Part shown: piece after piece, positions 1 through 64,000 of the stretch
Numbering within the stretch: the first letter of the stretch is position 1
Layout: every line of letters begins with the position of its first letter
From: Kangiella aquimarina DSM 16071
GTDB taxonomy: Bacteria > Pseudomonadota > Gammaproteobacteria > Enterobacterales > Kangiellaceae
NCBI RefSeq assembly: GCF_000374105.1
Contig: NZ_KB893650.1
Coordinates: 862,862-926,861 of the forward strand
DNA: 64,000 bases
Direction of reading: 5' to 3'
Position numbers and translations under genes: made by a program
Notes under the pieces: model-generated
Database searches by the model: none
What the model saw: only the letters and a program-made list of their open reading frames with translations
What the model was told of the DNA's origin: nothing

Positions 1-672
1 GTTGCCACTATCCTTATTGCTGCTTCTGATGTTGCCATAACGAATATAGCGCATCACGAAATAGCCCGCCTGACCTATTAATAATATCCCCGCCAGTACC
101 GCAATAAGGCGTACATTGATGCGCATGTCGGAATTAAAAATATGACTGAACTCATGGGCTACAACGCCCTGAAGTTCTTGACGGCTGAGGTTCTCAAGCG
201 CACCACGAGTGACCACCAATACCGTATCGCTGGTTTCCAATCCAGCCACGAAAGCATTGATGGTTTCTTCTTCATCCATCACATAGACAGTAGGCACTGA
301 AGTTCCCGATGCAATGGACATTTCTTCCACCACATTGAGCAGGCGTCGTTCCAGCAGGTCATTGGTGTCCGGCAGAATTTCGCGGGCTTTAACCATAGAG
401 GCGACGGCTTTGCCGCCTGCACTGAGCTGAAACCAGCGGAACAGGGAACCGAATACGATGAGCAACAAAGTCCCGATAGTTACCGCGTAAAACCAGGAAT
501 GTTGAAACCAGTCTGTGATTGAGAAAGGGTATTCCGGAGAGGTTTGCGAGCGAACAATCAGGAAACCAATCAGATTGAGAACGGCGATGATCAATACCAC
601 AGCCATGAGAAAGTAAAAAACAAGCAGCCGGGTTTTCTTCCTGGCTGCTTCTTGATGCTCAAAAAAGTCCAT
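1..672 (-). CDS. M48-family membrane metallopeptidase (partial, C-terminus beyond window)
   Basis: The first 224 codons of a minus-strand gene run off the left edge. The start ATG at 672 is followed by a charged stretch and a hydrophobic segment (residues ~15-40), then a second membrane segment. The zinc motif HEFSH (HExxH of M48 peptidases such as HtpX) lies in the context GVVAHEFSHIFNSDMR, around residue 175, followed by another hydrophobic stretch. M48 proteases act at the inner membrane on misfolded or membrane proteins. LemA is encoded 37 bp upstream on the same strand; the LemA-M48 pair is a common operon in bacteria, so the two are probably co-transcribed. Substrate unknown. The C-terminal third, including the third zinc ligand, is outside the window. 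Confidence 0.88.
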   Translation of the reverse strand, partial: MDFFEHQEAARKKTRLLVFYFLMAVVLIIAVLNLIGFLIVRSQTSPEYPFSITDWFQHSWFYAVTIGTLLLIVFGSLFRWFQLSAGGKAVASMVKAREILPDTNDLLERRLLNVVEEMSIASGTSVPTVYVMDEEETINAFVAGLETSDTVLVVTRGALENLSRQELQGVVAHEFSHIFNSDMRINVRLIAVLAGILLIGQAGYFVMRYIRYGNIRSSNKDSGN

Positions 673-709
673 TCTTGTTATTGCTTATCAGTTGATGAAA
701 AGGAGAGGA

Positions 710-1297
710 TTAATCAAAAGAAACTTTAACGGCTTCTCTGGCTTCCTCATTTTCAACTTCGAACAATTCGGCTTCCTGGAAACCAAATGGATTGGCAATA
801 AAGTTATTTGGTACCTGTTCACGGTATGTGTTGTATTGCATGACCGCATCGTTATAGGCCTGACGTGCGAATGCAATTTTGTTTTCGGTGGTGCTTAACT
901 CTTCCATCAACTGGGCCATATTCTGATTGGCTTTCAGATCAGGATAATTCTCTGACAGGGCGAATAGACGACCTAAGGCACCGGTTAACTGACCCTCTGC
1001 CTGATTCAGATTTTTGATGGCATTTGGATCTTCAGGGTGATCTGCGGCTGCCTGATTGGCAGAGACCGCCATATTTCGTGCGTTGATTACGGCTTCAAGC
1101 GTTTCACGCTCATGCTTCATGTAACCTTTTGCTGTTTCAACTAAATTGGGAATTAAGTCATAACGACGATTAAGCTGTACATCAATTTGTGCGTAAGCGT
1201 TTTTGAAACGGTTGCGAAGACTGACCAGCTTGTTGTAAATCCCGACTACAAACAGGATTAACGCAGCGATGATGACTAAAGTGATAATGGTACCCAT
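710..1297 (-). CDS. lemA: LemA family protein
   Basis: 195 residues. An N-terminal membrane anchor (about residues 3-22) is followed by a helical cytoplasmic or periplasmic domain with the LemA signature (NAYAQIDVQLNRRYDLIPNL, near residues 33-52) and a glutamine/asparagine-rich helical tail. The start ATG is preceded by AAGGAG at good spacing. The molecular role of LemA proteins is poorly known. The gene is followed by the M48 peptidase, a conserved pairing suggesting a joint envelope function. It diverges from glnE across a 177 bp AT-rich gap that should hold both promoters. Confidence 0.9.
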   Translation of the reverse strand: MGTIITLVIIAALILFVVGIYNKLVSLRNRFKNAYAQIDVQLNRRYDLIPNLVETAKGYMKHERETLEAVINARNMAVSANQAAADHPEDPNAIKNLNQAEGQLTGALGRLFALSENYPDLKANQNMAQLMEELSTTENKIAFARQAYNDAVMQYNTYREQVPNNFIANPFGFQEAELFEVENEEAREAVKVSFD

Positions 1298-1474
1298 GTA
1301 AGATGCTCCTTATTCATTGTTATCAGCCTATCCTATCAATGTTTATCTAAGTGATAAATTATTAGTTTGCATTAAAATGTAATAAATCTTACAACATCAA
1401 TAGCTTAAATTCGGGCAAATACGTTAGGATAAGCGAGCTCAAGGCAAAAATAATCACTTATAGTTGACTCATTC

Positions 1475-4354
1475 ATGATCCAGATAGCACCTATTCCAGA
1501 AGCACTGAAAACTGAAGCTGAAAAGAGAACATCACAATGGCTAGAGGCATTGGGAACAGCCTATTCTGGTGATATGGAGCAGGTTAGACGCATCCTTTGT
1601 GGTAGCGACTATCTTTATCATTGGGCGAAGCGTCAACCGCAATGGTTGGTTGAAGCATTGGCTACTGACTTGAGTAGCCTGTCTGCCCATATCTTGACTA
1701 TTCAGCAGAATCTGGATACTAGCTGGCCCGAATACGAAGTGAAACAGTTCTTGCGTCATCAGCGCCATTACTGGTCAATGCAGATTGCCGTGGCCGATAT
1801 TCTTCAGCTACTACCCATCCGTCAGATTTGCTATTTGCAATCAATACTCGCAGAGCAATTAATCAACTGTGCACAGGACTGGAGTTATTATCAGACCTGT
1901 CAGCAATATGGTGTGCCGGTTTCCGAAACGGGTGAACAGCAACATTTGCTAGTATTGGCGATGGGTAAACTGGGCGGTGAGGAACTTAACTTTTCTTCTG
2001 ATGTGGATTTGATATTTGGCTACCCTGAAGATGGAGAAACGCGCATCAGCGAGGGGCAGCGCAAATCAATTGAGAATCAGATGTTCTTTATGCGTCATGG
2101 TCAGAAGCTGATTAGCCTGTTGTCCGATAATACCGCCGATGGATTTGTTTATCGCGTGGATATGCGCTTGCGACCCTATGGCCAAAGCGGCGCTCTGGTC
2201 GCAAACTTTAATGCATTGCAGGATTACTATCTGGAGCAGGGGCGAGAGTGGGAACGTTTTGCCATGATTAAGGCGCGAATCCTGCAGGCTCATCCTCACT
2301 TCCGCGAACAGCTGGTTAACATTATTCGGCCTTTTAGTTTCAGACGTTATATTGATTTCAGTGTGCTGGAATCAATCCGTCAACTGAAACAGAAAATCAG
2401 TGCCGAGTTGTTGCGTAAAGATGCGCAAAATAATATCAAGCTGGGTGATGGCGGTATTCGTGAGTTGGAATTTATTGTTCAAAGTTTGCAGTTAATCAGT
2501 GGTGGTCGCCACCCGCAATTGCAGGCTAAAAACTGGTGGCAGGCACTCGAAGCTTTGGTGCAGCAGAATCTGATTAAACAAGATGATGCTGACCAATTAA
2601 AAGTAGCATACGAATTTTTACGAAAGCTGGAAAACTGTTTGCAAATTCGAGCTGACAAGCAGACCCAGGACTTACCCGATTCCGAAGAAGAAATGCAGAC
2701 CATTGCATTACTGATGGGGTACCCCGATTGGCATAGTGTTGAACAGAATCTTGGGCAACATCAGCAAGTAGTCGCGAACTTCTTTAAAGGTTTGTTTCAT
2801 GACCCCAAAGAAGAGCGTAGCCATAATGATGCGATTCCGGTTCTTGAACAACTCTTGCAAGGGCAGTTGGACAACGAGCAACAAAGCAAAACTTTAGAGC
2901 AATACAAACTTTCTGAAGAAACCTTGAAGGAACTGCAAAGATTCAGACAGGAATTCTCGGAGCGGAAAATTGGAGCCAGAGGTTTCGCCCGTTTAGAACA
3001 GCTGCTACCTCATTTGGTTATTCAAGCAAGCAAGCAGAAAGACACCGACAAAACCTTAATTCGAAGTGTGGAGGTTTTGCAGGGCATCGGCCGACGAACT
3101 GCCTATTTTGAAATGTTGGCCGAGAATATTCCGGTTTTGGAATTTCTGGTGCAACTGGTATCGCGTTCCAGCTGGCTTGCGCGTCAGTTAGCGATTTATC
3201 CTTCGCTACTGGATGAGCTGCTGTTCCCCAGTAATTTCGGTAAGCAATTAACTAAAGACAATCTGGCCAATCAGTTGCAACAGGCCATGATGCGCATTGA
3301 AATGAATCAGACCGAAGAGCAGCTGTTGGCCTTGAGTCGGTTCAAACAATCCAGCCAGTTTAAAATTGCTGCCGGAGATTTAACCCGCCGTTTTGATATC
3401 AGTGAGGTTTCGCAACAGTTAACGGACCTGGCTGAAGTGATTATGGAATACCTGCTGCAGCTGGCCTGGAATGAGGTGACTGCCAAGCATGGTCGACCCA
3501 AACAAGATGCTGGCGAATTGGTGAAGGATTTTCTGGTGCTGGGTTACGGCAAGCTTGGTGGTGATGAACTGGGCTATGGTTCGGATCTCGATTTGGTATT
3601 TTTATACCAGGGTGAACCGGATTCGATGACTCAGCTAATCGGTGAGCAGGGCAAGTCATTGGAGCTGCATCAGTTTTATACTCGATTAGCGCAACGGTTA
3701 GTGCACTATCTCGGAACGCGAACTCAACAGGGAATTATGTATGAAGTCGATACTCGTTTACGCCCTTCCGGCAGAGCTGGCATGTTGGTCAGCCATATTG
3801 ATGCCTTTGAAAAGTATCAGCTTGGCGAAGCCTGGACCTGGGAGCATCAGGCATTGGTCAGAGCGCGACCGGTGGCCGGCGATAGCGGCTTAAAGGATAG
3901 TTATCTACAATTACGAAGCAAAGTGTTGAGTTGTGATAAAAGAGACAATCTTTCTAAAGACGTCACTAAAATGCGCAAAAAGATGCGCGATAATCTGGAT
4001 AAAACCGATGTGCGACTTTGGGATATCAAGCAAGGCCAAGGCGGTCTGGTTGATATAGAGTTTCTGGTTCAATATTGGGCTTTGAAATACTCGAAGCAGT
4101 TATTGAAGGACCACTCTGTCAACGAGCTACCTTTCAATAATGTGGACTGGCTACAGTTGCTGGCAGCAAAGAACCTTATCGATAAAAGTACCCGTGACTG
4201 TATGATGGAGAATTATCGATTGCTAAGAGATATTGCTAATGCGAGGGCCCTACAAAATCAACCTGCGCTGTTGCCTAAAGATGAGCTGACAGAACAGCGT
4301 CAGGCGATTGTCGATTTATGGCAATCGACATTTAAGCACAGCGATGTAGAATGA
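1475..4354 (+). CDS. glnE: Bifunctional glutamine synthetase adenylyltransferase/deadenylylase
   Basis: 959 residues, close to the ~946 of E. coli GlnE. It contains two nucleotidyltransferase-like halves. The N-terminal adenylyl-removing domain carries GKLGGEELNFSSDVDLIF (~residues 164-181), and the C-terminal adenylyl-transferring domain carries GKLGGDELGYGSDLDLVF (~690-707), each with the paired Asp residues that bind metal. GlnE switches glutamine synthetase activity by adding or removing AMP in response to PII. The start ATG at 1475 has no clear Shine-Dalgarno sequence. A small zinc protein follows after 31 bp. Confidence 0.97.
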   Translation: MIQIAPIPEALKTEAEKRTSQWLEALGTAYSGDMEQVRRILCGSDYLYHWAKRQPQWLVEALATDLSSLSAHILTIQQNLDTSWPEYEVKQFLRHQRHYWSMQIAVADILQLLPIRQICYLQSILAEQLINCAQDWSYYQTCQQYGVPVSETGEQQHLLVLAMGKLGGEELNFSSDVDLIFGYPEDGETRISEGQRKSIENQMFFMRHGQKLISLLSDNTADGFVYRVDMRLRPYGQSGALVANFNALQDYYLEQGREWERFAMIKARILQAHPHFREQLVNIIRPFSFRRYIDFSVLESIRQLKQKISAELLRKDAQNNIKLGDGGIRELEFIVQSLQLISGGRHPQLQAKNWWQALEALVQQNLIKQDDADQLKVAYEFLRKLENCLQIRADKQTQDLPDSEEEMQTIALLMGYPDWHSVEQNLGQHQQVVANFFKGLFHDPKEERSHNDAIPVLEQLLQGQLDNEQQSKTLEQYKLSEETLKELQRFRQEFSERKIGARGFARLEQLLPHLVIQASKQKDTDKTLIRSVEVLQGIGRRTAYFEMLAENIPVLEFLVQLVSRSSWLARQLAIYPSLLDELLFPSNFGKQLTKDNLANQLQQAMMRIEMNQTEEQLLALSRFKQSSQFKIAAGDLTRRFDISEVSQQLTDLAEVIMEYLLQLAWNEVTAKHGRPKQDAGELVKDFLVLGYGKLGGDELGYGSDLDLVFLYQGEPDSMTQLIGEQGKSLELHQFYTRLAQRLVHYLGTRTQQGIMYEVDTRLRPSGRAGMLVSHIDAFEKYQLGEAWTWEHQALVRARPVAGDSGLKDSYLQLRSKVLSCDKRDNLSKDVTKMRKKMRDNLDKTDVRLWDIKQGQGGLVDIEFLVQYWALKYSKQLLKDHSVNELPFNNVDWLQLLAAKNLIDKSTRDCMMENYRLLRDIANARALQNQPALLPKDELTEQRQAIVDLWQSTFKHSDVE

Positions 4355-4385
4355 ACAGAGTATAAGGTCAACAAAGGAGCCGATT

Positions 4386-4580
4386 ATGTCCAGTCAGGTG
4401 GCTAAGCAGCACGCTGAAAAGCAGGAAGTGATTAAGGTTAAAGACAGTGATTTACCATTGCATTGCCCGATGCCAGAACAGACCTTATGGAATCAGCATC
4501 CGCGAGTTTTTATGGCGTTCGATAATGATGGGCGTGCCAGCTGTCCTTACTGTGGTAATCGTTATCAGCTCATCAAATAA
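4386..4580 (+). CDS. Small zinc-finger (zf-CHCC type) protein
   Basis: 64 residues with the pattern C-x(17)-H.. and a C-terminal CPYCG; the conserved core includes HCPMP, NQHPRVFM and SCPYCGNRYQL. This matches the CHCC zinc-finger family related to the mitochondrial complex I subunit NDUFS6, which in proteobacteria occurs as small stand-alone proteins. Strong ribosome site AAAGGAG six bases before the ATG. It follows glnE by 31 bp and precedes aspartate kinase by 43 bp, so it may be co-transcribed with glnE. Function unknown. Confidence 0.85.
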   Translation: MSSQVAKQHAEKQEVIKVKDSDLPLHCPMPEQTLWNQHPRVFMAFDNDGRASCPYCGNRYQLIK

Positions 4581-4623
4581 TCTCTACTTTCTAAATTAAT
4601 AAAAACGATTCTTTGGATTAATC

Positions 4624-6006
4624 ATGACAAACCAAGCATATTCCTGGGTGGTATTAAAATTTGGCGGCTCCAGTGTATCCAGTCAAAGCGACTGGGATAA
4701 TATCGCCTCCATTGTCAAAAGAAATATTGAAAGCGGCAAAAAAGTTGCGGTTATACACTCTGCTTTTAAGAACGTAACCAATGAACTGGAAGCTATCGCG
4801 CAATTGGCAGTTAGCGATGACAGTGACGAGGCCTTAAATCAACTGTTGAACAAACATAAGGCTATGGCGCATGAATTGGAAGTTGATGCCACCTTGCTGG
4901 ATCCCTGGTTTGATTCTCTGCAAATCGCTATCGCTGACATTCGTCACAAAGAACAGCTAACCGCCATGGATAGGGCTCAGGTTGTCTCACATGGAGAGTT
5001 ATTGTCGTCTGTATTAGGTGCAGAATTTTTGCGCAAAGTTTTAGGAGAGGAACATAGGGTTCAGTGGTTAGATGCCCGTCAAATATTAACTTCAGAGTCG
5101 AGCCAGCATCAAAATGTTAATGATCGTTTTCTAAATGCAGTGTGCCATCCAAGGCCGAGCCAGGAATTAGCTAATCAATGGGAAAGCGAAGCTGATGTTG
5201 TGCTGAGTCAGGGATTTATTGCTGCCAACGAAGACGGTCAGACTGTGCTGTTAGGACGAGAAGGCTCTGATACATCTGCCGCCTACTTTGCTGCTTTGTT
5301 GCAAGCTGATAAGCTCGAAATCTGGACTGACGTAGCCGGTATGTTTAGCACTGATCCTAATAAAATCAGCAGTGCTAAAAAGCTTGAAGCTATCAGTTAT
5401 AACGAAGCATTTGATATGGCTGAGGCTGGTGCAAAAGTATTGCACCCAAGATGTTTGAGTGCCGTTATGGCCTACAACATCCCCATTGAAATCCGCAATA
5501 CCCATAAACCCGATGAGCCTGGAACCTTAATCACCAGTGACTATGAACCTTCAAAATGGGTTAAAGCAATAGCGCTTAAACAACAGATTCCGATTATAAC
5601 CCTGCTACTTGGTCGCCGCGGTCAACAGCCAGACACCTTGCAAAAGGTATTTAGCATTATCAATGAGTTTGGCTTGAGCAGCGAGCTTATGGCTTCTACC
5701 AAAAACTCATTGGTTATGGCCATAGAAACCAACAACAGTATTTATTCAGACTCTATTTTGCAGAAACTGTCAGAAAAACTGGCCGAAGTTTGCCGCAGCG
5801 TTTTTACTTCACACAGCGCCATGCTGACTCTGATTGGCTGTGATGCCAGTCAGGCATTGTGGCATTTGTTGCAGATTGATGCGGATCTTCCAGAACAATG
5901 GTTGCTGCTTAGTCACGCCACTGGCGATCATCATTTGTCCTTCTTGGTTAACGATGATGACGCCCTAAAAATTCTGCAATTACTGCATGATAATTTGATT
6001 AAGTAA
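4624..6006 (+). CDS. lysC: Aspartate kinase
   Basis: 460 residues. It begins with the nucleotide-binding KFGGSS motif (residues ~13-18), has the substrate/ATP region GREGSDTSAAYFAALLQADKLEI-type segment (~residues 215-235; WTDVAGMFSTDPN follows) and ends with two ACT-like regulatory domains (~residues 310-460). Aspartate kinase catalyses the first step from aspartate to lysine, threonine and methionine. There is no homoserine dehydrogenase domain, so it is monofunctional. The second half is more like the kinase halves of LysC/LysA-type enzymes than E. coli ThrA, but the allosteric effector cannot be read from sequence. The specific symbol is tentative. Confidence 0.88.
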   Translation: MTNQAYSWVVLKFGGSSVSSQSDWDNIASIVKRNIESGKKVAVIHSAFKNVTNELEAIAQLAVSDDSDEALNQLLNKHKAMAHELEVDATLLDPWFDSLQIAIADIRHKEQLTAMDRAQVVSHGELLSSVLGAEFLRKVLGEEHRVQWLDARQILTSESSQHQNVNDRFLNAVCHPRPSQELANQWESEADVVLSQGFIAANEDGQTVLLGREGSDTSAAYFAALLQADKLEIWTDVAGMFSTDPNKISSAKKLEAISYNEAFDMAEAGAKVLHPRCLSAVMAYNIPIEIRNTHKPDEPGTLITSDYEPSKWVKAIALKQQIPIITLLLGRRGQQPDTLQKVFSIINEFGLSSELMASTKNSLVMAIETNNSIYSDSILQKLSEKLAEVCRSVFTSHSAMLTLIGCDASQALWHLLQIDADLPEQWLLLSHATGDHHLSFLVNDDDALKILQLLHDNLIK

Positions 6007-6035
6007 TAGTTGGTTTCAGCAAAAGAAAAATCTAG

Positions 6036-6067
6036 GTTGGGTTAGAGGCCTTGTCTCGTAACCCAAC
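6036..6067. repeat. REP-like palindrome, GTTGGGTTA family
   Basis: GTTGGGTTA (6036-6044) and TAACCCAAC (6059-6067) form a 9-bp perfect stem around a 14-nt loop. A second copy of the family is at 32769-32801 in the opposite orientation. It lies 29 bp after the aspartate kinase stop and could stabilise or terminate its mRNA. Confidence 0.75.
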
Positions 6068-6119
6068 AAAATATTAATACCAATGATGGATCCTCAAAGT
6101 GGTAAATTTGTAGTGATTT

Positions 6120-6440
6120 GCTACATTCCTTAAATTATTTTTTCGCCCCTCGGCGAATTACTTTCTCTTGAGTGGCCAAGAGAAAGTAATCAAAGAGAAG
6201 GCCACCCCGTGATTGAGGTTTCGCTAAGCTCAACACCTCTCGTACTCACCAATCCATTTAACGCACCGTAAAATACGTTCCATCCTTGGACCGAATTTTA
6301 CTATTCAAAACTTCCTGTTTTGAATTGCTATGGTCTGGTTCATACTCGACTCAATCAAAGGGGGTATTGGCGCAAGAGGTATAGGCAGGCAGCAAAGAAT
6401 GGATTCAGAGTATGCCGTCTATAGTTTTTGTAGGGTACTC
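6120..6440. repeat. Intergenic structured repeat, no gene
   Basis: This part of the 500-bp gap between aspartate kinase and nfuA contains no convincing coding sequence. It contains a perfect 14-bp stem, ATTACTTTCTCTTG (6157-6170) with CAAGAGAAAGTAAT (6177-6190), loop AGTGGC, and a second perfect hairpin ATTCAAAAC-TTCCT-GTTTTGAAT (6303-6325). From memory, intergenic repeats with a similar AAGAGAAAGTAA stem occur in many gammaproteobacterial genomes. Only one copy is visible here, so its repeat status is inferred. Confidence 0.5.
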
Positions 6441-6456
6441 TACGATTGGCAGACAC

Positions 6457-6486
6457 AAAAAAGGCGCATAATGCGCCTTTTTTTTT
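6457..6486. terminator. Intrinsic terminator of nfuA (bidirectional form)
   Basis: AAAAAAGGCGCA-TAA-TGCGCCTTTTTT has a GC-rich perfect stem, 3-nt loop and T/A tracts on both sides. It lies 20 bp after the nfuA stop on the minus strand and can also stop rightward read-through. Confidence 0.88.
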
Positions 6487-6505
6487 AATAGTGTTTTCTA
6501 CTGAA

Positions 6506-7084
6506 TTAGTAGTAAGGATTTTCACCCTCTGAGTGTTCGGTGACGTCTTTAACGCCTTTCACTTCGGGAACACGTTCAATCAAGGTTTTCTCAATACCTT
6601 CTTTAAGGGTTACGTCGACCATTCCGCAACCTTGGCAACCGCCGCCGAATTGTAGAACGGCGATTCCGCTTTGAGTGAATTCAACCAGTGATACTTGGCC
6701 GCCATGGTTGGCAAGTTCTGGGTTGATTTCTGACTCAAGGTAATAACGAATGCGGTCCGAAGCGGGGGCGTCGTCGTCAACTTTACGCGCTTTGGCGTTT
6801 GGTGCGCGGAGTGTCAGCTGACCGCCAGTTTGTTCTTTCGAGTAGTCAATTTCGGCTTCTTCCAAATAGGGTGCGCTATCTTCGTCAATAAAGGCTGAAA
6901 AGCCATCAAATTTCAATTCTGTGTCGGTATCTTCAATGGCGTCAGGTGGGCAGTATGAAACACCGCACTCGGCATGGCTGGTTCCTGGGTTTACCACAAA
7001 TACACGAATGCCGGTATCAGGCTCTTCCTGACCGGCTAATAGACGGCGAAAATGCTCTTGAGCAGCTTCTGAAATAGTAATCAT
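6506..7084 (-). CDS. nfuA: Fe-S biogenesis protein NfuA
   Basis: 192 residues from the ATG at 7084. An upstream in-frame TTG at 7096 would add four residues, but the ATG start matches E. coli NfuA (MIRISDAAQ...). The N-terminal degenerate A-type scaffold domain (~1-95) retains [16 protein letters not shown]. The C-terminal Nfu domain (~110-180) carries the cluster-binding CQGCG (CxxC). NfuA carries 4Fe-4S clusters to client proteins such as aconitase and lipoate/biotin synthases. BioB, a client type, is encoded 12 kb away. Monocistronic, followed by a strong terminator. Confidence 0.96.
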
Positions 7085-7200
7085 AATAACGTTCAATGCC
7101 TCAGCATGTTGCTTTGATGGGTTCTATTATAACCTATGATTGGGCTTGCAGCTAAATTTACAACCTATAGAATGGAGAAAACCACGAAAAACTGAGTCAT

Positions 7201-9735
7201 ATGAAACAATTACTGCTTGCTGCTTTTTTATCGGTTTCTGCTGGCCTGCCTACGCTGGGCCTAGCTCAAGAAGATACCACCTCATTTGATTATTATTTCA
7301 ATCAGAATATTCAATTCCAGCCAGATGTTGTGACTCCCAATCAGGTATTGGGGAATCCTGTCGGTGAATGGCATGTCCGTCCCGAACAGTCGGTTTCATT
7401 TTTCAAGGCGCTGGCGCAGAGTTCTGAGCGAGTAAATCTAGCTGAGATCGGTCGCACTCATGAAAACCGACCTTTAATCACTGCCTATATCTCGTCACCT
7501 GAGAATCTGACTCGTCTTGATGAAATTAAGGAGCAACGAAAGAACTTAACTGAGTATCAAGGGCCTGCCATAGTCTGGCTTGGATATTCGGTGCACGGCA
7601 ATGAGCCGAGTGGAACCAACGCAGCCTTATTAGTGGCTTATCGACTGGCAGCTTCTGAGGAAGCGTGGATTCAGGAGTTACTGACCAATACTATCGTCAT
7701 GATTGATCCTATGCTCAATCCTGATGGTATGGGGCGTTTTGCTGGTTGGGTGAATCGTTACAAGGGTAAGCAATTAGTCGCTGATTCAGATTCGATTGAG
7801 CATAACGAGGCATGGCCGCGTGGCCGCACCAACCATTATTGGTTTGACTTAAATCGTGACTGGTTGTTGTTGCAACATCCTGAAAGTCAGGCGCGGGTTA
7901 AGCATTTTTATGAGTGGCGTCCGCACATCGTTGGTGATTTTCATGAAATGGGCACTAACGCTACTTTCTTCTTCCAACCGGGTGTGCCATCGCGTCAGAA
8001 CCCTTTAACCTCTGAATTAAACTTTGAGCTGACTGAAAAAATTGGTCGATATCACGCCAAGGCGCTGGATGCGATTGGTTCGCGCTATTACAGTCAGGAA
8101 AGCTTTGATGACTTCTACTACGGCAAAGGCTCGACCTTCCCTGATATCAATGGCGGGATCGGTATCCTGTTTGAGCAGGCCAGTTCGCGCGGTCATTTGC
8201 AGGAATCGGTTAATGGCGATGTCAGTTTTCCATTTTCCATTCGTAATCAGGCAACAACCTCCTTTTCAACATTGCAGGCGGCACTTGAGCTGGGTGGCGA
8301 GTTGCTGGAGTATCAAAGAGATTTCTTCCAGCAGTGGCCAGCAAAAGCCAGTAGTGATCTGGAAAAAGGTGTGATCTTCAGTTCCAATGATGAAGGTCGT
8401 ATCAAAGAGTTCCTGCGGATTTTGAATAGCCACCAAATTAAAGTTGAGCAATTAGCCGGCCCAAGAAAAATTGCAGGCAAAGAGTGGGCAGCAAAAACAT
8501 CCTATGTAGTGAATTTTAAGCAACAACAATATGGTCTGATTAAAGCCATGTTCGAAACGCGCACGGAGTTTACGGACAACACCTTTTATGATGTGTCGGC
8601 CTGGACTTTCCCGCTGGCATTCAATCTTGACTACCATCATTTGAACAAAGATGAACTGCAACTTTTACCGTTAGAGTCTTCTGAGGTTTCAACATCAAGC
8701 TCCTATGTGGGTAGTGATAATCCGGTTGCGCTATTAGTGGAGTGGCAGGATTTCCGTGCGGCTACAGCTTTAACGCGATTACTCGGAGATGATATCGACG
8801 TTAAACTGCTGGAAAAAGGTTCTCGCTTGCCGGTTCAAGGTGAGCCTCGTGAATTTATGGCGGGATCATTTACCGTCCCTTTGCCAGCGGAAACCGCTAC
8901 GCGTAATGCACTCATTGAAAAGGTCAATAGTACCCTTGCTGACTTGGGTTTAACCGTTTATGGCGTGGATTCAGGTTATAGTGGACAAGGTGCTGATTTA
9001 GGTAGTCCAAACGTGAGCGATCTTGAGATGCCTAAGCCATTATTACTGATTGGTGAAGGCGTTTACTCCTATGAAGCAGGTGAGGTCTGGCATTTGCTGG
9101 ATACGCGTCTTGAGTTGCCTGTTTCGATGCAACATGCACAAGATCTTGGCAGGATTGATCTGTCAGACTATACCCACCTGTTGATGGTCAGTGGCCGTTA
9201 TCCAGCGCTTGATGATAAAGAGCTGGATGCTGTTAAGTCTTGGATTCGAGATGGTGGAACCATTGTCGCTACACGTGGGGCTAACCCATGGTTAGTTCAA
9301 CAGGGGCTCGTGAACTTTGAGTTGTTGGAACCCGAAACTCCACAAAATCAAAACCGTCCATTCTCGGAACGTGATGACGCCCGCGCCGAGCATATTATCG
9401 GTGGCGCTATTTATGAGGCTAATGTTGACTTAAGCCATCCGTTGGCATTTGGTTTGGAGCTGGATAAGTTGGCGTTCACCAAGGCTGGCACCATGGTCTT
9501 TAAGCCAGCAACTGAAGACTTTGTGACTGTCGCAACTTATACAGAAAGTCCGTTAGTTGCGGGGTATTCGTCACAAACCAATGTGGAACGTATTAAAAAT
9601 ACGCCCGCAATCTTGGCACAAGGTTATGGTCGTGGCAGTATCATCATGTTTAGTGATAATCCTAACTTCCGAGGTTACTGGTTAGGCTCGATGCGCCCAT
9701 ACATCAATAGTTTATATTTTAATAAGGCGCTGTAA
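7201..9735 (+). CDS. Secreted M14-family zinc carboxypeptidase
   Basis: 844 residues with a signal peptide (hydrophobic core ~3-22, likely cleavage near ALAQ/GLAQ-E). The M14 catalytic domain spans ~60-370, with zinc ligands in HGNEPSG (HxxE), RDW in the substrate region and the downstream GDFHEMG histidine. A conserved Glu is expected in the EQASSRG segment (~325). The C-terminal ~450 residues form a large extra region with a glutamine-amidotransferase-like look (residues ~590-700, GGTIVATRG). M14 enzymes remove C-terminal residues from peptides. The partner metallopeptidase follows after 36 bp, in an operon ending at the terminator at 12172. A role in extracellular or periplasmic protein digestion is inferred. 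Confidence 0.9.
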   Translation: MKQLLLAAFLSVSAGLPTLGLAQEDTTSFDYYFNQNIQFQPDVVTPNQVLGNPVGEWHVRPEQSVSFFKALAQSSERVNLAEIGRTHENRPLITAYISSPENLTRLDEIKEQRKNLTEYQGPAIVWLGYSVHGNEPSGTNAALLVAYRLAASEEAWIQELLTNTIVMIDPMLNPDGMGRFAGWVNRYKGKQLVADSDSIEHNEAWPRGRTNHYWFDLNRDWLLLQHPESQARVKHFYEWRPHIVGDFHEMGTNATFFFQPGVPSRQNPLTSELNFELTEKIGRYHAKALDAIGSRYYSQESFDDFYYGKGSTFPDINGGIGILFEQASSRGHLQESVNGDVSFPFSIRNQATTSFSTLQAALELGGELLEYQRDFFQQWPAKASSDLEKGVIFSSNDEGRIKEFLRILNSHQIKVEQLAGPRKIAGKEWAAKTSYVVNFKQQQYGLIKAMFETRTEFTDNTFYDVSAWTFPLAFNLDYHHLNKDELQLLPLESSEVSTSSSYVGSDNPVALLVEWQDFRAATALTRLLGDDIDVKLLEKGSRLPVQGEPREFMAGSFTVPLPAETATRNALIEKVNSTLADLGLTVYGVDSGYSGQGADLGSPNVSDLEMPKPLLLIGEGVYSYEAGEVWHLLDTRLELPVSMQHAQDLGRIDLSDYTHLLMVSGRYPALDDKELDAVKSWIRDGGTIVATRGANPWLVQQGLVNFELLEPETPQNQNRPFSERDDARAEHIIGGAIYEANVDLSHPLAFGLELDKLAFTKAGTMVFKPATEDFVTVATYTESPLVAGYSSQTNVERIKNTPAILAQGYGRGSIIMFSDNPNFRGYWLGSMRPYINSLYFNKAL

Positions 9736-9771
9736 GAATTTAACGTTAATTATCAGGTAGGGAATCAACCC

Positions 9772-12159
9772 ATGTTAAAAGCTGTTCAAGGTCTGATTGG
9801 GGGAGTTTGTCTGCTGGCAGTGGTGTTAACTGCTAATGCGGCAAGCTGGTCTGAAATTGAAAACAAAAGCCGTCGTATTAATGGTTTTATGCCTATCTAC
9901 GTCAGTAGTAACGAGGGTAGGGTATGGCTTGAGGTCAGTAAGTTTGAACAGCCATTTATCATGTACACGGGCTTGCCGTTTGGGATTGGCTCAAATGATA
10001 TTGGTCTTGATCGGGGACAGCTAGGAGAGTCGAAGCTGGTTCAGTTTGAACGTTATGGTAATAAGATTTTCCTGAAGCACCTGAATACACGTTATCGCGC
10101 AGATACCGACAATCAGGCCGAGAAAAACTCGGTTAATGAGGCGTTTGCCAGCTCAGTATTGTATGGCTTTGAAATCGATGCCAGGAACGGCAATCGTTAC
10201 TTGATCGACTTAACCGCATTCCTGCAGCAGGATCTGCACGGGGTCAGTGACAGGCTTAAGGCTACCAATCAGGGCAGCTACAGCATTGAACGAAGTCGCT
10301 CTGCCTTAGTGGCTGATAAAGTTAAAAACTTCCCTCGAAATACTCTATTCGAGAGTGTGCTGACCTTTAATGGTTCCGCAGCAGGCGACTTTGTTAAACA
10401 GGTTGTGCCAACACCTGAAGCCATTACGGTTCATCAGCATGTGTCTTTTGTTGCCCTACCTGATGACAACTATGAGCCGCGTGTATTCCATCCGAAAAGT
10501 GGTTTCTTTGAACTGACTTACGCTGATTACGCTTCACCCATTGATCAACCGATTGAGAAAAAGTTGATTTACCGTCATCGCATTGAGCGTGACAAAGACG
10601 GCAAGATAAAACCAATTATTTATTACCTTGACCCGGGTGCGCCTGAGCCAGTCCGCACTGCTCTGTTAGAAGGTGCTCGCTGGTGGGAGCAGGCCTTCGC
10701 AGCAATTGGTTTGGAAGGTGCTTATGAAGTTCGAGACCTGCCTGCAGACGCCGATCCGATGGATGTTCGCTACAACGTGATTCAGTGGGTTCATCGTGCC
10801 ACACGCGGCTGGTCTTACGGTATGGCAATGGCTGACCCAAGAACCGGTGAGATTATCAAAGGCCACGTCACCTTGGGTTCATTGCGTGTTAGACAGGACT
10901 TGCTGATTGCCAATGCATTAACTGGCGTACATGGAAAAGATGGCGATCAGCAGGCAGCGATGGATATGGCTTTAGCCCGTATTCGCCAGTTGTCGGCTCA
11001 TGAAGTGGGCCATACGTTAGGCATTGCTCATAACTTTGCAGCAAGCCCCACCAATCGTGCTTCTGTGATGGATTATCCGCATCCACTGGTTACGCTTGAT
11101 GGAAAAAGCATCAATCTGAAAAATGCTTACGCTGAGGGAATTGGCCAATGGGATATTGAAGCCGTTCGTTATGGCTACTCTAAGATTGAAGGAGAGAACG
11201 AAGCGGAAGAGCTGCGAAATATTGTGCGAAATGCCAGCGCCAAAGGACTAATGTTCATTTCTGACGCCGATGCTCGTCCCGCCAGCGGAGCACACCCTTC
11301 TGCACACCTTTGGGACAATGCCCAAAACCCTGCTGCGGAACTGGCCAGAGTGCTGGATATTAGACAAACCGCTCTCAATAAATTTGGTCATAATAATTTA
11401 GCTGATGCTGTTCCTTATTCAGAGCTTGCTGAAACTTTAGTGCCGTTGTATTTATTCCATCGCTATCAGGTTGAAGCTGCGGTGAAACTGGTCGGCGGCG
11501 TTAATTACGAATACAGCGTTAAAGGCGATACTTTCCGTCCGGTTCGTGCTGTTGAGGATGGGTTACAGAGACAAGCTATCGGTACACTGTTATCTACTTT
11601 ATCAGTAGAGCAATTAGCGGTACCTCAATCGGTACTGGAGCTTATTCCTCCCAAGGCGTATGGGTACTATCGGAATCGAGAAAGCTTTAATGGTTATACT
11701 GGTTTAACTCTAGATCCGGTATCTATGGCAGAGGCTTCAGCAAAGCACACTCTGCAATTGTTACTAAACCCTGAAAGGCTGGCTCGATTGTTGCAACAGA
11801 AGGCACAAACTGCCGAGTTACCGGGACTGGAAGAAGTAGTGACTCAACTGCTTACAACTACTTTGCGTAGCCCTGAGCAGTCTGGATTAAATGGATTGAT
11901 TCAGCAGCGTGTGGATTATCTTACCGTAATGCAACTATTGAGCGTGGCATCTAACCCACAGGCTTCACCAGAGGTAAGAGCCCATCTGCATAATGAAATT
12001 GGTAAGCTGGACGGTTGGTTGACTACTCAATCGAAACGCAACTCGGTACGTTATGCCTGGTTAAAGGATTTGGTAGTGCAATATCTTAATGGTAACTTTG
12101 AGCCTCAGGAAGACGTTAAGACATTACCCATTCCACCGGGATCTCCTATTGGTTCCTGA
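9772..12159 (+). CDS. Secreted zinc-dependent metalloprotease (DUF5117/DUF5118 type)
   Basis: 795 residues with a signal peptide (core ~5-23, cleavage near ANA-ASW). The N-terminal and central region resembles the DUF5118/DUF5117 domains that precede a metzincin-like catalytic centre. The active site is HEVGHTLGIAHNF (HExxHxxGxxH, residues ~410-422), followed by the Met-turn-like VMDYPHP. A long C-terminal helical domain follows. It is co-directional with, and 36 bp behind, the M14 carboxypeptidase, which suggests a paired endo-/exopeptidase set. No lipobox is present. Substrate unknown. Confidence 0.9.
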   Translation: MLKAVQGLIGGVCLLAVVLTANAASWSEIENKSRRINGFMPIYVSSNEGRVWLEVSKFEQPFIMYTGLPFGIGSNDIGLDRGQLGESKLVQFERYGNKIFLKHLNTRYRADTDNQAEKNSVNEAFASSVLYGFEIDARNGNRYLIDLTAFLQQDLHGVSDRLKATNQGSYSIERSRSALVADKVKNFPRNTLFESVLTFNGSAAGDFVKQVVPTPEAITVHQHVSFVALPDDNYEPRVFHPKSGFFELTYADYASPIDQPIEKKLIYRHRIERDKDGKIKPIIYYLDPGAPEPVRTALLEGARWWEQAFAAIGLEGAYEVRDLPADADPMDVRYNVIQWVHRATRGWSYGMAMADPRTGEIIKGHVTLGSLRVRQDLLIANALTGVHGKDGDQQAAMDMALARIRQLSAHEVGHTLGIAHNFAASPTNRASVMDYPHPLVTLDGKSINLKNAYAEGIGQWDIEAVRYGYSKIEGENEAEELRNIVRNASAKGLMFISDADARPASGAHPSAHLWDNAQNPAAELARVLDIRQTALNKFGHNNLADAVPYSELAETLVPLYLFHRYQVEAAVKLVGGVNYEYSVKGDTFRPVRAVEDGLQRQAIGTLLSTLSVEQLAVPQSVLELIPPKAYGYYRNRESFNGYTGLTLDPVSMAEASAKHTLQLLLNPERLARLLQQKAQTAELPGLEEVVTQLLTTTLRSPEQSGLNGLIQQRVDYLTVMQLLSVASNPQASPEVRAHLHNEIGKLDGWLTTQSKRNSVRYAWLKDLVVQYLNGNFEPQEDVKTLPIPPGSPIGS

Positions 12160-12171
12160 TTGAGACTGAAA

Positions 12172-12204
12172 ATAAAAAAGCGAGCATTAAGCTCGCTTTT
12201 TTAT
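12172..12204 (+). terminator. Intrinsic terminator after the two metallopeptidase genes
   Basis: A 14-bp perfect stem, ATAAAAAAGCGAGC with GCTCGCTTTTTTAT, and a 5-nt loop ATTAA, 13 bp after the stop codon at 12159. Confidence 0.92.
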
Positions 12205-12215
12205 TGTAGAAAAAC

Positions 12216-12550
12216 TGACCCAGGGCTCAGGAGAGGAAGAATAAACACTAAGGGGTGTGGAGCGCGTTGACCTTTGCGTTTCGTTTTTGCAGCAGTTTGT
12301 TTGGGCTTTATACAAGGCATCGTGTGTGAGGTGTAGTCATTCTCCATCCGCGCGCGATAACACAGTAGAAAGCCCAAACAAACGCTGCCCTTCGGGTTCA
12401 ATCAAAAGCGCCCTGCTCTTTGTTGCTCGTCATTTGCTTACAATGACTAGGCTACATGACGAGCCCTCGACCAGAACGTTTTTGCTTTGAACAAAAATTG
12501 AAACGTAAAGGTCAACGCGCTCCCAAGTGTTTAGAATGCCCAGGGTCAGG
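12216..12550. repeat. Nested inverted-repeat element (MITE-like or structured RNA), no gene
   Basis: The ~400-bp gap between the metalloprotease and the histidine-rich gene is almost filled by a palindromic element. Outer arms: 12259-12289 (starting GGAGCGCGTTGACCTTT) pairs with 12492-12523 (ending AAAGGTCAACGCGCTCC) with few mismatches, and the symmetry continues outward through AAACACT/AGTGTTT to CTGACCCAGGGC (12216 on) and its counterpart GCCCAGGGTCAG (12538-12549). Inner arms: CAGCAGTTTGTTTGGGCTTT (12290-12309) with AAAGCCCAAACAAACGCTG (12369-12387). A third hairpin: GCTCGTCAT (12425-12433) with ATGACGAGC (12456-12464). Short open frames inside show no recognisable protein. No transposase and no obvious target duplication were seen. 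Confidence 0.8.
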
Positions 12551-12559
12551 GGGAAAGTG

Positions 12560-13099
12560 TTACCAGCCGAGTACGCTACCGAGAATGATGCCTACTGCAA
12601 GCGGTTCCCAATAACGGTGGTCACAATAATGAGTATGAATGTGGCCACGTGGATAAGGGTGGTAGTAACCGCCATAGTAATACCAGTCCTGACCTAGGTA
12701 ATAAACCGTTGTCGGGTAAGTTCTGTATCGTGGGTAATAACGATCATGGTATACACGATAGTAGGTATGCTTCGGTCTTGGATGATAGTTATCGCGGTAG
12801 CGATCGTGTGATCCGTAATGACGGTCATGTCCACGCGAATCGCTGTGGCGATGGTTATCTCTACGATCATCACGTCGGTGGTCACGCCATCTGTCATCTC
12901 TGCGGTCGTCGCGGCGATGTTCAAAACGGTTGTCGCGGTTGTGACGCTGCTCGAAACGGTTCGCATCATGACGCTTTTCAACCGAGGCATGACTGCGTGC
13001 ATTATTTGACTGAGGACCTTTATGTTCTTTGGCAAAACCAGCCTGCGAAAGGCCCAGGCCCAATGTCATGATCAGTGCTGTGGTTATCATTTTATTCAT
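12560..13099 (-). CDS. Exported histidine/arginine/aspartate-rich protein, function unknown
   Basis: 179 residues from the ATG at 13099, chosen because AAGGAG lies just upstream; a GTG 21 bases earlier would place that ribosome site inside the gene. Signal peptide about residues 1-23 (cleavage near GFA-KEH). The middle (~25-110) is low complexity, made of repeated RRDDRR, RDHRRDD and H/R/D/N runs. A tyrosine- and proline-rich segment (~110-160) follows, and the C-terminal ~17 residues are hydrophobic and glycine-containing (glycine-zipper-like). Metal binding is plausible from the many histidines, but no defined motif was recognised. Similar composition is seen in some nickel-homeostasis periplasmic proteins (RcnB); homology is not claimed. 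Confidence 0.75.
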   Translation of the reverse strand: MNKMITTALIMTLGLGLSQAGFAKEHKGPQSNNARSHASVEKRHDANRFEQRHNRDNRFEHRRDDRRDDRWRDHRRDDRRDNHRHSDSRGHDRHYGSHDRYRDNYHPRPKHTYYRVYHDRYYPRYRTYPTTVYYLGQDWYYYGGYYHPYPRGHIHTHYCDHRYWEPLAVGIILGSVLGW

Positions 13100-13243
13100 G
13101 GATAACTCCTTAGGATTCACTATAATACCAACTGAGTGGATATTGGGCGCTCAAGGCTCAATAACATTCATTAGTCACAACTTTACCGCTTGTAAACTGA
13201 ATTCTTACTGAATACCTAAGAAAAATCGCATAAGGATACTGCT

Positions 13244-13717
13244 TTGAAAATTAAGATTTTTGAAATCAATGACTTAGAACAGCTTGTGCCTGCCTTTGAC
13301 AGTTATCGTCAACGCTACAAACAGCCCTCTGAGCCACAGAAAATTGAGCAGTTTTTGCGACTAATGCTGGAGCAGCAGACATCGACCATGTTTTTATCTT
13401 ATGAGGGCGACGAGCTGACCGGTTTCATACAACTTTACCCTTCTTACTCAAGTATTGGCCTGGCCCCAATCTGGACCCTGAATGACTTCTACGTGTTTGG
13501 CGGTACCGGGCGTAAGCAAACAGCCGAGGCTTTGCTGAATGCAGCCAAAGATTTGTGTAAGGAAACGGATGCGATTCGTATTGAGGTGACCACCCGTAAA
13601 GAGAACCATCGTTTGCACAAGATTTACCGCGACTATGGTTTTGAAAAGGACTATAAGTACGATTACTACTTCCTGCGTGTGAATGAGCAGGACATCGCCT
13701 CTAAGATGCTCAAATAA
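13244..13717 (+). CDS. GNAT-family N-acetyltransferase
   Basis: 157 residues. The start is TTG at 13244, supported by TAAGGA seven bases upstream; no better ATG exists near the N-terminus. The fold is recognisable from the acetyl-CoA binding segment NDFYVFGGTGRKQTAEALL (~residues 85-103, an R-x-x-G/A-like pyrophosphate loop) and the C-terminal HRLHKIYRDYGFEKDYKYDYYF, where the tyrosine after the last helix is typical. The acceptor substrate cannot be inferred. It stands alone, followed by the SAM-II leader of the next gene. Confidence 0.82.
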   Translation: MKIKIFEINDLEQLVPAFDSYRQRYKQPSEPQKIEQFLRLMLEQQTSTMFLSYEGDELTGFIQLYPSYSSIGLAPIWTLNDFYVFGGTGRKQTAEALLNAAKDLCKETDAIRIEVTTRKENHRLHKIYRDYGFEKDYKYDYYFLRVNEQDIASKMLK

Positions 13718-13783
13718 CAAATTGTTATAACGATTATACGTTTAGCCGTTTGGACTTCCATGGCAACTCGGGTATAGTTGCCA

Positions 13784-13836
13784 CCTGCGCTGATTTGTAC
13801 CGCTTGCGGGCGCACTAAAAATTCCGCTAAAAAGTG
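13784..13836 (+). promoter_or_regulatory. SAM-II riboswitch aptamer (SAM_alpha type)
   Basis: The segment matches the SAM-II pseudoknot consensus remembered from metA/metX leaders. It has TGCGC (13786-13790) then TGATTTG, CCG, CTTGCGG, GCGCA (13810-13814), ACTAAAAA and the diagnostic CGCTAAAAAG (13825-13834). P1 is TGCGC/GCGCA, and the pseudoknot P2 can form from GCGG (13806-13809) with CCGC (13824-13827). It lies ~50 bases before the start codon of an NhaC-family transporter, the family that includes the proposed methionine transporter MetT. SAM binding should therefore reduce methionine uptake. The aptamer call is strong; the mechanism is inferred. Confidence 0.85.
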
Positions 13837-13886
13837 ACTCTGAAACTTATCGTTTCGGCCGCAAGCTATTTTTTTGAAGGTTTTCT

Positions 13887-15269
13887 ATGTCCAAAAAGCT
13901 TGCTACTTCTCCTGGCCTATCATCAGTTGGCACTTCCGAATCAATCACTGAAACACGCCACTCAAAGGTTTCCAGCCATAACCCTGCTCACTGGCTAGCA
14001 TTATTGCCACTGGTATTATTTTTGGTGCTATTTCTTGGCTCTGGCATTTATTACACGACGCTTGGAGTTGAGTACGCTTTTTACCAGTTACCCGCACCGG
14101 TAGCAGTATTGCCAGCGATTGCAGTTGCGCTGTTTCTGGCTAAAGGAACCTTTGAGAGCAGAATCGCGATCCTATTAAAAGGTATTGGTGACAGTAATAT
14201 TGTCGCCATGTGTTTGATATATCTGCTGGCAGGCGCTTTTGCGGCACTAACTGGTGTTATCGGGGCGATAGATGCGGTGGTCAACTTTGGACTTTACTGG
14301 ATTCCCCCCGGATTTATTCTGCCAGGTTTATTTGTCATAGCGGCAGTGGTGTCATTTGCTATGGGCACTTCGATGGGAACACTGGCAGCGCTAGCTCCAA
14401 TTGGATTTGGCCTATCGCAAACTGCGGGGCTTGAGCCTGCGATTGTGGCGGGCATCTTGCTAAGTGGCGCCATGTTTGGCGATAACCTGTCTGTCATTTC
14501 AGACACTTCGATTGCTGCAACGCGCACACAAGGCGCGACAGTTGGTGAAAAATTACGACAGAATGCTCGCTGGGCCATTCCCGCTGCTATCATTACTATT
14601 AGCTCATTTTCCTTAATTCCAACCGAGCCCTCACAAGCAGAGGTTGCTGATTACCAGCTCTATAAAGTGATTCCTTATTTGGCTATTGTGATTCTGGCAT
14701 TAACTGGATTGAGTGTTTTCATTATTTTGCCGGCCGGCATCATCGTTAGTATCGGCATAGGGCTTATCAGTGGAAGCTTTACAGTTGACAATTCAGTGGC
14801 ACAGACCATTTATCAAGGCTTCAGCAATATGCAGGAAATATTTTTGCTGTCACTGCTGATTGGTGGGCTTGGAGCCTTAATTGAAAAGCAGGGTGGCTTG
14901 CAATGGCTGGTCAATAAAATCAGCCAGCTGTTTGCCGCGAGCCAGTCTAAACTGAGGGCGCAGCTGGCGGTATTAAGTACCGCTGCAGTTACTAATCTGG
15001 CAGTGGCCAATAATACAGTTAGTATCATTCTGACCGGAAAAGTGACTCAATCGTTAGCCAACCAGGGGAATATTGAGCCAATGCGAAGCGCAAGTCTGGT
15101 CGATATCGGCGCCTGTTCTACTCAGGGAATATTACCTTATGGGGCACAGTGTCTATTGCTTGGGGCCAGTTTTGGCATATCACCGTTGGAACCGGTGCAA
15201 TATGTGTGGTATTTGCCGATTTTATTAGCCGTAGTGTTTAGTAGTCTGTTGTTTAGAAAAGGTGCTTAG
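13887..15269 (+). CDS. metT: NhaC-family transporter, probable methionine transporter (MetT-like)
   Basis: 460 residues with about 11-12 membrane segments starting near residue 33; the first ~30 residues are polar and cytoplasmic. Family hallmarks are the glycine/alanine-rich FAMGTSMGTLAALAPIGFGL (~155-174) and SGAMFGDNLSVISDTSIAA (~190-208). NhaC-type proteins are annotated as Na+/H+ antiporters. However, the upstream SAM-II aptamer argues for the MetT branch, proposed by comparative genomics to import methionine. The ribosome site GAAGG precedes the ATG. Its end overlaps by 4 bp the end of the convergent MATE gene. Family assignment is firm; the methionine substrate is inference from regulation. 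Confidence 0.8.
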   Translation: MSKKLATSPGLSSVGTSESITETRHSKVSSHNPAHWLALLPLVLFLVLFLGSGIYYTTLGVEYAFYQLPAPVAVLPAIAVALFLAKGTFESRIAILLKGIGDSNIVAMCLIYLLAGAFAALTGVIGAIDAVVNFGLYWIPPGFILPGLFVIAAVVSFAMGTSMGTLAALAPIGFGLSQTAGLEPAIVAGILLSGAMFGDNLSVISDTSIAATRTQGATVGEKLRQNARWAIPAAIITISSFSLIPTEPSQAEVADYQLYKVIPYLAIVILALTGLSVFIILPAGIIVSIGIGLISGSFTVDNSVAQTIYQGFSNMQEIFLLSLLIGGLGALIEKQGGLQWLVNKISQLFAASQSKLRAQLAVLSTAAVTNLAVANNTVSIILTGKVTQSLANQGNIEPMRSASLVDIGACSTQGILPYGAQCLLLGASFGISPLEPVQYVWYLPILLAVVFSSLLFRKGA

Positions 15270-16594
15270 TCGACCACCGCATCGGCCCAGGTTCGACGCT
15301 GCCAAAGCCAGATAAAAGCGCCGGTCTGTAATACACGATAGGCAGCGTAAGCTAGCCAGATGGTCATAAGCCCAAAGCCAAAATAGGGGCCAAGTAGCCA
15401 GGCTACCGGCAAGAAAATCAGCCACTGAGAGAGCAGGGAAACGTACATCGGTGGCTTGGTGTAACCGGCACCATTCAATGCATTTAGAAAAACCAGTCCC
15501 ATCGCATCAATAATGATGATGCCCGCGGACAGCTTGAAGGGCCAATGCGCGATTTGCAAAGCCGTTGGTTCTTTCAGGAATATACCCATGATGGGATCGG
15601 TGAAGATAAAGAACAAAGTTGCTAGAGCGGTTGCAAATATGAGTGCCATTTTCGCCACATCCCAACCCCACAGGTAAGCATCATTGGGATCTTGTTTACC
15701 CAACGCCTGGCCAACCATGGTTGCTGCGCCTATTCCCAGAGCAATGCAGGGCAGAATGGCAACCAGCATGACATTGGTGATGGCGTTTGCCGCTGCCAAT
15801 TGATGAGTACCAACCTGACCAATAATCCAGAATAACGCAGTGAAACCACCAGCGAAGAATAGCTGCTGAATTGATGACGGCAACGATATTCTAAAAATCG
15901 ATTTAATGGTTGCCAGCGCTGCCAGTCGTTCCATATAGCCAAATTGTTTGGTGTGTTTGGTGGCCAGAATATGGTAATAGATCGAACCCATAGCTAAGGA
16001 AATACTGGTGCCGATACCTGCGCCTAAAGTACCCAGTTCTGGCATGCCGAAATTACCAAAGATCAGGGTATAATTGAGCAGAATATTTAAAGAGTGCATG
16101 ACCAGCAAGGTACGCAAGTAATAACCGGTCTGTTTAATGGCACTCCAGTAGCTACGGTAGCTGAAGTTCAAGCCAATCGCCAAAATACCGGCAAAACGTG
16201 CCTGCAGGTAGGGAATACCTTCTTCTAATAATTCGGGATCACTGTTCAGTGAACTTAGGATATCGGGCGCCAGGAAAAACAGAATGATGCTGGTGGGTAA
16301 TGCCATCAGGCCAATGATTAACAGTGCGGCATTCAAGGGATAGGCAGCTTCGCTTTGGCGACCCTCGCCCATACGGCGCGAAACCATAGCCTGTACGCCT
16401 GCGGCAAAGCCGATGAAAAAGGCCACTGCCATAAAGTTGATAAAGCCAGCGATACCAATCGCGGCAATTGCAGCACTACCCTGAGTCCCCACCATTGCTG
16501 CATCAACCAGATTCAAAACATTCTGAGAAATCATACCGCCGACTATAGGCAGTGAGATTTGCAGAACTTGTTGTGAGCGGTCTTTATTGAGCAA
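15266..16594 (-). CDS. MATE-family multidrug/Na+ efflux transporter
   Basis: 442 residues with about 12 hydrophobic helices in two homologous halves. Characteristic MATE segments are GMISQNVLNLVDAAMVG near the N-terminus and the related ATMVGQALGKQDP at the start of the second half (~residue 290). MATE proteins export cationic drugs and metabolites using Na+ or H+ gradients. The stop codons of this gene and the NhaC-family gene overlap tail to tail. Substrate not predictable; closest in feel to the NorM/DinF group. Confidence 0.92.
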   Translation of the reverse strand: MLNKDRSQQVLQISLPIVGGMISQNVLNLVDAAMVGTQGSAAIAAIGIAGFINFMAVAFFIGFAAGVQAMVSRRMGEGRQSEAAYPLNAALLIIGLMALPTSIILFFLAPDILSSLNSDPELLEEGIPYLQARFAGILAIGLNFSYRSYWSAIKQTGYYLRTLLVMHSLNILLNYTLIFGNFGMPELGTLGAGIGTSISLAMGSIYYHILATKHTKQFGYMERLAALATIKSIFRISLPSSIQQLFFAGGFTALFWIIGQVGTHQLAAANAITNVMLVAILPCIALGIGAATMVGQALGKQDPNDAYLWGWDVAKMALIFATALATLFFIFTDPIMGIFLKEPTALQIAHWPFKLSAGIIIIDAMGLVFLNALNGAGYTKPPMYVSLLSQWLIFLPVAWLLGPYFGFGLMTIWLAYAAYRVLQTGAFIWLWQRRTWADAVVD

Positions 16595-16758
16595 AGCGGG
16601 ATGTCCGAGCGCAGTGGGATTTTATGATGCGCATTGTATCAGGTATTGCTCAAAGGGCTAGTGTGCTTTGTCCTATGCCGTTTGATTCATCGGTAGAATC
16701 GCCTGGATAAAGAGGTGTGCTGAATGGATAAGTGACAGCATCCTTGCTGATACTTATT

Positions 16759-17190
16759 TTAGGCGGGGCTTTTGCGAAGCCAACGCACGTTACCGACCAC
16801 CTCGTCAAAAAAGCCTCTCAACGATTCAGCACTCATGCTGTAAGGATCAAAATCAGCATTGGAAGAATACTTAAGAAATAGCTGCTTATTGTCTTCAGTT
16901 TTAGCAATTAGACCCATCGACCAGTCACTGAACTGTCTGGCAGTGATCTCCTGATAGTCCAAAATGGCCGGATCTTTATGGCGACTATCCTGCAGAATTT
17001 TGTGATAAACACGATTAACGGTATTACGATCACCTTCAAGAATCTGTAGAAATATGCCGTTGGACAGGCATAAGGCTCCAGTGACACCATCGGCCTGATT
17101 ATTAGTCTGTGAGTGCTGCAGTATATTTTTAATGTCTTCGGACCCCAGCGTTTTACTGACCCGGCTGGCGTAAGTTAATTGCACAAGCAT
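16759..17190 (-). CDS. BLUF-domain blue-light photoreceptor
   Basis: 143 residues from the ATG at 17190, chosen because GAGGA lies ~8 bases upstream; GTG 17205 and ATG 17196 are in-frame alternatives. The whole protein is a single BLUF domain (~1-95) with a short helical tail. All flavin-network residues of AppA are present at a constant offset of 14: Tyr7 (Y21), Asn31 (N45), Gln49 (Q63), Trp90 (W104) and Met92 (M106), so photochemistry should be intact. There is no attached EAL, cyclase or DNA-binding domain, so an unknown partner must receive the signal. It follows a cytochrome b561 gene on the same strand (85 bp gap). Confidence 0.95.
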   Translation of the reverse strand: MLVQLTYASRVSKTLGSEDIKNILQHSQTNNQADGVTGALCLSNGIFLQILEGDRNTVNRVYHKILQDSRHKDPAILDYQEITARQFSDWSMGLIAKTEDNKQLFLKYSSNADFDPYSMSAESLRGFFDEVVGNVRWLRKSPA

Positions 17191-17275
17191 AATCATTATC
17201 CTCACTATCGGTTTAGTGGTTTGTTAAATAAGCCATAAAACCTTAGCCCTGTTCAGATGAAAGAGCTGTGAAGAC

Positions 17276-17830
17276 TTAATTTGAATCTTTTCTGACCATG
17301 CTTTTCCAGACATGGTCACCGCTAAGCGTATGAACAATCACGGCACCAACGTGCAAAATCAAAAAGAGAGGGATGAGTGCTTCTCCTACTTCATGACCTT
17401 CTTCTATTGCTTCGAACAGCGCTGACCCCGTGCTGTTCTGCAGCAGGAAAATGGCTGTGCCTGAAATAGCCATCCATAGAAATAGTAGCAACCCTGAAAA
17501 CTGTACAATCCCTGCCAGGCCCTGATGTATTTCTCTTTGTGGAAGTTTAAAGCGAATGAGTTGTCCAATATCCTGTGCGGCCAATCGCCACTGTGCCCTA
17601 TTAAAGTAGGTCCAGCCCTTGAAGCTCAGTTTTCCTTTGGTCAAAAGACCTGTTCCGAAGCGAGTCAGGATAAACACCAACACGGCAAGACCAAGATAAA
17701 GATGCAACAGAAAGCCATTGGAGTTAAAGCCATCATCAGCATTTTCGCCGGTAAGCCAGGCGGCAATCCCGAAAAGGGCAAGGCCCCAGTGTAATAACTG
17801 AGACCGACGATTAAAGGTTTCTGTGTTCAT
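17276..17830 (-). CDS. Cytochrome b561-type membrane protein
   Basis: 184 residues with four hydrophobic helices. Candidate heme-ligand histidines are His14 (LLHWGLAL), His43 (LLHLYLG), a His in REIHQGLAG and one in LILHVGAVIVH, the pattern of bacterial b561/di-heme cytochrome b proteins. Such proteins move electrons across or within the inner membrane, to or from quinone. The BLUF protein gene is 85 bp downstream. A near-perfect FNR-type site lies about 85 bp before the start, hinting at oxygen-dependent expression. Confidence 0.88.
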   Translation of the reverse strand: MNTETFNRRSQLLHWGLALFGIAAWLTGENADDGFNSNGFLLHLYLGLAVLVFILTRFGTGLLTKGKLSFKGWTYFNRAQWRLAAQDIGQLIRFKLPQREIHQGLAGIVQFSGLLLFLWMAISGTAIFLLQNSTGSALFEAIEEGHEVGEALIPLFLILHVGAVIVHTLSGDHVWKSMVRKDSN

Positions 17831-17908
17831 GGGATTGCTCCTCTGAATGAATGTAACTTCAATCTAGGAACTATGAGTCAATAGCACAATGGACAAGTGC
17901 GCAGCGGC

Positions 17909-17922
17909 TTGATCGAGATCAG
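17909..17922 (-). promoter_or_regulatory. Candidate FNR/CRP-family operator upstream of cytochrome b561
   Basis: TTGATCGAGATCAG fits TTGAT-N4-ATCAA with one mismatch at the last base. It is centred ~85 bp before the b561 start. A good -10 at the ideal distance is not evident (TGCTAT near 17881-17886 is weak), so function is less certain than for the nitrite reductase site. Confidence 0.45.
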
Positions 17923-17930
17923 GAAGGTTT

Positions 17931-17963
17931 ACAGACAAATGTACGGAGGGTGCATTTGTCTGT
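17931..17963. repeat. Hairpin between zinc-ribbon and cytochrome genes
   Basis: ACAGACAAATG (17931-17941) and CATTTGTCTGT (17953-17963) form a perfect 11-bp stem with an 11-nt loop, 24 bp after the stop of the small zinc-ribbon gene. It may act as a 3' end structure; there is no T-tract, so it is not a classical terminator. Confidence 0.5.
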
Positions 17964-17986
17964 CTTTGGATAATGGATATAAAAAA

Positions 17987-18148
17987 TTATGATGTTCTTA
18001 CGACATTTCCTTTACCGTCAACCTGAATGCGAACGGATTTATGACAATTGCGACAAGTGCCAACGCCCGTACCACTTCTGGAAACGCCGGTTTTGAACGT
18101 TGAAACTGAACCACACTTAGGACAAGGGATAGTGAAAGTTGCAGACAT
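17987..18148 (-). CDS. Small zinc-ribbon protein
   Basis: 53 residues. ATG at 18148 is preceded by TAGGAGCC at good spacing. Two zinc knuckles are present: CPKCG (Cys9, Cys12) and CRNCH (Cys32, Cys35). A glycine/serine-rich loop lies between them and a short basic tail ends the protein. The layout is that of a single zinc ribbon. No enzyme domain fits in the length. Function unknown; the coherent knuckles plus ribosome site make it a likely real gene. Confidence 0.75.
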   Translation of the reverse strand: MSATFTIPCPKCGSVSTFKTGVSRSGTGVGTCRNCHKSVRIQVDGKGNVVRTS

Positions 18149-18261
18149 TAGAGGCTCCTATTTTATTTTTTTCAATATAGTTTCAAGCAAAAGTGTCAAT
18201 ATTTTTAACACCTGCTTAAATATATATAACTTCTCACAATGCTGCAAATCCTTCATTGTGC

Positions 18262-18969
18262 TCAGGTCTTGGCCAGGCACCAGACATCAATTCTTTCAAC
18301 GCCATGCTTTAGGCACTGCTTGGATGCCTCCTGAATGGTTGAGCCAGTGGTGACAACATCGTCCACCAAAGCAATATGCTTAGGCAGTTCCTGCTTAACG
18401 GTAAAAGCTCGCTTAAGGTTTTTGCGGCGCTCTACAGCCTTTAGGCCAATTTGGTGGGGAGTATCCTTAATTCTGAGCAGTGCGTGTTCAAGCAGAGGGA
18501 TGTCTAATTTACGAGTCAGATGTTTGGCAATCAGTTGGGATTGATTAAAGCCGCGCTCTCGTAAGCGGTTAGAATGTAATGGAATGGGAACTATGGCCTG
18601 AGGAAGCGGAATGTCCTGATAATAGGCAATCAGCTCATTAAGCAGTAAGTTGCTGAAGCTACGAATATGATGCAGTTGTTTTTCAAACTTCATTTCGCTG
18701 ATGGCATGATTGACAGGGAACTCATAATGAGTGGCTGAAATTAATGCCTGGTATCGGGGGGGCTTTTTAAGACACTGCCCACAAACAGCACCAATCGGTT
18801 GTTTGCCAAGACTATTACCGCATTGCTGGCAGTATTGCCCTTGCCGTTGTACAGCAGAAAGGCAGGGATCACAAAAGCCCGAGTAATCGGTGCCCAAGCC
18901 ACATAAAGAGCAATTGACGGAGTTTTGAGGATTATTCTTGCGAACAATTGAAAATAGATTGTAAACCAT
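18262..18969 (-). CDS. comF: ComF-family phosphoribosyltransferase-like protein
   Basis: 235 residues from the ATG at 18969, preceded by AAAGGGA; an upstream frame extension to 19053 would run through the bio promoter and lacks a ribosome site. The N-terminal zinc region has four CxxC-type pairs (CSLCG, CDPC, CQQCG, CGQC; ~residues 20-70). The C-terminal type I phosphoribosyltransferase fold carries the PRPP loop ALVDDVVTTGST (~200-211). ComF/GntX proteins are linked to DNA uptake and its energetics in competent bacteria. It is divergent from bioB, and its start codon overlaps the BirA operator. Confidence 0.9.
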   Translation of the reverse strand: MVYNLFSIVRKNNPQNSVNCSLCGLGTDYSGFCDPCLSAVQRQGQYCQQCGNSLGKQPIGAVCGQCLKKPPRYQALISATHYEFPVNHAISEMKFEKQLHHIRSFSNLLLNELIAYYQDIPLPQAIVPIPLHSNRLRERGFNQSQLIAKHLTRKLDIPLLEHALLRIKDTPHQIGLKAVERRKNLKRAFTVKQELPKHIALVDDVVTTGSTIQEASKQCLKHGVERIDVWCLAKT

Positions 18970-18992
18970 AATTCCCTTTAATTGGTTGACAG
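18959..18992 (+). promoter_or_regulatory. BirA (biotin repressor) operator
   Basis: TTGTAAACC (18959-18967), a 16-base spacer, then GGTTGACAG (18984-18992) matches the BirA consensus TTGTAAACC-N15/16-GGTTTACAA with a perfect left half and 7/9 in the right half. It covers the -35 of the bioB promoter and the comF start codon region. Holo-BirA binding should repress the bio operon when biotin is abundant. Confidence 0.85.
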
Positions 18993-19013
18993 TGAGTGAT
19001 GAAACCGTAAACT
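18986..19013 (+). promoter_or_regulatory. Sigma-70 promoter of the bio operon
   Basis: TTGACA (18986-18991, consensus -35), 16-bp spacer, TAAACT (19008-19013) as -10. The -35 lies inside the right BirA half-site. Transcription should begin about 19020, ~57 bp before the bioB ATG. Confidence 0.7.
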
Positions 19014-19076
19014 TCACGCTATTCTTCCTGAATCTTGCTGTGCGCGAAGCCATAGACTATAAGGGTTTTTAAAATA

Positions 19077-20171
19077 ATGAGCAATCAAAATAACGGTCAA
19101 ACATTAACCAGTTTAGAAAAATTGAATAGTGGTCAGGTTCGCCATGACTGGACATTAGCAGAGGTCGAAGCTATTTATAATCAGCCTTTCAATGATCTGT
19201 TGTTTGCCGCACAGAATATTCATCGCCAGCATTTCAATCCGAATCAGATTCAAACCAGTACCTTGTTGAGCATCAAAACTGGCGCCTGTCCTGAAGATTG
19301 CGCCTATTGCCCACAGTCTGGTCATTACAACACTGGCCTGTCCAAGGAACAGTTGATGGCGGTCGAAGAGGTAGTGACCAAGGCCCAGCAGGCTAAGAAA
19401 AATGGTGCAACTCGTTTCTGCATGGGGGCGGCTTGGCGCTCGCCACGTGAAAAAGATCTGGATGTGGTTTTAGAAATGGTCCGTCAGGTTAAAGATATGG
19501 GTTTGGAAACTTGCGTGACCCTGGGCATGCTGACCGATGAGCAGGCGCAAAAATTGGCCGAAGCAGGTCTGGACTATTACAACCACAACCTTGATACCTC
19601 GCCTGAGTATTATCAGCAAATTATTACTACCCGTACCTACAAAAATCGTTTGGATACTCTGCAACACGTTCGTGATGCAGGTATTAATGTTTGCAGTGGC
19701 GGTATTATTGGTATGGGTGAAGAAACCAATGATCGTTATGGCCTATTGCAACAGTTGGCCAATATGCCTGAGCATCCGCAAAGTGTACCGATTAATATGT
19801 TGGTGGCCGTTGAAGGTACGCCATTGGGTGAGGTAGAGAAACTTGATTCGATTGAGTTTGTACGCATGATTGCCACTGCTCGAATCATGATGCCTCAGTC
19901 TTATGTGCGCCTGTCTGCTGGCCGTGAAGACATGAATCAGGAAACCCAGACTTTATGCTATCTGGCTGGTGCAAATTCTATTTTCTATGGCGAGAAACTT
20001 TTGACTACGGCTAACCCTGAAGCGGAAGCGGATATGCAGTTGTTCAAACGTCTGGGCATTCAGCCTGAGCGCCGTGAGATGGATCAGGAAGAGCTGATTC
20101 AAGAAACGCCTAAAGTTGAAGAGCAGCAACCGGCTAAACCGTTATTCTACGACGCAACCAAAACTCACTAG
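19077..20171 (+). CDS. bioB: Biotin synthase
   Basis: 364 residues. The radical-SAM cluster motif [10 protein letters not shown] (CxxxCxxC, ~residues 66-75) is followed by the segments typical of Bio[23 protein letters not shown] and the [11 protein letters not shown] strand. BioB inserts sulfur into dethiobiotin using a 4Fe-4S and a sacrificial 2Fe-2S cluster. The C-terminal ~30 residues are a Glu/Gln-rich extension. First gene of bioB-bioF-bioH-bioC, under the BirA-controlled promoter; bioF starts 24 bp downstream. Confidence 0.98.
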
Positions 20172-20195
20172 ATAGTTAATCGAGAACTAATTGCC

Positions 20196-21365
20196 ATGTG
20201 GCAAAAACTGCAAGCCAGACTTGAGCAGCGCAAAGCTCAGGACCTGTTACGCCAGCGCCTGACCATTGAGGGCGCGCAGGGCGTACGTATTCGGGCTGAA
20301 GGTAAAGAGTATCTGAATTTCAGCAGCAATGACTATCTGGGGCTGGCTAATCATCCAAAGCTCAACGAGGCAATGCAAAAAGCTGCCAAACAATATGGCG
20401 CTGGCAGTGGCGCATCGCATTTAATTATTGGTCACAGCGACCAACATCATGCGCTGGAACAAGAAATCGCTGACTTTTTAGGTACAGAAAGAGCGCTATT
20501 GTTTTCGACAGGTTATATGGCGAACTATGGGGTACTGACCTGTTTGCCTGAAAAGAATGACCTGATTATTCAGGACAAATTAAATCACGCATCCTTAATT
20601 GATGGTGGCATGGCAAGCCCAGCCAAAATGCTGCGCTATGCACATGCTGATATGGATTCTTTTGAGCGTCAGATGAAGCAGCCTGCAGACACTCGGTTGG
20701 TCGTGACCGATGGCGTTTTCAGCATGGATGGCGATATTGCGCCCTTGCCAGAACTGGTCAGCAGCTGCAACGCGCATAAAGCCTCATTGATGATTGATGA
20801 TGCGCATGGCTTTGGCGTTCTGGGTGAGCAGGGAAAAGGAAGCCTTGAGCACTTTGGATTAGCGCAGCAGTCAGCAGATATTTATATGGCAACATTGGGC
20901 AAGGCTCTCGGTGGATTTGGAGCGGTAGTGGCCGGTAACGAACTGTTGATTGAAAGCCTGATTCAGTTTGGCCGCAGCTATATCTACACCACAGCCATGC
21001 CAGCGGCAGTAGCCGCAGCAAATCGTGCGGGGCTTAAGTTAATTCAAGAAGAATCATGGCGTCGCCAGCAGTTGAAAATGAACATTGATTATTTCCGTCG
21101 GTTGGCAAACGAATATGACATTCCCTTGATGCCTTCGGAAACGGCCATTCAGCCGGTGTTGATTGGGCGTAATGACAAAACATTGGCCGTTAGTCGCGCC
21201 TTAAAAGAGGCAGGTATTTTACTGGTTGCCATCAGGCCGCCAACGGTCCCGGAAAACAGTGCTCGGTTACGCGTGACATTAACCGCTGAACATAGCACTG
21301 ACGACATAGATTATTTACTTGAACAGCTTTCAGCTGAAATAAACAAAGCAAATCAACAGAAATGA
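20196..21365 (+). CDS. bioF: 8-amino-7-oxononanoate synthase
   Basis: 389 residues, a full-length PLP-dependent alpha-oxoamine synthase. NFSSNDYLGLANHP is near the N-terminus, the PLP-contacting DDAHGFGVLG is around residue 200 and the Schiff-base lysine lies in TLGKALGGFG (~235). It condenses pimeloyl-ACP with alanine to start the biotin ring system. Second gene of the bio operon, 24 bp after bioB and 15 bp before bioH. Confidence 0.97.
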   Translation: MWQKLQARLEQRKAQDLLRQRLTIEGAQGVRIRAEGKEYLNFSSNDYLGLANHPKLNEAMQKAAKQYGAGSGASHLIIGHSDQHHALEQEIADFLGTERALLFSTGYMANYGVLTCLPEKNDLIIQDKLNHASLIDGGMASPAKMLRYAHADMDSFERQMKQPADTRLVVTDGVFSMDGDIAPLPELVSSCNAHKASLMIDDAHGFGVLGEQGKGSLEHFGLAQQSADIYMATLGKALGGFGAVVAGNELLIESLIQFGRSYIYTTAMPAAVAAANRAGLKLIQEESWRRQQLKMNIDYFRRLANEYDIPLMPSETAIQPVLIGRNDKTLAVSRALKEAGILLVAIRPPTVPENSARLRVTLTAEHSTDDIDYLLEQLSAEINKANQQK

Positions 21366-21380
21366 TGTTAGAGGTAATGG

Positions 21381-22157
21381 GTGAGTAAGTTACAACCTTA
21401 TATAGAGTCTACCGGACAAGGGCCTGATCTGGTTTTACTGCATGGCTGGGGATTACACTCGGGCATCTGGGAAATGCTGGCCGATGATCTGGCTGAACAC
21501 TTCACCTTACACATGATTGACTTGCCGGGTTTTGGGCGTTCACCCATTCCTGGCGATCCTTACACCTTGAATTTGCTCACCGAGCAAGTGCTAAAGGTTG
21601 CACCAGACAATGCACATTATCTTGGCTGGTCACTGGGCGGCCTGGTTGCCACCAACATTGCCATCGAAACGCCTGAGCGAGTCAACAAGTTGATCACGGT
21701 GGCCAGTAATCCTCGATTTGTTCAGGAAGACGACTGGCAGCATGCAATGAAAGCGAACATCATGGATAGCTTCTGCCGCTATCTGGAAGAAGACTACCAA
21801 GGGACCATTATTCGCTTTCTGGCCATTCAGGCAATCGGCAGCGAAACCCAGAAAGAAGACATTCGTCGATTAAGAGATACGGTATTTATTCATGGTGTGC
21901 CTGCTGGTAAGGCGTTACGTGGTGGCCTGGCGTTACTGAACGAGGTTGATTTACGCAGTGAGTTAAGCAGAGTAAAAGCACCAATGCTACGCCTTTATGG
22001 CAGACTGGATTCGCTGGTCCCTGCCAAGACTGCCGAGCAGGTTGCCGAACTGGTTCCGCATAGTCAGCACAAGGTTTATCCCAAAGCCAGCCATGCTCCA
22101 TTCCTGTCTCATAAGCCACTATTTGTGAACGACGTTAAAGAGTTTTTGCATGAGTAA
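21381..22157 (+). CDS. bioH: Pimeloyl-ACP methyl ester carboxylesterase
   Basis: 258 residues of alpha/beta hydrolase fold. Start GTG at 21381 with GAGG upstream. The oxyanion segment is LHGWGLHSGIW (~20-30), the nucleophile Ser is in GWSLGG (~82-87), the acid Asp is in YGRLDSLVP (~210) and the catalytic His is in KASHAPF (~238). BioH removes the methyl group that BioC adds, releasing pimeloyl-ACP for BioF. It overlaps bioC by 8 bp, implying translational coupling. Confidence 0.95.
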   Translation: MSKLQPYIESTGQGPDLVLLHGWGLHSGIWEMLADDLAEHFTLHMIDLPGFGRSPIPGDPYTLNLLTEQVLKVAPDNAHYLGWSLGGLVATNIAIETPERVNKLITVASNPRFVQEDDWQHAMKANIMDSFCRYLEEDYQGTIIRFLAIQAIGSETQKEDIRRLRDTVFIHGVPAGKALRGGLALLNEVDLRSELSRVKAPMLRLYGRLDSLVPAKTAEQVAELVPHSQHKVYPKASHAPFLSHKPLFVNDVKEFLHE

Positions 22158-23007
22158 AGCAACGCAGGCAAGAATCAATCAGATTTCAAAAGGTGATATT
22201 GCCCGCTCATTTAGCCGAGCAGCAAATACCTATGATGATGCAGCTTTCTTCCAGAGAGTGGCGGGGGAGCGCCTACTGGAGCGTTTGCAGTATTTCAAAC
22301 TGCAACCGAGCGATATTTTAGATTTGGGTTGTGGCACAGGTCATTTTACCCGCGAACTCAGTCGTCGATATCCAAGTGCCAAAGTAACCGGCGCAGATTT
22401 GGCAGAAGGGATGATCGATTTCTGTCGTGCCCAATCGAATCAGGAAGATTATGTGTGTGCCGATGCGCTGAAGCTACCCTTTGAAAGTAACAGTTTTGAT
22501 TTTGTGTTTTCAAACCTGACCATTCAGTGGGTTGAAGAGTTGCCACAATTATTCCAGGAACTTAATCGCGTGTTGAAGCCCGAAGGTTTACTGCTTTTCA
22601 CTACTCTCGGCCCCGACACGCTTTATGAGTTAAAGCAAAGCTGGGCTGCTGTAAATGACTACCAGCATGTGAATAACTTTATTGATATGCACCATGTGGG
22701 TGATGCCATGTTGAGTGCCCGCTTGTCGGATCCTGTTGTGGATAATGAACCAGTGGTGATTGGTTATAACCGTGCGATAGAGCTGATGAGGGATTTAAAG
22801 AATATTGGCGCTCATAATATTGACTCTAGCCGAAACCATGGCTTAACCAGTCCACGTCAGCTGCGCAAGCTGGAGCAGGAATACAGCAAATTTAAAATGG
22901 ATGATGGTCAGTTGCCCGCAACCTATGAGCTGGTTTATGGGCATGCATTTGGTACCGAAACCAGTTCAGCAGTTGGTTACCATGACTATGCGGTAGAAAT
23001 TGGGTAG
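22150..23007 (+). CDS. bioC: Malonyl-ACP O-methyltransferase
   Basis: 285 residues. The class I SAM-dependent methyltransferase motif I is DILDLGCGTGHFT (~residues 56-68), with the acidic motif II ADLAEGMI and the post-I motif FDFVFSNLTIQWVEELP. BioC methylates malonyl-ACP so that fatty-acid synthesis enzymes can elongate it to pimeloyl-ACP. The preceding bioH overlaps by 8 bp. It is the last plus-strand gene before an antisense coiled-coil gene that separates it from bioD. Confidence 0.95.
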   Translation: MSKATQARINQISKGDIARSFSRAANTYDDAAFFQRVAGERLLERLQYFKLQPSDILDLGCGTGHFTRELSRRYPSAKVTGADLAEGMIDFCRAQSNQEDYVCADALKLPFESNSFDFVFSNLTIQWVEELPQLFQELNRVLKPEGLLLFTTLGPDTLYELKQSWAAVNDYQHVNNFIDMHHVGDAMLSARLSDPVVDNEPVVIGYNRAIELMRDLKNIGAHNIDSSRNHGLTSPRQLRKLEQEYSKFKMDDGQLPATYELVYGHAFGTETSSAVGYHDYAVEIG

Positions 23008-23027
23008 ATGTTTAAAGAGGAATGACG

Positions 23028-23732
23028 TTAATTCTTTTTGTTTTCAAAGTTAACGATTTTTTCTTTTAATTCTTCTTCTTTCTGCTCAAGCGTTTGCTTA
23101 ACATTTTTCATTTGCGCTTCGTGCAGGAAGTCGCGCAGAGTTTCAAATTCAGTACGATAGAAGTCGCGCTCATCACGTAAGTTATCGATGTTGCGGCTTA
23201 AAGTGGCATTGGCCTGAACGAGTCGTTTATGACTCTTTTTAAGGTGTTCAAATTCAGAACCCAGGCTTTCTTTGAAGCGCTCTTTTTCATCGAGAGCGTC
23301 CTGGCGGATAGTGCGAACGCGGGCATCGCATTCTTCGCGAAGCTGATCCATTTCTTCATCAAGCTCTCGCTTGGTATCTGCAATGGATTGTAAGGCATTG
23401 AGATAATTCTGTTGGGCTTCTTCGTATGACGTTTGTGCCTGCTTATATTTGCCTTTCAGCTCTCGGTGTTCCTGAGTTAGGGCTGTATTGCGCTCAGAAA
23501 GGTTTTGCAGAGAATGTTTTAAGTCATCTCGGGTGGATTCCAGCTCTTTGATACGCTGGGCTTTGCCGGCAATATTACGGGTATTTTCTTCGAGGACTTT
23601 TTTGAGTTCTTCGTTTTTAGACTCAAGCTGCCTTACCACGGCATGCTTCAGAGCAGCAGTCACTACTGCTACCAAAAGGACTACCAAGGCGATAATCGCC
23701 AAAGTGAGTATGATAGTGTTGTCGCCAGCCAA
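23028..23732 (-). CDS. Membrane-anchored coiled-coil protein, function unknown
   Basis: 234 residues. An N-terminal transmembrane helix (~7-29, rich in I/L/V/A) is followed by an almost continuous charged coiled coil (~33-230) with heptad-like leucines and E/K/R/Q composition. The architecture recalls YhcB-like or RmuC N-terminal anchors, but no enzymatic domain follows. It sits on the opposite strand inside the biotin cluster, convergent with bioC (20-bp gap) and divergent from bioD. A structural or scaffolding role at the inner membrane is only a guess. Confidence 0.8.
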   Translation of the reverse strand: MAGDNTIILTLAIIALVVLLVAVVTAALKHAVVRQLESKNEELKKVLEENTRNIAGKAQRIKELESTRDDLKHSLQNLSERNTALTQEHRELKGKYKQAQTSYEEAQQNYLNALQSIADTKRELDEEMDQLREECDARVRTIRQDALDEKERFKESLGSEFEHLKKSHKRLVQANATLSRNIDNLRDERDFYRTEFETLRDFLHEAQMKNVKQTLEQKEEELKEKIVNFENKKN

Positions 23733-23843
23733 ATTAAGTCACCTGAAAAAAGGACTATGATTCTATGCTACGCCAAAATGTAGCAACTTTGTATCAAATT
23801 ATAGCGTAACCATTGAAGAACGATGTGTGCGAGGGGTAACAAA

Positions 23844-24539
23844 ATGAACAAAACAAGAGAAATATTATTCATTGCAGGCACTGACACAGAGGTTGGGAAA
23901 ACCTTTATAACTCAGGCGCTTATCAATGCATTATTGCATTGTCAAAAACAGGTTGTGGGGCTAAAACCGGTGGCTTCAGGTGCCGAGCTGGAAGCTGGAC
24001 AGTGGCGCAATGAAGATGGTCTGAAAATCCATGAGCTATCGAAAAAAAGCCCCGGTTTTGAGCAAATGAGCTACTCCGACATAAATCCCCTGTGCTTCGA
24101 GCCGGCCATAGCGCCACATATTGCTGCGCAGGAAGCTGGAGTTGAGTTATCAATTGCCGAGTTCAACAGATTGCTTAAATTTCCTGATAGCGAGTACTTG
24201 CTGGTAGAAGGTGCGGGTGGTTGGTTAACGCCGCTCAATGACACAGAAACTTATGCGGACTGGGTTGAGCAGAAAGGAATGGATGTCATTCTGGTGATTG
24301 GTATGAAGCTTGGCTGCCTCAATCATGCCATGTTGACAGTCTGCGATATTGAGCGTCGTGGATTGAAGTTAAGGGGCTGGGTAGCCAATTTTGTGTTTGG
24401 TGATATGAATCGAAGTGAGCAAAATCTGGACTGGTTGAAAAAGAATATTTCAGCGCCCTGTCTTGGTGTGGTTAGCAAGCAAGAAGGCGCTGATTATGAA
24501 AAAGCCAGTGAGTTATTGGACCTTAAGGTTTTGCTCTGA
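23844..24539 (+). CDS. bioD: Dethiobiotin synthetase
   Basis: 231 residues from the ATG at 23844, preceded by GAGGGG; an in-frame ATG at 23823 lacks such a site. P-loop GTDTEVGKTF (~residues 9-18), KPVASG, and VEGAGGW (~115-121) are the ATP and substrate motifs of BioD. It closes the ureido ring of biotin from diaminopelargonate. BioA, which makes that substrate, is not in the window. It has its own upstream region without a recognisable BirA box. Its last 27 bp overlap the convergent lipoprotein gene. Confidence 0.95.
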   Translation: MNKTREILFIAGTDTEVGKTFITQALINALLHCQKQVVGLKPVASGAELEAGQWRNEDGLKIHELSKKSPGFEQMSYSDINPLCFEPAIAPHIAAQEAGVELSIAEFNRLLKFPDSEYLLVEGAGGWLTPLNDTETYADWVEQKGMDVILVIGMKLGCLNHAMLTVCDIERRGLKLRGWVANFVFGDMNRSEQNLDWLKKNISAPCLGVVSKQEGADYEKASELLDLKVLL

Positions 24540-24923
24540 GGCAACACACTGATTGTTAAGGCAGCTAACATGGGGTTTTGGTGTTACCACGCAAATTCCC
24601 ATGATCTGGTTTTCTTTGAAGTAATCCTGGCGCTCTTTTTTATAAGCTGCCGCCAGTTCCTGTAGTCTGGCTTCGTCAACGTTAGGTTTTGAGTAGGGCT
24701 CATAGGTTTCAGGACCGCCACAAGGTTTAGCGCCAACCTCAACCAGGGCACAGTCTGCATCTGAGTTGCAGCTTTTGTCAGCGATGGCTGCCTGTATTTG
24801 CTGCTGAAAATCCACAGGGTTTGTGTCGAAGTTATCTGGATTGTCCTGATTGCCAGCTTGTGAGCAGGCAACAAGTGGGGCTAGCGCCAAAGCAATGATA
24901 TATTTTAAGTGTTTGATTTTCAT
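24513..24923 (-). CDS. Small lipoprotein, function unknown
   Basis: 136 residues from the ATG at 24923 (a TTG at 24953 would add ten residues). Lipoprotein signal: basic start, hydrophobic core, lipobox LVAC with Cys near residue 20. The mature part contains six further cysteines (CNSDADC, CGG, C..., C..NQC) that could form disulfides in the periplasm. The DADCALVEVGAKPCGG pattern resembles small secreted domains of unknown function. The gene overlaps the bioD 3' end by 27 bp on the opposite strand. Confidence 0.72.
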   Translation of the reverse strand: MKIKHLKYIIALALAPLVACSQAGNQDNPDNFDTNPVDFQQQIQAAIADKSCNSDADCALVEVGAKPCGGPETYEPYSKPNVDEARLQELAAAYKKERQDYFKENQIMGICVVTPKPHVSCLNNQCVASEQNLKVQ

Positions 24924-25008
24924 AATATTGCCAATTTTTGTCAGTTTGCTCAAAAGGCTAGCATACAGTAGTATCAGTGTATAAGCCTAATCTATTAAGT
25001 CAGTCACA

Positions 25009-25389
25009 ATGTCACTTATGAAACCCAGTAAAACAGGTATTCCCCGCATTATTGATGCCACAAAGTATTCTTTGCAGGGCCTGAAAGGCGCCTGGCTTAA
25101 TGAGGCTGCTTTCCGTCAGGAATTGGTTCTGGCTATTATCCTCATTCCTCTGGCTTTTGTCATTGGTAACACCACCGCCGAAATTGCGATTTTGCTACTG
25201 ACACTGGGGATTGTGCTGATGGCGGAGCTTGCTAATTCAGCGATTGAAGCGGTTGTTGACCGCATTGGTTCCGAAAGACATCCATTGTCTGGACGTGCAA
25301 AAGATATCGGTTCAGCGATGGTGTTTGTCGCCTTACTGTTTACAGGCATCGTCTGGGGCACTGTCTGCTACTTCAATTTCTTCTCATAA
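25009..25389 (+). CDS. dgkA: Diacylglycerol kinase
   Basis: 126 residues, the usual size. Three transmembrane helices and the DgkA signature: ALKGAWLNEAAFRQEL-type start (~25-40) and ELANSAIEAVVDRIG (~residues 73-87), which carries the catalytic Glu and Asn region. It phosphorylates diacylglycerol released by membrane-derived glucan synthesis and returns it to phospholipid synthesis at the inner membrane. It is convergent with the following hydrolase. Confidence 0.96.
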   Translation: MSLMKPSKTGIPRIIDATKYSLQGLKGAWLNEAAFRQELVLAIILIPLAFVIGNTTAEIAILLLTLGIVLMAELANSAIEAVVDRIGSERHPLSGRAKDIGSAMVFVALLFTGIVWGTVCYFNFFS

Positions 25390-25410
25390 GCTAACTGACC
25401 AGTTGGATGT

Positions 25411-26034
25411 TTAGAGCTGGTTCAATATAAACTCCTGAGCAAATTTGGCAGCCATCTGCCAGCTTTCTTCCGTACTGACCTCTGATCGCTTTAGGGTTTC
25501 CAGGCTATGGTTACCGTCTTCTAGCCATTTAACCTTGATGTTTGCAGATAATTCATAACTCGCCACTTCCTCAGGCTTACCGAAAGGATCGCGCGTACCT
25601 TGCAATATCAATGTAGGCGTACTTAGATTCTGCAGATGCTCCGTTCGTAGGTTGTCAGGCTTGCCAGGAGGGTGGAACGGATAACCCATACAGATCAAGC
25701 CAGCCACCCGTTCTTCATCAGCAATCATACTTGCAACACGGCCGCCCATCGATTTTCCGCCAATAAATACTTTTCTTCCTTTGGAATGTTCAAGAATCTG
25801 GTGCTTGTAGGCTTCAATCAGTTTAGGCATCCGATCTGGTGGAGACTTTTTACCGGTTTGCTGACGTTTCAGCATATAAGGAAAATCAAATAGCACTACT
25901 TCGATAGCGCTATGGCTAATTAGCTTTGTCATGCTTTGCATGAATTCAGAGCTGGAGTCGGCGCCTGCACTGTGTGCAAAAATAAAAACGGCTTGTGGAA
26001 TATTTTGATTGTTCGAATCTTGGTTTAGAGTCAT
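25411..26034 (-). CDS. Alpha/beta-hydrolase-like protein (KANL/Tex30 type)
   Basis: 207 residues from the ATG at 26034, which has AGGAAAGG upstream; a longer frame up to 26154 would overlap dam and lacks a ribosome site. Motifs: FAHSAGADSSS (oxyanion region), nucleophile GGKSMGG (~residue 95), acid Asp in LQGTRDPFG, and catalytic His in EDGNHSLE. This matches the predicted hydrolases annotated KANSL3/Tex30-like. Substrate unknown. Divergent from dam with 100 bp between starts. Confidence 0.88.
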   Translation of the reverse strand: MTLNQDSNNQNIPQAVFIFAHSAGADSSSEFMQSMTKLISHSAIEVVLFDFPYMLKRQQTGKKSPPDRMPKLIEAYKHQILEHSKGRKVFIGGKSMGGRVASMIADEERVAGLICMGYPFHPPGKPDNLRTEHLQNLSTPTLILQGTRDPFGKPEEVASYELSANIKVKWLEDGNHSLETLKRSEVSTEESWQMAAKFAQEFILNQL

Positions 26035-26134
26035 GCCTTTCCTATTGCAGTTCCTGCTTTTGGGTTGAATTTTAACTTTCAATCGTGATCGGTTTTGATA
26101 CACTAGGCAGCAATTGTAAGAATAAAAACCGATT

Positions 26135-26968
26135 ATGTCTTCACTAAAGCCCACTTCCTATCAAAGACCTTTCCTTAAGTGGGCGGGTGGTAAGTTCCGA
26201 TTACTACCGAGAATTTTGAAAGTTTTACCAGAAGGCAATAAGCTGATTGAGCCATTCGCGGGCTCGGGAGCACTGTTCCTAAATGCTGATTATGATCGAT
26301 ATTTGTTAGCTGATATTAATCCCGATCTGATCGATGTTTTTAATCAGCTTAAAAAAGGCAAGAGCACCTTTATTGATTATTGCTCGAGTTATTTTACCGA
26401 TCAGTATAATAACCAGAATACCTTTTACGAATTACGTGAACACTTCAATCAGTTAAAGCCAGGAAAAGAACGAGCAGCATTATTCGTATACTTTAACCGT
26501 CATGGCTATAACGGCTTGTGTCGCTATAATCGTTCCGGTGGCTTTAACGTGCCATTTGGACGCTACAAAAAACCTTATTTTCCTGGACGTGAAATGGAGT
26601 TCTTTGCTGCAAAGGCAAAGCGTGCGGAATTTCGATGCCAGAGTTTTAGTAAAACCATGACCCATACTCGTCAGGGCAATGTGATTTATTGTGACCCGCC
26701 TTATCTTCCCTGGTCATTGACCGCAAACTTCACCAGCTACAGCCAGCAGGAATTTTCACTCGATAATCAGCGTGAGCTGGCCCTCGAAGCACAGAAACTC
26801 GCCAAGCGAGGCGTTCCAGTTGTTATTTCCAATCATGACACCGACTTTGCGCGTCTGATTTACGCTAAAGCAAAAGATTTGCAATCCTTTCCGGTTCGAC
26901 GCTTTATTTCCTGCGATGGTGCAGGGCGCAACAATGCTCAGGAATTGATAGTGGTTTATCGGAAGTAG
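26135..26968 (+). CDS. dam: DNA adenine methyltransferase (GATC)
   Basis: 277 residues. Class D12 methylase order: FLKWAGGKFRLLP near the start, the SAM motif EPFAGSGALF (~37-46) and catalytic DPPY (~189-192) followed by TANFTSYSQQEFS. Length and order match Dam, which methylates adenine in GATC for mismatch-repair strand discrimination and replication timing. It stands alone with no adjacent restriction enzyme, so a housekeeping Dam is preferred over a restriction-modification enzyme. Confidence 0.93.
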   Translation: MSSLKPTSYQRPFLKWAGGKFRLLPRILKVLPEGNKLIEPFAGSGALFLNADYDRYLLADINPDLIDVFNQLKKGKSTFIDYCSSYFTDQYNNQNTFYELREHFNQLKPGKERAALFVYFNRHGYNGLCRYNRSGGFNVPFGRYKKPYFPGREMEFFAAKAKRAEFRCQSFSKTMTHTRQGNVIYCDPPYLPWSLTANFTSYSQQEFSLDNQRELALEAQKLAKRGVPVVISNHDTDFARLIYAKAKDLQSFPVRRFISCDGAGRNNAQELIVVYRK

Positions 26969-26989
26969 GGTAGGTGTATGAGTGCTTTT

Positions 26990-27017
26990 GTACGGGCAAT
27001 TGATGAACTGCCCGTAC
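26990..27017. repeat. REP-like palindrome, GTACGGGCA family
   Basis: GTACGGGCA (26990-26998) and TGCCCGTAC (27009-27017) form a 9-bp stem, extendable with one mismatch. It lies 21 bp after the dam stop, between convergent genes. The palindrome at 46935-46954 resembles it in layout. Confidence 0.65.
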
Positions 27018-27044
27018 GAACTATAGAGAGCTGATTAAACTAAT

Positions 27045-27329
27045 CTACTGCCCAGCGCTTTCCAGTGCTGAGTTAACGAAATAAAGAATAGTGAATATAA
27101 AAATAATCACGAAGACTATACCGCCAATAATGAAGTTTAAGGCGCTGCCTTTTTCGAAGTCTTTCTGGCGTTGTTCTTCGGATTGAACACCAAACATGGC
27201 GCCAACTACACTTTTCACAGTGGACCAGAAGCCTGTACCTTTATGGTCTGACTGTTGATCGTTGTCGTTTGTGTTGTTTTGGGTATTACTGGAAAGATTT
27301 TTTTGCGTAGGAGTGTGTTGCTCGCTCAT
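27045..27329 (-). CDS. DUF2970 domain membrane protein
   Basis: 94 residues. The first ~35 are polar and Asn/Gln-rich, followed by the DUF2970 core: FWSTVKSVVGAMFGVQSEEQ with KDFEKGSALNFIIGG and one transmembrane helix (~68-90). The family is widespread in proteobacteria and of unknown function. Its start overlaps by 4 bp (ATGA-type) the stop of the upstream exported protein gene, so the two are translationally coupled. Confidence 0.85.
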   Translation of the reverse strand: MSEQHTPTQKNLSSNTQNNTNDNDQQSDHKGTGFWSTVKSVVGAMFGVQSEEQRQKDFEKGSALNFIIGGIVFVIIFIFTILYFVNSALESAGQ

Positions 27330-27640
27330 TCATCACCGCCAAACAGTTCGAGAATATCGATAAAATGCAGACTTGGCATTGTATGAGATTCTGTTAGCCA
27401 TGAAAACCAGCTAACTGACTGTTCGGATTTTTTTTCGTCTTTTTTAGTGTTTTGCTGAGGAGCTGGCTGAACCAATTCAGGTTCCAGCTGAGTTAGCACG
27501 TGAAGCTGGGTGTCATCGGTTGGAGAGTATTGTACATTGGAGCACATTTGAGCATTGGCAAAAGCCTGACCTGACAGGAATGAGCCGGCCACAAAAACTG
27601 AAACAGTCATGTACTTTTTTACAGCTTTAGTCATTTTCAT
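27326..27640 (-). CDS. Small exported protein, function unknown
   Basis: About 104 residues. Three in-frame ATGs (27643, 27640, 27634) follow a GAGGAG site; 27640 gives the best spacing. A signal peptide (~1-29, cleavage near AFA-NAQ) is followed by a polar proline/lysine/glutamate-rich mature part with two tryptophans and an acidic C-terminus. No family recognised. Coupled by a 4-bp overlap to the DUF2970 gene. Confidence 0.65.
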   Translation of the reverse strand: MKMTKAVKKYMTVSVFVAGSFLSGQAFANAQMCSNVQYSPTDDTQLHVLTQLEPELVQPAPQQNTKKDEKKSEQSVSWFSWLTESHTMPSLHFIDILELFGGDE

Positions 27641-27747
27641 CATTGCTCCTCATACTTTCCATCTGGGTCGAACACGCTTTCCATAGGCCTAGTTTACCCA
27701 TTTGGGCGAACTTATCCGCCTAATATACGTGAACATTTGGTTACAAT

Positions 27748-29127
27748 TCAAGAAGATGATACGTGTTTTGTGTCAATTTTATGTAAATGTTGCTGCTTTT
27801 CTTCGAGAGAATCAATTAATTCAAATACTTGAGCCACATTTAGGCGCGGATCGACCAGGCTGGTATAGGCTTTATCCAGTTCCTGCTCTGTGACTCCATA
27901 GGTGCCACCAACGCATTCCATGACTGCTTCAGCGGTCATTTCCAGATGCACGCCACCAAGATGGCTGCTATGCGCAGCATGAATTTCAAAAGCTTGTTGC
28001 AGTTCACTCTGGATATGCTGGAAATCACGTGTTTTGATGCCCTGTGAACTTACCCGAGTATTGCCATGCATCGGGTCGCAGCTCCAGAGTACCTTGAGTC
28101 CAGCTGCCTGCACGGCCTTGATCATTTCCGGTAAGACTTGAGCGATATGCTGATGACCAAATCGTTGAATCAGGGTTAAGCGCCCAGCTTCATTATTGGG
28201 ATTCAGCACCTGACATAACTGAACCAGGGTTTGTGGCGACAGATCTTTACCAACTTTAATGGCTATTGGATTGGCAATACCGCGAAGATATTCGATATGG
28301 GCGCTGTCTTGAATGGTGGTGCGCATACCAACCCAGGGATAGTGAGTCGATAAGTTATACCATTTTCCATTATTGGCTTTGCGGGTCAGCGCTTCTTCAT
28401 AATGCAGATGCAGTGCTTCATGACTGGTGAAGAACTCAAGCCAGTGACGGCTATTATGCTGCGGACCATTGGCCTGATGGAACAAACGCATGGCTTCTCG
28501 GAACTGATCAAGGCTCTTGTGCAATTTGGCGTTAGTTTTTAGTGACAACAGGTTTTGTGATTCCTGCTCCAGTTGGAACAGATCACTGATATCGCCTTCA
28601 AGCAGAGAGCGGATGTAATTGATTGTCAACGAAGCATAACTATAGCCCTGAAGCATACGGGCTGGATCCGGCATTCGTGCGGATTCGCTGAAATGAATAT
28701 GATTGACCAGGTCGCCGCGATAGCTGGGAAGAGTGGTTTGATCCTGAGTTTCCGTCAGTTCGGAACGGGGTTTAGCATATTGACCTGCGATGCGACCGAT
28801 ACGAACCACCGGCTTTTGAGTTTGCTGGCTTACCAGCAGGCTTAAACTCATGAGCAGACGAACTTTTTGTGAAATGGCGTCGGCATTACAATCAGAAAAG
28901 GACTCAGCGCAGTCACCACCTTGCAGGATGAAGGCTCTACCTTCCTGAGCATCGGCAATATGACTTTTTAAGCTGTCCACTTCGCTCGCAGAAACCAAAG
29001 GCGGTAATTGACGCAACTTATCAATAACCTGCGCCAAGGCTTCGCTATCACCATATTTGATTTGCTGACTGACTGGTTTTAGCTTCCAGCTGTCTGGAGC
29101 CCATTGGTCAGCGTGACTGTTACTCAT
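27748..29127 (-). CDS. Class II 3-deoxy-7-phosphoheptulonate (DAHP) synthase
   Basis: 459 residues from the ATG at 29127; an in-frame TTG eight codons earlier is less likely. Class II (plant/AroF-II type) hallmarks: WAPDSWK at the start, FILQGGDCAESF (~74-85), RIGRIAGQYAKPRS (~122-135), WSCDPMHGNT and GGVHLEMT towards the end. It condenses PEP and erythrose 4-phosphate as the first step of aromatic amino-acid synthesis. It is unrelated in sequence to the E. coli AroF/G/H type. Monocistronic; no leader peptide was recognised. Confidence 0.95.
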   Translation of the reverse strand: MSNSHADQWAPDSWKLKPVSQQIKYGDSEALAQVIDKLRQLPPLVSASEVDSLKSHIADAQEGRAFILQGGDCAESFSDCNADAISQKVRLLMSLSLLVSQQTQKPVVRIGRIAGQYAKPRSELTETQDQTTLPSYRGDLVNHIHFSESARMPDPARMLQGYSYASLTINYIRSLLEGDISDLFQLEQESQNLLSLKTNAKLHKSLDQFREAMRLFHQANGPQHNSRHWLEFFTSHEALHLHYEEALTRKANNGKWYNLSTHYPWVGMRTTIQDSAHIEYLRGIANPIAIKVGKDLSPQTLVQLCQVLNPNNEAGRLTLIQRFGHQHIAQVLPEMIKAVQAAGLKVLWSCDPMHGNTRVSSQGIKTRDFQHIQSELQQAFEIHAAHSSHLGGVHLEMTAEAVMECVGGTYGVTEQELDKAYTSLVDPRLNVAQVFELIDSLEEKQQHLHKIDTKHVSSS

Positions 29128-29549
29128 GATAAATTCAGATATCTGCTTCAATAAAGCTATTCTATCTCATAAGATAGGCGCTGGCGAATAGAAGCGTGTT
29201 TCGGGTGACAATCTGAAAATAGCAATGATATACGACATTGTTTATCGCAAAGATAAGTGAATATGCTGAGTCAGAAAGTTAAACCAATAAAACAGCAACA
29301 ACGGTAGAAAAGTTGAGATGACGCTAATCGAGGCAAAACCGGACGAAATAGCGGAGCTGATGTAGCATCATCAGTGAGCATATTGAGGACGGGTGCAACC
29401 GGCAAATCAATAAGAAAACGGACTGAGCAATTGTCTGACAAGGCAGAATGGGCGTGTTTGAGGAAGTTTATAAATAATAAATGACCGAAAGCTAAGCACA
29501 TTCTAACAAAGTCAGACAGACGATCAGACCGTTTGAAAGTAAGGTAATT
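29128..29549. other. Intergenic region without a recognised gene
   Basis: These ~420 bp lie between the divergent DAHP synthase and radA genes. A minus-strand frame (29271-29657) starts inside radA, has no ribosome site and an unconvincing composition. Plus-strand frames are very short. A small hairpin CTATCT-CATA-AGATAG is at 29162-29177. No RNA gene or riboswitch was recognised; both promoters should lie here. Confidence 0.5.
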
Positions 29550-30917
29550 ATGGGAAAAGTAAAAACAATTTATGTTTGCCAAGAATGCGGCAGCGAAACC
29601 CCACAATGGGCGGGGCAGTGTGGTGCCTGTAAAGCATGGAACTCGATGGTTGAGCAAGTGGATGCTAAAAAAGTCAGTAGCACTGCTAAGAGCTCACGCT
29701 TTACAGGTTACGCAGGACAGGATTCTAAAGTGGTCAAAATGGACAAGGTGGATCTGTCTGAGCTACCGCGCATGTCATCAGGATTGTCTGAACTGGATCG
29801 AGTATTAGGCGGTGGTTTAGTGCCGGGCTCAGTCGTTTTAATGGGCGGTGATCCGGGGATCGGTAAATCAACTATCCTGTTACAGAGTCTGTGCAAAATC
29901 AGCGAAACTGATTCGGTTTTATACGTGACTGGTGAGGAATCATTACAGCAGGTAACCATGCGTGCTCAGCGGTTAGGCCTGGCTACTGGTGATTTTTCTT
30001 TGCTAACTGAAACGCAGGTCGAGCAAATTACCACGCAAGCTTTGATGCAAAAGCCGAAAGTCATGGTGGTTGATTCCATTCAGACTATCTACACAGAAAT
30101 GTTGCAGTCTGCACCAGGTGGTGTGGCTCAGGTGCGTGAAAGTGCCGCTCAGTTGGTGCGATTTGCGAAACAGACTGGCATTACGTTATTAGTTGTTGGT
30201 CATGTCACTAAAGATGGTGCTTTGGCAGGACCGCGGGTGCTAGAGCATATGGTAGATGCAGTTCTGTATTTTGAGGGCGAACGTGATGGTCGACTTCGGC
30301 TGTTGCGCGCAGTGAAAAATCGTTTTGGCGCAGTCAATGAGCTGGGGGTCTTTGCCATGACCGACGAAGGCTTGAAGCAGGTCAAAAATCCCTCTGCAAT
30401 ATTTCTCTCCAAATATCAGGACCCGGTAGCGGGCAGTGCGGTGATGGCAACCTGGGAAGGCACGCGCCCTATGCTGGTGGAGATTCAGGCGCTGGTGGAT
30501 ACCTCACACGCTCCTCAACCGCGCCGTATCGCAGTCGGTCTCGATCATCAGCGAATTGCTATGTTACTGGCGGTGCTTAATCGTCACGCCGGAATTGCAA
30601 CTTATGATCAGGATGTGTTTGCCAATGTGGTGGGTGGTGTCAGAGTCATGGAGACTAGCTCCGATTTGGCGTTAGTGGCCTCGATCATTTCGAGCCTACG
30701 AAACCGCCCACTGGAAGAACATACCGTCATCTTTGGTGAGATTGGATTAGCGGGTGAAATTCGTCCGGTGCCCAATGGTCAGGAGCGCCTGAAGGAAGCA
30801 GCCAAACATGGCTTCAAACGAGCAATCGTTCCTGAGGGCAATAAGCCTCAGAAGCCATTCGATGGCATGGAGGTTATTGGTGTTAGTCGAATGGCTCAGT
30901 TTATTCAACTTATTTAG
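29550..30917 (+). CDS. radA: DNA repair protein RadA
   Basis: 455 residues. N-terminal C4 zinc finger (CQECG...CGAC, ~residues 8-28), RecA-like ATPase core with Walker A GGDPGIGKST (~95-104), the RadA-specific KNRFG motif (~255-259) and a C-terminal Lon-protease-like domain lacking catalytic activity in the family. RadA drives branch migration of recombination intermediates. GTAAGG precedes the ATG. Confidence 0.97.
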   Translation: MGKVKTIYVCQECGSETPQWAGQCGACKAWNSMVEQVDAKKVSSTAKSSRFTGYAGQDSKVVKMDKVDLSELPRMSSGLSELDRVLGGGLVPGSVVLMGGDPGIGKSTILLQSLCKISETDSVLYVTGEESLQQVTMRAQRLGLATGDFSLLTETQVEQITTQALMQKPKVMVVDSIQTIYTEMLQSAPGGVAQVRESAAQLVRFAKQTGITLLVVGHVTKDGALAGPRVLEHMVDAVLYFEGERDGRLRLLRAVKNRFGAVNELGVFAMTDEGLKQVKNPSAIFLSKYQDPVAGSAVMATWEGTRPMLVEIQALVDTSHAPQPRRIAVGLDHQRIAMLLAVLNRHAGIATYDQDVFANVVGGVRVMETSSDLALVASIISSLRNRPLEEHTVIFGEIGLAGEIRPVPNGQERLKEAAKHGFKRAIVPEGNKPQKPFDGMEVIGVSRMAQFIQLI

Positions 30918-30979
30918 GTAAGCCTTCAAAATATTTTGATTGAGTGACCATCGCACTATCAAAGCGAGTCACTCAATGG

Positions 30980-31561
30980 CTACTCGCCGAAATCTTCAGC
31001 TAACTTAAGCCAGAACATTCCTCGCAGCTCACCTTCTTTAAAACCTGTGGCCTGGTCTTTCGGGTATTTTTCATTGATGGCCGCTTGCACTTCAGGAGCA
31101 ATGTTTTGCCCATGACAGGCAAGACATACAGCCTGAGTATAGATAGGCTCAACGTAAAGCCACTCCCCACTGGGAAGTTGAGTAATGTTGCCACCCGGTT
31201 TGTTTCCTTTACTCTCCTGTTCAAGATAATAACCAAGAGGGCCGCGCAACAATTCGCTGGGTTCATTAGCTGGGTTACGTACTTTATGGCTAGTACGTCC
31301 CACCTCGACACCTGCAGGAACCTTTGCGGTAATTTCTGGCGCCTCAAGATTGCAATAGTTAATCGCTTCAACGACGCCTTGCTGCATACCTGTCATCAGG
31401 GTATCTTTAAATTGCATTTTAATGGGTTTAAGCGTTGCCTCGGCTAGCTGCGCTTTTTCTTCCCACAGCTTGTCTCGCGCTGCTTGGTACTCTTGCCATG
31501 CGTAATAGCCTGCACCAGCGGCTACCAACAACACAGCGAGAATGATTAATACTTTTTTCAT
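30980..31561 (-). CDS. DUF3365 (Tll0287-like) heme-binding protein
   Basis: 193 residues. N-terminal membrane anchor or signal (~4-24), a helical linker, then a PAS-like DUF3365 domain with the c-type heme motif CLACH (~residues 146-150). The family resembles the Tll0287 redox/heme sensor domain, often found attached to histidine kinases; here it stands alone. A role in periplasmic redox sensing or electron transfer is inferred. A hairpin (ATTGAGTGAC 30940-30949 with GTCACTCAAT 30968-30977) sits just after the stop. Divergent from the next gene. Confidence 0.85.
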   Translation of the reverse strand: MKKVLIILAVLLVAAGAGYYAWQEYQAARDKLWEEKAQLAEATLKPIKMQFKDTLMTGMQQGVVEAINYCNLEAPEITAKVPAGVEVGRTSHKVRNPANEPSELLRGPLGYYLEQESKGNKPGGNITQLPSGEWLYVEPIYTQAVCLACHGQNIAPEVQAAINEKYPKDQATGFKEGELRGMFWLKLAEDFGE

Positions 31562-31648
31562 GGTGTTTCCTTTACCGTTTCTGATAACGCTTTATACTAC
31601 CCTTTCATGCTTTGATGTAAAGAAACAATCGACTTAGTTTAAAAGCTC

Positions 31649-32272
31649 ATGACCTCTGACAACCTTCGTACCTTTAAGCCAGAAAAGTTATTCGCACCAC
31701 GCGACTTCTCTCAGCTGACCATACGGCAGCCACAATATTTAGAAATTGGTGCTGGGCGAGGTAAGCATGCGCTGATGTTTGCTCAAGATAATCCTGATAA
31801 GCATTTGATTGCGATTGAGCGAACTCGAAACAAGTTTAATGACTTTGCCGAAAAAGCCGAGCAGCTGTCTTTGGGCAACTTAATGGCTGTTCATGCTGAT
31901 GCCATTCCCTGGGTAGTTCATGCGTTAGAACCAAAGAGTCTTGCTGGTGTGTTTTTACTGTATCCCAATCCGGAACCCAAGAATCCCAGTCAGCGCTGGT
32001 TGAACATGCCATTTTTTGAGTTTCTACTTTCAAGAATGCAGGACAATGCCAAACTAGTACTAGCTACCAACATCGAGTCATATATTGAAGAGGCTGAACA
32101 GTTGGCAAGAGAACAGTGGCAATTGGGTCCTAATGTATTTGAAGTCGATAAAAGCTCTCAGCGCACACATTTTGAAGTGAAATATTTGGCAAGAGGTGAG
32201 ACCTGTTGGCAGATGGATATCATCAAACCTGAAGGTTATCAGACACGATTTGATGAATGGATTAAAGAATAA
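31649..32272 (+). CDS. TrmB-like SAM-dependent methyltransferase
   Basis: 207 residues. Class I methyltransferase with motif I YLEIGAGRGKHAL (~31-43) and ERTRNKF, as in tRNA (guanine-N7) methyltransferases. The canonical TrmB segment after strand 4 (FPDPWxKxRHxKRR) is replaced by LYPNPEPKNPSQRW. The C-terminal TxxE-like FEVKYLARGE is retained. It is therefore in the TrmB superfamily but divergent at the guanine-binding/catalytic loop. It could be a paralogue with another tRNA or small-molecule target rather than the housekeeping TrmB. Ends 2 bp from the convergent PilZ gene. Confidence 0.8.
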   Translation: MTSDNLRTFKPEKLFAPRDFSQLTIRQPQYLEIGAGRGKHALMFAQDNPDKHLIAIERTRNKFNDFAEKAEQLSLGNLMAVHADAIPWVVHALEPKSLAGVFLLYPNPEPKNPSQRWLNMPFFEFLLSRMQDNAKLVLATNIESYIEEAEQLAREQWQLGPNVFEVDKSSQRTHFEVKYLARGETCWQMDIIKPEGYQTRFDEWIKE

Positions 32273-32274
32273 TT

Positions 32275-32667
32275 TTAGCTATTAGTCTCGCTGTCTTTTT
32301 CTTCAACTTTGATTTCCCAGAGCGCTTTTGACTCTCTATGAATGTCATCTGGATCGTCATTGTGCATACTGATGATAGTTCTAAGCTGCAGCATACTATC
32401 AATATCAATCTCTAAAGTTTTGAGACCATATTGCTGATCCTGATGATGAACAATTTCAGCTTTCTGATGTATGGCCGGAGAAAATTCGTCAATGATGATT
32501 TGGATGTCGACAGGTTGCGTAACGTCCAGTTTTGATTTTGAGTCTATTAATACACCGTTCAAAGAGAGTTCGATGACAGAGCCCACTGATTTGTGCTCTC
32601 CCTGCTCAATTAACACTTTGGCATTGTATTCAATGCGCGAAAAGTTGCGTCGATCCTGTTCTGACAC
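32275..32667 (-). CDS. PilZ-domain protein
   Basis: About 130 residues. The start is GTG at 32667 (AGGA 8 bases upstream) or TTG at 32670. The PilZ N-terminal arginine motif RRNFSR (RxxxR) is present; the second c-di-GMP motif reads ELSLNG instead of D/NxSxxG. A beta-rich core follows (~20-100), with a ~30-residue acidic tail. PilZ proteins bind cyclic di-GMP and affect motility or polysaccharide output. The Asp-to-Glu change may weaken binding. The gene stands alone. Confidence 0.85.
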   Translation of the reverse strand: MSEQDRRNFSRIEYNAKVLIEQGEHKSVGSVIELSLNGVLIDSKSKLDVTQPVDIQIIIDEFSPAIHQKAEIVHHQDQQYGLKTLEIDIDSMLQLRTIISMHNDDPDDIHRESKALWEIKVEEKDSETNS

Positions 32668-32768
32668 CAATTTTATCCTGAATCATTACGTTATGATATT
32701 TCTAAAGTAGCAGATGGCTTTTGGCTTGTCTAAGGGAATTTTAGAAGGCCACGCTGTTGAGTCTTAGT

Positions 32769-32801
32769 GTTGGGTTACGAGGCCGAAGCCCCTAACCCAA
32801 C
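32769..32801. repeat. REP-like palindrome, GTTGGGTTA family (second copy)
   Basis: GTTGGGTTA (32769-32777) and TAACCCAAC (32793-32801) with a GC-rich loop. It is the inverse-orientation relative of the copy at 6036-6067. It lies 19 bp downstream of the ettA stop. Confidence 0.75.
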
Positions 32802-32819
32802 CTATAGATACGAGGATAC

Positions 32820-34487
32820 TTATTTAGAGATTTTACGATACTTTATTCGGTGCGGTTGATCGGCTTCAGTCCCAAGGCGGCGTTTGCGATCTGCTTCATA
32901 TTCCTGGTAGTTACCTTCAAACCAGACTGTTTCACTGTCACCTTCAAAGGCAAGAATATGGGTAGCCACACGGTCTAGGAACCAGCGGTCGTGCGAGATG
33001 ACCACTGCACAACCCGGGAAGGCCAGTAATGCATCTTCCAGTGCACGCAAGGTTTCTACGTCGAGGTCGTTGGTTGGCTCATCCAGTAACAGAACGTTGC
33101 CGCCACTTTTTAGCAGTTTTGCCAAGTGAACACGGTTACGCTCACCCCCTGATAACTGGCCGATACGTTTCTGCTGATCGGTGCCTTTAAAGTTAAATCG
33201 TCCGACATAAGCACGCGATGGGGTGGTGTAGTTGCCGACGGTAATCAAATCCAGACCATCGGAAATTTCTTCCCAAACCGTTTTACTGTCATCCAGTGAG
33301 TCACGGCTCTGATCAACGTAAGATAATTCAACCGTTTCACCAACTACCAATTCACCGGAATCAGGCTGTTCCTGGCCAGTGATCAATTTGAACATGGTGG
33401 ATTTACCAGCACCGTTTGGACCGATTACACCAACAATACCACCTTGCGGTAAGTTGAAGTTGAGATCGTTATAAAGCAACTTGTCGCCAAATGCTTTGGT
33501 CAGGCCTTTAGCTGTAATGACCTGAGTGCCGAGGCGTGGGCCTGGTGGAATATACAATTCTTTGGTTTCATTGCGCTGTTGATATTCTTTACTGGACAGT
33601 TCCTCAAATCGCGCCATACGCGCTTTAGATTTTGCCTGACGACCTTTAGCGTTAGAGCGAACCCATTCCAATTCTTCTTTCATGGTTTTCTGGCGAGCTT
33701 GTTCCTGCTTTTCTTCAATTTCCAGACGAGCAGCTTTCTGCTCCAGCCATGAAGAGTAATTGCCTTCCCATGGAATACCGTAACCGCGGTCAAGCTCAAG
33801 AATCCAGCCCGCTGCATTGTCGAGGAAGTAGCGGTCGTGGGTAATGGCCACTACTGTGCCTTTATAATCAACCAGGAAGCGTTCGAGCCATGCCACTGAT
33901 TCGGCATCCAGGTGGTTAGTTGGCTCATCCAGTAACAACATATCCGGATGTTCAAGCAATAAGCGGCAGATGGCGACACGACGACGCTCACCACCAGACA
34001 GGTTTTTTACTTCCGCATCCCATGGCGGTAGGCGTAGAGCCTCTGCGGCACGCTCAAGAGCATTTTCAAGATTGTGACCATCGGCGGCCTGAATAATGGC
34101 TTCCAATTCGCCCTGGCGCTTGGCTAAGGCATCAAAGTCAGCATCAGCATCGGCGTAGGCTGCATAAACCTGATCAAGTTCGTTTAAAGCATCCTTGACA
34201 TGAGTAACCGCTTCTTCAACCGTCTCACGGACTGTTTTGCTGTCATCAAGTTGCGGTTCCTGCGGCAGGTAACCAATTTTGATACCAGGCTGAGGACGCG
34301 CTTCACCTTCGATATCGGTGTCGACACCAGCCATGATTCGTAATAAAGTCGATTTACCCGCACCATTAAGACCTAAAACACCAATTTTGGCGCCAGGGAA
34401 GAATGATAGGGAAATATCTTTTAGAATAGTTTTATTCGGTGGGACAATTTTGCCCACGCGATTCATCGTATAAATATATTGAGCCAT
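32820..34487 (-). CDS. ettA: Energy-dependent translational throttle protein EttA
   Basis: 555 residues from the ATG at 34487, identical in length to E. coli EttA; a TTG three codons earlier is unlikely. Two ABC-F domains are present: Walker A GLNGAGKST (~40) and GPNGAGKST (~355), signatures LSGGERRRVA and LSGGERNRVH, and Walker B LLLDEPTNHLD and LLLDEPTNDLD. The arm and linker regions between them are charged. EttA binds the ribosomal E site and gates the first elongation step according to ATP/ADP. Starts 26 bp from the divergent lipoprotein gene, so their promoters overlap. Confidence 0.97.
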   Translation of the reverse strand: MAQYIYTMNRVGKIVPPNKTILKDISLSFFPGAKIGVLGLNGAGKSTLLRIMAGVDTDIEGEARPQPGIKIGYLPQEPQLDDSKTVRETVEEAVTHVKDALNELDQVYAAYADADADFDALAKRQGELEAIIQAADGHNLENALERAAEALRLPPWDAEVKNLSGGERRRVAICRLLLEHPDMLLLDEPTNHLDAESVAWLERFLVDYKGTVVAITHDRYFLDNAAGWILELDRGYGIPWEGNYSSWLEQKAARLEIEEKQEQARQKTMKEELEWVRSNAKGRQAKSKARMARFEELSSKEYQQRNETKELYIPPGPRLGTQVITAKGLTKAFGDKLLYNDLNFNLPQGGIVGVIGPNGAGKSTMFKLITGQEQPDSGELVVGETVELSYVDQSRDSLDDSKTVWEEISDGLDLITVGNYTTPSRAYVGRFNFKGTDQQKRIGQLSGGERNRVHLAKLLKSGGNVLLLDEPTNDLDVETLRALEDALLAFPGCAVVISHDRWFLDRVATHILAFEGDSETVWFEGNYQEYEADRKRRLGTEADQPHRIKYRKISK

Positions 34488-34513
34488 TAAATACAACAGG
34501 GTTGATCAAAGTT

Positions 34514-36229
34514 ATGCGCATTTTACATTGCCTCACCAGACTAAGCCACCGTAGCAAGCCTGCAAAACCACTAACACTCGCCTTTTTCACTGTGTTTTTG
34601 GTTAGTTGTAGTGCTTTGACTCCTAAATCACCGCCTTGCGTTGAGTCAGCTGTACTGTATCGGTTGGCAGATATGCGTCAAATCAATGAATCTGCTTTCA
34701 ATAAGGCTTTGACTTGCGACAACCTTAAGACAGTAGATTTCGCGCTCATCAATTTAGGACGAATTGGCGGCGAGCAGGCCAGTGAGCTTATTTTGCCCTC
34801 GCTACAACATCCTAAAGCTAGCATTCGAGAAACCGCTGCCTTTGCTCTGGGTATCGGTCTGCATAAGCCAGCAACGGCGAGTCTGATTGAGCAGTTGGCT
34901 CAAGAAAAAGATAGCAAGGCTCGAGCCGCCCTGGTGCTGGCCATTGGTAATTTGGGTGGTGAGCAATCGGTTCCAACTTTAGCCAGGTTAATTGAAGAAA
35001 CTGAGGATCACAGGGTTGCTAACGCCGCGATGCAGGGGTTGGGAATTATGTCAGTGTTCCATCGTCATCTGTTAACGGGCGATACTGAGATTGAAGTTGC
35101 TCGCGTTATTGAACGATTACGAAATGATGAAACTGCGTTAATGGCGAGCTTTCTGTTAGCGAGGGTTTCTTTGCTAAGAGATCCGCATGTTCCGGATGTT
35201 ATTGCCCTGTTGAAAGAAAAGCATGCTTCATTGGATAGCGCTACACAGGCATTTGTGATTCGGGCTCTGTCACGATTGGGCCATAAAGATATCACGCCGT
35301 TTCTTTGGGAAAAGGTTCGTAGTGAAAGCTCAGCGGTACAGATTGCTGCAGCGCAGGCGCTAGGTATTAGAACCTTAACCAGCACCGAGCAGATTCAGGC
35401 GCTGAATGAATTAGCCTTAGCGGATAATCCAGTATTGCAGGTATCGGTACTACAATCGGGACGCCGCTGGATGACGCCGCAAACACTAAAAACACTTCGC
35501 GAGAGTGACAACACCTGGGTACAGTCAGAAGCCTTTTTGGCTACCAACGACAAGGCTCAACCTAATGTGCAGAAATTAGTTAAAGCTTGGCTCGAATCGG
35601 ATGATCCGAATCATCAACGAGCGGTGATTCAGTATTTTGTCGAGTTGAATATTCCTCCTGTTCTGAAGCAACTTGCAGAGAGTGATAAGGAGATTATTCG
35701 TATTGGTGCACAGCGAGCGCTTAACAGTTATCAGGAGCCGAAAACTGAGCCGGTAAAAACTCCCACAGAACTGCCATTCTCGGTGCAAGAGTGGCCAGTT
35801 CTAGTAAAAATCGTTACCACCAAAGGTGATATTGTCATCAGGTTATTTGCTGACACACCTTACACGTCTGCAAACTTCATTCGTTTAGTCGAATCAGGCT
35901 TTTATAACGACACCTATTTCCATCGTGTCATTCCCAACTTTGTTGCGCAAGGTGGCAGTAAGTATGGTGATGGCTCTGGCAGTGTCGGCTACAGCATTCG
36001 CGAAGAGCTGAATCAGCGATCGCATCGTAAAGGAACTATTGGTATGGCAACCGCTGGAAAAGACACGGGTGGCGCACAATTCTTTTTTAATCTGGCACCG
36101 AATTTGCACCTTGATAGTAATTACACCGTGTTTGGTGAAGTGGTGGAAGGGATGGACATTGTGATGTCACTTGAGCAGAATGATCAAATTGTTAGGGCAG
36201 AACTGTCTGACAAAACTATTAATAAATAA
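34514..36229 (+). CDS. Lipoprotein with HEAT repeats and cyclophilin-type peptidyl-prolyl isomerase domain
   Basis: 571 residues from the ATG at 34514; earlier in-frame codons overlap ettA. The N-terminus is a long basic lipoprotein signal with lipobox LVSC (Cys ~residue 32). Residues ~55-400 form tandem HEAT/PBS-lyase-like repeats (ASIRETAAFALG, SKARAALVLAIGNLGG, HRVANAAMQGLG and others). Residues ~420-560 form a cyclophilin domain with FHRVIPNFVAQGG, GTIGMATAGKDTGGAQFFFN and YTVFGEVVEGMD. Cyclophilins isomerise X-Pro bonds; HEAT repeats bind proteins. The fusion suggests an envelope chaperone with a client-binding scaffold. TerC follows after 11 bp, so they are likely co-transcribed. Confidence 0.88.
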   Translation: MRILHCLTRLSHRSKPAKPLTLAFFTVFLVSCSALTPKSPPCVESAVLYRLADMRQINESAFNKALTCDNLKTVDFALINLGRIGGEQASELILPSLQHPKASIRETAAFALGIGLHKPATASLIEQLAQEKDSKARAALVLAIGNLGGEQSVPTLARLIEETEDHRVANAAMQGLGIMSVFHRHLLTGDTEIEVARVIERLRNDETALMASFLLARVSLLRDPHVPDVIALLKEKHASLDSATQAFVIRALSRLGHKDITPFLWEKVRSESSAVQIAAAQALGIRTLTSTEQIQALNELALADNPVLQVSVLQSGRRWMTPQTLKTLRESDNTWVQSEAFLATNDKAQPNVQKLVKAWLESDDPNHQRAVIQYFVELNIPPVLKQLAESDKEIIRIGAQRALNSYQEPKTEPVKTPTELPFSVQEWPVLVKIVTTKGDIVIRLFADTPYTSANFIRLVESGFYNDTYFHRVIPNFVAQGGSKYGDGSGSVGYSIREELNQRSHRKGTIGMATAGKDTGGAQFFFNLAPNLHLDSNYTVFGEVVEGMDIVMSLEQNDQIVRAELSDKTINK

Positions 36230-36240
36230 AAGGGCTAATT

Positions 36241-37056
36241 ATGGATTTATTTACCATCGAAAATTTATTAACACTGGGTATGCTAATTGTTTTGCAGGCG
36301 GTGCTCGGTTTTGACAATTTACTTTATATTTCACTTGAATCAAAACGTGCCCCATTGGAAAAGCAAAAGCAGGTGCGTCGTCTTGGGATTGGATTAGCCG
36401 TTGTTCTTCGGATTGTTTTATTGTTTGTATTGATTGAACTGATTAAATATGTTCAAGGTGAGTTGTTTACCATTCCGTGGACGGGAGTCATTGAGGCTAC
36501 TTTTACTTTTGAAAGTATCATCGTTCTGTTTGGTGGTATTTTTATTATGTACACAGCGGTCAAAGAAATCTGGCATATGATGGCGCTAGAGATAGGCGAA
36601 GCACATGAACGCAAGCCACAGTCAGCAGCAAAAGTTATTGCACTGATCGTTTTGATGAACCTGGTGTTTTCTTTCGACTCGATTTTAAGTGCCATGGCAT
36701 TAACCGATAATTTCTGGGTGATGGCCATCGCCATTGTCTTCAGTGGTGTTTTGATGATTTGGCTTGCCGATACAGTGTCACAATTCTTGCAGAAGAATCG
36801 AATGTTTGAAGTGTTGGGTTTATTTATTCTACTTGTGGTCGGTATCATGTTACTGGCAGACGGTGGCCACAAATCACACCTATTGTTATTCGGTTACCCC
36901 ATTGAGCCGATGAACAAAGCCACCTTCTATTTCGTTATTGCAGTTATGGTTCTCAGTGATATTGTGCAATCCAAATATCAAAAGAATCTCATGAGAAAAA
37001 AAGAGGCTGCTGCTCGAGCAAAGTTAGAGCAGGAAGCGCAGGAAGAAATACTATAA
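36241..37056 (+). CDS. TerC-family integral membrane protein
   Basis: 271 residues with seven or more membrane helices. TerC signatures: QAVLGFDNLLYISL (~20-33) and the mirrored NLVFSFDSILSAMAL (~140-154), each with the conserved Asp. Long hydrophilic C-terminal tail rich in K/E/A. TerC proteins are implicated in metal (manganese) export or metalation of secreted proteins. No yybP-ykoY manganese riboswitch was seen. It is 11 bp behind the HEAT-cyclophilin gene and ends at a terminator. Confidence 0.92.
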   Translation: MDLFTIENLLTLGMLIVLQAVLGFDNLLYISLESKRAPLEKQKQVRRLGIGLAVVLRIVLLFVLIELIKYVQGELFTIPWTGVIEATFTFESIIVLFGGIFIMYTAVKEIWHMMALEIGEAHERKPQSAAKVIALIVLMNLVFSFDSILSAMALTDNFWVMAIAIVFSGVLMIWLADTVSQFLQKNRMFEVLGLFILLVVGIMLLADGGHKSHLLLFGYPIEPMNKATFYFVIAVMVLSDIVQSKYQKNLMRKKEAAARAKLEQEAQEEIL

Positions 37057-37075
37057 TTTCAAATATCATTAATCT

Positions 37076-37100
37076 AAGCCCGCTAAGCGCGGGCTTTTTT
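37076..37100 (+). terminator. Intrinsic terminator after terC
   Basis: AAGCCCGC (37076-37083), loop TAAGC, GCGGGCTT (37089-37096) followed by a T run, 19 bp after the stop. Confidence 0.92.
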
Positions 37101-37125
37101 GTGTATAAGTTCAAACCTCTGTTCA

Positions 37126-37178
37126 TCGTCATCGTTCTGTCTCAATAAAGTCATTAACCAGTCAATTAAGTGTCACAC
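37126..37178 (+). promoter_or_regulatory. Array of five PhoB half-sites (Pho box)
   Basis: GTC or GTCA occurs at 37128, 37139, 37150, 37161 and 37172, exactly 11 bp apart each time; in order: GTCAT, GTCTC, GTCAT, GTCAA, GTCAC. This is the direct-repeat spacing of PhoB dimers (7-bp CTGTCAT-like unit plus 4 AT-rich bases). A possible -10 TAGTCT is at 37187-37192. It lies ~55 bp before the start of the extracellular nuclease gene. Confidence 0.75.
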
Positions 37179-37231
37179 CCCGTTTGTAGTCTGGTGTCTT
37201 TTCAATAACACCTAAATACAAAGGGGTCATA

Positions 37232-39859
37232 ATGAAACGACAACACACCATATTAGCAGCAATGATAGGAATCGGTTTATCAGCGATAAGTCACGCTGAA
37301 CTGATGATTTCAGAGTATGTGGAAGGTAGCAGCTACAACAAGGCGGTTGAGTTATATAACTCAGGCGCTCAGAGCATCGATCTCAGTAGCTATGCATTAA
37401 ACTTTTACTTCAATAGCAATACTGCTCCGGGCAAAAAGATACCGCTTTCTGGCACATTGCTAGCCGGAGAAACTTACGTGGTAGCGCATAGCAACTCAGA
37501 TCCAGGGTTAGCTAATCTTGCTCAACTATTGAATGGAGGTAGTTGGTTTAATGGAGATGATGCTGTCACACTCGAACACTCAGGCGTTGTGATAGATTCA
37601 GTAGGGCAGATTGGCGTGGACCCTGGAAGCTTCTGGGGAACTAATACGCTTAAAACTCAGGATATGTCTTTACGACGTAATAGCGTTTCTTATGATGCTA
37701 ACGCGTTGGATTCTTTCGATCCGGCGGCAAGTTGGAATGGCACTCTAATCGATGATTTTTCAGATCTGGGAGTGTTTTCAGGCGGCAACACACAACCTGG
37801 TGTTGAGATTGGTGCCTGTAATGATAATGCCACCTTGATCCATGCCATTCAGGGAAACGGAACATCCAGTAATATGCTTAATAATCAGGTGGTGATTGAA
37901 GCTGTTGTGGTTGGCGACTTTCAAAATTCAGACCAATTAAATGGCTTTTTTGTTCAGGAAGAGGCCACTGACCATGATACGGATAATACTACCTCGGAAG
38001 GACTTTTCATTTATGAAGGAGGCTTTGAAACTCCTCTAACCATAGGTGATAAAGTTCGTGTGTTAGCAACTGTCCAAGAGTTTGGTGGAAAAACACAACT
38101 AGCAAATATAACTGACGTATTAGTCTGCGATTCAGGTCTGAATATTCAGCCTACAATGTTAAGTTTGCCATTGAGCAATGCTGATGCTTTAGAGTCGTAT
38201 GAAGGAATGCTGGTAAGTTTCAACCAGGAATTAGTGGTAACGGAAAATTATAATCTGGCGAGATACGGTGAATTGGTCTTATCAGGAACGGATCGCCTGT
38301 TTCAACCGACTCAACTGTATCGTCCCGGCTCACAGGCACAGCAACTAGCGGCTGACAATGCCTTAAATAGAATCATTATGGATGATGGTCAGACAGGACA
38401 AAATCCTGTTCAGGTTGTATATCCAACGGGTGGCCTGTCTGCTGATAACACCATTCGTTCAGGTGATAAAGTTACTTCTCTGGTAGGAGTTTTGGATGAA
38501 GCTTTTGCCGCCTATCGTGTTCAGCCTACCCAGGCTCCATCGTTTACGCATATTAATCAGCGAACAAGTCAGCCTCAAATTTCCAGCTTAGGCAATCTTC
38601 GTCTGGCCAGCTTTAATGTGCTGAATTATTTTAATGGCGATGGTCAGGGCGGAGGGTTTCCGACATCGCGTGGGGCCGATACGCTCAATGAGTTTAATCG
38701 TCAACGTGCCAAAATTATCAATGCGATATTAGCCATGGATGCGGATATTATCGGCATCATGGAGATGGAAAATGATGGATTTGGTGCAGACAGTGCGATT
38801 CAGGACTTAGTTAGCGGGTTGAATGCTAGTTCAGGGGCTGGAGTAAGTTACAGTTTTGTTGACCCTGGGCTGAGTCAAATTGGTACTGACGAAATTACAG
38901 TTGGTCTGATTTATCGAAATGAAACCGTTGAAGAAACAGGACAGGCTGTTACCACCAGTACCTACCCATTTGATGCCAAAAATAGACAACCATTGGTTCA
39001 GACCTTCAGGCATCTTGCCAGTGGGGAAGAGCTGACCGTATCTGTGAATCACTTTAAATCGAAAGGCAGTTGTCCGACTGATGGTAGCCTTGATGAAGAC
39101 CAGGGTGATTGGCAGGGTTGCTGGAACGCTCGTCGAACAGCAGCATCAGAGTATATGGCTCAGTGGCTGGCCACTAACCCAACGGGTGTATCTGATGATG
39201 ACATTGTAATAATGGGTGACTTAAATGCCTATGCAATGGAAGACCCGGTGTATGAACTGGAGCAGGCAGGCTATGTCAATATTGCGCGTCAACTTAAAGG
39301 AAACAAAGCCTATTCTTATGTCTTTACTGGATTAGCGGGAAGTCTTGACCATGTGATGGTCAGCTCTTCTTTGGTGAATAAAATAGTTGATGTAACCGAC
39401 TGGCATATTAATGCTGATGAGCCACGCGCATTAGATTACAACGAAGAGTTTAAAACGCCTGAACAAATTAATAACTTTTATTCTTCAGCAGCCTATCGAG
39501 CATCTGATCATGATCCTATCGTAGTAGAAATTGACGCTAGCTCGCAAAACAATCAACCTGGAGAGACAGTCATATATGACGGTCTTTCAGGTGCGCGCAG
39601 AAGCTGGACAGATATTCCGGTATCGATTTCATCTGGCGTTAACACATTACAGGTAAGTTTGACTGGTGGAACAGGTGATGCCGATCTGTATGTCATGTTT
39701 AATGCATTACCCGATCGGAGTAATTTTGATTGCCGTTCTTACAACAACACTAATGAGGAAATTTGTACCATCACCAACCCTCAGGCTGGCGATTGGTATA
39801 TTAGTTTGTATGGATTTAAAGATTACTCAAATACAACACTTACGATAAGTATCCAGTAG
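37232..39859 (+). CDS. ExeM/NucH-family extracellular endonuclease
   Basis: 875 residues. Signal peptide ~1-22 (cleavage SHA-ELM). Lamin-tail domain (~23-175, MISEYVEGSSYNKAVELYN), an OB-fold-like region (~190-440), then the endonuclease/exonuclease/phosphatase domain (~455-770). The last carries LRLASFNVLNYF, GIMEMENDGF (metal Glu), VNHFKSKG, MGDLNAYAMEDP and ASDHDPIVV, the conserved catalytic His/Asp set. The C-terminal ~90 residues form a PPC-type domain often found on secreted hydrolases. The family degrades extracellular DNA. Five 11-bp spaced PhoB half-sites before it suggest induction by phosphate starvation. AAGGGG precedes the ATG. Confidence 0.93.
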   Translation: MKRQHTILAAMIGIGLSAISHAELMISEYVEGSSYNKAVELYNSGAQSIDLSSYALNFYFNSNTAPGKKIPLSGTLLAGETYVVAHSNSDPGLANLAQLLNGGSWFNGDDAVTLEHSGVVIDSVGQIGVDPGSFWGTNTLKTQDMSLRRNSVSYDANALDSFDPAASWNGTLIDDFSDLGVFSGGNTQPGVEIGACNDNATLIHAIQGNGTSSNMLNNQVVIEAVVVGDFQNSDQLNGFFVQEEATDHDTDNTTSEGLFIYEGGFETPLTIGDKVRVLATVQEFGGKTQLANITDVLVCDSGLNIQPTMLSLPLSNADALESYEGMLVSFNQELVVTENYNLARYGELVLSGTDRLFQPTQLYRPGSQAQQLAADNALNRIIMDDGQTGQNPVQVVYPTGGLSADNTIRSGDKVTSLVGVLDEAFAAYRVQPTQAPSFTHINQRTSQPQISSLGNLRLASFNVLNYFNGDGQGGGFPTSRGADTLNEFNRQRAKIINAILAMDADIIGIMEMENDGFGADSAIQDLVSGLNASSGAGVSYSFVDPGLSQIGTDEITVGLIYRNETVEETGQAVTTSTYPFDAKNRQPLVQTFRHLASGEELTVSVNHFKSKGSCPTDGSLDEDQGDWQGCWNARRTAASEYMAQWLATNPTGVSDDDIVIMGDLNAYAMEDPVYELEQAGYVNIARQLKGNKAYSYVFTGLAGSLDHVMVSSSLVNKIVDVTDWHINADEPRALDYNEEFKTPEQINNFYSSAAYRASDHDPIVVEIDASSQNNQPGETVIYDGLSGARRSWTDIPVSISSGVNTLQVSLTGGTGDADLYVMFNALPDRSNFDCRSYNNTNEEICTITNPQAGDWYISLYGFKDYSNTTLTISIQ

Positions 39860-39875
39860 TTGAGATTAAAAAAAG

Positions 39876-39899
39876 AAGCCCGCAATTAGCGGGCTTTTT
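39876..39899. terminator. Shared terminator between nuclease and uvrA
   Basis: AAGCCCGC (39876-39883), loop AATTA, GCGGGCTT (39889-39896) with a T run on the plus side and an A run before it, so it can act for both converging genes. Its stem is the same sequence as the terC terminator. Confidence 0.9.
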
Positions 39900-39915
39900 A
39901 TATAGGCTACTTATT

Positions 39916-42741
39916 TTATTTTAACATCGGCTTTAGATATTTACCGGTATAAGACTTTTTGATTTTAGCTACATCTTCTGGTGTTCCTGTTGCGATAATC
40001 TGTCCACCTTTACTGCCACCTTCTGGACCGAGATCGACTATCCAGTCAGCGGTTTTAATTACGTCGAGGTTGTGTTCAATCACTACAACGGTGTTGCCAT
40101 GATCGCGCAGTCGATGCAGAACTTTGAGCAGTTGATTAACGTCGTGGAAGTGTAGTCCAGTGGTGGGTTCATCAAGGATGTACAGAGTCTGCCCGGTATC
40201 GCGTTTGGATAATTCGCGTGACAGTTTGACACGTTGCGCTTCACCGCCCGAAAGCGTGGTAGCTGCTTGGCCTAAAGTAATATAGGACAAGCCCACATCT
40301 ATCAACGTCTGTAACTTGCGGGCTACTGCTGGAATGGCATCGAAGAATTCGCGCGCATCTTCAACCGTTAAATCCAGTACTTCATTGATGTTCTTGCCTT
40401 TGTACAGGATCTCCAATGTTTCACGGTTGTAGCGTTTGCCTTTACACACATCACAGGCGACATAGACATCGGGTAGGAAGTGCATTTCAACTTTTATGAC
40501 ACCGTCACCCTGACAGGCTTCGCAACGTCCGCCTTTAACATTGAAACTGAAACGACCAGGTTTATAACCGCGAGTTCTCGACTCCTGGGTACCGGCGAAT
40601 AATTCACGAATTGGTGTGAATATTCCGGTGTAGGTCGCTGGGTTTGAGCGTGGTGTCCGTCCGATGGGGCTTTGATCAATATCGACCACTTTATCAATAT
40701 TGTCGAGGCCTTGAATCTCTTTATAAGGCTTTGGTTGTAGGCTTGAGCGATTAATATCACGTGCCACAATCGGATACAGGGTATCATTAATTAGAGTCGA
40801 CTTACCTGAGCCTGAGACACCTGTAATGCAAGTTAATAGTCCCACAGGGATTTCCAGATCCACGTCATTCAAATTGTTACCGGTGGCGCCAAGAACTTTG
40901 ATGGTTTTCTTGGCATCAACAGGTGTGCGTTTTTCAGGAACTTCAATTTTTAGTTTGCCCGTCAGATACTGAGCAGTCAGAGAACCCTTGGCTTTTTTAA
41001 TATCAGCCAGCGTTCCTTTGGCAACAATTTCACCGCCGTGAACACCTGCACCAGGACCGATATCGACAATAAAGTCAGCAGCGCGAATCGCGTCTTCATC
41101 ATGCTCTACCACGATCACAGTGTTACCCAAATCACGTAAATGAGTCAGAGTCTGTAGCAAGCGATCATTATCACGTTGGTGTAGGCCAATGGAGGGTTCA
41201 TCCAGAATGTACATGACGCCAACAAGTCCTGCGCCAATCTGACTGGCCAGACGAATTCGTTGAGCTTCGCCGCCCGATAACGTATCGGCGCTACGCTCCA
41301 GGGTCAGATAATCAAGACCAACATTCACCAGGAAGCTCAGACGTTCCCCAATTTCTTTGAGAACTTTCGAAGCAATTTCCCCACGCTTTCCAGGTAGGTT
41401 TAATGTGCTGAAATAATCATGTGCCTGTTCTATTGACCAATGAGTGACTTGCGGCAATGAGGTGCCATCAATGAACACATTACGCGAGTCTTCGTTGAGG
41501 CGAGTTCCGCCACAAGCTTTGCAGGATTGAGTAGTCATGTACTTCTGCAATTCTTCGCGTACAGCACCGGATTCGGTTTCGTGATAGCGACGCTGCATGT
41601 TCGGAATAATGCCTTCGAAGCGGTGTTTACGCTGGTATTTATCGCCGCGATCGTTGCTGTATTCAAAATCAATCTGCGTCTTGCCACTACCGTACAGCAC
41701 TACGTCCTGAATCTTTTTCGATAAACTGCTCCAGGGCGCCTCGATATCAAATTTGTAGTGCTTCGCCAATGACTTCAGCATGTGGAAATAATAAACATTA
41801 CGGCGATCCCAGCCACGAATGGCGCCACCTGCTAATGAAATATCTTCGTTGGTAATAATTTTGTCCGGATCAAAAAATTGATCGATACCCAGGCCATCAC
41901 AGGTAGGGCAGGCGCCAGCCGGGTTGTTGAAGGAGAAGATGCGTGGCTCAAGTTCGGAAATAGAGTGACCACAGGTTGGGCAGGCATATTTAGCCGAAAA
42001 AACCATCTCTTCAAGATCGCTGTCTTCATCCATAGGCGCGACACGTGCGATGCCATCGGATAATTCCAGCGCTGTCTCAAAGGATTCGGCTAGCCGCTGC
42101 TGTAAATCTGATTTAACCTTGAAGCGATCAACAATCACTTCAATGGTGTGCTTTTTATGCAGCTCCATGGTCGGTGCCTCAGACAAATCGTAGACTTCAC
42201 CATTGATCCGCGCACGAACAAAACCTTTGGCCTGCAGTTCCTGCAATAACTGAATGTGCTCACCTTTACGGTTTTTAATAACCGGTGCCAACAACAACAG
42301 CTTAGTACCCTCGGGCTGTTCCAGCACATGATCCACCATCTGGCTGATAGTCTGAGCTTCAAGTGGCAAATGGTGGGTGGGGCAATGTGGTGTACCGACT
42401 CGGGCGAACAACAGGCGCAGATAATCGTAAATCTCGGTAATGGTACCCACGGTGGAGCGCGGGTTATGCGAAGTGGATTTCTGCTCAATCGAAATTGCCG
42501 GTGACAAACCTTCGATGTGCTCGACATCGGGTTTTTCCATTAGCGACAAAAACTGACGTGCATAAGCGGATAATGATTCCACATAACGGCGCTGGCCCTC
42601 GGCATAGAGAGTATCGAACGCCAGTGAGGATTTTCCTGAGCCGGACAGGCCGGTAATTACGATCAATTTGTCGCGAGGTAATACCAGGTCAATATTTTTC
42701 AGGTTGTGGGTCTTGGCACCGCGGATATCAATGTTGTCCAT
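39916..42741 (-). CDS. uvrA: Excinuclease ABC subunit A
   Basis: 941 residues, E. coli-like from [17 protein letters not shown] on. Two ABC ATPase modules: Walker [10 protein letters not shown] (~31-39) and GVSGSGKST (~640), signatures [12 protein letters not shown] and [12 protein letters not shown]. The zinc modules [10 protein letters not shown]...CPTCDG, CKACGG and CEACQGDG...[10 protein letters not shown] are intact. It recognises damaged DNA and loads UvrB. It diverges from an MFS-ssb cluster, the arrangement of Pseudomonas-type genomes. No clear LexA box was found in the 288-bp intergenic gap. Confidence 0.98.
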
Positions 42742-43029
42742 CAGTTTCCTATATGTCGTTTGTGTGAGCTCATGACGCTAGTGGCCTATTATGCATTGTG
42801 GCTGTGAATTTATTGCCAATATCTCTATTGCTATAGGTCGATATGGCATTAGCTAGAAGCTATCAGGCACTGCGTCAAAATAAATTTGGGTTTTGCGGCT
42901 TAAAGTGAGAAAATCGCAAACCGTTAACTATAACGTGAATTGCCTTAAACAGAAAAGGTTTGTTGGGGCTGTTGGTCAACCAGAGTGACTAATAATTAAA
43001 CAGTTAAGCCCTAAGCTATTGGATTGTGT

Positions 43030-44394
43030 ATGAAATCGTCTTCATTGACCACGCTCGAAAAAAAATCCGCTATTTCTTTGGCCAGCATTTTTGCCTTACG
43101 CATGTTCGGCCTTTTTATGTTGTTACCCGTCATACGAATTCTTGGCGAAGGTCTGGAAGGAGCAACTCTGCCATTGTTAGGGCTTGCCATTGGTATCTAT
43201 GGTCTGTCGCAGGCAATTCTTCAGCTTCCTTTGGGATTACTCTCCGATAAGATTGGCCGTAAGCCTGTGATCTATGCCGGCTTATTGGTCTTCATTGTGG
43301 GCAGCCTGGTTGCTGCAAACTCAGAAAGTGTTTGGGGTTTGATTGTTGGCCGCGCATTGCAGGGTGCTGGCGCAATTGCCAGTGCTGTAATGGCCTTGGC
43401 GGCAGATTTGAGTCGTCCGCATCAGCGCTCCAAAGTCATGGCCATGATTGGCGGCAGTATCGGTCTGGCTTTTGCCCTATCGTTGGTGCTGGGGCCATTG
43501 CTTTCTAATTGGCTGAACCTTCAGGGGCTTTTTTATCTGATAGCGATTTTGGCATTTTTAGCGCTATTAGTTGCTGCCTTTGTGGTGCCTGCGGTGCCTG
43601 CCATTGATATGCCAAAAATTGATTTAAGCTTCGCTGAACGCTGGCGCTATGTCACGGCCAAGGGGCGTATTTTTGTATTAGCACTCTCAGTATTCGTGAT
43701 TCACTGGGCGTTGGTTGCTGTATTCCTGATAGTTCCGGATAAGCTAATTGCCAGTGGCTTTGAGCTTTCGCAACATTCCTGGATCTATCTGCTGGTGTTG
43801 GCTCTGTCGATTGCCATCATGTTGCCAATGATGATTAACGCCGAGAAAAAAGGCTGGCACCGCCAGGTGATGCAGGCCGCTTTTCTGTTGTTAGCCTTAT
43901 CTCTTGTGACCTTGCTGACTGACTGGCAGAGTCTATGGTTCTGGCTGTTGGTTCTGACTTTATTCTTTGCGGGCTTCAATTTACTGGAAGCCAAACTACC
44001 CTCAACCGTATCCAATCTGTTCGGTGCTCAGTACCGTGGTACGGCTTTAGGGATATTCTCAACCAGCCAGTTTCTCGGCGCTTTTCTCGGCGGTAGCGTG
44101 ACCGGCTATTTATTACCAACCCTTGGTTTTACAGGGGTGGTATGGTTAAACATTGGCTTGATGATCATTGCAGGCTTAGCCATAGGTTGGTTAGGCAAGC
44201 TACCGGAAGTGAAACGCTGGGTGCTTGAGCTGGATGAAGCTGATACGGCAAAAACGGTTCAAGAATCTGCATTGAAGTTGGCAGGAGTCATTGAAGCCAT
44301 TGCGGATGACCATAAAGGCAAGGTATATTTGCGAGTGGACGACTCGACCATCGAGCGTGAAGAATTAGAAAAATTAGGCCGAATTCAAGCCTAA
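43030..44394 (+). CDS. Major facilitator superfamily transporter
   Basis: 454 residues from the ATG at 43030 (an in-frame TTG lies two codons earlier). Twelve hydrophobic helices, with the MFS motif GLLSDKIGRKP (~residues 70-80) between helices 2 and 3 and RALQGAGAIASAVMAL in helix 4. The C-terminal ~65 residues are a hydrophilic extension (after GKLPEVKRW), an extra domain conserved in the YajR-like MFS group. YajR in E. coli also carries a C-terminal ferredoxin-like domain. Substrate unknown. Positioned between uvrA (divergent) and ssb (55 bp downstream). Confidence 0.92.
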   Translation: MKSSSLTTLEKKSAISLASIFALRMFGLFMLLPVIRILGEGLEGATLPLLGLAIGIYGLSQAILQLPLGLLSDKIGRKPVIYAGLLVFIVGSLVAANSESVWGLIVGRALQGAGAIASAVMALAADLSRPHQRSKVMAMIGGSIGLAFALSLVLGPLLSNWLNLQGLFYLIAILAFLALLVAAFVVPAVPAIDMPKIDLSFAERWRYVTAKGRIFVLALSVFVIHWALVAVFLIVPDKLIASGFELSQHSWIYLLVLALSIAIMLPMMINAEKKGWHRQVMQAAFLLLALSLVTLLTDWQSLWFWLLVLTLFFAGFNLLEAKLPSTVSNLFGAQYRGTALGIFSTSQFLGAFLGGSVTGYLLPTLGFTGVVWLNIGLMIIAGLAIGWLGKLPEVKRWVLELDEADTAKTVQESALKLAGVIEAIADDHKGKVYLRVDDSTIEREELEKLGRIQA

Positions 44395-44448
44395 TATATT
44401 GATAATTAAAGAATTTAGTAGATTAAAAGACAAAGACAGGAGTAATCA

Positions 44449-44910
44449 ATGGCCAGTCGCGGCATTAACAAAGTCATTTTAGTAGGAAATTTAGGGAAGG
44501 ATCCGGAAATTCGTTATACACCAGACGGTAGAGCGATTGCCAACATTACGTTAGCGACTTCTGAAACCTGGAAAGATAAAAATACTGGCCAGCAACAGGA
44601 AAAAACCGAGTGGCATCGTATTGTCATTTTCGGAAAGTTAGCTGAAATTGCTGGTGAGTACCTCAAAAAAGGCTCGCAAGTTTACTTCGAAGGTAAATTG
44701 CAGACCCGTAAATGGACTGATCAATCCGGTCAGGACCGTTACACCACAGAAGTGGTTGTTGATATTAATGGCCAAATGCAGATGTTAGGTGGCCGTAGTG
44801 GTGGTGAAGCCTCATTCGGCGGCGGTAACAACAATAACCAATCTCAAAAGCAATCACCTCAGCCAGCTCCGGCCATGGATGATGATTTTGACGATGATAT
44901 TCCGTTCTAA
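44449..44910 (+). CDS. ssb: Single-stranded DNA-binding protein
   Basis: 153 residues. The OB-fold (~1-112) begins [20 protein letters not shown] with [22 protein letters not shown] Gly/Asn/Gln/Pro linker follows, and the acidic C-terminal tip [10 protein letters not shown] binds partner repair proteins. AGGAG precedes the ATG. Close to uvrA, as in many gammaproteobacteria. Confidence 0.98.
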
Positions 44911-44971
44911 CCGGTGTTTTTATCAAAGAACAATCAAACGAAGAATTAAAGCTTAAACAAAGGAGACATTG

Positions 44972-45676
44972 ATGAGCTATCAACAAACAGAAGAACAAGT
45001 CGTCGTTCGTGGTGGATTAGGCGATCGCGCAAAGTTTATTACCAAAACCTATAATCATTTATTGGGTGCAATCTTTGCATTTGTACTGATTAGTGTTGGC
45101 TTATACGAGTCCGGCGCCTCTGTTGCAATTTATAACTTTTTTGCTCAGCTGGGTACGTTTGGCATGATTGCCATGATGCTGGCATTTGTTGGTACAGGTT
45201 GGTTTGCAGCCCATTTTGCAGATAGAGCTACTTCAAAAGGAGTTCAATATCTGAATCTGGTGATTTTTACTGCTGCATATGCAGTATTCTTCTCTCCATT
45301 GTTATTGCTTGCAGCTACAAAAGCACCTGGCGTTATTCAAAGTGCTGCAGTGGTAACTTTGGTTGGTGCTGGTATTCTAACCGCTATCGTTTTTTACACC
45401 CGTAAAGACTTCTCTTTCCTTCGCGGAATTGTCATGTGGGGTTTTGGATTAGGTTTATTAGCTATTCTAGGCGGTGCGATTTTTGGTTTCCATTTAGGCA
45501 CCTGGTTCAGTGTTGCCATGATCGGCATTTCAGGTGCAGCAATTTTATATGACACCTCGAATATCCTTCATCATTATCCTGAAGATCGTTATGTAGGAGC
45601 AGCGATATCATTATTTTCTAGTATCGCGATGATGTTCATTTATGTATTGAGACTGTTCTTAGCATCTGAAGAGTAG
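44972..45676 (+). CDS. Bax inhibitor-1/YccA family membrane protein
   Basis: 234 residues from the ATG at 44972, six bases after AGGAG. Seven hydrophobic helices; the family's C-terminal signature includes AAILYDTSNILHHYPEDRYVGAA (~190 onward), with the conserved aspartates of the pH-sensitive channel pore. In E. coli YccA modulates FtsH proteolysis and YbhL/YetJ relatives leak calcium. Starts 61 bp after ssb; ends at a strong terminator. Confidence 0.93.
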   Translation: MSYQQTEEQVVVRGGLGDRAKFITKTYNHLLGAIFAFVLISVGLYESGASVAIYNFFAQLGTFGMIAMMLAFVGTGWFAAHFADRATSKGVQYLNLVIFTAAYAVFFSPLLLLAATKAPGVIQSAAVVTLVGAGILTAIVFYTRKDFSFLRGIVMWGFGLGLLAILGGAIFGFHLGTWFSVAMIGISGAAILYDTSNILHHYPEDRYVGAAISLFSSIAMMFIYVLRLFLASEE

Positions 45677-45702
45677 TGTTAATGAAAAGTCAAAATAAGT
45701 TA

Positions 45703-45728
45703 AAAAAAGCGGCTTCGGCCGCTTTTTT
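45703..45728. terminator. Bidirectional terminator with UUCG tetraloop
   Basis: AAAAAAGCGGC-TTCG-GCCGCTTTTTT: perfect 11-bp stem, stable tetraloop, T tracts on both strands. It lies between the convergent Bax-inhibitor-1 and MscS-type genes. Confidence 0.95.
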
Positions 45729-45760
45729 GTTGAGTATATGGTAGCTTGGGAAAGTACTTA

Positions 45761-46846
45761 TTAATCCTCGCCTTTTCCTTCTTTATTTAACTCTGTTTCT
45801 TCAATAACCAACTGCTCTTTAAGCTGCTCGATTTTTTCTTTGGTCTTTTGTTGTTTTGTTTTCAGCTTATCTTTTTGATCGCTATCTGATGACTCTTTGA
45901 TCTGCTTATTGATTTCGTCAACTGTGTCTTCCAGCTTTTCGATTTGCTGACGTGTTTGGTCAACTTGTTCTGCCTTATTGGCTTTATCGAACACCACTGA
46001 TTCGGGTTCGCCATTGTCTGACTTTTTGGATTTTGTTGTTTTTCCTTTGCTAGCCTTGGGAATGTAGGTTTTCTCATCAACCATGCGTTGGTTTCTGAAC
46101 GTTGGAGAAACAATTTCAACGCCAGCCTGATGCAGGCTATCCAGCACGCAGGCATTCAGTTTGGAGCGGCTGGAGAGCAAGGTATTAATATCAGTAGCTA
46201 AACCATGCACTTTGTAAACAATGGCATGATCCAGTAGCTTTTCAATATATACGAAGGGCTTATCTAATTCTGCTTGCTTCGCTGCCTCAAGCAGCAAGGG
46301 TTCTACAAATCGGTGCTCGATATCGTAGCCGAGTGACACTTCAGTTGAAATGATAGTACCATCACTGTGCATCACAGTCACAGGGTTGGTTGCAAGGAAC
46401 AGGTTGGGCAGGGTGATCAGATCGCGCTCCCGATCTTGCAGTTCGGTATGCAGAAGTCCACGACCGGACACACGGCCAAACATGCCTTTAACCTCAATAA
46501 AATCACCGAGTCTGAAGTTTCTGACCGAGCGTAACCAGATCCCCGCCATGATATTGCCCAGGAAGGTTGCTGAGCTCAGGGCAATGGACGCTGAAAGCAC
46601 GATACCGATTAGGCCAATAATCTGATTTTTTAAACTGTCTTTAATCGGTAACACCAAAACAAAAATAATGATCAGCAACAGCATGAATACAATATTAGTT
46701 AGCTGTCTTTGCAATACTACATTGGTATTTTTGTTTTTGCTTAATGAAAAGAACTTCTGTAGGAGTTGATAGGCAAAGAAGCCAATAACGAGTACCGCCA
46801 CAGGCCAGAACAGGCTGGTCCAATCAAAGCCGAGAAAATCAGACAT
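45761..46846 (-). CDS. MscS-type mechanosensitive ion channel protein
   Basis: 361 residues from the ATG at 46846, preceded by AAGGAGC; a frame extension to 46999 has no ribosome site. Three N-terminal helices (~12-110), with the pore-lining third helix in ASATFLGNIMAGIWLRSVRNFRLGD-type sequence. A beta domain follows (GRVSGRGLLHTELQDRERDLITLPN, ~130-155), then the alpha/beta domain (to ~280) and a C-terminal charged coiled coil (~285-361) not found in E. coli MscS. These channels open on membrane stretch or conduct ions. The coiled-coil tail suggests oligomerisation or regulation. Confidence 0.9.
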   Translation of the reverse strand: MSDFLGFDWTSLFWPVAVLVIGFFAYQLLQKFFSLSKNKNTNVVLQRQLTNIVFMLLLIIIFVLVLPIKDSLKNQIIGLIGIVLSASIALSSATFLGNIMAGIWLRSVRNFRLGDFIEVKGMFGRVSGRGLLHTELQDRERDLITLPNLFLATNPVTVMHSDGTIISTEVSLGYDIEHRFVEPLLLEAAKQAELDKPFVYIEKLLDHAIVYKVHGLATDINTLLSSRSKLNACVLDSLHQAGVEIVSPTFRNQRMVDEKTYIPKASKGKTTKSKKSDNGEPESVVFDKANKAEQVDQTRQQIEKLEDTVDEINKQIKESSDSDQKDKLKTKQQKTKEKIEQLKEQLVIEETELNKEGKGED

Positions 46847-46934
46847 GGTAATTGCTCCTTGTAATTTCTTCTTATCATAATTGTTTACAGGTGCGATGCA
46901 AGGAGTGTGAGAGTTATTCAAAAATTGGAGTAGG

Positions 46935-46954
46935 GACAAGTCATGACTTGTCCG
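46935..46954. repeat. Perfect 20-bp palindrome (REP-like)
   Basis: GGACAAGTCA/TGACTTGTCC, flanked by GTAG and GTAC. It lies between the divergent MscS start and the end of the porin gene. It resembles the GTACGGGCA palindrome at 26990 in layout. Confidence 0.65.
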
Positions 46955-46984
46955 TACAAATCGTACTAGTGAATAGCGATACAA

Positions 46985-47010
46985 TAAAAAAGGGCGCATT
47001 GCGCGCCCTT
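46985..47010 (-). terminator. Intrinsic terminator of the porin gene
   Basis: Minus-strand reading: AAGGGCGC (47010-47003), 5-nt loop, GCGCCCTT (46997-46990) followed by TTTT, 31 bp after the porin stop. Confidence 0.88.
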
Positions 47011-47040
47011 AATCATGAAACTAAACGTTTCTGGTTTTGC

Positions 47041-48177
47041 TTAGAATACGTATTGGAAACGTACCGCTAAACCATCGCCGTCTTTGTCGATGCCGCCTTC
47101 AGTCATGTCAGCTGAAACATAGTTCAAGCCGATACGAACCGCTGCGTTAGCATAGTAGTTCAAACCTAATGTGAACACTTCAGCTTCGTCAGTACCTGGC
47201 TCATAGTTACTGTAGCGACCAAAAACTTCCCAAGCGCCTGCATCACCTTTTGGTTTAACGCGCTTGAATACGCCTTTGCTGTATGGGCGTGATTCGCCAG
47301 TTAAGATGTAGCCTGCTTGCGCATAGTAACCTTCGATATCAGTGTCGCTAGTCCAGTTGCCACCATCAACTTCACCATCGAAGTATTCGGCTTGCGCATG
47401 GAATGGACCTGAAGCGTATGCAACTTCAAGGTTATAAGCCATGATGCTTTCTCCCAGAATAGAACTAGCACCGACTTTTTCATCTGCTGTATGAAGTTCT
47501 AAACGCTGATCGGCTTCGCCGTAAGTGTTGCCAGCCAGGCGGCTTTGCGTATAACCAAAACCTAAGTGTAACACTTCATCTTTAGTGGCAATAGGTGCTG
47601 CAGTTACACGCCCCGAGAAACCTGTTGCGATATTGTTACCTTCTTCACCACGATCATAAATACCAAATTTCCATGTGAATTCATTGCTACCGCCACCTAA
47701 AGAAACACCATAGTTTTTACCAGGTGATAAAGCGTTAGTAATGGTTGTACGCTCGATAGCCGTGATATCTTTAGATGAAGTGTTTTCTTCAAAACCGAAT
47801 GGCTCTTTGTGTTTACCAATGAGTAAATCTGCACCATCAATGCCTGAATATTTTATATAAGCATCTTCAATGTTGCTCTCACCTGTTTGATCATTAAAAT
47901 TAAATTCAATTTTACCCGACCAGTCTTTAGCAATCTTGCCTGAGATACCGATACGACCACGACGTATTTCAGAATCCGAGCCTGATTCATCAGCAGTAGA
48001 GAAAGCATCACCATCCCATATATCGACGTCATATTGAACACGACCGAATACTGAGAAGCTGACATCATCAGTTTTAACGGTAAAGCCACTACCAGCTTTA
48101 CCAGAAGTTTCGGTTTCGGCAAATGCCGGTGCAGAGATTACAGTAGCAACAGCTACAGCGATTAGTTTTAATTTCAT
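47041..48177 (-). CDS. Phosphate-selective porin (OprP/OprO family)
   Basis: 378 residues from the ATG at 48177 (GGAG six bases upstream). Signal peptide ~1-21 (cleavage AFA-ETE). The rest has alternating beta strands and ends in the outer-membrane signature ...FQYVF with terminal Phe. Family features are GRVQYDVDIWDGD, SEIRRGRIGISGKI and LLIGKHKEPFGFEE, which match the Porin_O_P group. A PhoB box on the minus strand lies ~55 bp upstream and pstC is divergent, supporting phosphate or polyphosphate selectivity. Confidence 0.9.
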   Translation of the reverse strand: MKLKLIAVAVATVISAPAFAETETSGKAGSGFTVKTDDVSFSVFGRVQYDVDIWDGDAFSTADESGSDSEIRRGRIGISGKIAKDWSGKIEFNFNDQTGESNIEDAYIKYSGIDGADLLIGKHKEPFGFEENTSSKDITAIERTTITNALSPGKNYGVSLGGGSNEFTWKFGIYDRGEEGNNIATGFSGRVTAAPIATKDEVLHLGFGYTQSRLAGNTYGEADQRLELHTADEKVGASSILGESIMAYNLEVAYASGPFHAQAEYFDGEVDGGNWTSDTDIEGYYAQAGYILTGESRPYSKGVFKRVKPKGDAGAWEVFGRYSNYEPGTDEAEVFTLGLNYYANAAVRIGLNYVSADMTEGGIDKDGDGLAVRFQYVF

Positions 48178-48232
48178 TGTCTTCTCCAATAAGGGGTTTA
48201 ATTAATCGACGCTGGCAATTTTACGGAGATTT

Positions 48233-48251
48233 TGTGACATTTCCATGACAG
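48233..48251 (-). promoter_or_regulatory. Pho box of the porin gene
   Basis: Minus-strand CTGTCATGGAAATGTCACA compares with CTGTCAT-AAAA-CTGTCAC: the first half is perfect and the second has one mismatch, with GTCA units 11 bp apart. No further in-phase units are present. Confidence 0.82.
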
Positions 48252-48331
48252 AAAAGCGAAGGCTTTGTGAAACCGGTCATTGTCATGAAACTTTTTACAA
48301 ACTATCAGCTCATCATATTAATGACACTCCA

Positions 48332-48349
48332 CTGTCACATTACCGTCTC
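48332..48349 (+). promoter_or_regulatory. Candidate Pho box of pstCAB-phoU-phoBR
   Basis: CTGTCAC-ATTA-CCGTCTC, GTC units at 48334 and 48345 (11 bp). A possible -10 (TTAATA or TAATAT) is at 48365-48371. The second half is weaker than in the porin box. pstC starts 77 bp downstream. Confidence 0.65.
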
Positions 48350-48425
48350 TGCCTCCTCGGAACTTTAATATAACTGTAACAATTCAACTTTATACTAACC
48401 TGCATCAATAAATGGTTAATTAGTC

Positions 48426-50666
48426 ATGAATACATCAGTTAAAGAGACCACGCGCAAGCTTCTGGACCAACAAACCCAAAGTGGTAAACATAAGCGCAGA
48501 AAAATCAATGACTTAATTGCTCGTTACAGCATTGGCCTGGGCGGGCTTTCCGTCATTGGTGCGGTTGGGCTTATCTGTTTCTACCTATTCTGGGTGGTTT
48601 TTCCTATTTTTAAGCCAGCTAGCGTCGAATTAGAGCAAGATTATAGCTGGCAACAGACGCAGCCGCAGTATATGGCGGTAGAAGAATATGGCGAAATTGC
48701 CTTTTCTATCAGTAAAAGTGGCGATTTAGGCTTTTTCAGCGTTGAAGATGGCAACATTATCAATAAAGCGCGATTTTCACACAATGCCCAGCCGACAGCC
48801 TTTGCTGAGTTGGATCTGAAAGGATTAATGGCTGCCGGTTTTGCCGATGGTAGCTTTCAGTTATTTTCTCACAAATACAAAATCAGCTATCCAAATAACG
48901 AGCGTCACATTGAGCCACAACTGCAATATCCTTTCGGTGAAGACAGTCTTGAACTGACTGATACTGCAATCACTCGGTTATTCGGTAGCCGCTGGGAAGA
49001 CGGTATTGTGATTGCATCAGTTGGTGCAGACCAGAAAGTAACGACAGTAACCTATTCAATCGATCAGAGTTTCCTGACTGAAGAGTTGACTCTGGAAGAA
49101 GAGTCACGCGATAGCTTTGAGATTCCATTCACGCCTAAGTATGTATTAACCACGCCGGGGCCGGACTGGTTGTACATTATCAGTGAGCAGGGTGACTTAA
49201 TTGCTTATCGCCACATTGATGATGAGTGGGAGTTTCATGAAAGCCAATCACTACTTGAGAGTGGTAAAACCGTTACAGAGGCGACTTTTCTATTAGGTCA
49301 AACCTCGTTACTGATTGGTGACAGCGATGGTGTCGTTAGTCAGTGGTTCCAGGTTCGTGGCGAGCAAGGCTTTAACCTTAAGAAAATTCGTGACTTTAAA
49401 TTATCCGATAGCCCAATTTCACAAATTATTATTGAGAAGCGCCGTAAAGGTTTTATTGCATCAGATGCCAATGGCAAGATGGGAATTTTTTACACCACCT
49501 CAGAGCGTCAGCTTGAAGAATTTGATTTTGGGCAGAAGCTTCAGGCTCTGGCTATTAATTCTCGCAGTAATCGATTAGTTGGTATTGGTGAAAATGGTCA
49601 GGCAACCGTTTTCTCGGTAGAGAATGAGCATCCGGAAATTTCATGGTCAGCCCTATGGAATGAAGTCTGGTACGAAAGTTATGAAGAGCCTTCATTTACC
49701 TGGCAGTCATCGGCATCTACCAATGACTTTGAGTCTAAGTTTTCTTTAGTGCCACTTAGTTTCGGTACTTTGAAAGCAGCGATTTATGCGATGCTCTTTG
49801 CGGTTCCACTAGCTATATTTGGCGCCATTTTTACCGCCTACTTTATGGCCCCTAAAATGCGCTCGATGGTTAAACCAACCGTTGAAATCATGGAAGCATT
49901 GCCGACCGTAATTCTTGGCTTCTTGGCGGGTCTTTGGTTAGCACCGCTAATCGAGGAACATCTAGCAGGTGTCATTCTGCTAATTATCTTACTACCGATA
50001 GTTACCGTTCTTTTTGGATTTACCTGGACAAAACTTCCTGGCGCAATCAAGCATCGTGTGCCTGATGGCTGGCAGGCTGCGTTGTTATTCCCGATTATCA
50101 TCTTTGGAACATTCCTTGCTTTCTGGCTAGGCGAGCCTGTTGAATCAGCGATGTTTAATGGCAACATGCCAGCCTGGTTGAACGAGCAGGGCATAACCTA
50201 TGATCAGCGCAACTCTCTGGTGGTGGGTATTGCCATGGGCTTTGCAGTCATTCCAACCATTTTCTCGATCACTGAAGATGCTATTTTCAGTGTGCCGAAG
50301 CACTTATCTAATGGTTCATTGGCACTAGGTGCCAGCCAATGGCAGACCTTAACCCGCGTAGTTATTCCAACGGCCAGCCCCGGTATTTTTTCGGCCTTGA
50401 TGATTGGTCTTGGACGCGCAGTGGGTGAAACCATGATCGTATTGATGGCGACGGGTAATACGCCAATTATGGACATGAACATTTTTGAAGGCTTCCGTAC
50501 CTTATCCGCCAATATCGCGGTCGAAATGCCGGAGTCGGAAGTAGGCAGTTCGCATTATCGTGTATTGTTCTTGGCGGCATTTGTACTGTTCCTGTTTACC
50601 TTCGTGTTTAACACGATTGCGGAAATTGTACGTCAGCGTTTGCGCAATAAGTACGGTTCACTCTAA
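48426..50666 (+). CDS. pstC: Phosphate ABC transporter permease PstC (extended form)
   Basis: 746 residues, more than twice the ~320 of E. coli PstC. A membrane helix (~35-60) is followed by a ~390-residue periplasmic region with repeated beta-propeller-like segments (VEDGNIINKARF, DSDGVVSQWF, GKMGIFYTT). The typical PstC permease core comes next (~445-746: TLKAAIYAMLFAVPLAIFGAIFTAYF, EALPTVILGFLAG, GRAVGETMIVLMATGN as the EAA loop). The core transports phosphate; the extra domain could contact PstS or sense it. First gene of the pst-pho operon, followed 37 bp later by pstA. Long PstC forms occur in other marine gammaproteobacteria, from memory. Confidence 0.93.
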   Translation: MNTSVKETTRKLLDQQTQSGKHKRRKINDLIARYSIGLGGLSVIGAVGLICFYLFWVVFPIFKPASVELEQDYSWQQTQPQYMAVEEYGEIAFSISKSGDLGFFSVEDGNIINKARFSHNAQPTAFAELDLKGLMAAGFADGSFQLFSHKYKISYPNNERHIEPQLQYPFGEDSLELTDTAITRLFGSRWEDGIVIASVGADQKVTTVTYSIDQSFLTEELTLEEESRDSFEIPFTPKYVLTTPGPDWLYIISEQGDLIAYRHIDDEWEFHESQSLLESGKTVTEATFLLGQTSLLIGDSDGVVSQWFQVRGEQGFNLKKIRDFKLSDSPISQIIIEKRRKGFIASDANGKMGIFYTTSERQLEEFDFGQKLQALAINSRSNRLVGIGENGQATVFSVENEHPEISWSALWNEVWYESYEEPSFTWQSSASTNDFESKFSLVPLSFGTLKAAIYAMLFAVPLAIFGAIFTAYFMAPKMRSMVKPTVEIMEALPTVILGFLAGLWLAPLIEEHLAGVILLIILLPIVTVLFGFTWTKLPGAIKHRVPDGWQAALLFPIIIFGTFLAFWLGEPVESAMFNGNMPAWLNEQGITYDQRNSLVVGIAMGFAVIPTIFSITEDAIFSVPKHLSNGSLALGASQWQTLTRVVIPTASPGIFSALMIGLGRAVGETMIVLMATGNTPIMDMNIFEGFRTLSANIAVEMPESEVGSSHYRVLFLAAFVLFLFTFVFNTIAEIVRQRLRNKYGSL

Positions 50667-50703
50667 ACCCAATAAGAATTGATGAGAATATTAAGCGAGT
50701 TGA

Positions 50704-52314
50704 ATGATGAGTAAGAAATTCTTTCAAGGCGGACAACATTGGGTTTGGCTCAATGCAGGCGCGATCAGTATTTCAATATTGATGGTGGTCGGGCTATTGC
50801 TGCTGATTGCCTATCGAGGTCTGATTCATTTCTGGCCTGCTGATGTGCAGACATTTACCTTTGAAGTGGATGGTAAACAAGAATTAGTGCTGGGTGAAAT
50901 TCACAGCCATGAAATTGATACTCAGGATGGTGTTGATCGTGAGCAGTATCTACTAAAAGTTGGTAACCGTGATATGTACGGTATCGATTTTCGCTGGGTT
51001 GACTTAAAGAACCTGCAATCAACCAGCACCAACGAAGAGGTAACTGTTGTTGAGCGTCATGAATGGGGAAATGTCTACGGCTTTGTCAAAACTGTTAACT
51101 ATGATGGCAAAGTGTATGAAGGCGATTTTGACGCTCTGGCAAAAGTGGTTGAACGAGCCACAGACTTACACGAACAGATCCGTGATATCGAAAAAGATGA
51201 TATTGGTAGTATTAACTATGATATCGAACAGCTGCGTTTGGAAGAGCGTCGACTGGAAATTGAAGGTAACTTAACACCTGAAGCCAAGGCGGATATTGAG
51301 CAGCGCAGACAGGATCGTAAAAAGGATTTTGCTGAGTTTCAGAAACAGCTGGATGAACTGTACAGCCAGATCAAACGTGACAGTGCAGTGTTCGAACTGG
51401 TCGACGGTCGTACCATTAGTGTGGCTGCCAATAATATGGTTCGTGCTTTTCAGCCTAACAAAATGAATGCTCTTGAAAAAACGGGTCATTACTTTTCGAA
51501 GCTCGGTGAGTTCATCTTTGACGAACCACGTGAAGCGAATACCGAAGGCGGCGTGTTCCCGGCAATTTTCGGTACTGTGATGATGGTACTGCTGATGTCA
51601 GTAGTAGTGACACCTCTCGGTGTAATTGCTGCAGTCTATATGCGCGAATATGCCAAGCAGGGGCCTTTAACACGAACCATCAGGATCGCGGTTAATAATT
51701 TGGCCGGTGTTCCTTCGATTGTTTACGGTGTATTCGGTCTTGGCTTCTTTGTTTACTTCCTCGGTGGCTCGATTGACGACTTGTTTTATCCAGAAGTTAA
51801 ACCAGCACCAATGTTTGGTACACCAGGTTTGATCTGGGCCTCATTAACGCTAGCACTGTTGACCTTGCCAGTAGTAATCGTGTCAACCGAAGAGGGTTTG
51901 TCGCGAATCCCAAAATCGATTCGTGAAGGTAGTCTGGCGCTAGGGGCAACTAAGTTTGAAACTTTATGGAAAACAGTTTTGCCGATGGCGAGCCCAGCCA
52001 TGATGACCGGTTTAATTCTTGCGGTTGCCCGAGCGGCCGGAGAAGTGGCGCCATTGATGTTGGTAGGTGTAGTTAAGCTGGCTCCAACTTTACCACTGGA
52101 CGGCAATGCTCCGTTCCTGCATTTAGAACGTAAGTTCATGCACCTCGGCTTCCATATTTATGACGTCGGCTTCCAAAGCCCTAACGTTGAGGCGGCACGC
52201 CCGTTGGTTTATGCCACAGCGCTATTGTTGGTGTTAATCATTATTCTATTGAACGTGGCAGCAATTAAGATCCGTAACAATTTACGCGAAAAGTATAAGG
52301 CGCTTGAGCAGTAA
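50704..52314 (+). CDS. pstA: Phosphate ABC transporter permease PstA (extended form)
   Basis: 536 residues versus ~296 in E. coli. After one N-terminal helix (~17-38) comes a ~230-residue periplasmic insert. The insert includes a charged coiled coil (~145-225, ERATDLHEQIRDIEKDD through QRRQDRKKDFAEFQKQLDEL). The permease core follows (~280-536: GTVMMVLLMSVVVTPLGVIAAVYM, NNLAGVPSIVYG, AVARAAGEVAPLML as the EAA loop). With PstC it forms the membrane channel. Starts ATGATG at 50704/50707 without a strong ribosome site. Confidence 0.93.
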   Translation: MMSKKFFQGGQHWVWLNAGAISISILMVVGLLLLIAYRGLIHFWPADVQTFTFEVDGKQELVLGEIHSHEIDTQDGVDREQYLLKVGNRDMYGIDFRWVDLKNLQSTSTNEEVTVVERHEWGNVYGFVKTVNYDGKVYEGDFDALAKVVERATDLHEQIRDIEKDDIGSINYDIEQLRLEERRLEIEGNLTPEAKADIEQRRQDRKKDFAEFQKQLDELYSQIKRDSAVFELVDGRTISVAANNMVRAFQPNKMNALEKTGHYFSKLGEFIFDEPREANTEGGVFPAIFGTVMMVLLMSVVVTPLGVIAAVYMREYAKQGPLTRTIRIAVNNLAGVPSIVYGVFGLGFFVYFLGGSIDDLFYPEVKPAPMFGTPGLIWASLTLALLTLPVVIVSTEEGLSRIPKSIREGSLALGATKFETLWKTVLPMASPAMMTGLILAVARAAGEVAPLMLVGVVKLAPTLPLDGNAPFLHLERKFMHLGFHIYDVGFQSPNVEAARPLVYATALLLVLIIILLNVAAIKIRNNLREKYKALEQ

Positions 52315-52361
52315 TGTTACTGCCAAGCGATAATACTTTGAGCAACTGAAAGGTGACAGAG

Positions 52362-53213
52362 ATGACACAAGAGCTAAACTTGAATCAAGAGTCGAATACA
52401 AAAGCAGCGCAAGCTGGGCAGAACACTCAGCAATCGGCACACAACCCAGTGGCTGATGAAACCATTGCTATTGAAGTTGAAAAACTGAATCTTTTCTACG
52501 GGGAAAAGCAGGCATTGTTTGATATTGATCTGCAAATTCCTGAAAAGAAAGTAACTGCTTTTATTGGTCCTTCAGGCTGTGGTAAATCTACCTTGTTGAG
52601 ATGTTTTAATCGTATGAATGACCTGGTTGATATTGCACGCACCGAAGGTCAGATTCGTCTTGATAATGAAAACATTTATGGCAAAGGTGTTGATGTTGCC
52701 GAACTTCGCCGTAAGGTTGGAATGGTATTCCAGAAACCAAATCCGTTCCCGAAATCGATTTATGAAAATGTGGCTTACGGGTTACGCTTACAAGGTATTA
52801 ACAAACGTCGTGTATTAGATGAAGTGGTAGAGTGGGCACTTAAGGGTGCAGCACTGTGGGACGAGGTAAAAGATCGTTTGCATGAAAATGCACTGGGCAT
52901 GTCTGGTGGTCAGCAGCAACGTCTGTGTATCGCACGAGCGATTGCGGTACAGCCTGAAGTCTTGCTGCTGGATGAGCCAGCTTCAGCTCTGGATCCGATT
53001 TCAACCTTAAAAATTGAAGAGTTGATTAACGAACTGAAGAATGACTACACCATTGTCATTGTTACGCACAACATGCAACAGGCGGCACGTGTTTCGGACT
53101 ATACTGCTTTTATGTATATGGGCGACATGGTGGAGTTTGATAACACCGATAAAATTTTCACCAACCCAGAGAAGAAAAAGACCGAAGACTATATTACCGG
53201 TCGTTATGGTTAG
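52362..53213 (+). CDS. pstB: Phosphate ABC transporter ATP-binding protein PstB
   Basis: 283 residues from the ATG at 52362 (AAGG upstream); an in-frame GTG at 52353 overlaps that site. A ~35-residue polar N-terminal extension precedes the ATPase: Walker [10 protein letters not shown] (~68-76), Q-loop [12 protein letters not shown], signature MSGGQQQR, Walker [13 protein letters not shown] and His in [10 protein letters not shown]. PstB powers import through PstC/PstA. The phoU gene follows after 48 bp. Confidence 0.97.
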
Positions 53214-53261
53214 TGGTGATGTGGACTGGGCTATTATCGAGATAGGTGAACGAGGTTTATT

Positions 53262-53993
53262 ATGATGGATACAGAACATTTAGGAACGCACATCTCCAAG
53301 CAGTTTAATGCTGACCTTGAGAATTTGCGTGAAGAAGTGCTGGCGATGGGTGGTATTGTTGAAGAGCAGATCACTTTAGCTCTGGACGCATTTACCAATA
53401 ATGACAGCGATATTGCAGATAAGGTTATTGCCAATGAAAAAACGGTCAATGCCAAAGAAATGAAAATTGACGAGGCTTGTACTAAAGTTTTAGCCAAACG
53501 CCAGCCTGCTGCCGGCGACTTGCGTCTTATCGTGACCATTTTGAAAACCATTACCGATCTGGAGCGGATGGGTGATGAGGCTGAAAAAGTGGCTCGTATG
53601 GCCAAAGCCATTGCCAATAAGGAAATGGCTGTCGCTAACGTTAAGTTGCATTATGGTGCTTTGTTGCACTTAGGCAATCACGTTAAGAAGATGTTGCATG
53701 ATGCTTTAGATGCCTTTGCCCGAATGGATGTGGAGTCTGCGGTGAATGTGGCCAAGTTGGATAATCAGGCAGATGAAGAATACAATGCGATTTCACGTCA
53801 GCTGATAACATATATGATGGAAGAACCGCGCCGTATCTCAGAGGTGCTTGACTTTATGTGGTCGGCAAGAGCTCTTGAGCGTATCGGTGACCATGCTAAC
53901 AATATCTGTGAGTATGTGGTGTATCTGGTGCAAGGTGAAGATGTTCGTCATAAAAGCTGGGATGAAATGCAACGCTTAGCTAAAGATGAATAA
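53262..53993 (+). CDS. phoU: Phosphate signalling protein PhoU
   Basis: 243 residues, all-helical, with two repeats of the PhoU three-helix unit. The metal-binding patterns are DLERMGDEAEKVARMA (~100-115) and ALERIGDHANNICEYVVYL (~205-223), matching the family E(R)xGDxA motifs. PhoU connects the Pst transporter to the PhoR kinase and keeps the Pho regulon off when phosphate is plentiful. Its position between pstB and phoB fits this. Confidence 0.97.
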   Translation: MMDTEHLGTHISKQFNADLENLREEVLAMGGIVEEQITLALDAFTNNDSDIADKVIANEKTVNAKEMKIDEACTKVLAKRQPAAGDLRLIVTILKTITDLERMGDEAEKVARMAKAIANKEMAVANVKLHYGALLHLGNHVKKMLHDALDAFARMDVESAVNVAKLDNQADEEYNAISRQLITYMMEEPRRISEVLDFMWSARALERIGDHANNICEYVVYLVQGEDVRHKSWDEMQRLAKDE

Positions 53994-54039
53994 ATGGTCT
54001 TAGGATTCTCGAAGAAATAGCTGAAGAAAAGGAAATACA

Positions 54040-54732
54040 ATGAGTGCAAAAGTTTTAATCTTAGAAGACGAACGCGATATCCGCGAAATGCTCGCCTTTT
54101 GCATGCAACAAGCTGGATATCAGGTAGAGCAGGCGGCAACTGCTGAGCGCGTATTCAGCTTGTTTAAAGAAGGATTTAAGCCTGACATCATGCTGGTTGA
54201 CTGGATGTTACCAGGCGCATCCGGTGTCGAGCTGACTAAAAAACTGAAGAAAGATCAGAACTATCAGGATATACCGGTGATTATGCTAACGGCCCGTGGC
54301 GAAGAAGATGACCGCGTACAGGGGCTGGAAGCGGGTGCGGATGATTATGTCGTCAAACCTTTTTCGCCACGTGAGTTGCTGGCAAGAGTGCAGGCGGTAT
54401 TAAGACGCAGTGGTAAAGGTAACAATCCCAGCGAGCAACTTGCGCATGGTGATATTCAGCTGGATACCGCCGGACACCGCGTTTTGATCAATGGTGAAGA
54501 AATTCATTTGGGACCAACCGAATATAAAATACTGCATTTCTTCATGAGTCATCCCGAACGCGTTTATTCCCGTGGACAGTTGTTAGATTCTGTATGGGGA
54601 CAACAGGTAGTGGTTGAAGAGCGAACGGTTGATGTTCATATCCGTCGCTTAAGAAAAGCACTGCAAGATTATAATGTAGAAAACTATGTGCAAACTGTGC
54701 GAGGATCCGGTTACCGTTTCTCGGCAAAATAA
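54040..54732 (+). CDS. phoB: Phosphate regulon response regulator PhoB
   Basis: 230 residues. The receiver domain (~1-120) has the acidic pocket EDE near residue 9, phospho-acceptor Asp in LVDWMLPG (~54), Thr in MLTARG and Lys in VVKPFSP. The winged-helix OmpR-type DNA-binding domain (~130-228) contains HLGPTEYKILHFF and VDVHIRRLRKAL. It binds tandem 11-bp GTCA-type repeats; several such arrays are present in this window. The phoR gene follows after 22 bp. Confidence 0.97.
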   Translation: MSAKVLILEDERDIREMLAFCMQQAGYQVEQAATAERVFSLFKEGFKPDIMLVDWMLPGASGVELTKKLKKDQNYQDIPVIMLTARGEEDDRVQGLEAGADDYVVKPFSPRELLARVQAVLRRSGKGNNPSEQLAHGDIQLDTAGHRVLINGEEIHLGPTEYKILHFFMSHPERVYSRGQLLDSVWGQQVVVEERTVDVHIRRLRKALQDYNVENYVQTVRGSGYRFSAK

Positions 54733-54754
54733 TTAGACATAAGGCGCTTAGAAG

Positions 54755-56044
54755 ATGTGGACGAATCGTTACTGGCAAACAGAGGTATGGACACTAGCCT
54801 TTATTATCCTGGTCGTTGGTTTGATTGGTTCGCTATTCGATCGCGCCGCTGCTTCTGTCGCCGTAGTCATTTTTGCCTACCTTTTCTGGAATCTCGTCCA
54901 GCTTTCTCGCCTTTACAGATGGTTAGTTAAATCCAGGGCACTTTACCCACCTTCAGCACCCGGAATATGGGGCGAGATTTTTAATCATCTTTATGTTTTG
55001 CAGCGTAAGCATCGAAAAGAACTTAAAAAACTCAAAGGGATTATTTCAGAATTCAGAGCTTCTACCTCAGCGTTAAAAGATGGCGCACTGATCATCAGTA
55101 ACCAGGGCGAAATTCGTTGGTTCAATAGAGCCGCAGAGCGTTTGCTTGGGCTAAAATCCAGTACCGATATCGGTCAACGATTGTTTAATTTGCTGCGTCA
55201 TCCCAGCTTCATCGAATACGAGCAAACTCGTGATTATAACAAACCCCTGATTATTAACTCTCCCGCAGATGAGCGGATAATTCTGAATATCCGTATCACG
55301 CCTTACAATGACGATCAACGACTGGTCATTATTCGTGACATTACCGAAAAGCAACATCTTGAAAGAGTCCGTCAGGATTTCGTTGCCAATGTATCGCATG
55401 AGCTGAGAACTCCGCTAACGGTAATAACCGGCTATCTGGAAATGCTGGATCCTGAAACCAATCCGCAATTGGAGTCAGTGGCCAAGCCATTACAGATGAT
55501 GCGACAACAAGCCTTGAATATGGGGCATCTGGTGGATGATTTATTGTTGTTGTCAAAACTTGATGCCAAAGCAGAAGAAAATGGCAAGCAGGAAGTTGAT
55601 ATCAATTTAATGCTGGATAGTATTTGTGCCGAAGCACGCTCGCTCAGCGGCGAAAAAGAGCACCAGATCCTATTCCATTCACATACCAATACCAACCTCT
55701 ATGGCAGCGAAAAACAACTGCGCAGTGCCTTCTCCAATCTCATCTTTAATGCGGTTCGTTATACTCAAGCCAAAGGTAGAATTGATATTTTCTGGAAAGA
55801 AGATGATAGCAATCTGATTCTTCAAGTGCAGGATAATGGTCCTGGTATTGCTGAAGAACATATCCCAAGACTCACCGAGCGTTTCTACCGCGTGGACAGT
55901 GGACGCAACCGCTCACAGGGTGGAACGGGGCTTGGTCTCGCCATCGTCAAACACGTCCTAGAAGGCCATAACGGCAAGCTCAAAATCCAAAGCGAACTTG
56001 GCAAAGGCAGTACCTTCAGCTGCGTTTTCGTAAAAGTTAAGTAA
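54755..56044 (+). CDS. phoR: Phosphate regulon sensor histidine kinase PhoR
   Basis: 429 residues. Two N-terminal hydrophobic stretches (~12-50), a linker, a PAS domain (~95-190, ISNQGEIRWFNRAAERLLGL), HisKA with the phospho-His in VANVSHELRTPLTVITGYLEML (~205-226), and an HATPase domain with N, G1 and G2 boxes (NLIFNAVRYT, DNGPGIAEEH, GGTGLGLAIVKH). There is no large periplasmic sensor, as in E. coli PhoR, which reads the Pst/PhoU state. AAGGCG precedes the ATG. Confidence 0.96.
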   Translation: MWTNRYWQTEVWTLAFIILVVGLIGSLFDRAAASVAVVIFAYLFWNLVQLSRLYRWLVKSRALYPPSAPGIWGEIFNHLYVLQRKHRKELKKLKGIISEFRASTSALKDGALIISNQGEIRWFNRAAERLLGLKSSTDIGQRLFNLLRHPSFIEYEQTRDYNKPLIINSPADERIILNIRITPYNDDQRLVIIRDITEKQHLERVRQDFVANVSHELRTPLTVITGYLEMLDPETNPQLESVAKPLQMMRQQALNMGHLVDDLLLLSKLDAKAEENGKQEVDINLMLDSICAEARSLSGEKEHQILFHSHTNTNLYGSEKQLRSAFSNLIFNAVRYTQAKGRIDIFWKEDDSNLILQVQDNGPGIAEEHIPRLTERFYRVDSGRNRSQGGTGLGLAIVKHVLEGHNGKLKIQSELGKGSTFSCVFVKVK

Positions 56045-56070
56045 GGCTATCGGCCGCTATTCAATTTTTT

Positions 56071-56092
56071 GTCATCCTGAAACTTGTTCAGG
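56071..56092. repeat. REP-like hairpin, CCTGAA/TTCAGG family
   Basis: GTCAT then CCTGAA-ACTTG-TTCAGG; a related copy with the same stem is at 58564-58580. It lies 27 bp after the phoR stop. Confidence 0.65.
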
Positions 56093-56186
56093 TGCTTGAG
56101 CAACTGGTAATTCCGACAGATTACGACGCACCTTTCTGCTATTGTTTATATTCATTTTTAGTAGTTGAACACTTCGGAAGATGATG

Positions 56187-56504
56187 ATGAATAAGTTTGA
56201 GAAATCAAAAAACATTGTGCACTTACCGGTAGATAATAAGCGGGTTGATGAAGTCGTTGTGATAGATGGCTGGTGGCGTCGAATGTTAAATAAAATAGTA
56301 AGATGGTTCAAACGTTCTTCAAAAGAAGTTGTGCCAGTTGATGAACTACAGCAGCTCAGACAAAGGAATAAAGACAAAAGGACGGTGTTGCGATGCGCCA
56401 CGATACTTTTGAATCAGCCCGAGCCAGGTTCCGCTGCTGAGTCGAAAGAAGGAAATGTCATAGATTTTAGAACAATGGCAGAGGTGACGATTAAGGATGA
56501 TTGA
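56187..56504 (+). CDS. Hypothetical small basic protein
   Basis: About 105 residues starting at the third of three consecutive ATGs (56181, 56184, 56187), which is best spaced from GGAAG. It is polar and basic, with an amphipathic Trp/Arg/Lys segment (GWWRRMLNKIVRWFKRSSK, ~25-43). There is no signal peptide and no recognised family. It follows phoR by ~140 bp and ends at a shared terminator with fabB. The moderate ribosome site and lack of homology keep confidence modest. Confidence 0.5.
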   Translation: MNKFEKSKNIVHLPVDNKRVDEVVVIDGWWRRMLNKIVRWFKRSSKEVVPVDELQQLRQRNKDKRTVLRCATILLNQPEPGSAAESKEGNVIDFRTMAEVTIKDD

Positions 56505-56531
56505 TATTTAATAGCTGGAGTTTTGGGGCAT

Positions 56532-56562
56532 AAAAAAGGGCGGCCATCGGCCACCCTTTTTT
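56532..56562. terminator. Shared terminator before fabB
   Basis: AAAAAAGGGCGGCC-ATC-GGCCACCCTTTTTT: a 14-bp stem with one C/A mismatch and tracts on both sides, between a plus-strand gene and the fabB end. Confidence 0.88.
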
Positions 56563-56584
56563 TGTTTTAGCTCTATAACTAAGT

Positions 56585-57802
56585 TTACTGATCGTATTTT
56601 TCAAAGACCAGACAAGCGTTAGTACCGCCAAAGCCGAAGCTATTGCTGAGGATACGTTTGAGTTCCACACCATCTTCACGCTTCTGTACGATTGGCATAC
56701 CTGCAGCGCCTTCATCAAGTTCACTAATATTGGCAGAAGCAGCGATGAAGTTATCACGCATCATGATTAGACTATAAATGGCCTCGTGAACGCCTGTGGC
56801 GCCAAGCGAGTGACCAGCTAATGATTTGGTCGAGCTGATCTTCGGCAGCTTGTCACCAAAAACTTCTTTAATCGCTTTTAGTTCAGCGGTGTCGCCAACA
56901 GGAGTACTGGTGCCATGGGTGTTAACGTAATCGATATCACCTTTGACGGTTGCCAGTGCCTGTTGCATACAACGAACTGCGCCTTCACCTGATGGTGCAA
57001 CCATGTCGTAGCCATCAGAGGTTGCGCCATAGCCAGTGAGTTCAGCATAAATTTTGGCACCACGTGCTTTGGCGTGTTCGTACTCTTCCATGACCAGAAT
57101 GCCGCCACCAGATGAAATCACGAAACCATCGCGAGTTGCATCGTATGGACGTGAAGCTGTTTCTGGAGAGTCATTGTATTTAGTTGATAGCGCACCCATT
57201 GCGTCAAACAACAGGGTTAAACGCCAATCTTCTTCTTCACCGCCACCGGCGAATACGATGTCCTGCTTGCCCATGGCGATTTGCTCATAAGCGTTGCCGA
57301 TACAGTGAGCACTGGTAGCACAGGCTGAAGTGATACTGTAATTCACGCCTTTAATTTTAAAAGGAGTCGCCAGGCAGGCAGAGGTGGTGCTACCCATTGT
57401 TTTCGGTACTGCGTATGGGCCAACTCGCTTGACGCCGCGCTCCAGTGCGATATCCACCGATTCAACTTGCGTGCCTTGTGAGCCACCGCCTGAGCCAGTG
57501 ATGATTCCGGTACGAATGTTTGAAACCTGCTCTTCAGTCAAGCCTGCATCTTCGATAGCCTGTTGCATCGAGATATAGGCATAACCTGCTGCATCACCCA
57601 TAAAGCGAACAATTTTACGATCGATATGATCTTTGATGTCCATATCGGGTTTACCGGCAACCTGGCTGCGTAACCCTTTCTCTTTATAGATTTCTTTGAA
57701 TTTAATACCGGACTTGCCTTGTTTCAAAGACTCGGCAACTTCCTCAACATTGTTTCCTAGGCATGAAACGATACCCATGCCTGTAATAACGACTCTTTTC
57801 AT
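56585..57802 (-). CDS. fabB: 3-oxoacyl-ACP synthase I
   Basis: 405 residues. Thiolase-fold condensing enzyme with catalytic Cys in [14 protein letters not shown] (~163), His in [11 protein letters not shown] (~297) and His in [10 protein letters not shown] (~332). Start [17 protein letters not shown]. It elongates the cis-3-decenoyl product made by FabA, giving unsaturated fatty acids. It is 37 bp downstream of fabA on the same strand; the FabA-FabB pair is the anaerobic unsaturated-fatty-acid pathway of gammaproteobacteria. Confidence 0.98.
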
Positions 57803-57839
57803 AATGACGATACTATACTTAGATTCTGTATTGTTTGGT

Positions 57840-58364
57840 TTAGAAGGATTCGACGCTGTCGAAAATTCCGACCTTCAGGTCTTCCGCAGTGTATATCTTC
57901 TTGCCATCCACGGAAACCGAACCGTCAGCAATTATCATTTTTAGTTTGCGTCGGATCACTCGTTTGATGTCGATACGATACATGACTTTTTTAGCTGCGG
58001 GTAGAACCTGGCCAAAGAATTTGATTTCACCTGACCCTAGCGCACGGCCTTTACCAAGTTCGCCTAGCCAGGAAAGGAAAAAGCCAGTGAGCTGCCACAT
58101 AGCATCAAGGCCCAGACAGCCAGGCATTACTGGGTCGCCTTTGAAGTGGCAGTCGAAAAACCAGGATTTCGGCGTAATATCGAGTTCTGCTTCGATGAAG
58201 CCCTTGCCAAATTCGCCACCTTCATTGGTGATAGTAGTGATACGGTCCATCATCAGCATATTAGGTAAAGGTAAAGGCGATAATTGATTGCCTTGTGGTC
58301 CTACCAACTGGCCATTGCCGCAGGCGATGAGCTCATCGTAGGAATAGTGATTTGTTTGTTGCAT
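57840..58364 (-). CDS. fabA: 3-hydroxydecanoyl-ACP dehydratase/isomerase
   Basis: 174 residues, usual length. Hot-dog fold with active-site His in [21 protein letters not shown] (~His70) and Asp in LDAMWQL (~Asp84). It dehydrates 3-hydroxydecanoyl-ACP and isomerises the double bond to cis-3, the branch point of unsaturated fatty acid synthesis. Co-transcribed with fabB. Confidence 0.98.
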
Positions 58365-58540
58365 GAAACACCTTATGTGATGTGAATTAACTGGTTGGCC
58401 CGAAAGTTAATCAGATAATGGGCCAATGGGTAGGCATTATGCCTGTTTATGAGGGTGGTACTGGTTTGACCTTGCTAAATAAGGGATTATTGATTGTTGT
58501 AATCTTGATTGAGGTCATAAAATTGGAGGGTAGGGCGGTG

Positions 58541-58690
58541 TAATTCATCAAGCAAGAGCAGATCCTGAATCGAGTTCAGGATGACATACCTTTGGGATTT
58601 ACACCATCTTTAAGGTTTGTCATTCCAAACTGTGACCAACGGAAATACCTTTAGGTAATTTGGAATCTGCTCTTTATTCTTTGATAAATT
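58541..58690. repeat. Composite intergenic repeat (BIME-like), no gene
   Basis: The 440-bp gap between the TonB receptor and fabA has no credible gene. It contains AAGAGCAGATCC near 58553 and its imperfect complement GGAATCTGCTCTT near 58660-58673 as outer arms. The hairpin CCTGAA-TCGAG-TTCAGG (58564-58580) and a TTTGGAATG-type inner arm lie within. The inner hairpin is the same family as 56071. Confidence 0.6.
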
Positions 58691-58755
58691 GCTTTACTTG
58701 TAGCATTTGTAGGTTGGATATCCCCGATGGGAAGATTCGCGCCCATAGAAAGCAA

Positions 58756-58781
58756 AAGGGCGGGCACATTGGCCCGCCCTT
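58756..58781 (-). terminator. Intrinsic terminator of the TonB receptor gene
   Basis: AAGGGCGGGC (58756-58765), loop ACATTG, GCCCGCCCTT (58772-58781); 10-bp perfect stem, 25 bp after the stop on the minus strand, with a short T run (TTTT) in that direction. Confidence 0.85.
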
Positions 58782-58806
58782 ACCAGTCACTTAAGAAGTT
58801 ATCTTG

Positions 58807-61032
58807 CTAAAAGTTCCAAACAAGGCTAGCTGCCACGCTGCGACCGGGCTCTGCCAGCAAAGGCAGGGTTGGGTCATTGGCCGGATAATTAGCCACATTG
58901 CTATTTCGCCAGTAGGTTTTGTCAGTCAGATTAAAAATACCTAGGCTCAATTGCAGATCATCGGCTGGAAACCAGCGAGTAATCCAGTCATAACTGGTGT
59001 AACCGGGCGCTGAGAAAAGTTCAGTATCACGAGCGTCAAACAACGCTTTCTGTGATCTGCTGGCGGTTGCCACCAGGCGTGTCTCCCAGCTCATTGAAGT
59101 CGGCGTATAGCTCAATTCAAAAACTGCCATCGGAGGGCGAACCTCCGCGATGGGTTCGCCGGTATTTTTATCTTCGCCACGAATATATTCGAGTTTCACA
59201 TCGGTCGAAATCGTATCGCTAAAATAGTGCTTGAGTCGGAACTCGCTACCTTCGATGATGACCTTATCGCGATTAATAGACTGGAAAATCATGGTACCAG
59301 CATCGAAACCGACGAAGGCACGACTCTGGATAAAGTCACTGTAACGGTTGTGGAATAAAGCAAATTCAGCCTGAGTATCTGAGCCACGATAGCGCAATCC
59401 TGTTTCAAAAGTGTAACCTCGTTCTGATTTCAGATCGGGGTTAGAGATAGCACGAATATTAAACATGGGGATATCAAGGCCAATATTCACGTCTGCAAAT
59501 GGCGGTGCGCGATGCCCTCTGGCATATTGGCTAAACCATTCCATGTTCTCACCAATGGGCATCAACAGACCAAGTTTGGGTAGCCAGGCATCGCTGGTCA
59601 GGTTGGTTTTGTTTGCATCGGGGAACTGACTGTCGAATAAGGGGTCATTATTCGCTTTCAGCTCATAATTTTCATAGCGAAGTCCGGGGCTGATAACTAG
59701 GCCATTTCGCCACAGTTCAATCTCGTCATGAATATAGATGCCTAGCTCACGAACGGTACTCTTTGGAAAATCGCGTAATGGAAAGACTTCACCAAGTACA
59801 ATATTAGTGGTTTCATCTGTATCAAGATTGGTTTGCGATGCATTACGCAGTTCGGTTAACTCTGTTTCGCTGAATTCAAAACCATAGCCCAGACGCTGAG
59901 TCAATTCACCACTTTCGATACGAGTTTCCAGATCGGCACCGATTCCTGAAGTCTTATGGTCATAGTTGAACTCTCTGACCAGGCTGACTGGTGTTGGGGC
60001 CAATAGCCTTTCTTCAAAGGTATCCTGTTCGGTTTCGCTCTTCTGATGCCAAAGTCGCCAGGTGCCCTGATCAACAAATCCCAGATTGGTGAAATGGTGA
60101 TCAAGTAAAATACGGGTTTGGTCACGACTATCATCGCCAATCATTGAAGTGGTGTTGGCCAGTCGTCCAGTTCCAAGTACTGCATTGATATCGGTTAGAC
60201 GCTCATCTTCAAGACCATCAAGAGACAAACGAAAACGACCATAGTCGGTATCCAGTGCCGCACGGATTAAGCCTGCATATTGCGTTCTGTTTTGTTCATC
60301 AGCTGTCGTACCAGATGGCAAATTAGCCACATCTGCTTCATGACCGTATTGTTTTGCACCAGCAATCAGGAGTGAAAAATCATCCTGTTGGAAAGCACTT
60401 GCCAGCGCCAGATTATAGCGGTCGCTGTCAGTATTGTAGCCAGCCTTGAGCCAGTTACCTTGACTGTCGCCCTGCAAGATATCCGAAGCGTCTAACAAGT
60501 TCATGGCAACTACGCCACCAAGCGCTTTACTGCCATAGAGCGTTGATGCCGGGCCGCGCAGTACTTCAACACGACTGACTAATCCCAGTTCAAATAAACC
60601 TCGGCCAGAGTTGGCAAAGTTACCCACACTGTAGTTATCGGCAATTGGCACATTATCGACCACGGTTACGGTGCGATTACCGCCAATTCCGCGGATTCGA
60701 AAGCCGCCATAACCAAAGCGGGTGCTACTGTCGTCCACCTCAATGCCAGGCTCGTAGCGCACCAGATCGTCAATATTGAGCGCAATGTTACGCTCAATAT
60801 AATCCTGATCCATGATAGTCACTGTGCCCGCCACCTGCGAAATATTGCGCGGCTGGCGATGAGCAACAATGGTTATCACTTCTGCATCTTCTTGCTCAGA
60901 AACCTGCTCAGAAGTGTCTGTTGAATTGGATTGCGCGGCTAATAATACAGTTGGATGTAAAGCAAAGGTACTGGCTAGTAATGTGGCTAGATAGAGCTTA
61001 GAACCAGCTCTTTTGAACGGTCTTTTAGTCAT
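58807..61032 (-). CDS. TonB-dependent outer-membrane receptor (heme/hemoglobin-like)
   Basis: 741 residues. Signal peptide ~1-32 (cleavage near LLA-AQS), a probable TonB box EVITIVAHR (~52-60), plug domain (~60-175: DDLVRYEPGIEVDD, RVEVLRGPASTLYGSKALGGVV) and a beta-barrel ending SLVWNF with terminal Phe. The HRAPP and NPDLKSERG segments (~520-555) resemble the FRAP/NPNL boxes of heme-hemoglobin receptors. Iron or heme transport is likely but the ligand is not proven; no periplasmic heme transporter genes lie alongside. No clear Fur box was found in the 124-bp upstream gap. Confidence 0.85.
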   Translation of the reverse strand: MTKRPFKRAGSKLYLATLLASTFALHPTVLLAAQSNSTDTSEQVSEQEDAEVITIVAHRQPRNISQVAGTVTIMDQDYIERNIALNIDDLVRYEPGIEVDDSSTRFGYGGFRIRGIGGNRTVTVVDNVPIADNYSVGNFANSGRGLFELGLVSRVEVLRGPASTLYGSKALGGVVAMNLLDASDILQGDSQGNWLKAGYNTDSDRYNLALASAFQQDDFSLLIAGAKQYGHEADVANLPSGTTADEQNRTQYAGLIRAALDTDYGRFRLSLDGLEDERLTDINAVLGTGRLANTTSMIGDDSRDQTRILLDHHFTNLGFVDQGTWRLWHQKSETEQDTFEERLLAPTPVSLVREFNYDHKTSGIGADLETRIESGELTQRLGYGFEFSETELTELRNASQTNLDTDETTNIVLGEVFPLRDFPKSTVRELGIYIHDEIELWRNGLVISPGLRYENYELKANNDPLFDSQFPDANKTNLTSDAWLPKLGLLMPIGENMEWFSQYARGHRAPPFADVNIGLDIPMFNIRAISNPDLKSERGYTFETGLRYRGSDTQAEFALFHNRYSDFIQSRAFVGFDAGTMIFQSINRDKVIIEGSEFRLKHYFSDTISTDVKLEYIRGEDKNTGEPIAEVRPPMAVFELSYTPTSMSWETRLVATASRSQKALFDARDTELFSAPGYTSYDWITRWFPADDLQLSLGIFNLTDKTYWRNSNVANYPANDPTLPLLAEPGRSVAASLVWNF

Positions 61033-61091
61033 AACTTCTCGCTTACCCTGATGCGCGGGAGTTTTAGGGTCTGTTGAACATTGTCAGTCAT

Positions 61092-61145
61092 AAAAAAGCT
61101 AGCTGATAAAACCTTGTTGAGTTGGAGGTTTCAAGCAGCTAGCTT
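61092..61145 (-). terminator. Intrinsic terminator of the nitrite reductase gene
   Basis: Minus-strand reading: AAGCTAGCTG (61145-61136) and CAGCTAGCTT (61105-61096) form a 10-bp stem, with an inner AAACCT/AGGTTT stem, followed by TTTT. It begins 12 bp after the stop. Confidence 0.8.
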
Positions 61146-61156
61146 AATGGTTACAC

Positions 61157-63303
<2,147 letters not shown>

Positions 63304-63483
63304 ACAAGCGTTAACAATTTTAGTGTATTGATTAACCTGGGTACTTGACTTAGATAGACATTCAACGCCTAGAAATTATTATTTCCTGCTCCCTAGACTG
63401 CCATATCTCAACTGTCTGTTCAAAATATATACATCGTTATGAGAAATCAATCACTTATGGTGATTGTTGTTTGAATAGTGTAC

Positions 63484-63501
63484 ATGTCATCAAACTGACA
63501 C
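63484..63501 (+). promoter_or_regulatory. Candidate distal Pho box of pstS
   Basis: ATGTCAT-CAAA-CTGACAC, close to the CTGTCAT-N4-CTGTCAC consensus with the second unit altered (GAC for GTC). It lies ~250 bp before pstS. Confidence 0.5.
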
Positions 63502-63594
63502 ATATCAGCATTAAGATAGCTCCAAATAGCTGGCGAGGCTGTTTTTGAACGGGGTATGACTTGGTTTCATATTTACTGGCTCATAAGCAAATAG

Positions 63595-63623
63595 ATGTCA
63601 TAAAAGCGTCATATTTAAGTCAT
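63595..63623 (+). promoter_or_regulatory. Tandem Pho boxes of pstS
   Basis: ATGTCATAAAA-GCGTCATATTT-AAGTCAT: three GTCAT units at 63597, 63608 and 63619, exactly 11 bp apart with AT-rich spacers. A -10 candidate CATAAT is at 63645-63650. The pstS ATG is ~108 bp downstream of the last unit. Confidence 0.85.
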
Positions 63624-63730
63624 ATCCTTTTAATAAAGCCTCAGCATAATGACATCGTCTGTTAATCATAATCGGTATCAAGAGACCCCTTAGCGATTGA
63701 TACCAACTAAAGATAAGTTGGAGAAATGAT

Positions 63731-64000
63731 ATGAATTTATTTAAGAAAGTTGCTTTAGTAGCGGCAGTTTCAGCATTTTCTGCTGGTGTAACGCACGCTA
63801 AAGTTGATGAAAAGCTTCCTGTATATGAGAAAACCAGTGGTGTTTCTGGCAACCTTTCAAGCGTTGGTTCAGATACCTTGGCAAACTTGATGACATTGTG
63901 GGCTGAAGAGTTCAAACGTCAGTACCCTAACGTCAACATTCAGATTCAGGCGGCCGGTTCTTCTACAGCACCGCCAGCGTTGACTGAAGGTACTTCAAAC
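63731..64000 (+). CDS. pstS: Phosphate-binding protein PstS (partial, continues beyond window)
   Basis: The first 90 codons run to the right edge. ATG at 63731 follows GGAG. Signal peptide ~1-23 (cleavage THA-KVD). The mature start contains [18 protein letters not shown] and [13 protein letters not shown], typical of phosphate-binding PstS (the loop that ligates phosphate). It would capture phosphate in the periplasm for PstCAB, encoded ~7.7 kb away from this gene. Tandem Pho boxes lie upstream. Confidence 0.92.

Follow-up and report, generated by a model that had tools for sequence, protein, structure and literature searches.

Two bacterial systems that respond to SAM, the SAM-II riboswitch and the MetJ repressor, are the closest described counterparts of the locus studied here. 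SAM_alpha (SAM-II) was reported as found only in Rhizobiales and Rhodobacterales in the part of PMC4239095 available to us, while gammaproteobacteria are already named as SAM-II hosts in the accessible text of PMC2704228. Sinorhizobium meliloti, with SAM-II at metA and metZ, is described as having no MetJ homologue, as far as the available portion of PMC9373788 goes. Regarding MetJ, the accessible part of PMC3228920 reports that Vc.metT and Sh.metT reporters are repressed by MetJ, with ratios of 0.08 and 0.21, respectively. The same partial text states that Kangiella has no methionine-specific transporter, K. koreensis being the species in the figure, and its authors took btuB to be the sole gene of their study with both met-boxes and a riboswitch.

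We analysed a window of 64,000 nucleotides from Kangiella aquimarina DSM 16071, in which a candidate metT gene encoding an NhaC-like transporter is preceded by a SAM-II match and a putative MetJ operator (Table 1). The two seem to be SAM sensors stacked on one gene. Our main reading, to which we assign a probability of roughly 0.7, is that the Kangiella metT leader is a two-layer SAM gate, with MetJ acting on the DNA and SAM-II on the RNA.

Table 1. Features of the metT leader and gene, numbered according to the window.
Feature	Position	Strand	Basis or remark
Putative MetJ operator, three tandem 8-bp met-boxes ATACGTTT AGCCGTTT GGACTTCC	13736-13759	+	overlaps -35 region
Sigma-70-like promoter TGGACT-16-TATAGT	13751-13778	+	consensus scan only, 9/12 matches
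SAM-II (SAM_alpha, RF00521) match	13777-13852	+	36.8 bits, gathering score 36, E 1.1e-4
Aptamer helix P1	TGCGC 13786-13790 with GCGCA 13810-13814	+	
TGATTTG block	13791-13797	+	read from sequence
CTTGCGG block	13803-13809	+	read from sequence
CGCTAAAAAG block	13825-13834	+	read from sequence
Conserved core UGAUUUG ... CUUGC ... GCUAAAAAG	13791-13834	+	
Pseudoknot, inner P2	GCGG 13806-13809 with CCGC 13824-13827	+	
Pseudoknot, outer P2	UAC 13798-13800 with GUG 13834-13836	+	
Small GAAAC/GUUUC hairpin separating the aptamer from the anti-aptamer strand	13842-13856	+	predicted fold
Proposed anti-aptamer helix (SAM-free), GCUUGCGG with CCGCAAGC	13802-13809 with 13859-13866	+	11-leader alignment, shuffles
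Proposed sequestor, GCAAGCU with AGCUUGC (codons 4-6)	13861-13867 with 13897-13903	+	predicted fold downstream of aptamer
Shine-Dalgarno-like GAAGG	13876-13880	+	6 nt upstream of ATG 13887
metT candidate, NhaC-like transporter, 460 aa	13887-15269	+	Pfam PF03553, 69.3 bits

The SAM-II aptamer and its distribution

The whole window was searched against 4227 Rfam families by cmscan. The original prediction had read a SAM-II core in this leader and named the RF00521 covariance model as the check; the search placed the match over the aptamer, 0.8 bits above the gathering score. It is the sole RF00521 match at E ≤ 1 in the 2.68 Mb genome, where 150 of the 486 first-look candidates were scored. This margin is thin and therefore the relatives carry the case. 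The blocks quoted in the prediction are all present, and the pseudoknot it foresaw can form, inner and outer P2 pairs being in place and outer P2 covarying.

An orthologue of the window transporter was found in 11 of the 20 genomes of the genus (proteins 61-100% identical), and the SAM-II core lies upstream of every one of them. The RF00521 cut-off was passed by three of the 11 leaders (G195, G000, G200); three others (G184, G073, G161) scored 29.5-32.2 bits, below the cut-off, and five (L114-L118) gave no RF00521 match at E ≤ 1. These five carry an additional hairpin of 14-46 nt inside the aptamer, between the 3' strands of P1 and P2, as do L038 and G985, and at this position the Rfam SAM-II consensus has no pairs. 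SAM-II copies with the inserted hairpin, five of 11 here, are thus overlooked by the Rfam model. The covariance model R1, built from 16 sequences and including eight of the 11 Kangiella metT leaders in its training set, scored all 11 at 57-78 bits. The leaders outside the training set reached 76.8 (G195), 57.5 (G135) and 67.6 bits (G148), the last two being hairpin cases.

Covariation was assessed in a metT-only alignment (A1; 12 rows, 11 distinct) and in 16 chosen gammaproteobacterial SAM-II leader rows that were not aligned to the P1/P2 structure (A4; eight of the 11 Kangiella metT leaders, L007, L011, L002 and five metZ- or metK-type leaders). In A4, 91.1% of the P1 and P2 cells were paired and double changes occurred at eight of 12 pairs, values each reached by none of 500 shuffles; with the helices slid out of register, at most 60.9% were paired. 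P1, nearly unvarying in A1, showed double changes at all five pairs in A4, and outer P2 at two of three pairs in A1 and three of three in A4. Inner P2 is mostly invariant, with a double change in neither alignment. The A1 cells were 95.5% paired with a covariation score reached by 0/500 shuffles, and its count of doubly changed pairs was also reached by 36/500; the Kangiella orthologues share descent and tests on them are not independent. The columns GAUUU, UUGC and GCUAAA were invariant in alignments A1, A2 and A4, and it is the conserved nucleotides of these stretches that contact SAM. Judged by covariance model, conservation and covariation, the window leader is almost certainly a SAM-II aptamer, and it would be expected to bind SAM selectively. 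A chance match was ruled out by the conservation among orthologues together with the covariation.

At E ≤ 0.001, RF00521 matched 118 of 369 genomes in the class sample, which may include former betaproteobacteria (31 above gathering), and 58 of 299 in the phylum sample (50 above gathering). Among 29 class loci inspected by eye (L166-L194), 21 lie upstream of a metZ-type PLP enzyme and three upstream of metK, while L167, L177, L185, L186 and L191 had another gene, no clear gene or no core. As so many genomes match and the loci read are mostly metZ or metK, SAM-II is ordinary in the class. The original description of SAM-II as mainly alphaproteobacterial thus needs widening, and gammaproteobacterial occurrence is ruled out as a novelty by these counts and by the accessible part of PMC2704228. 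Across 394 genomes of the order, R1 at 40 bits or more recovered the 11 Kangiella metT leaders, those of metT in G078 and G985, three Kangiella AlkB-like genes and seven short ORFs of one genus. Among 80 loci of transporter relatives, R1 placed SAM-II only upstream of the Kangiella and Pseudoalteromonas T1lg88 ones; the Pseudoalteromonas locus L038 scored 45.2 bits, with RF00521 below its gathering score. A pattern scan of the same 80 loci gave three matches, of which L105 was set aside as it had no R1 support.

Several observations concern other SAM-II loci. In L166-L194, CUUUAGC, the complement of aptamer GCUAAAG, was often seen by eye in the following terminator-like stem. A second Kangiella SAM-II (L002, L004 and L005, of G073, G007 and G032; aptamer near 1507-1569) precedes a fatty-acid-desaturase/AlkB-like membrane protein (PF00487, 83.7 bits, tested in L004 only) and, by eye, also a ferredoxin-like gene. 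MetJ is absent from all three genomes, and we know of no link of such an enzyme to SAM. In seven genomes of one genus (L236, L240-L245), all with a MetJ gene, MetJ-box-like arrays and SAM-II lie upstream of a lone ORF of 58-67 aa whose ends are conserved (MFEA.QKET ... D..RP) and whose middle is highly variable; a Pfam match was absent in the two tested, and the ORF may encode a small protein or the precursor of a peptide. Among the Pseudoalteromonas-type metT leaders (L038, L246, also L256), the inserted aptamer hairpin is present in L038 and L246. In these two, inspection by eye suggested that AGCUAAAA..UUUUGGCU, downstream of the aptamer, may form an alternative hairpin, which appears in the predicted fold of L246 only. 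Elsewhere in the window, a TwoAYGGAY RNA (RF01731) was matched at 6256-6330 on the minus strand with 47.7 bits (gathering 43).

MetJ boxes and the proposed expression platform

The three boxes agree at 17 of 24 positions with three tandem copies of AGACGTCT, which we take to be the met-box consensus, a score reached by three of 2324 overlapping 110-nt segments of the window, the operator site included. The sigma-70 consensus scan found one promoter against 0.5 expected, and transcription is predicted to start near 13785, at the first helix of the aptamer. The span originally assigned to the element, 13784-13886, holds in that it runs approximately from this predicted start to the base before the ATG, but it omits the MetJ boxes and the pairing of the anti-aptamer helix. 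SAM is the co-repressor of MetJ, and the boxes suggest that MetJ binds at the window promoter.

A metJ gene is present in 15 of the 20 genomes of the genus, and 10 of the 11 genomes with metT have both a metJ gene and met-box-like arrays upstream of metT. For two boxes, eight of these 10 score 12-13 of 16. The boxes of L117 and L118 are weak, with scores of 11 and 10 that 21 and 168 of the 2324 background segments, respectively, also reach. In a single case, G073, there are neither MetJ nor boxes (two-box score 7/16, background level) and the aptamer is kept. Outside the genus, SAM-II and box-like arrays were found together upstream of metT in G078, G985 and Pseudoalteromonas sp. T1lg88, all of which have a MetJ gene (within 10/10 genomes checked).

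Downstream of the aptamer, the leaders contain alternative pairings. Over its ten columns in the 11 leaders, the anti-aptamer helix has 97.3% of cells paired, a value reached by 2/500 shuffles. It shows a double change at one pair of one row (L121, G-C to A-U), one such change being reached by 46/500 shuffles, and L116 disrupts two of its pairs. Shuffling of individual leaders gave p ≤ 0.01 for the helix in nine of 11, a borderline 0.051 for the window and a non-significant 0.236 for L116. For the proposed sequestor, which in the predicted fold encloses the Shine-Dalgarno sequence and the AUG, p was 0.035 in the window and below 0.05 in eight of the 11 orthologues, and not significant in L121 (0.614), L119 (0.083) and L114 (0.058). 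Its pairing differs by lineage, with GCAAGCU/AGCUUGC in L111-L113 and UUCUGUC/GACAGAA in L114-L120; the fold of L121 instead has a U-run opposite GGAAAGAAUG. By eye, all 11 downstream folds place the Shine-Dalgarno sequence inside a hairpin that extends to the start codon. This hairpin is made from differing sequences in differing lineages. The unconstrained fold of the full leader contained the anti-aptamer helix in seven of 11 cases and preferred the off hairpin in four. Predicted accessibility of the start region was lower in the off state in nine of 11, mostly slightly, which weakly favours the platform; that of the window leader was not lowered (0.55 to 0.57). A start-sequestering platform is thus moderately supported, at slightly better than even odds, and in this arrangement translation would be switched off with SAM.

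In the proposed gate, MetJ would at high SAM occupy the tandem met-boxes at the -35 region and block transcription. Transcripts that escape, starting at about 13785, would immediately fold into the SAM-II pseudoknot aptamer. With SAM bound, GCUUGCGG would be engaged in P2 and at the P1 junction, and CCGCAAGC, left free, would partly pair with codons 4-6 to form a hairpin around the Shine-Dalgarno sequence and the AUG, turning translation off. Without SAM, GCUUGCGG and CCGCAAGC would pair, the start hairpin would open and the importer would be made. Of this scheme, the sequence analysis shows the aptamer with its covariation, the met-boxes, the metJ gene and the availability of the alternative pairings; binding of SAM and of MetJ, transport of methionine and the direction of switching are inferred. 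The composite picture of one gene with stacked MetJ and SAM-II and a new translational platform, the riboswitch persisting without MetJ in G073, appears reasonably likely.

Transporter identity and alternative explanations

The window transporter belongs to the Pfam Na_H_antiporter family, and it might be an Na+/H+ antiporter, or a carrier of some other solute, for example a methylated sulfur compound, with SAM control serving that function. This would agree with the family membership, with a search for a solved relative that returned none at E ≤ 0.01, and with the fact that the methionine assignment rests on regulation. However, the NhaC antiporter equivalog TIGR00931 (NCBIfam) scored 78.9 bits, far below its curated cut-off of 370, and in a tree of 108 proteins (without the truncated frames L073, L089, L091 and L103) the window protein stands outside the separate group of 19 NhaC-like paralogues of the genus (99 SH-aLRT). 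It is also outside a group of 20 relatives without MetJ boxes (support 98). The nearest named relative by this protein is from Kangiella, at 81% identity. The phylogenetic comparison with MetT proteins suggested at the outset was achieved in part, through these two separations, in a tree that contains no experimentally proven antiporter or MetT and leaves the protein's place not settled among Shewanella, Vibrionaceae, Idiomarina, Pseudoalteromonas and other relatives, with long branches flagged. Further evidence against an antiporter comes from regulation and genome content: three tandem met-boxes lie upstream of 51 of 80 relatives (at least 16/24, within 330 nt; 43 of 80 at 17/24 or better), and MetQ (PF03180) was not found in any of the 20 genomes of the genus. 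Moreover, in Bergeyella zoohelcum a SAM-I/IV riboswitch (L084:5815-5911) lies directly upstream of a distant NhaC-like relative, the only one with a SAM riboswitch above gathering score among the 11 of 80 relatives' loci scanned with Rfam. SAM-I upstream of Gram-positive relatives, considered as additional support for MetT, was absent from all seven Gram-positive loci in that scan. An antiporter or carrier of another solute is thus unlikely, and we clearly favour a metT-type gene, a predicted importer with methionine as the probable substrate, in line with the original preference for MetT. The candidate would fill a gap in PMC3228920, where, in the part available, Kangiella lacks a methionine-specific transporter; both that statement and metT here can be true because nine of the 20 genomes of the genus lack the gene.

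The SAM-II element itself might have decayed and lost switching, with MetJ alone in control. Low RF00521 scores would fit such decay, and MetJ alone seems to be enough elsewhere, since 78 of the 80 relatives' loci are without SAM-II by R1 while 51 have met-boxes. Nevertheless, an invariant core, covarying P1 and outer P2 and the persistence of the aptamer in the MetJ-less G073 make this account very improbable. If the riboswitch is real, it could act by transcription termination instead of blocking translation, as a U7 run (13869-13875) directly after the anti-aptamer strand of the window might suggest. But a terminator scan of 13650-14000 found none, leading us to reject an intrinsic terminator in the metT leader, and L114-L120 have no U-run. 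In addition, the stem of GCUUGCGG and CCGCAAGC with the U-run would form without SAM, hence with the wrong sign for an importer, and we regard termination as improbable next to the translational gate proposed above.

Significance and comparison with known systems

Two sensors for one ligand on one gene pose the question of whether they are redundant, widen the range or act on different time scales. In Kangiella, 10 genomes have both layers and one has only the riboswitch, so the persistence of the riboswitch in the MetJ-less G073 offers a natural test, within one genus, of what each layer contributes. Judged by the open-access literature searched, what is new is the transporter gene as target, its combined control with MetJ, the hairpin inserted in the aptamer and the proposed platform.

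The Kangiella leader resembles the SAM-II riboswitches of the Sargasso Sea and of S. meliloti metA and metZ, as described in the available part of PMC9373788, in its P1/P2 pseudoknot, its core UGAUUUG..CUUGC..GCUAAA and its methionine-related gene. In contrast to those, its target is a transporter, which adds a transport gene to the SAM-II targets. The Sargasso Sea riboswitch sequesters its own Shine-Dalgarno sequence in the pseudoknot (PMC9373788, available part), whereas that of Kangiella is separated from the aptamer by about 40 nt and the proposed platform would capture the 5' strand of P2. Like the SAM-II of S. meliloti metA, that of Kangiella would act on a start codon at some distance downstream, although in metA, according to the same partial source, the controlled Shine-Dalgarno sequence is part of the riboswitch, with the start AUG2 74 nt away (PMC9373788). 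With the MetJ-controlled metT of Shewanella and Vibrio, as far as PMC3228920 was accessible, the locus shares an NhaC-family transporter and tandem met-boxes at the promoter; unlike them, it has SAM-II upstream. The btuB gene likewise has a riboswitch preceded by repressor boxes, namely a cobalamin riboswitch and met-boxes (PMC3228920, in part). There two ligands are involved, whereas both Kangiella sensors would read SAM, and on the accessible text of that study Kangiella metT would be the second kind of gene, after btuB, to combine met-boxes with a riboswitch.
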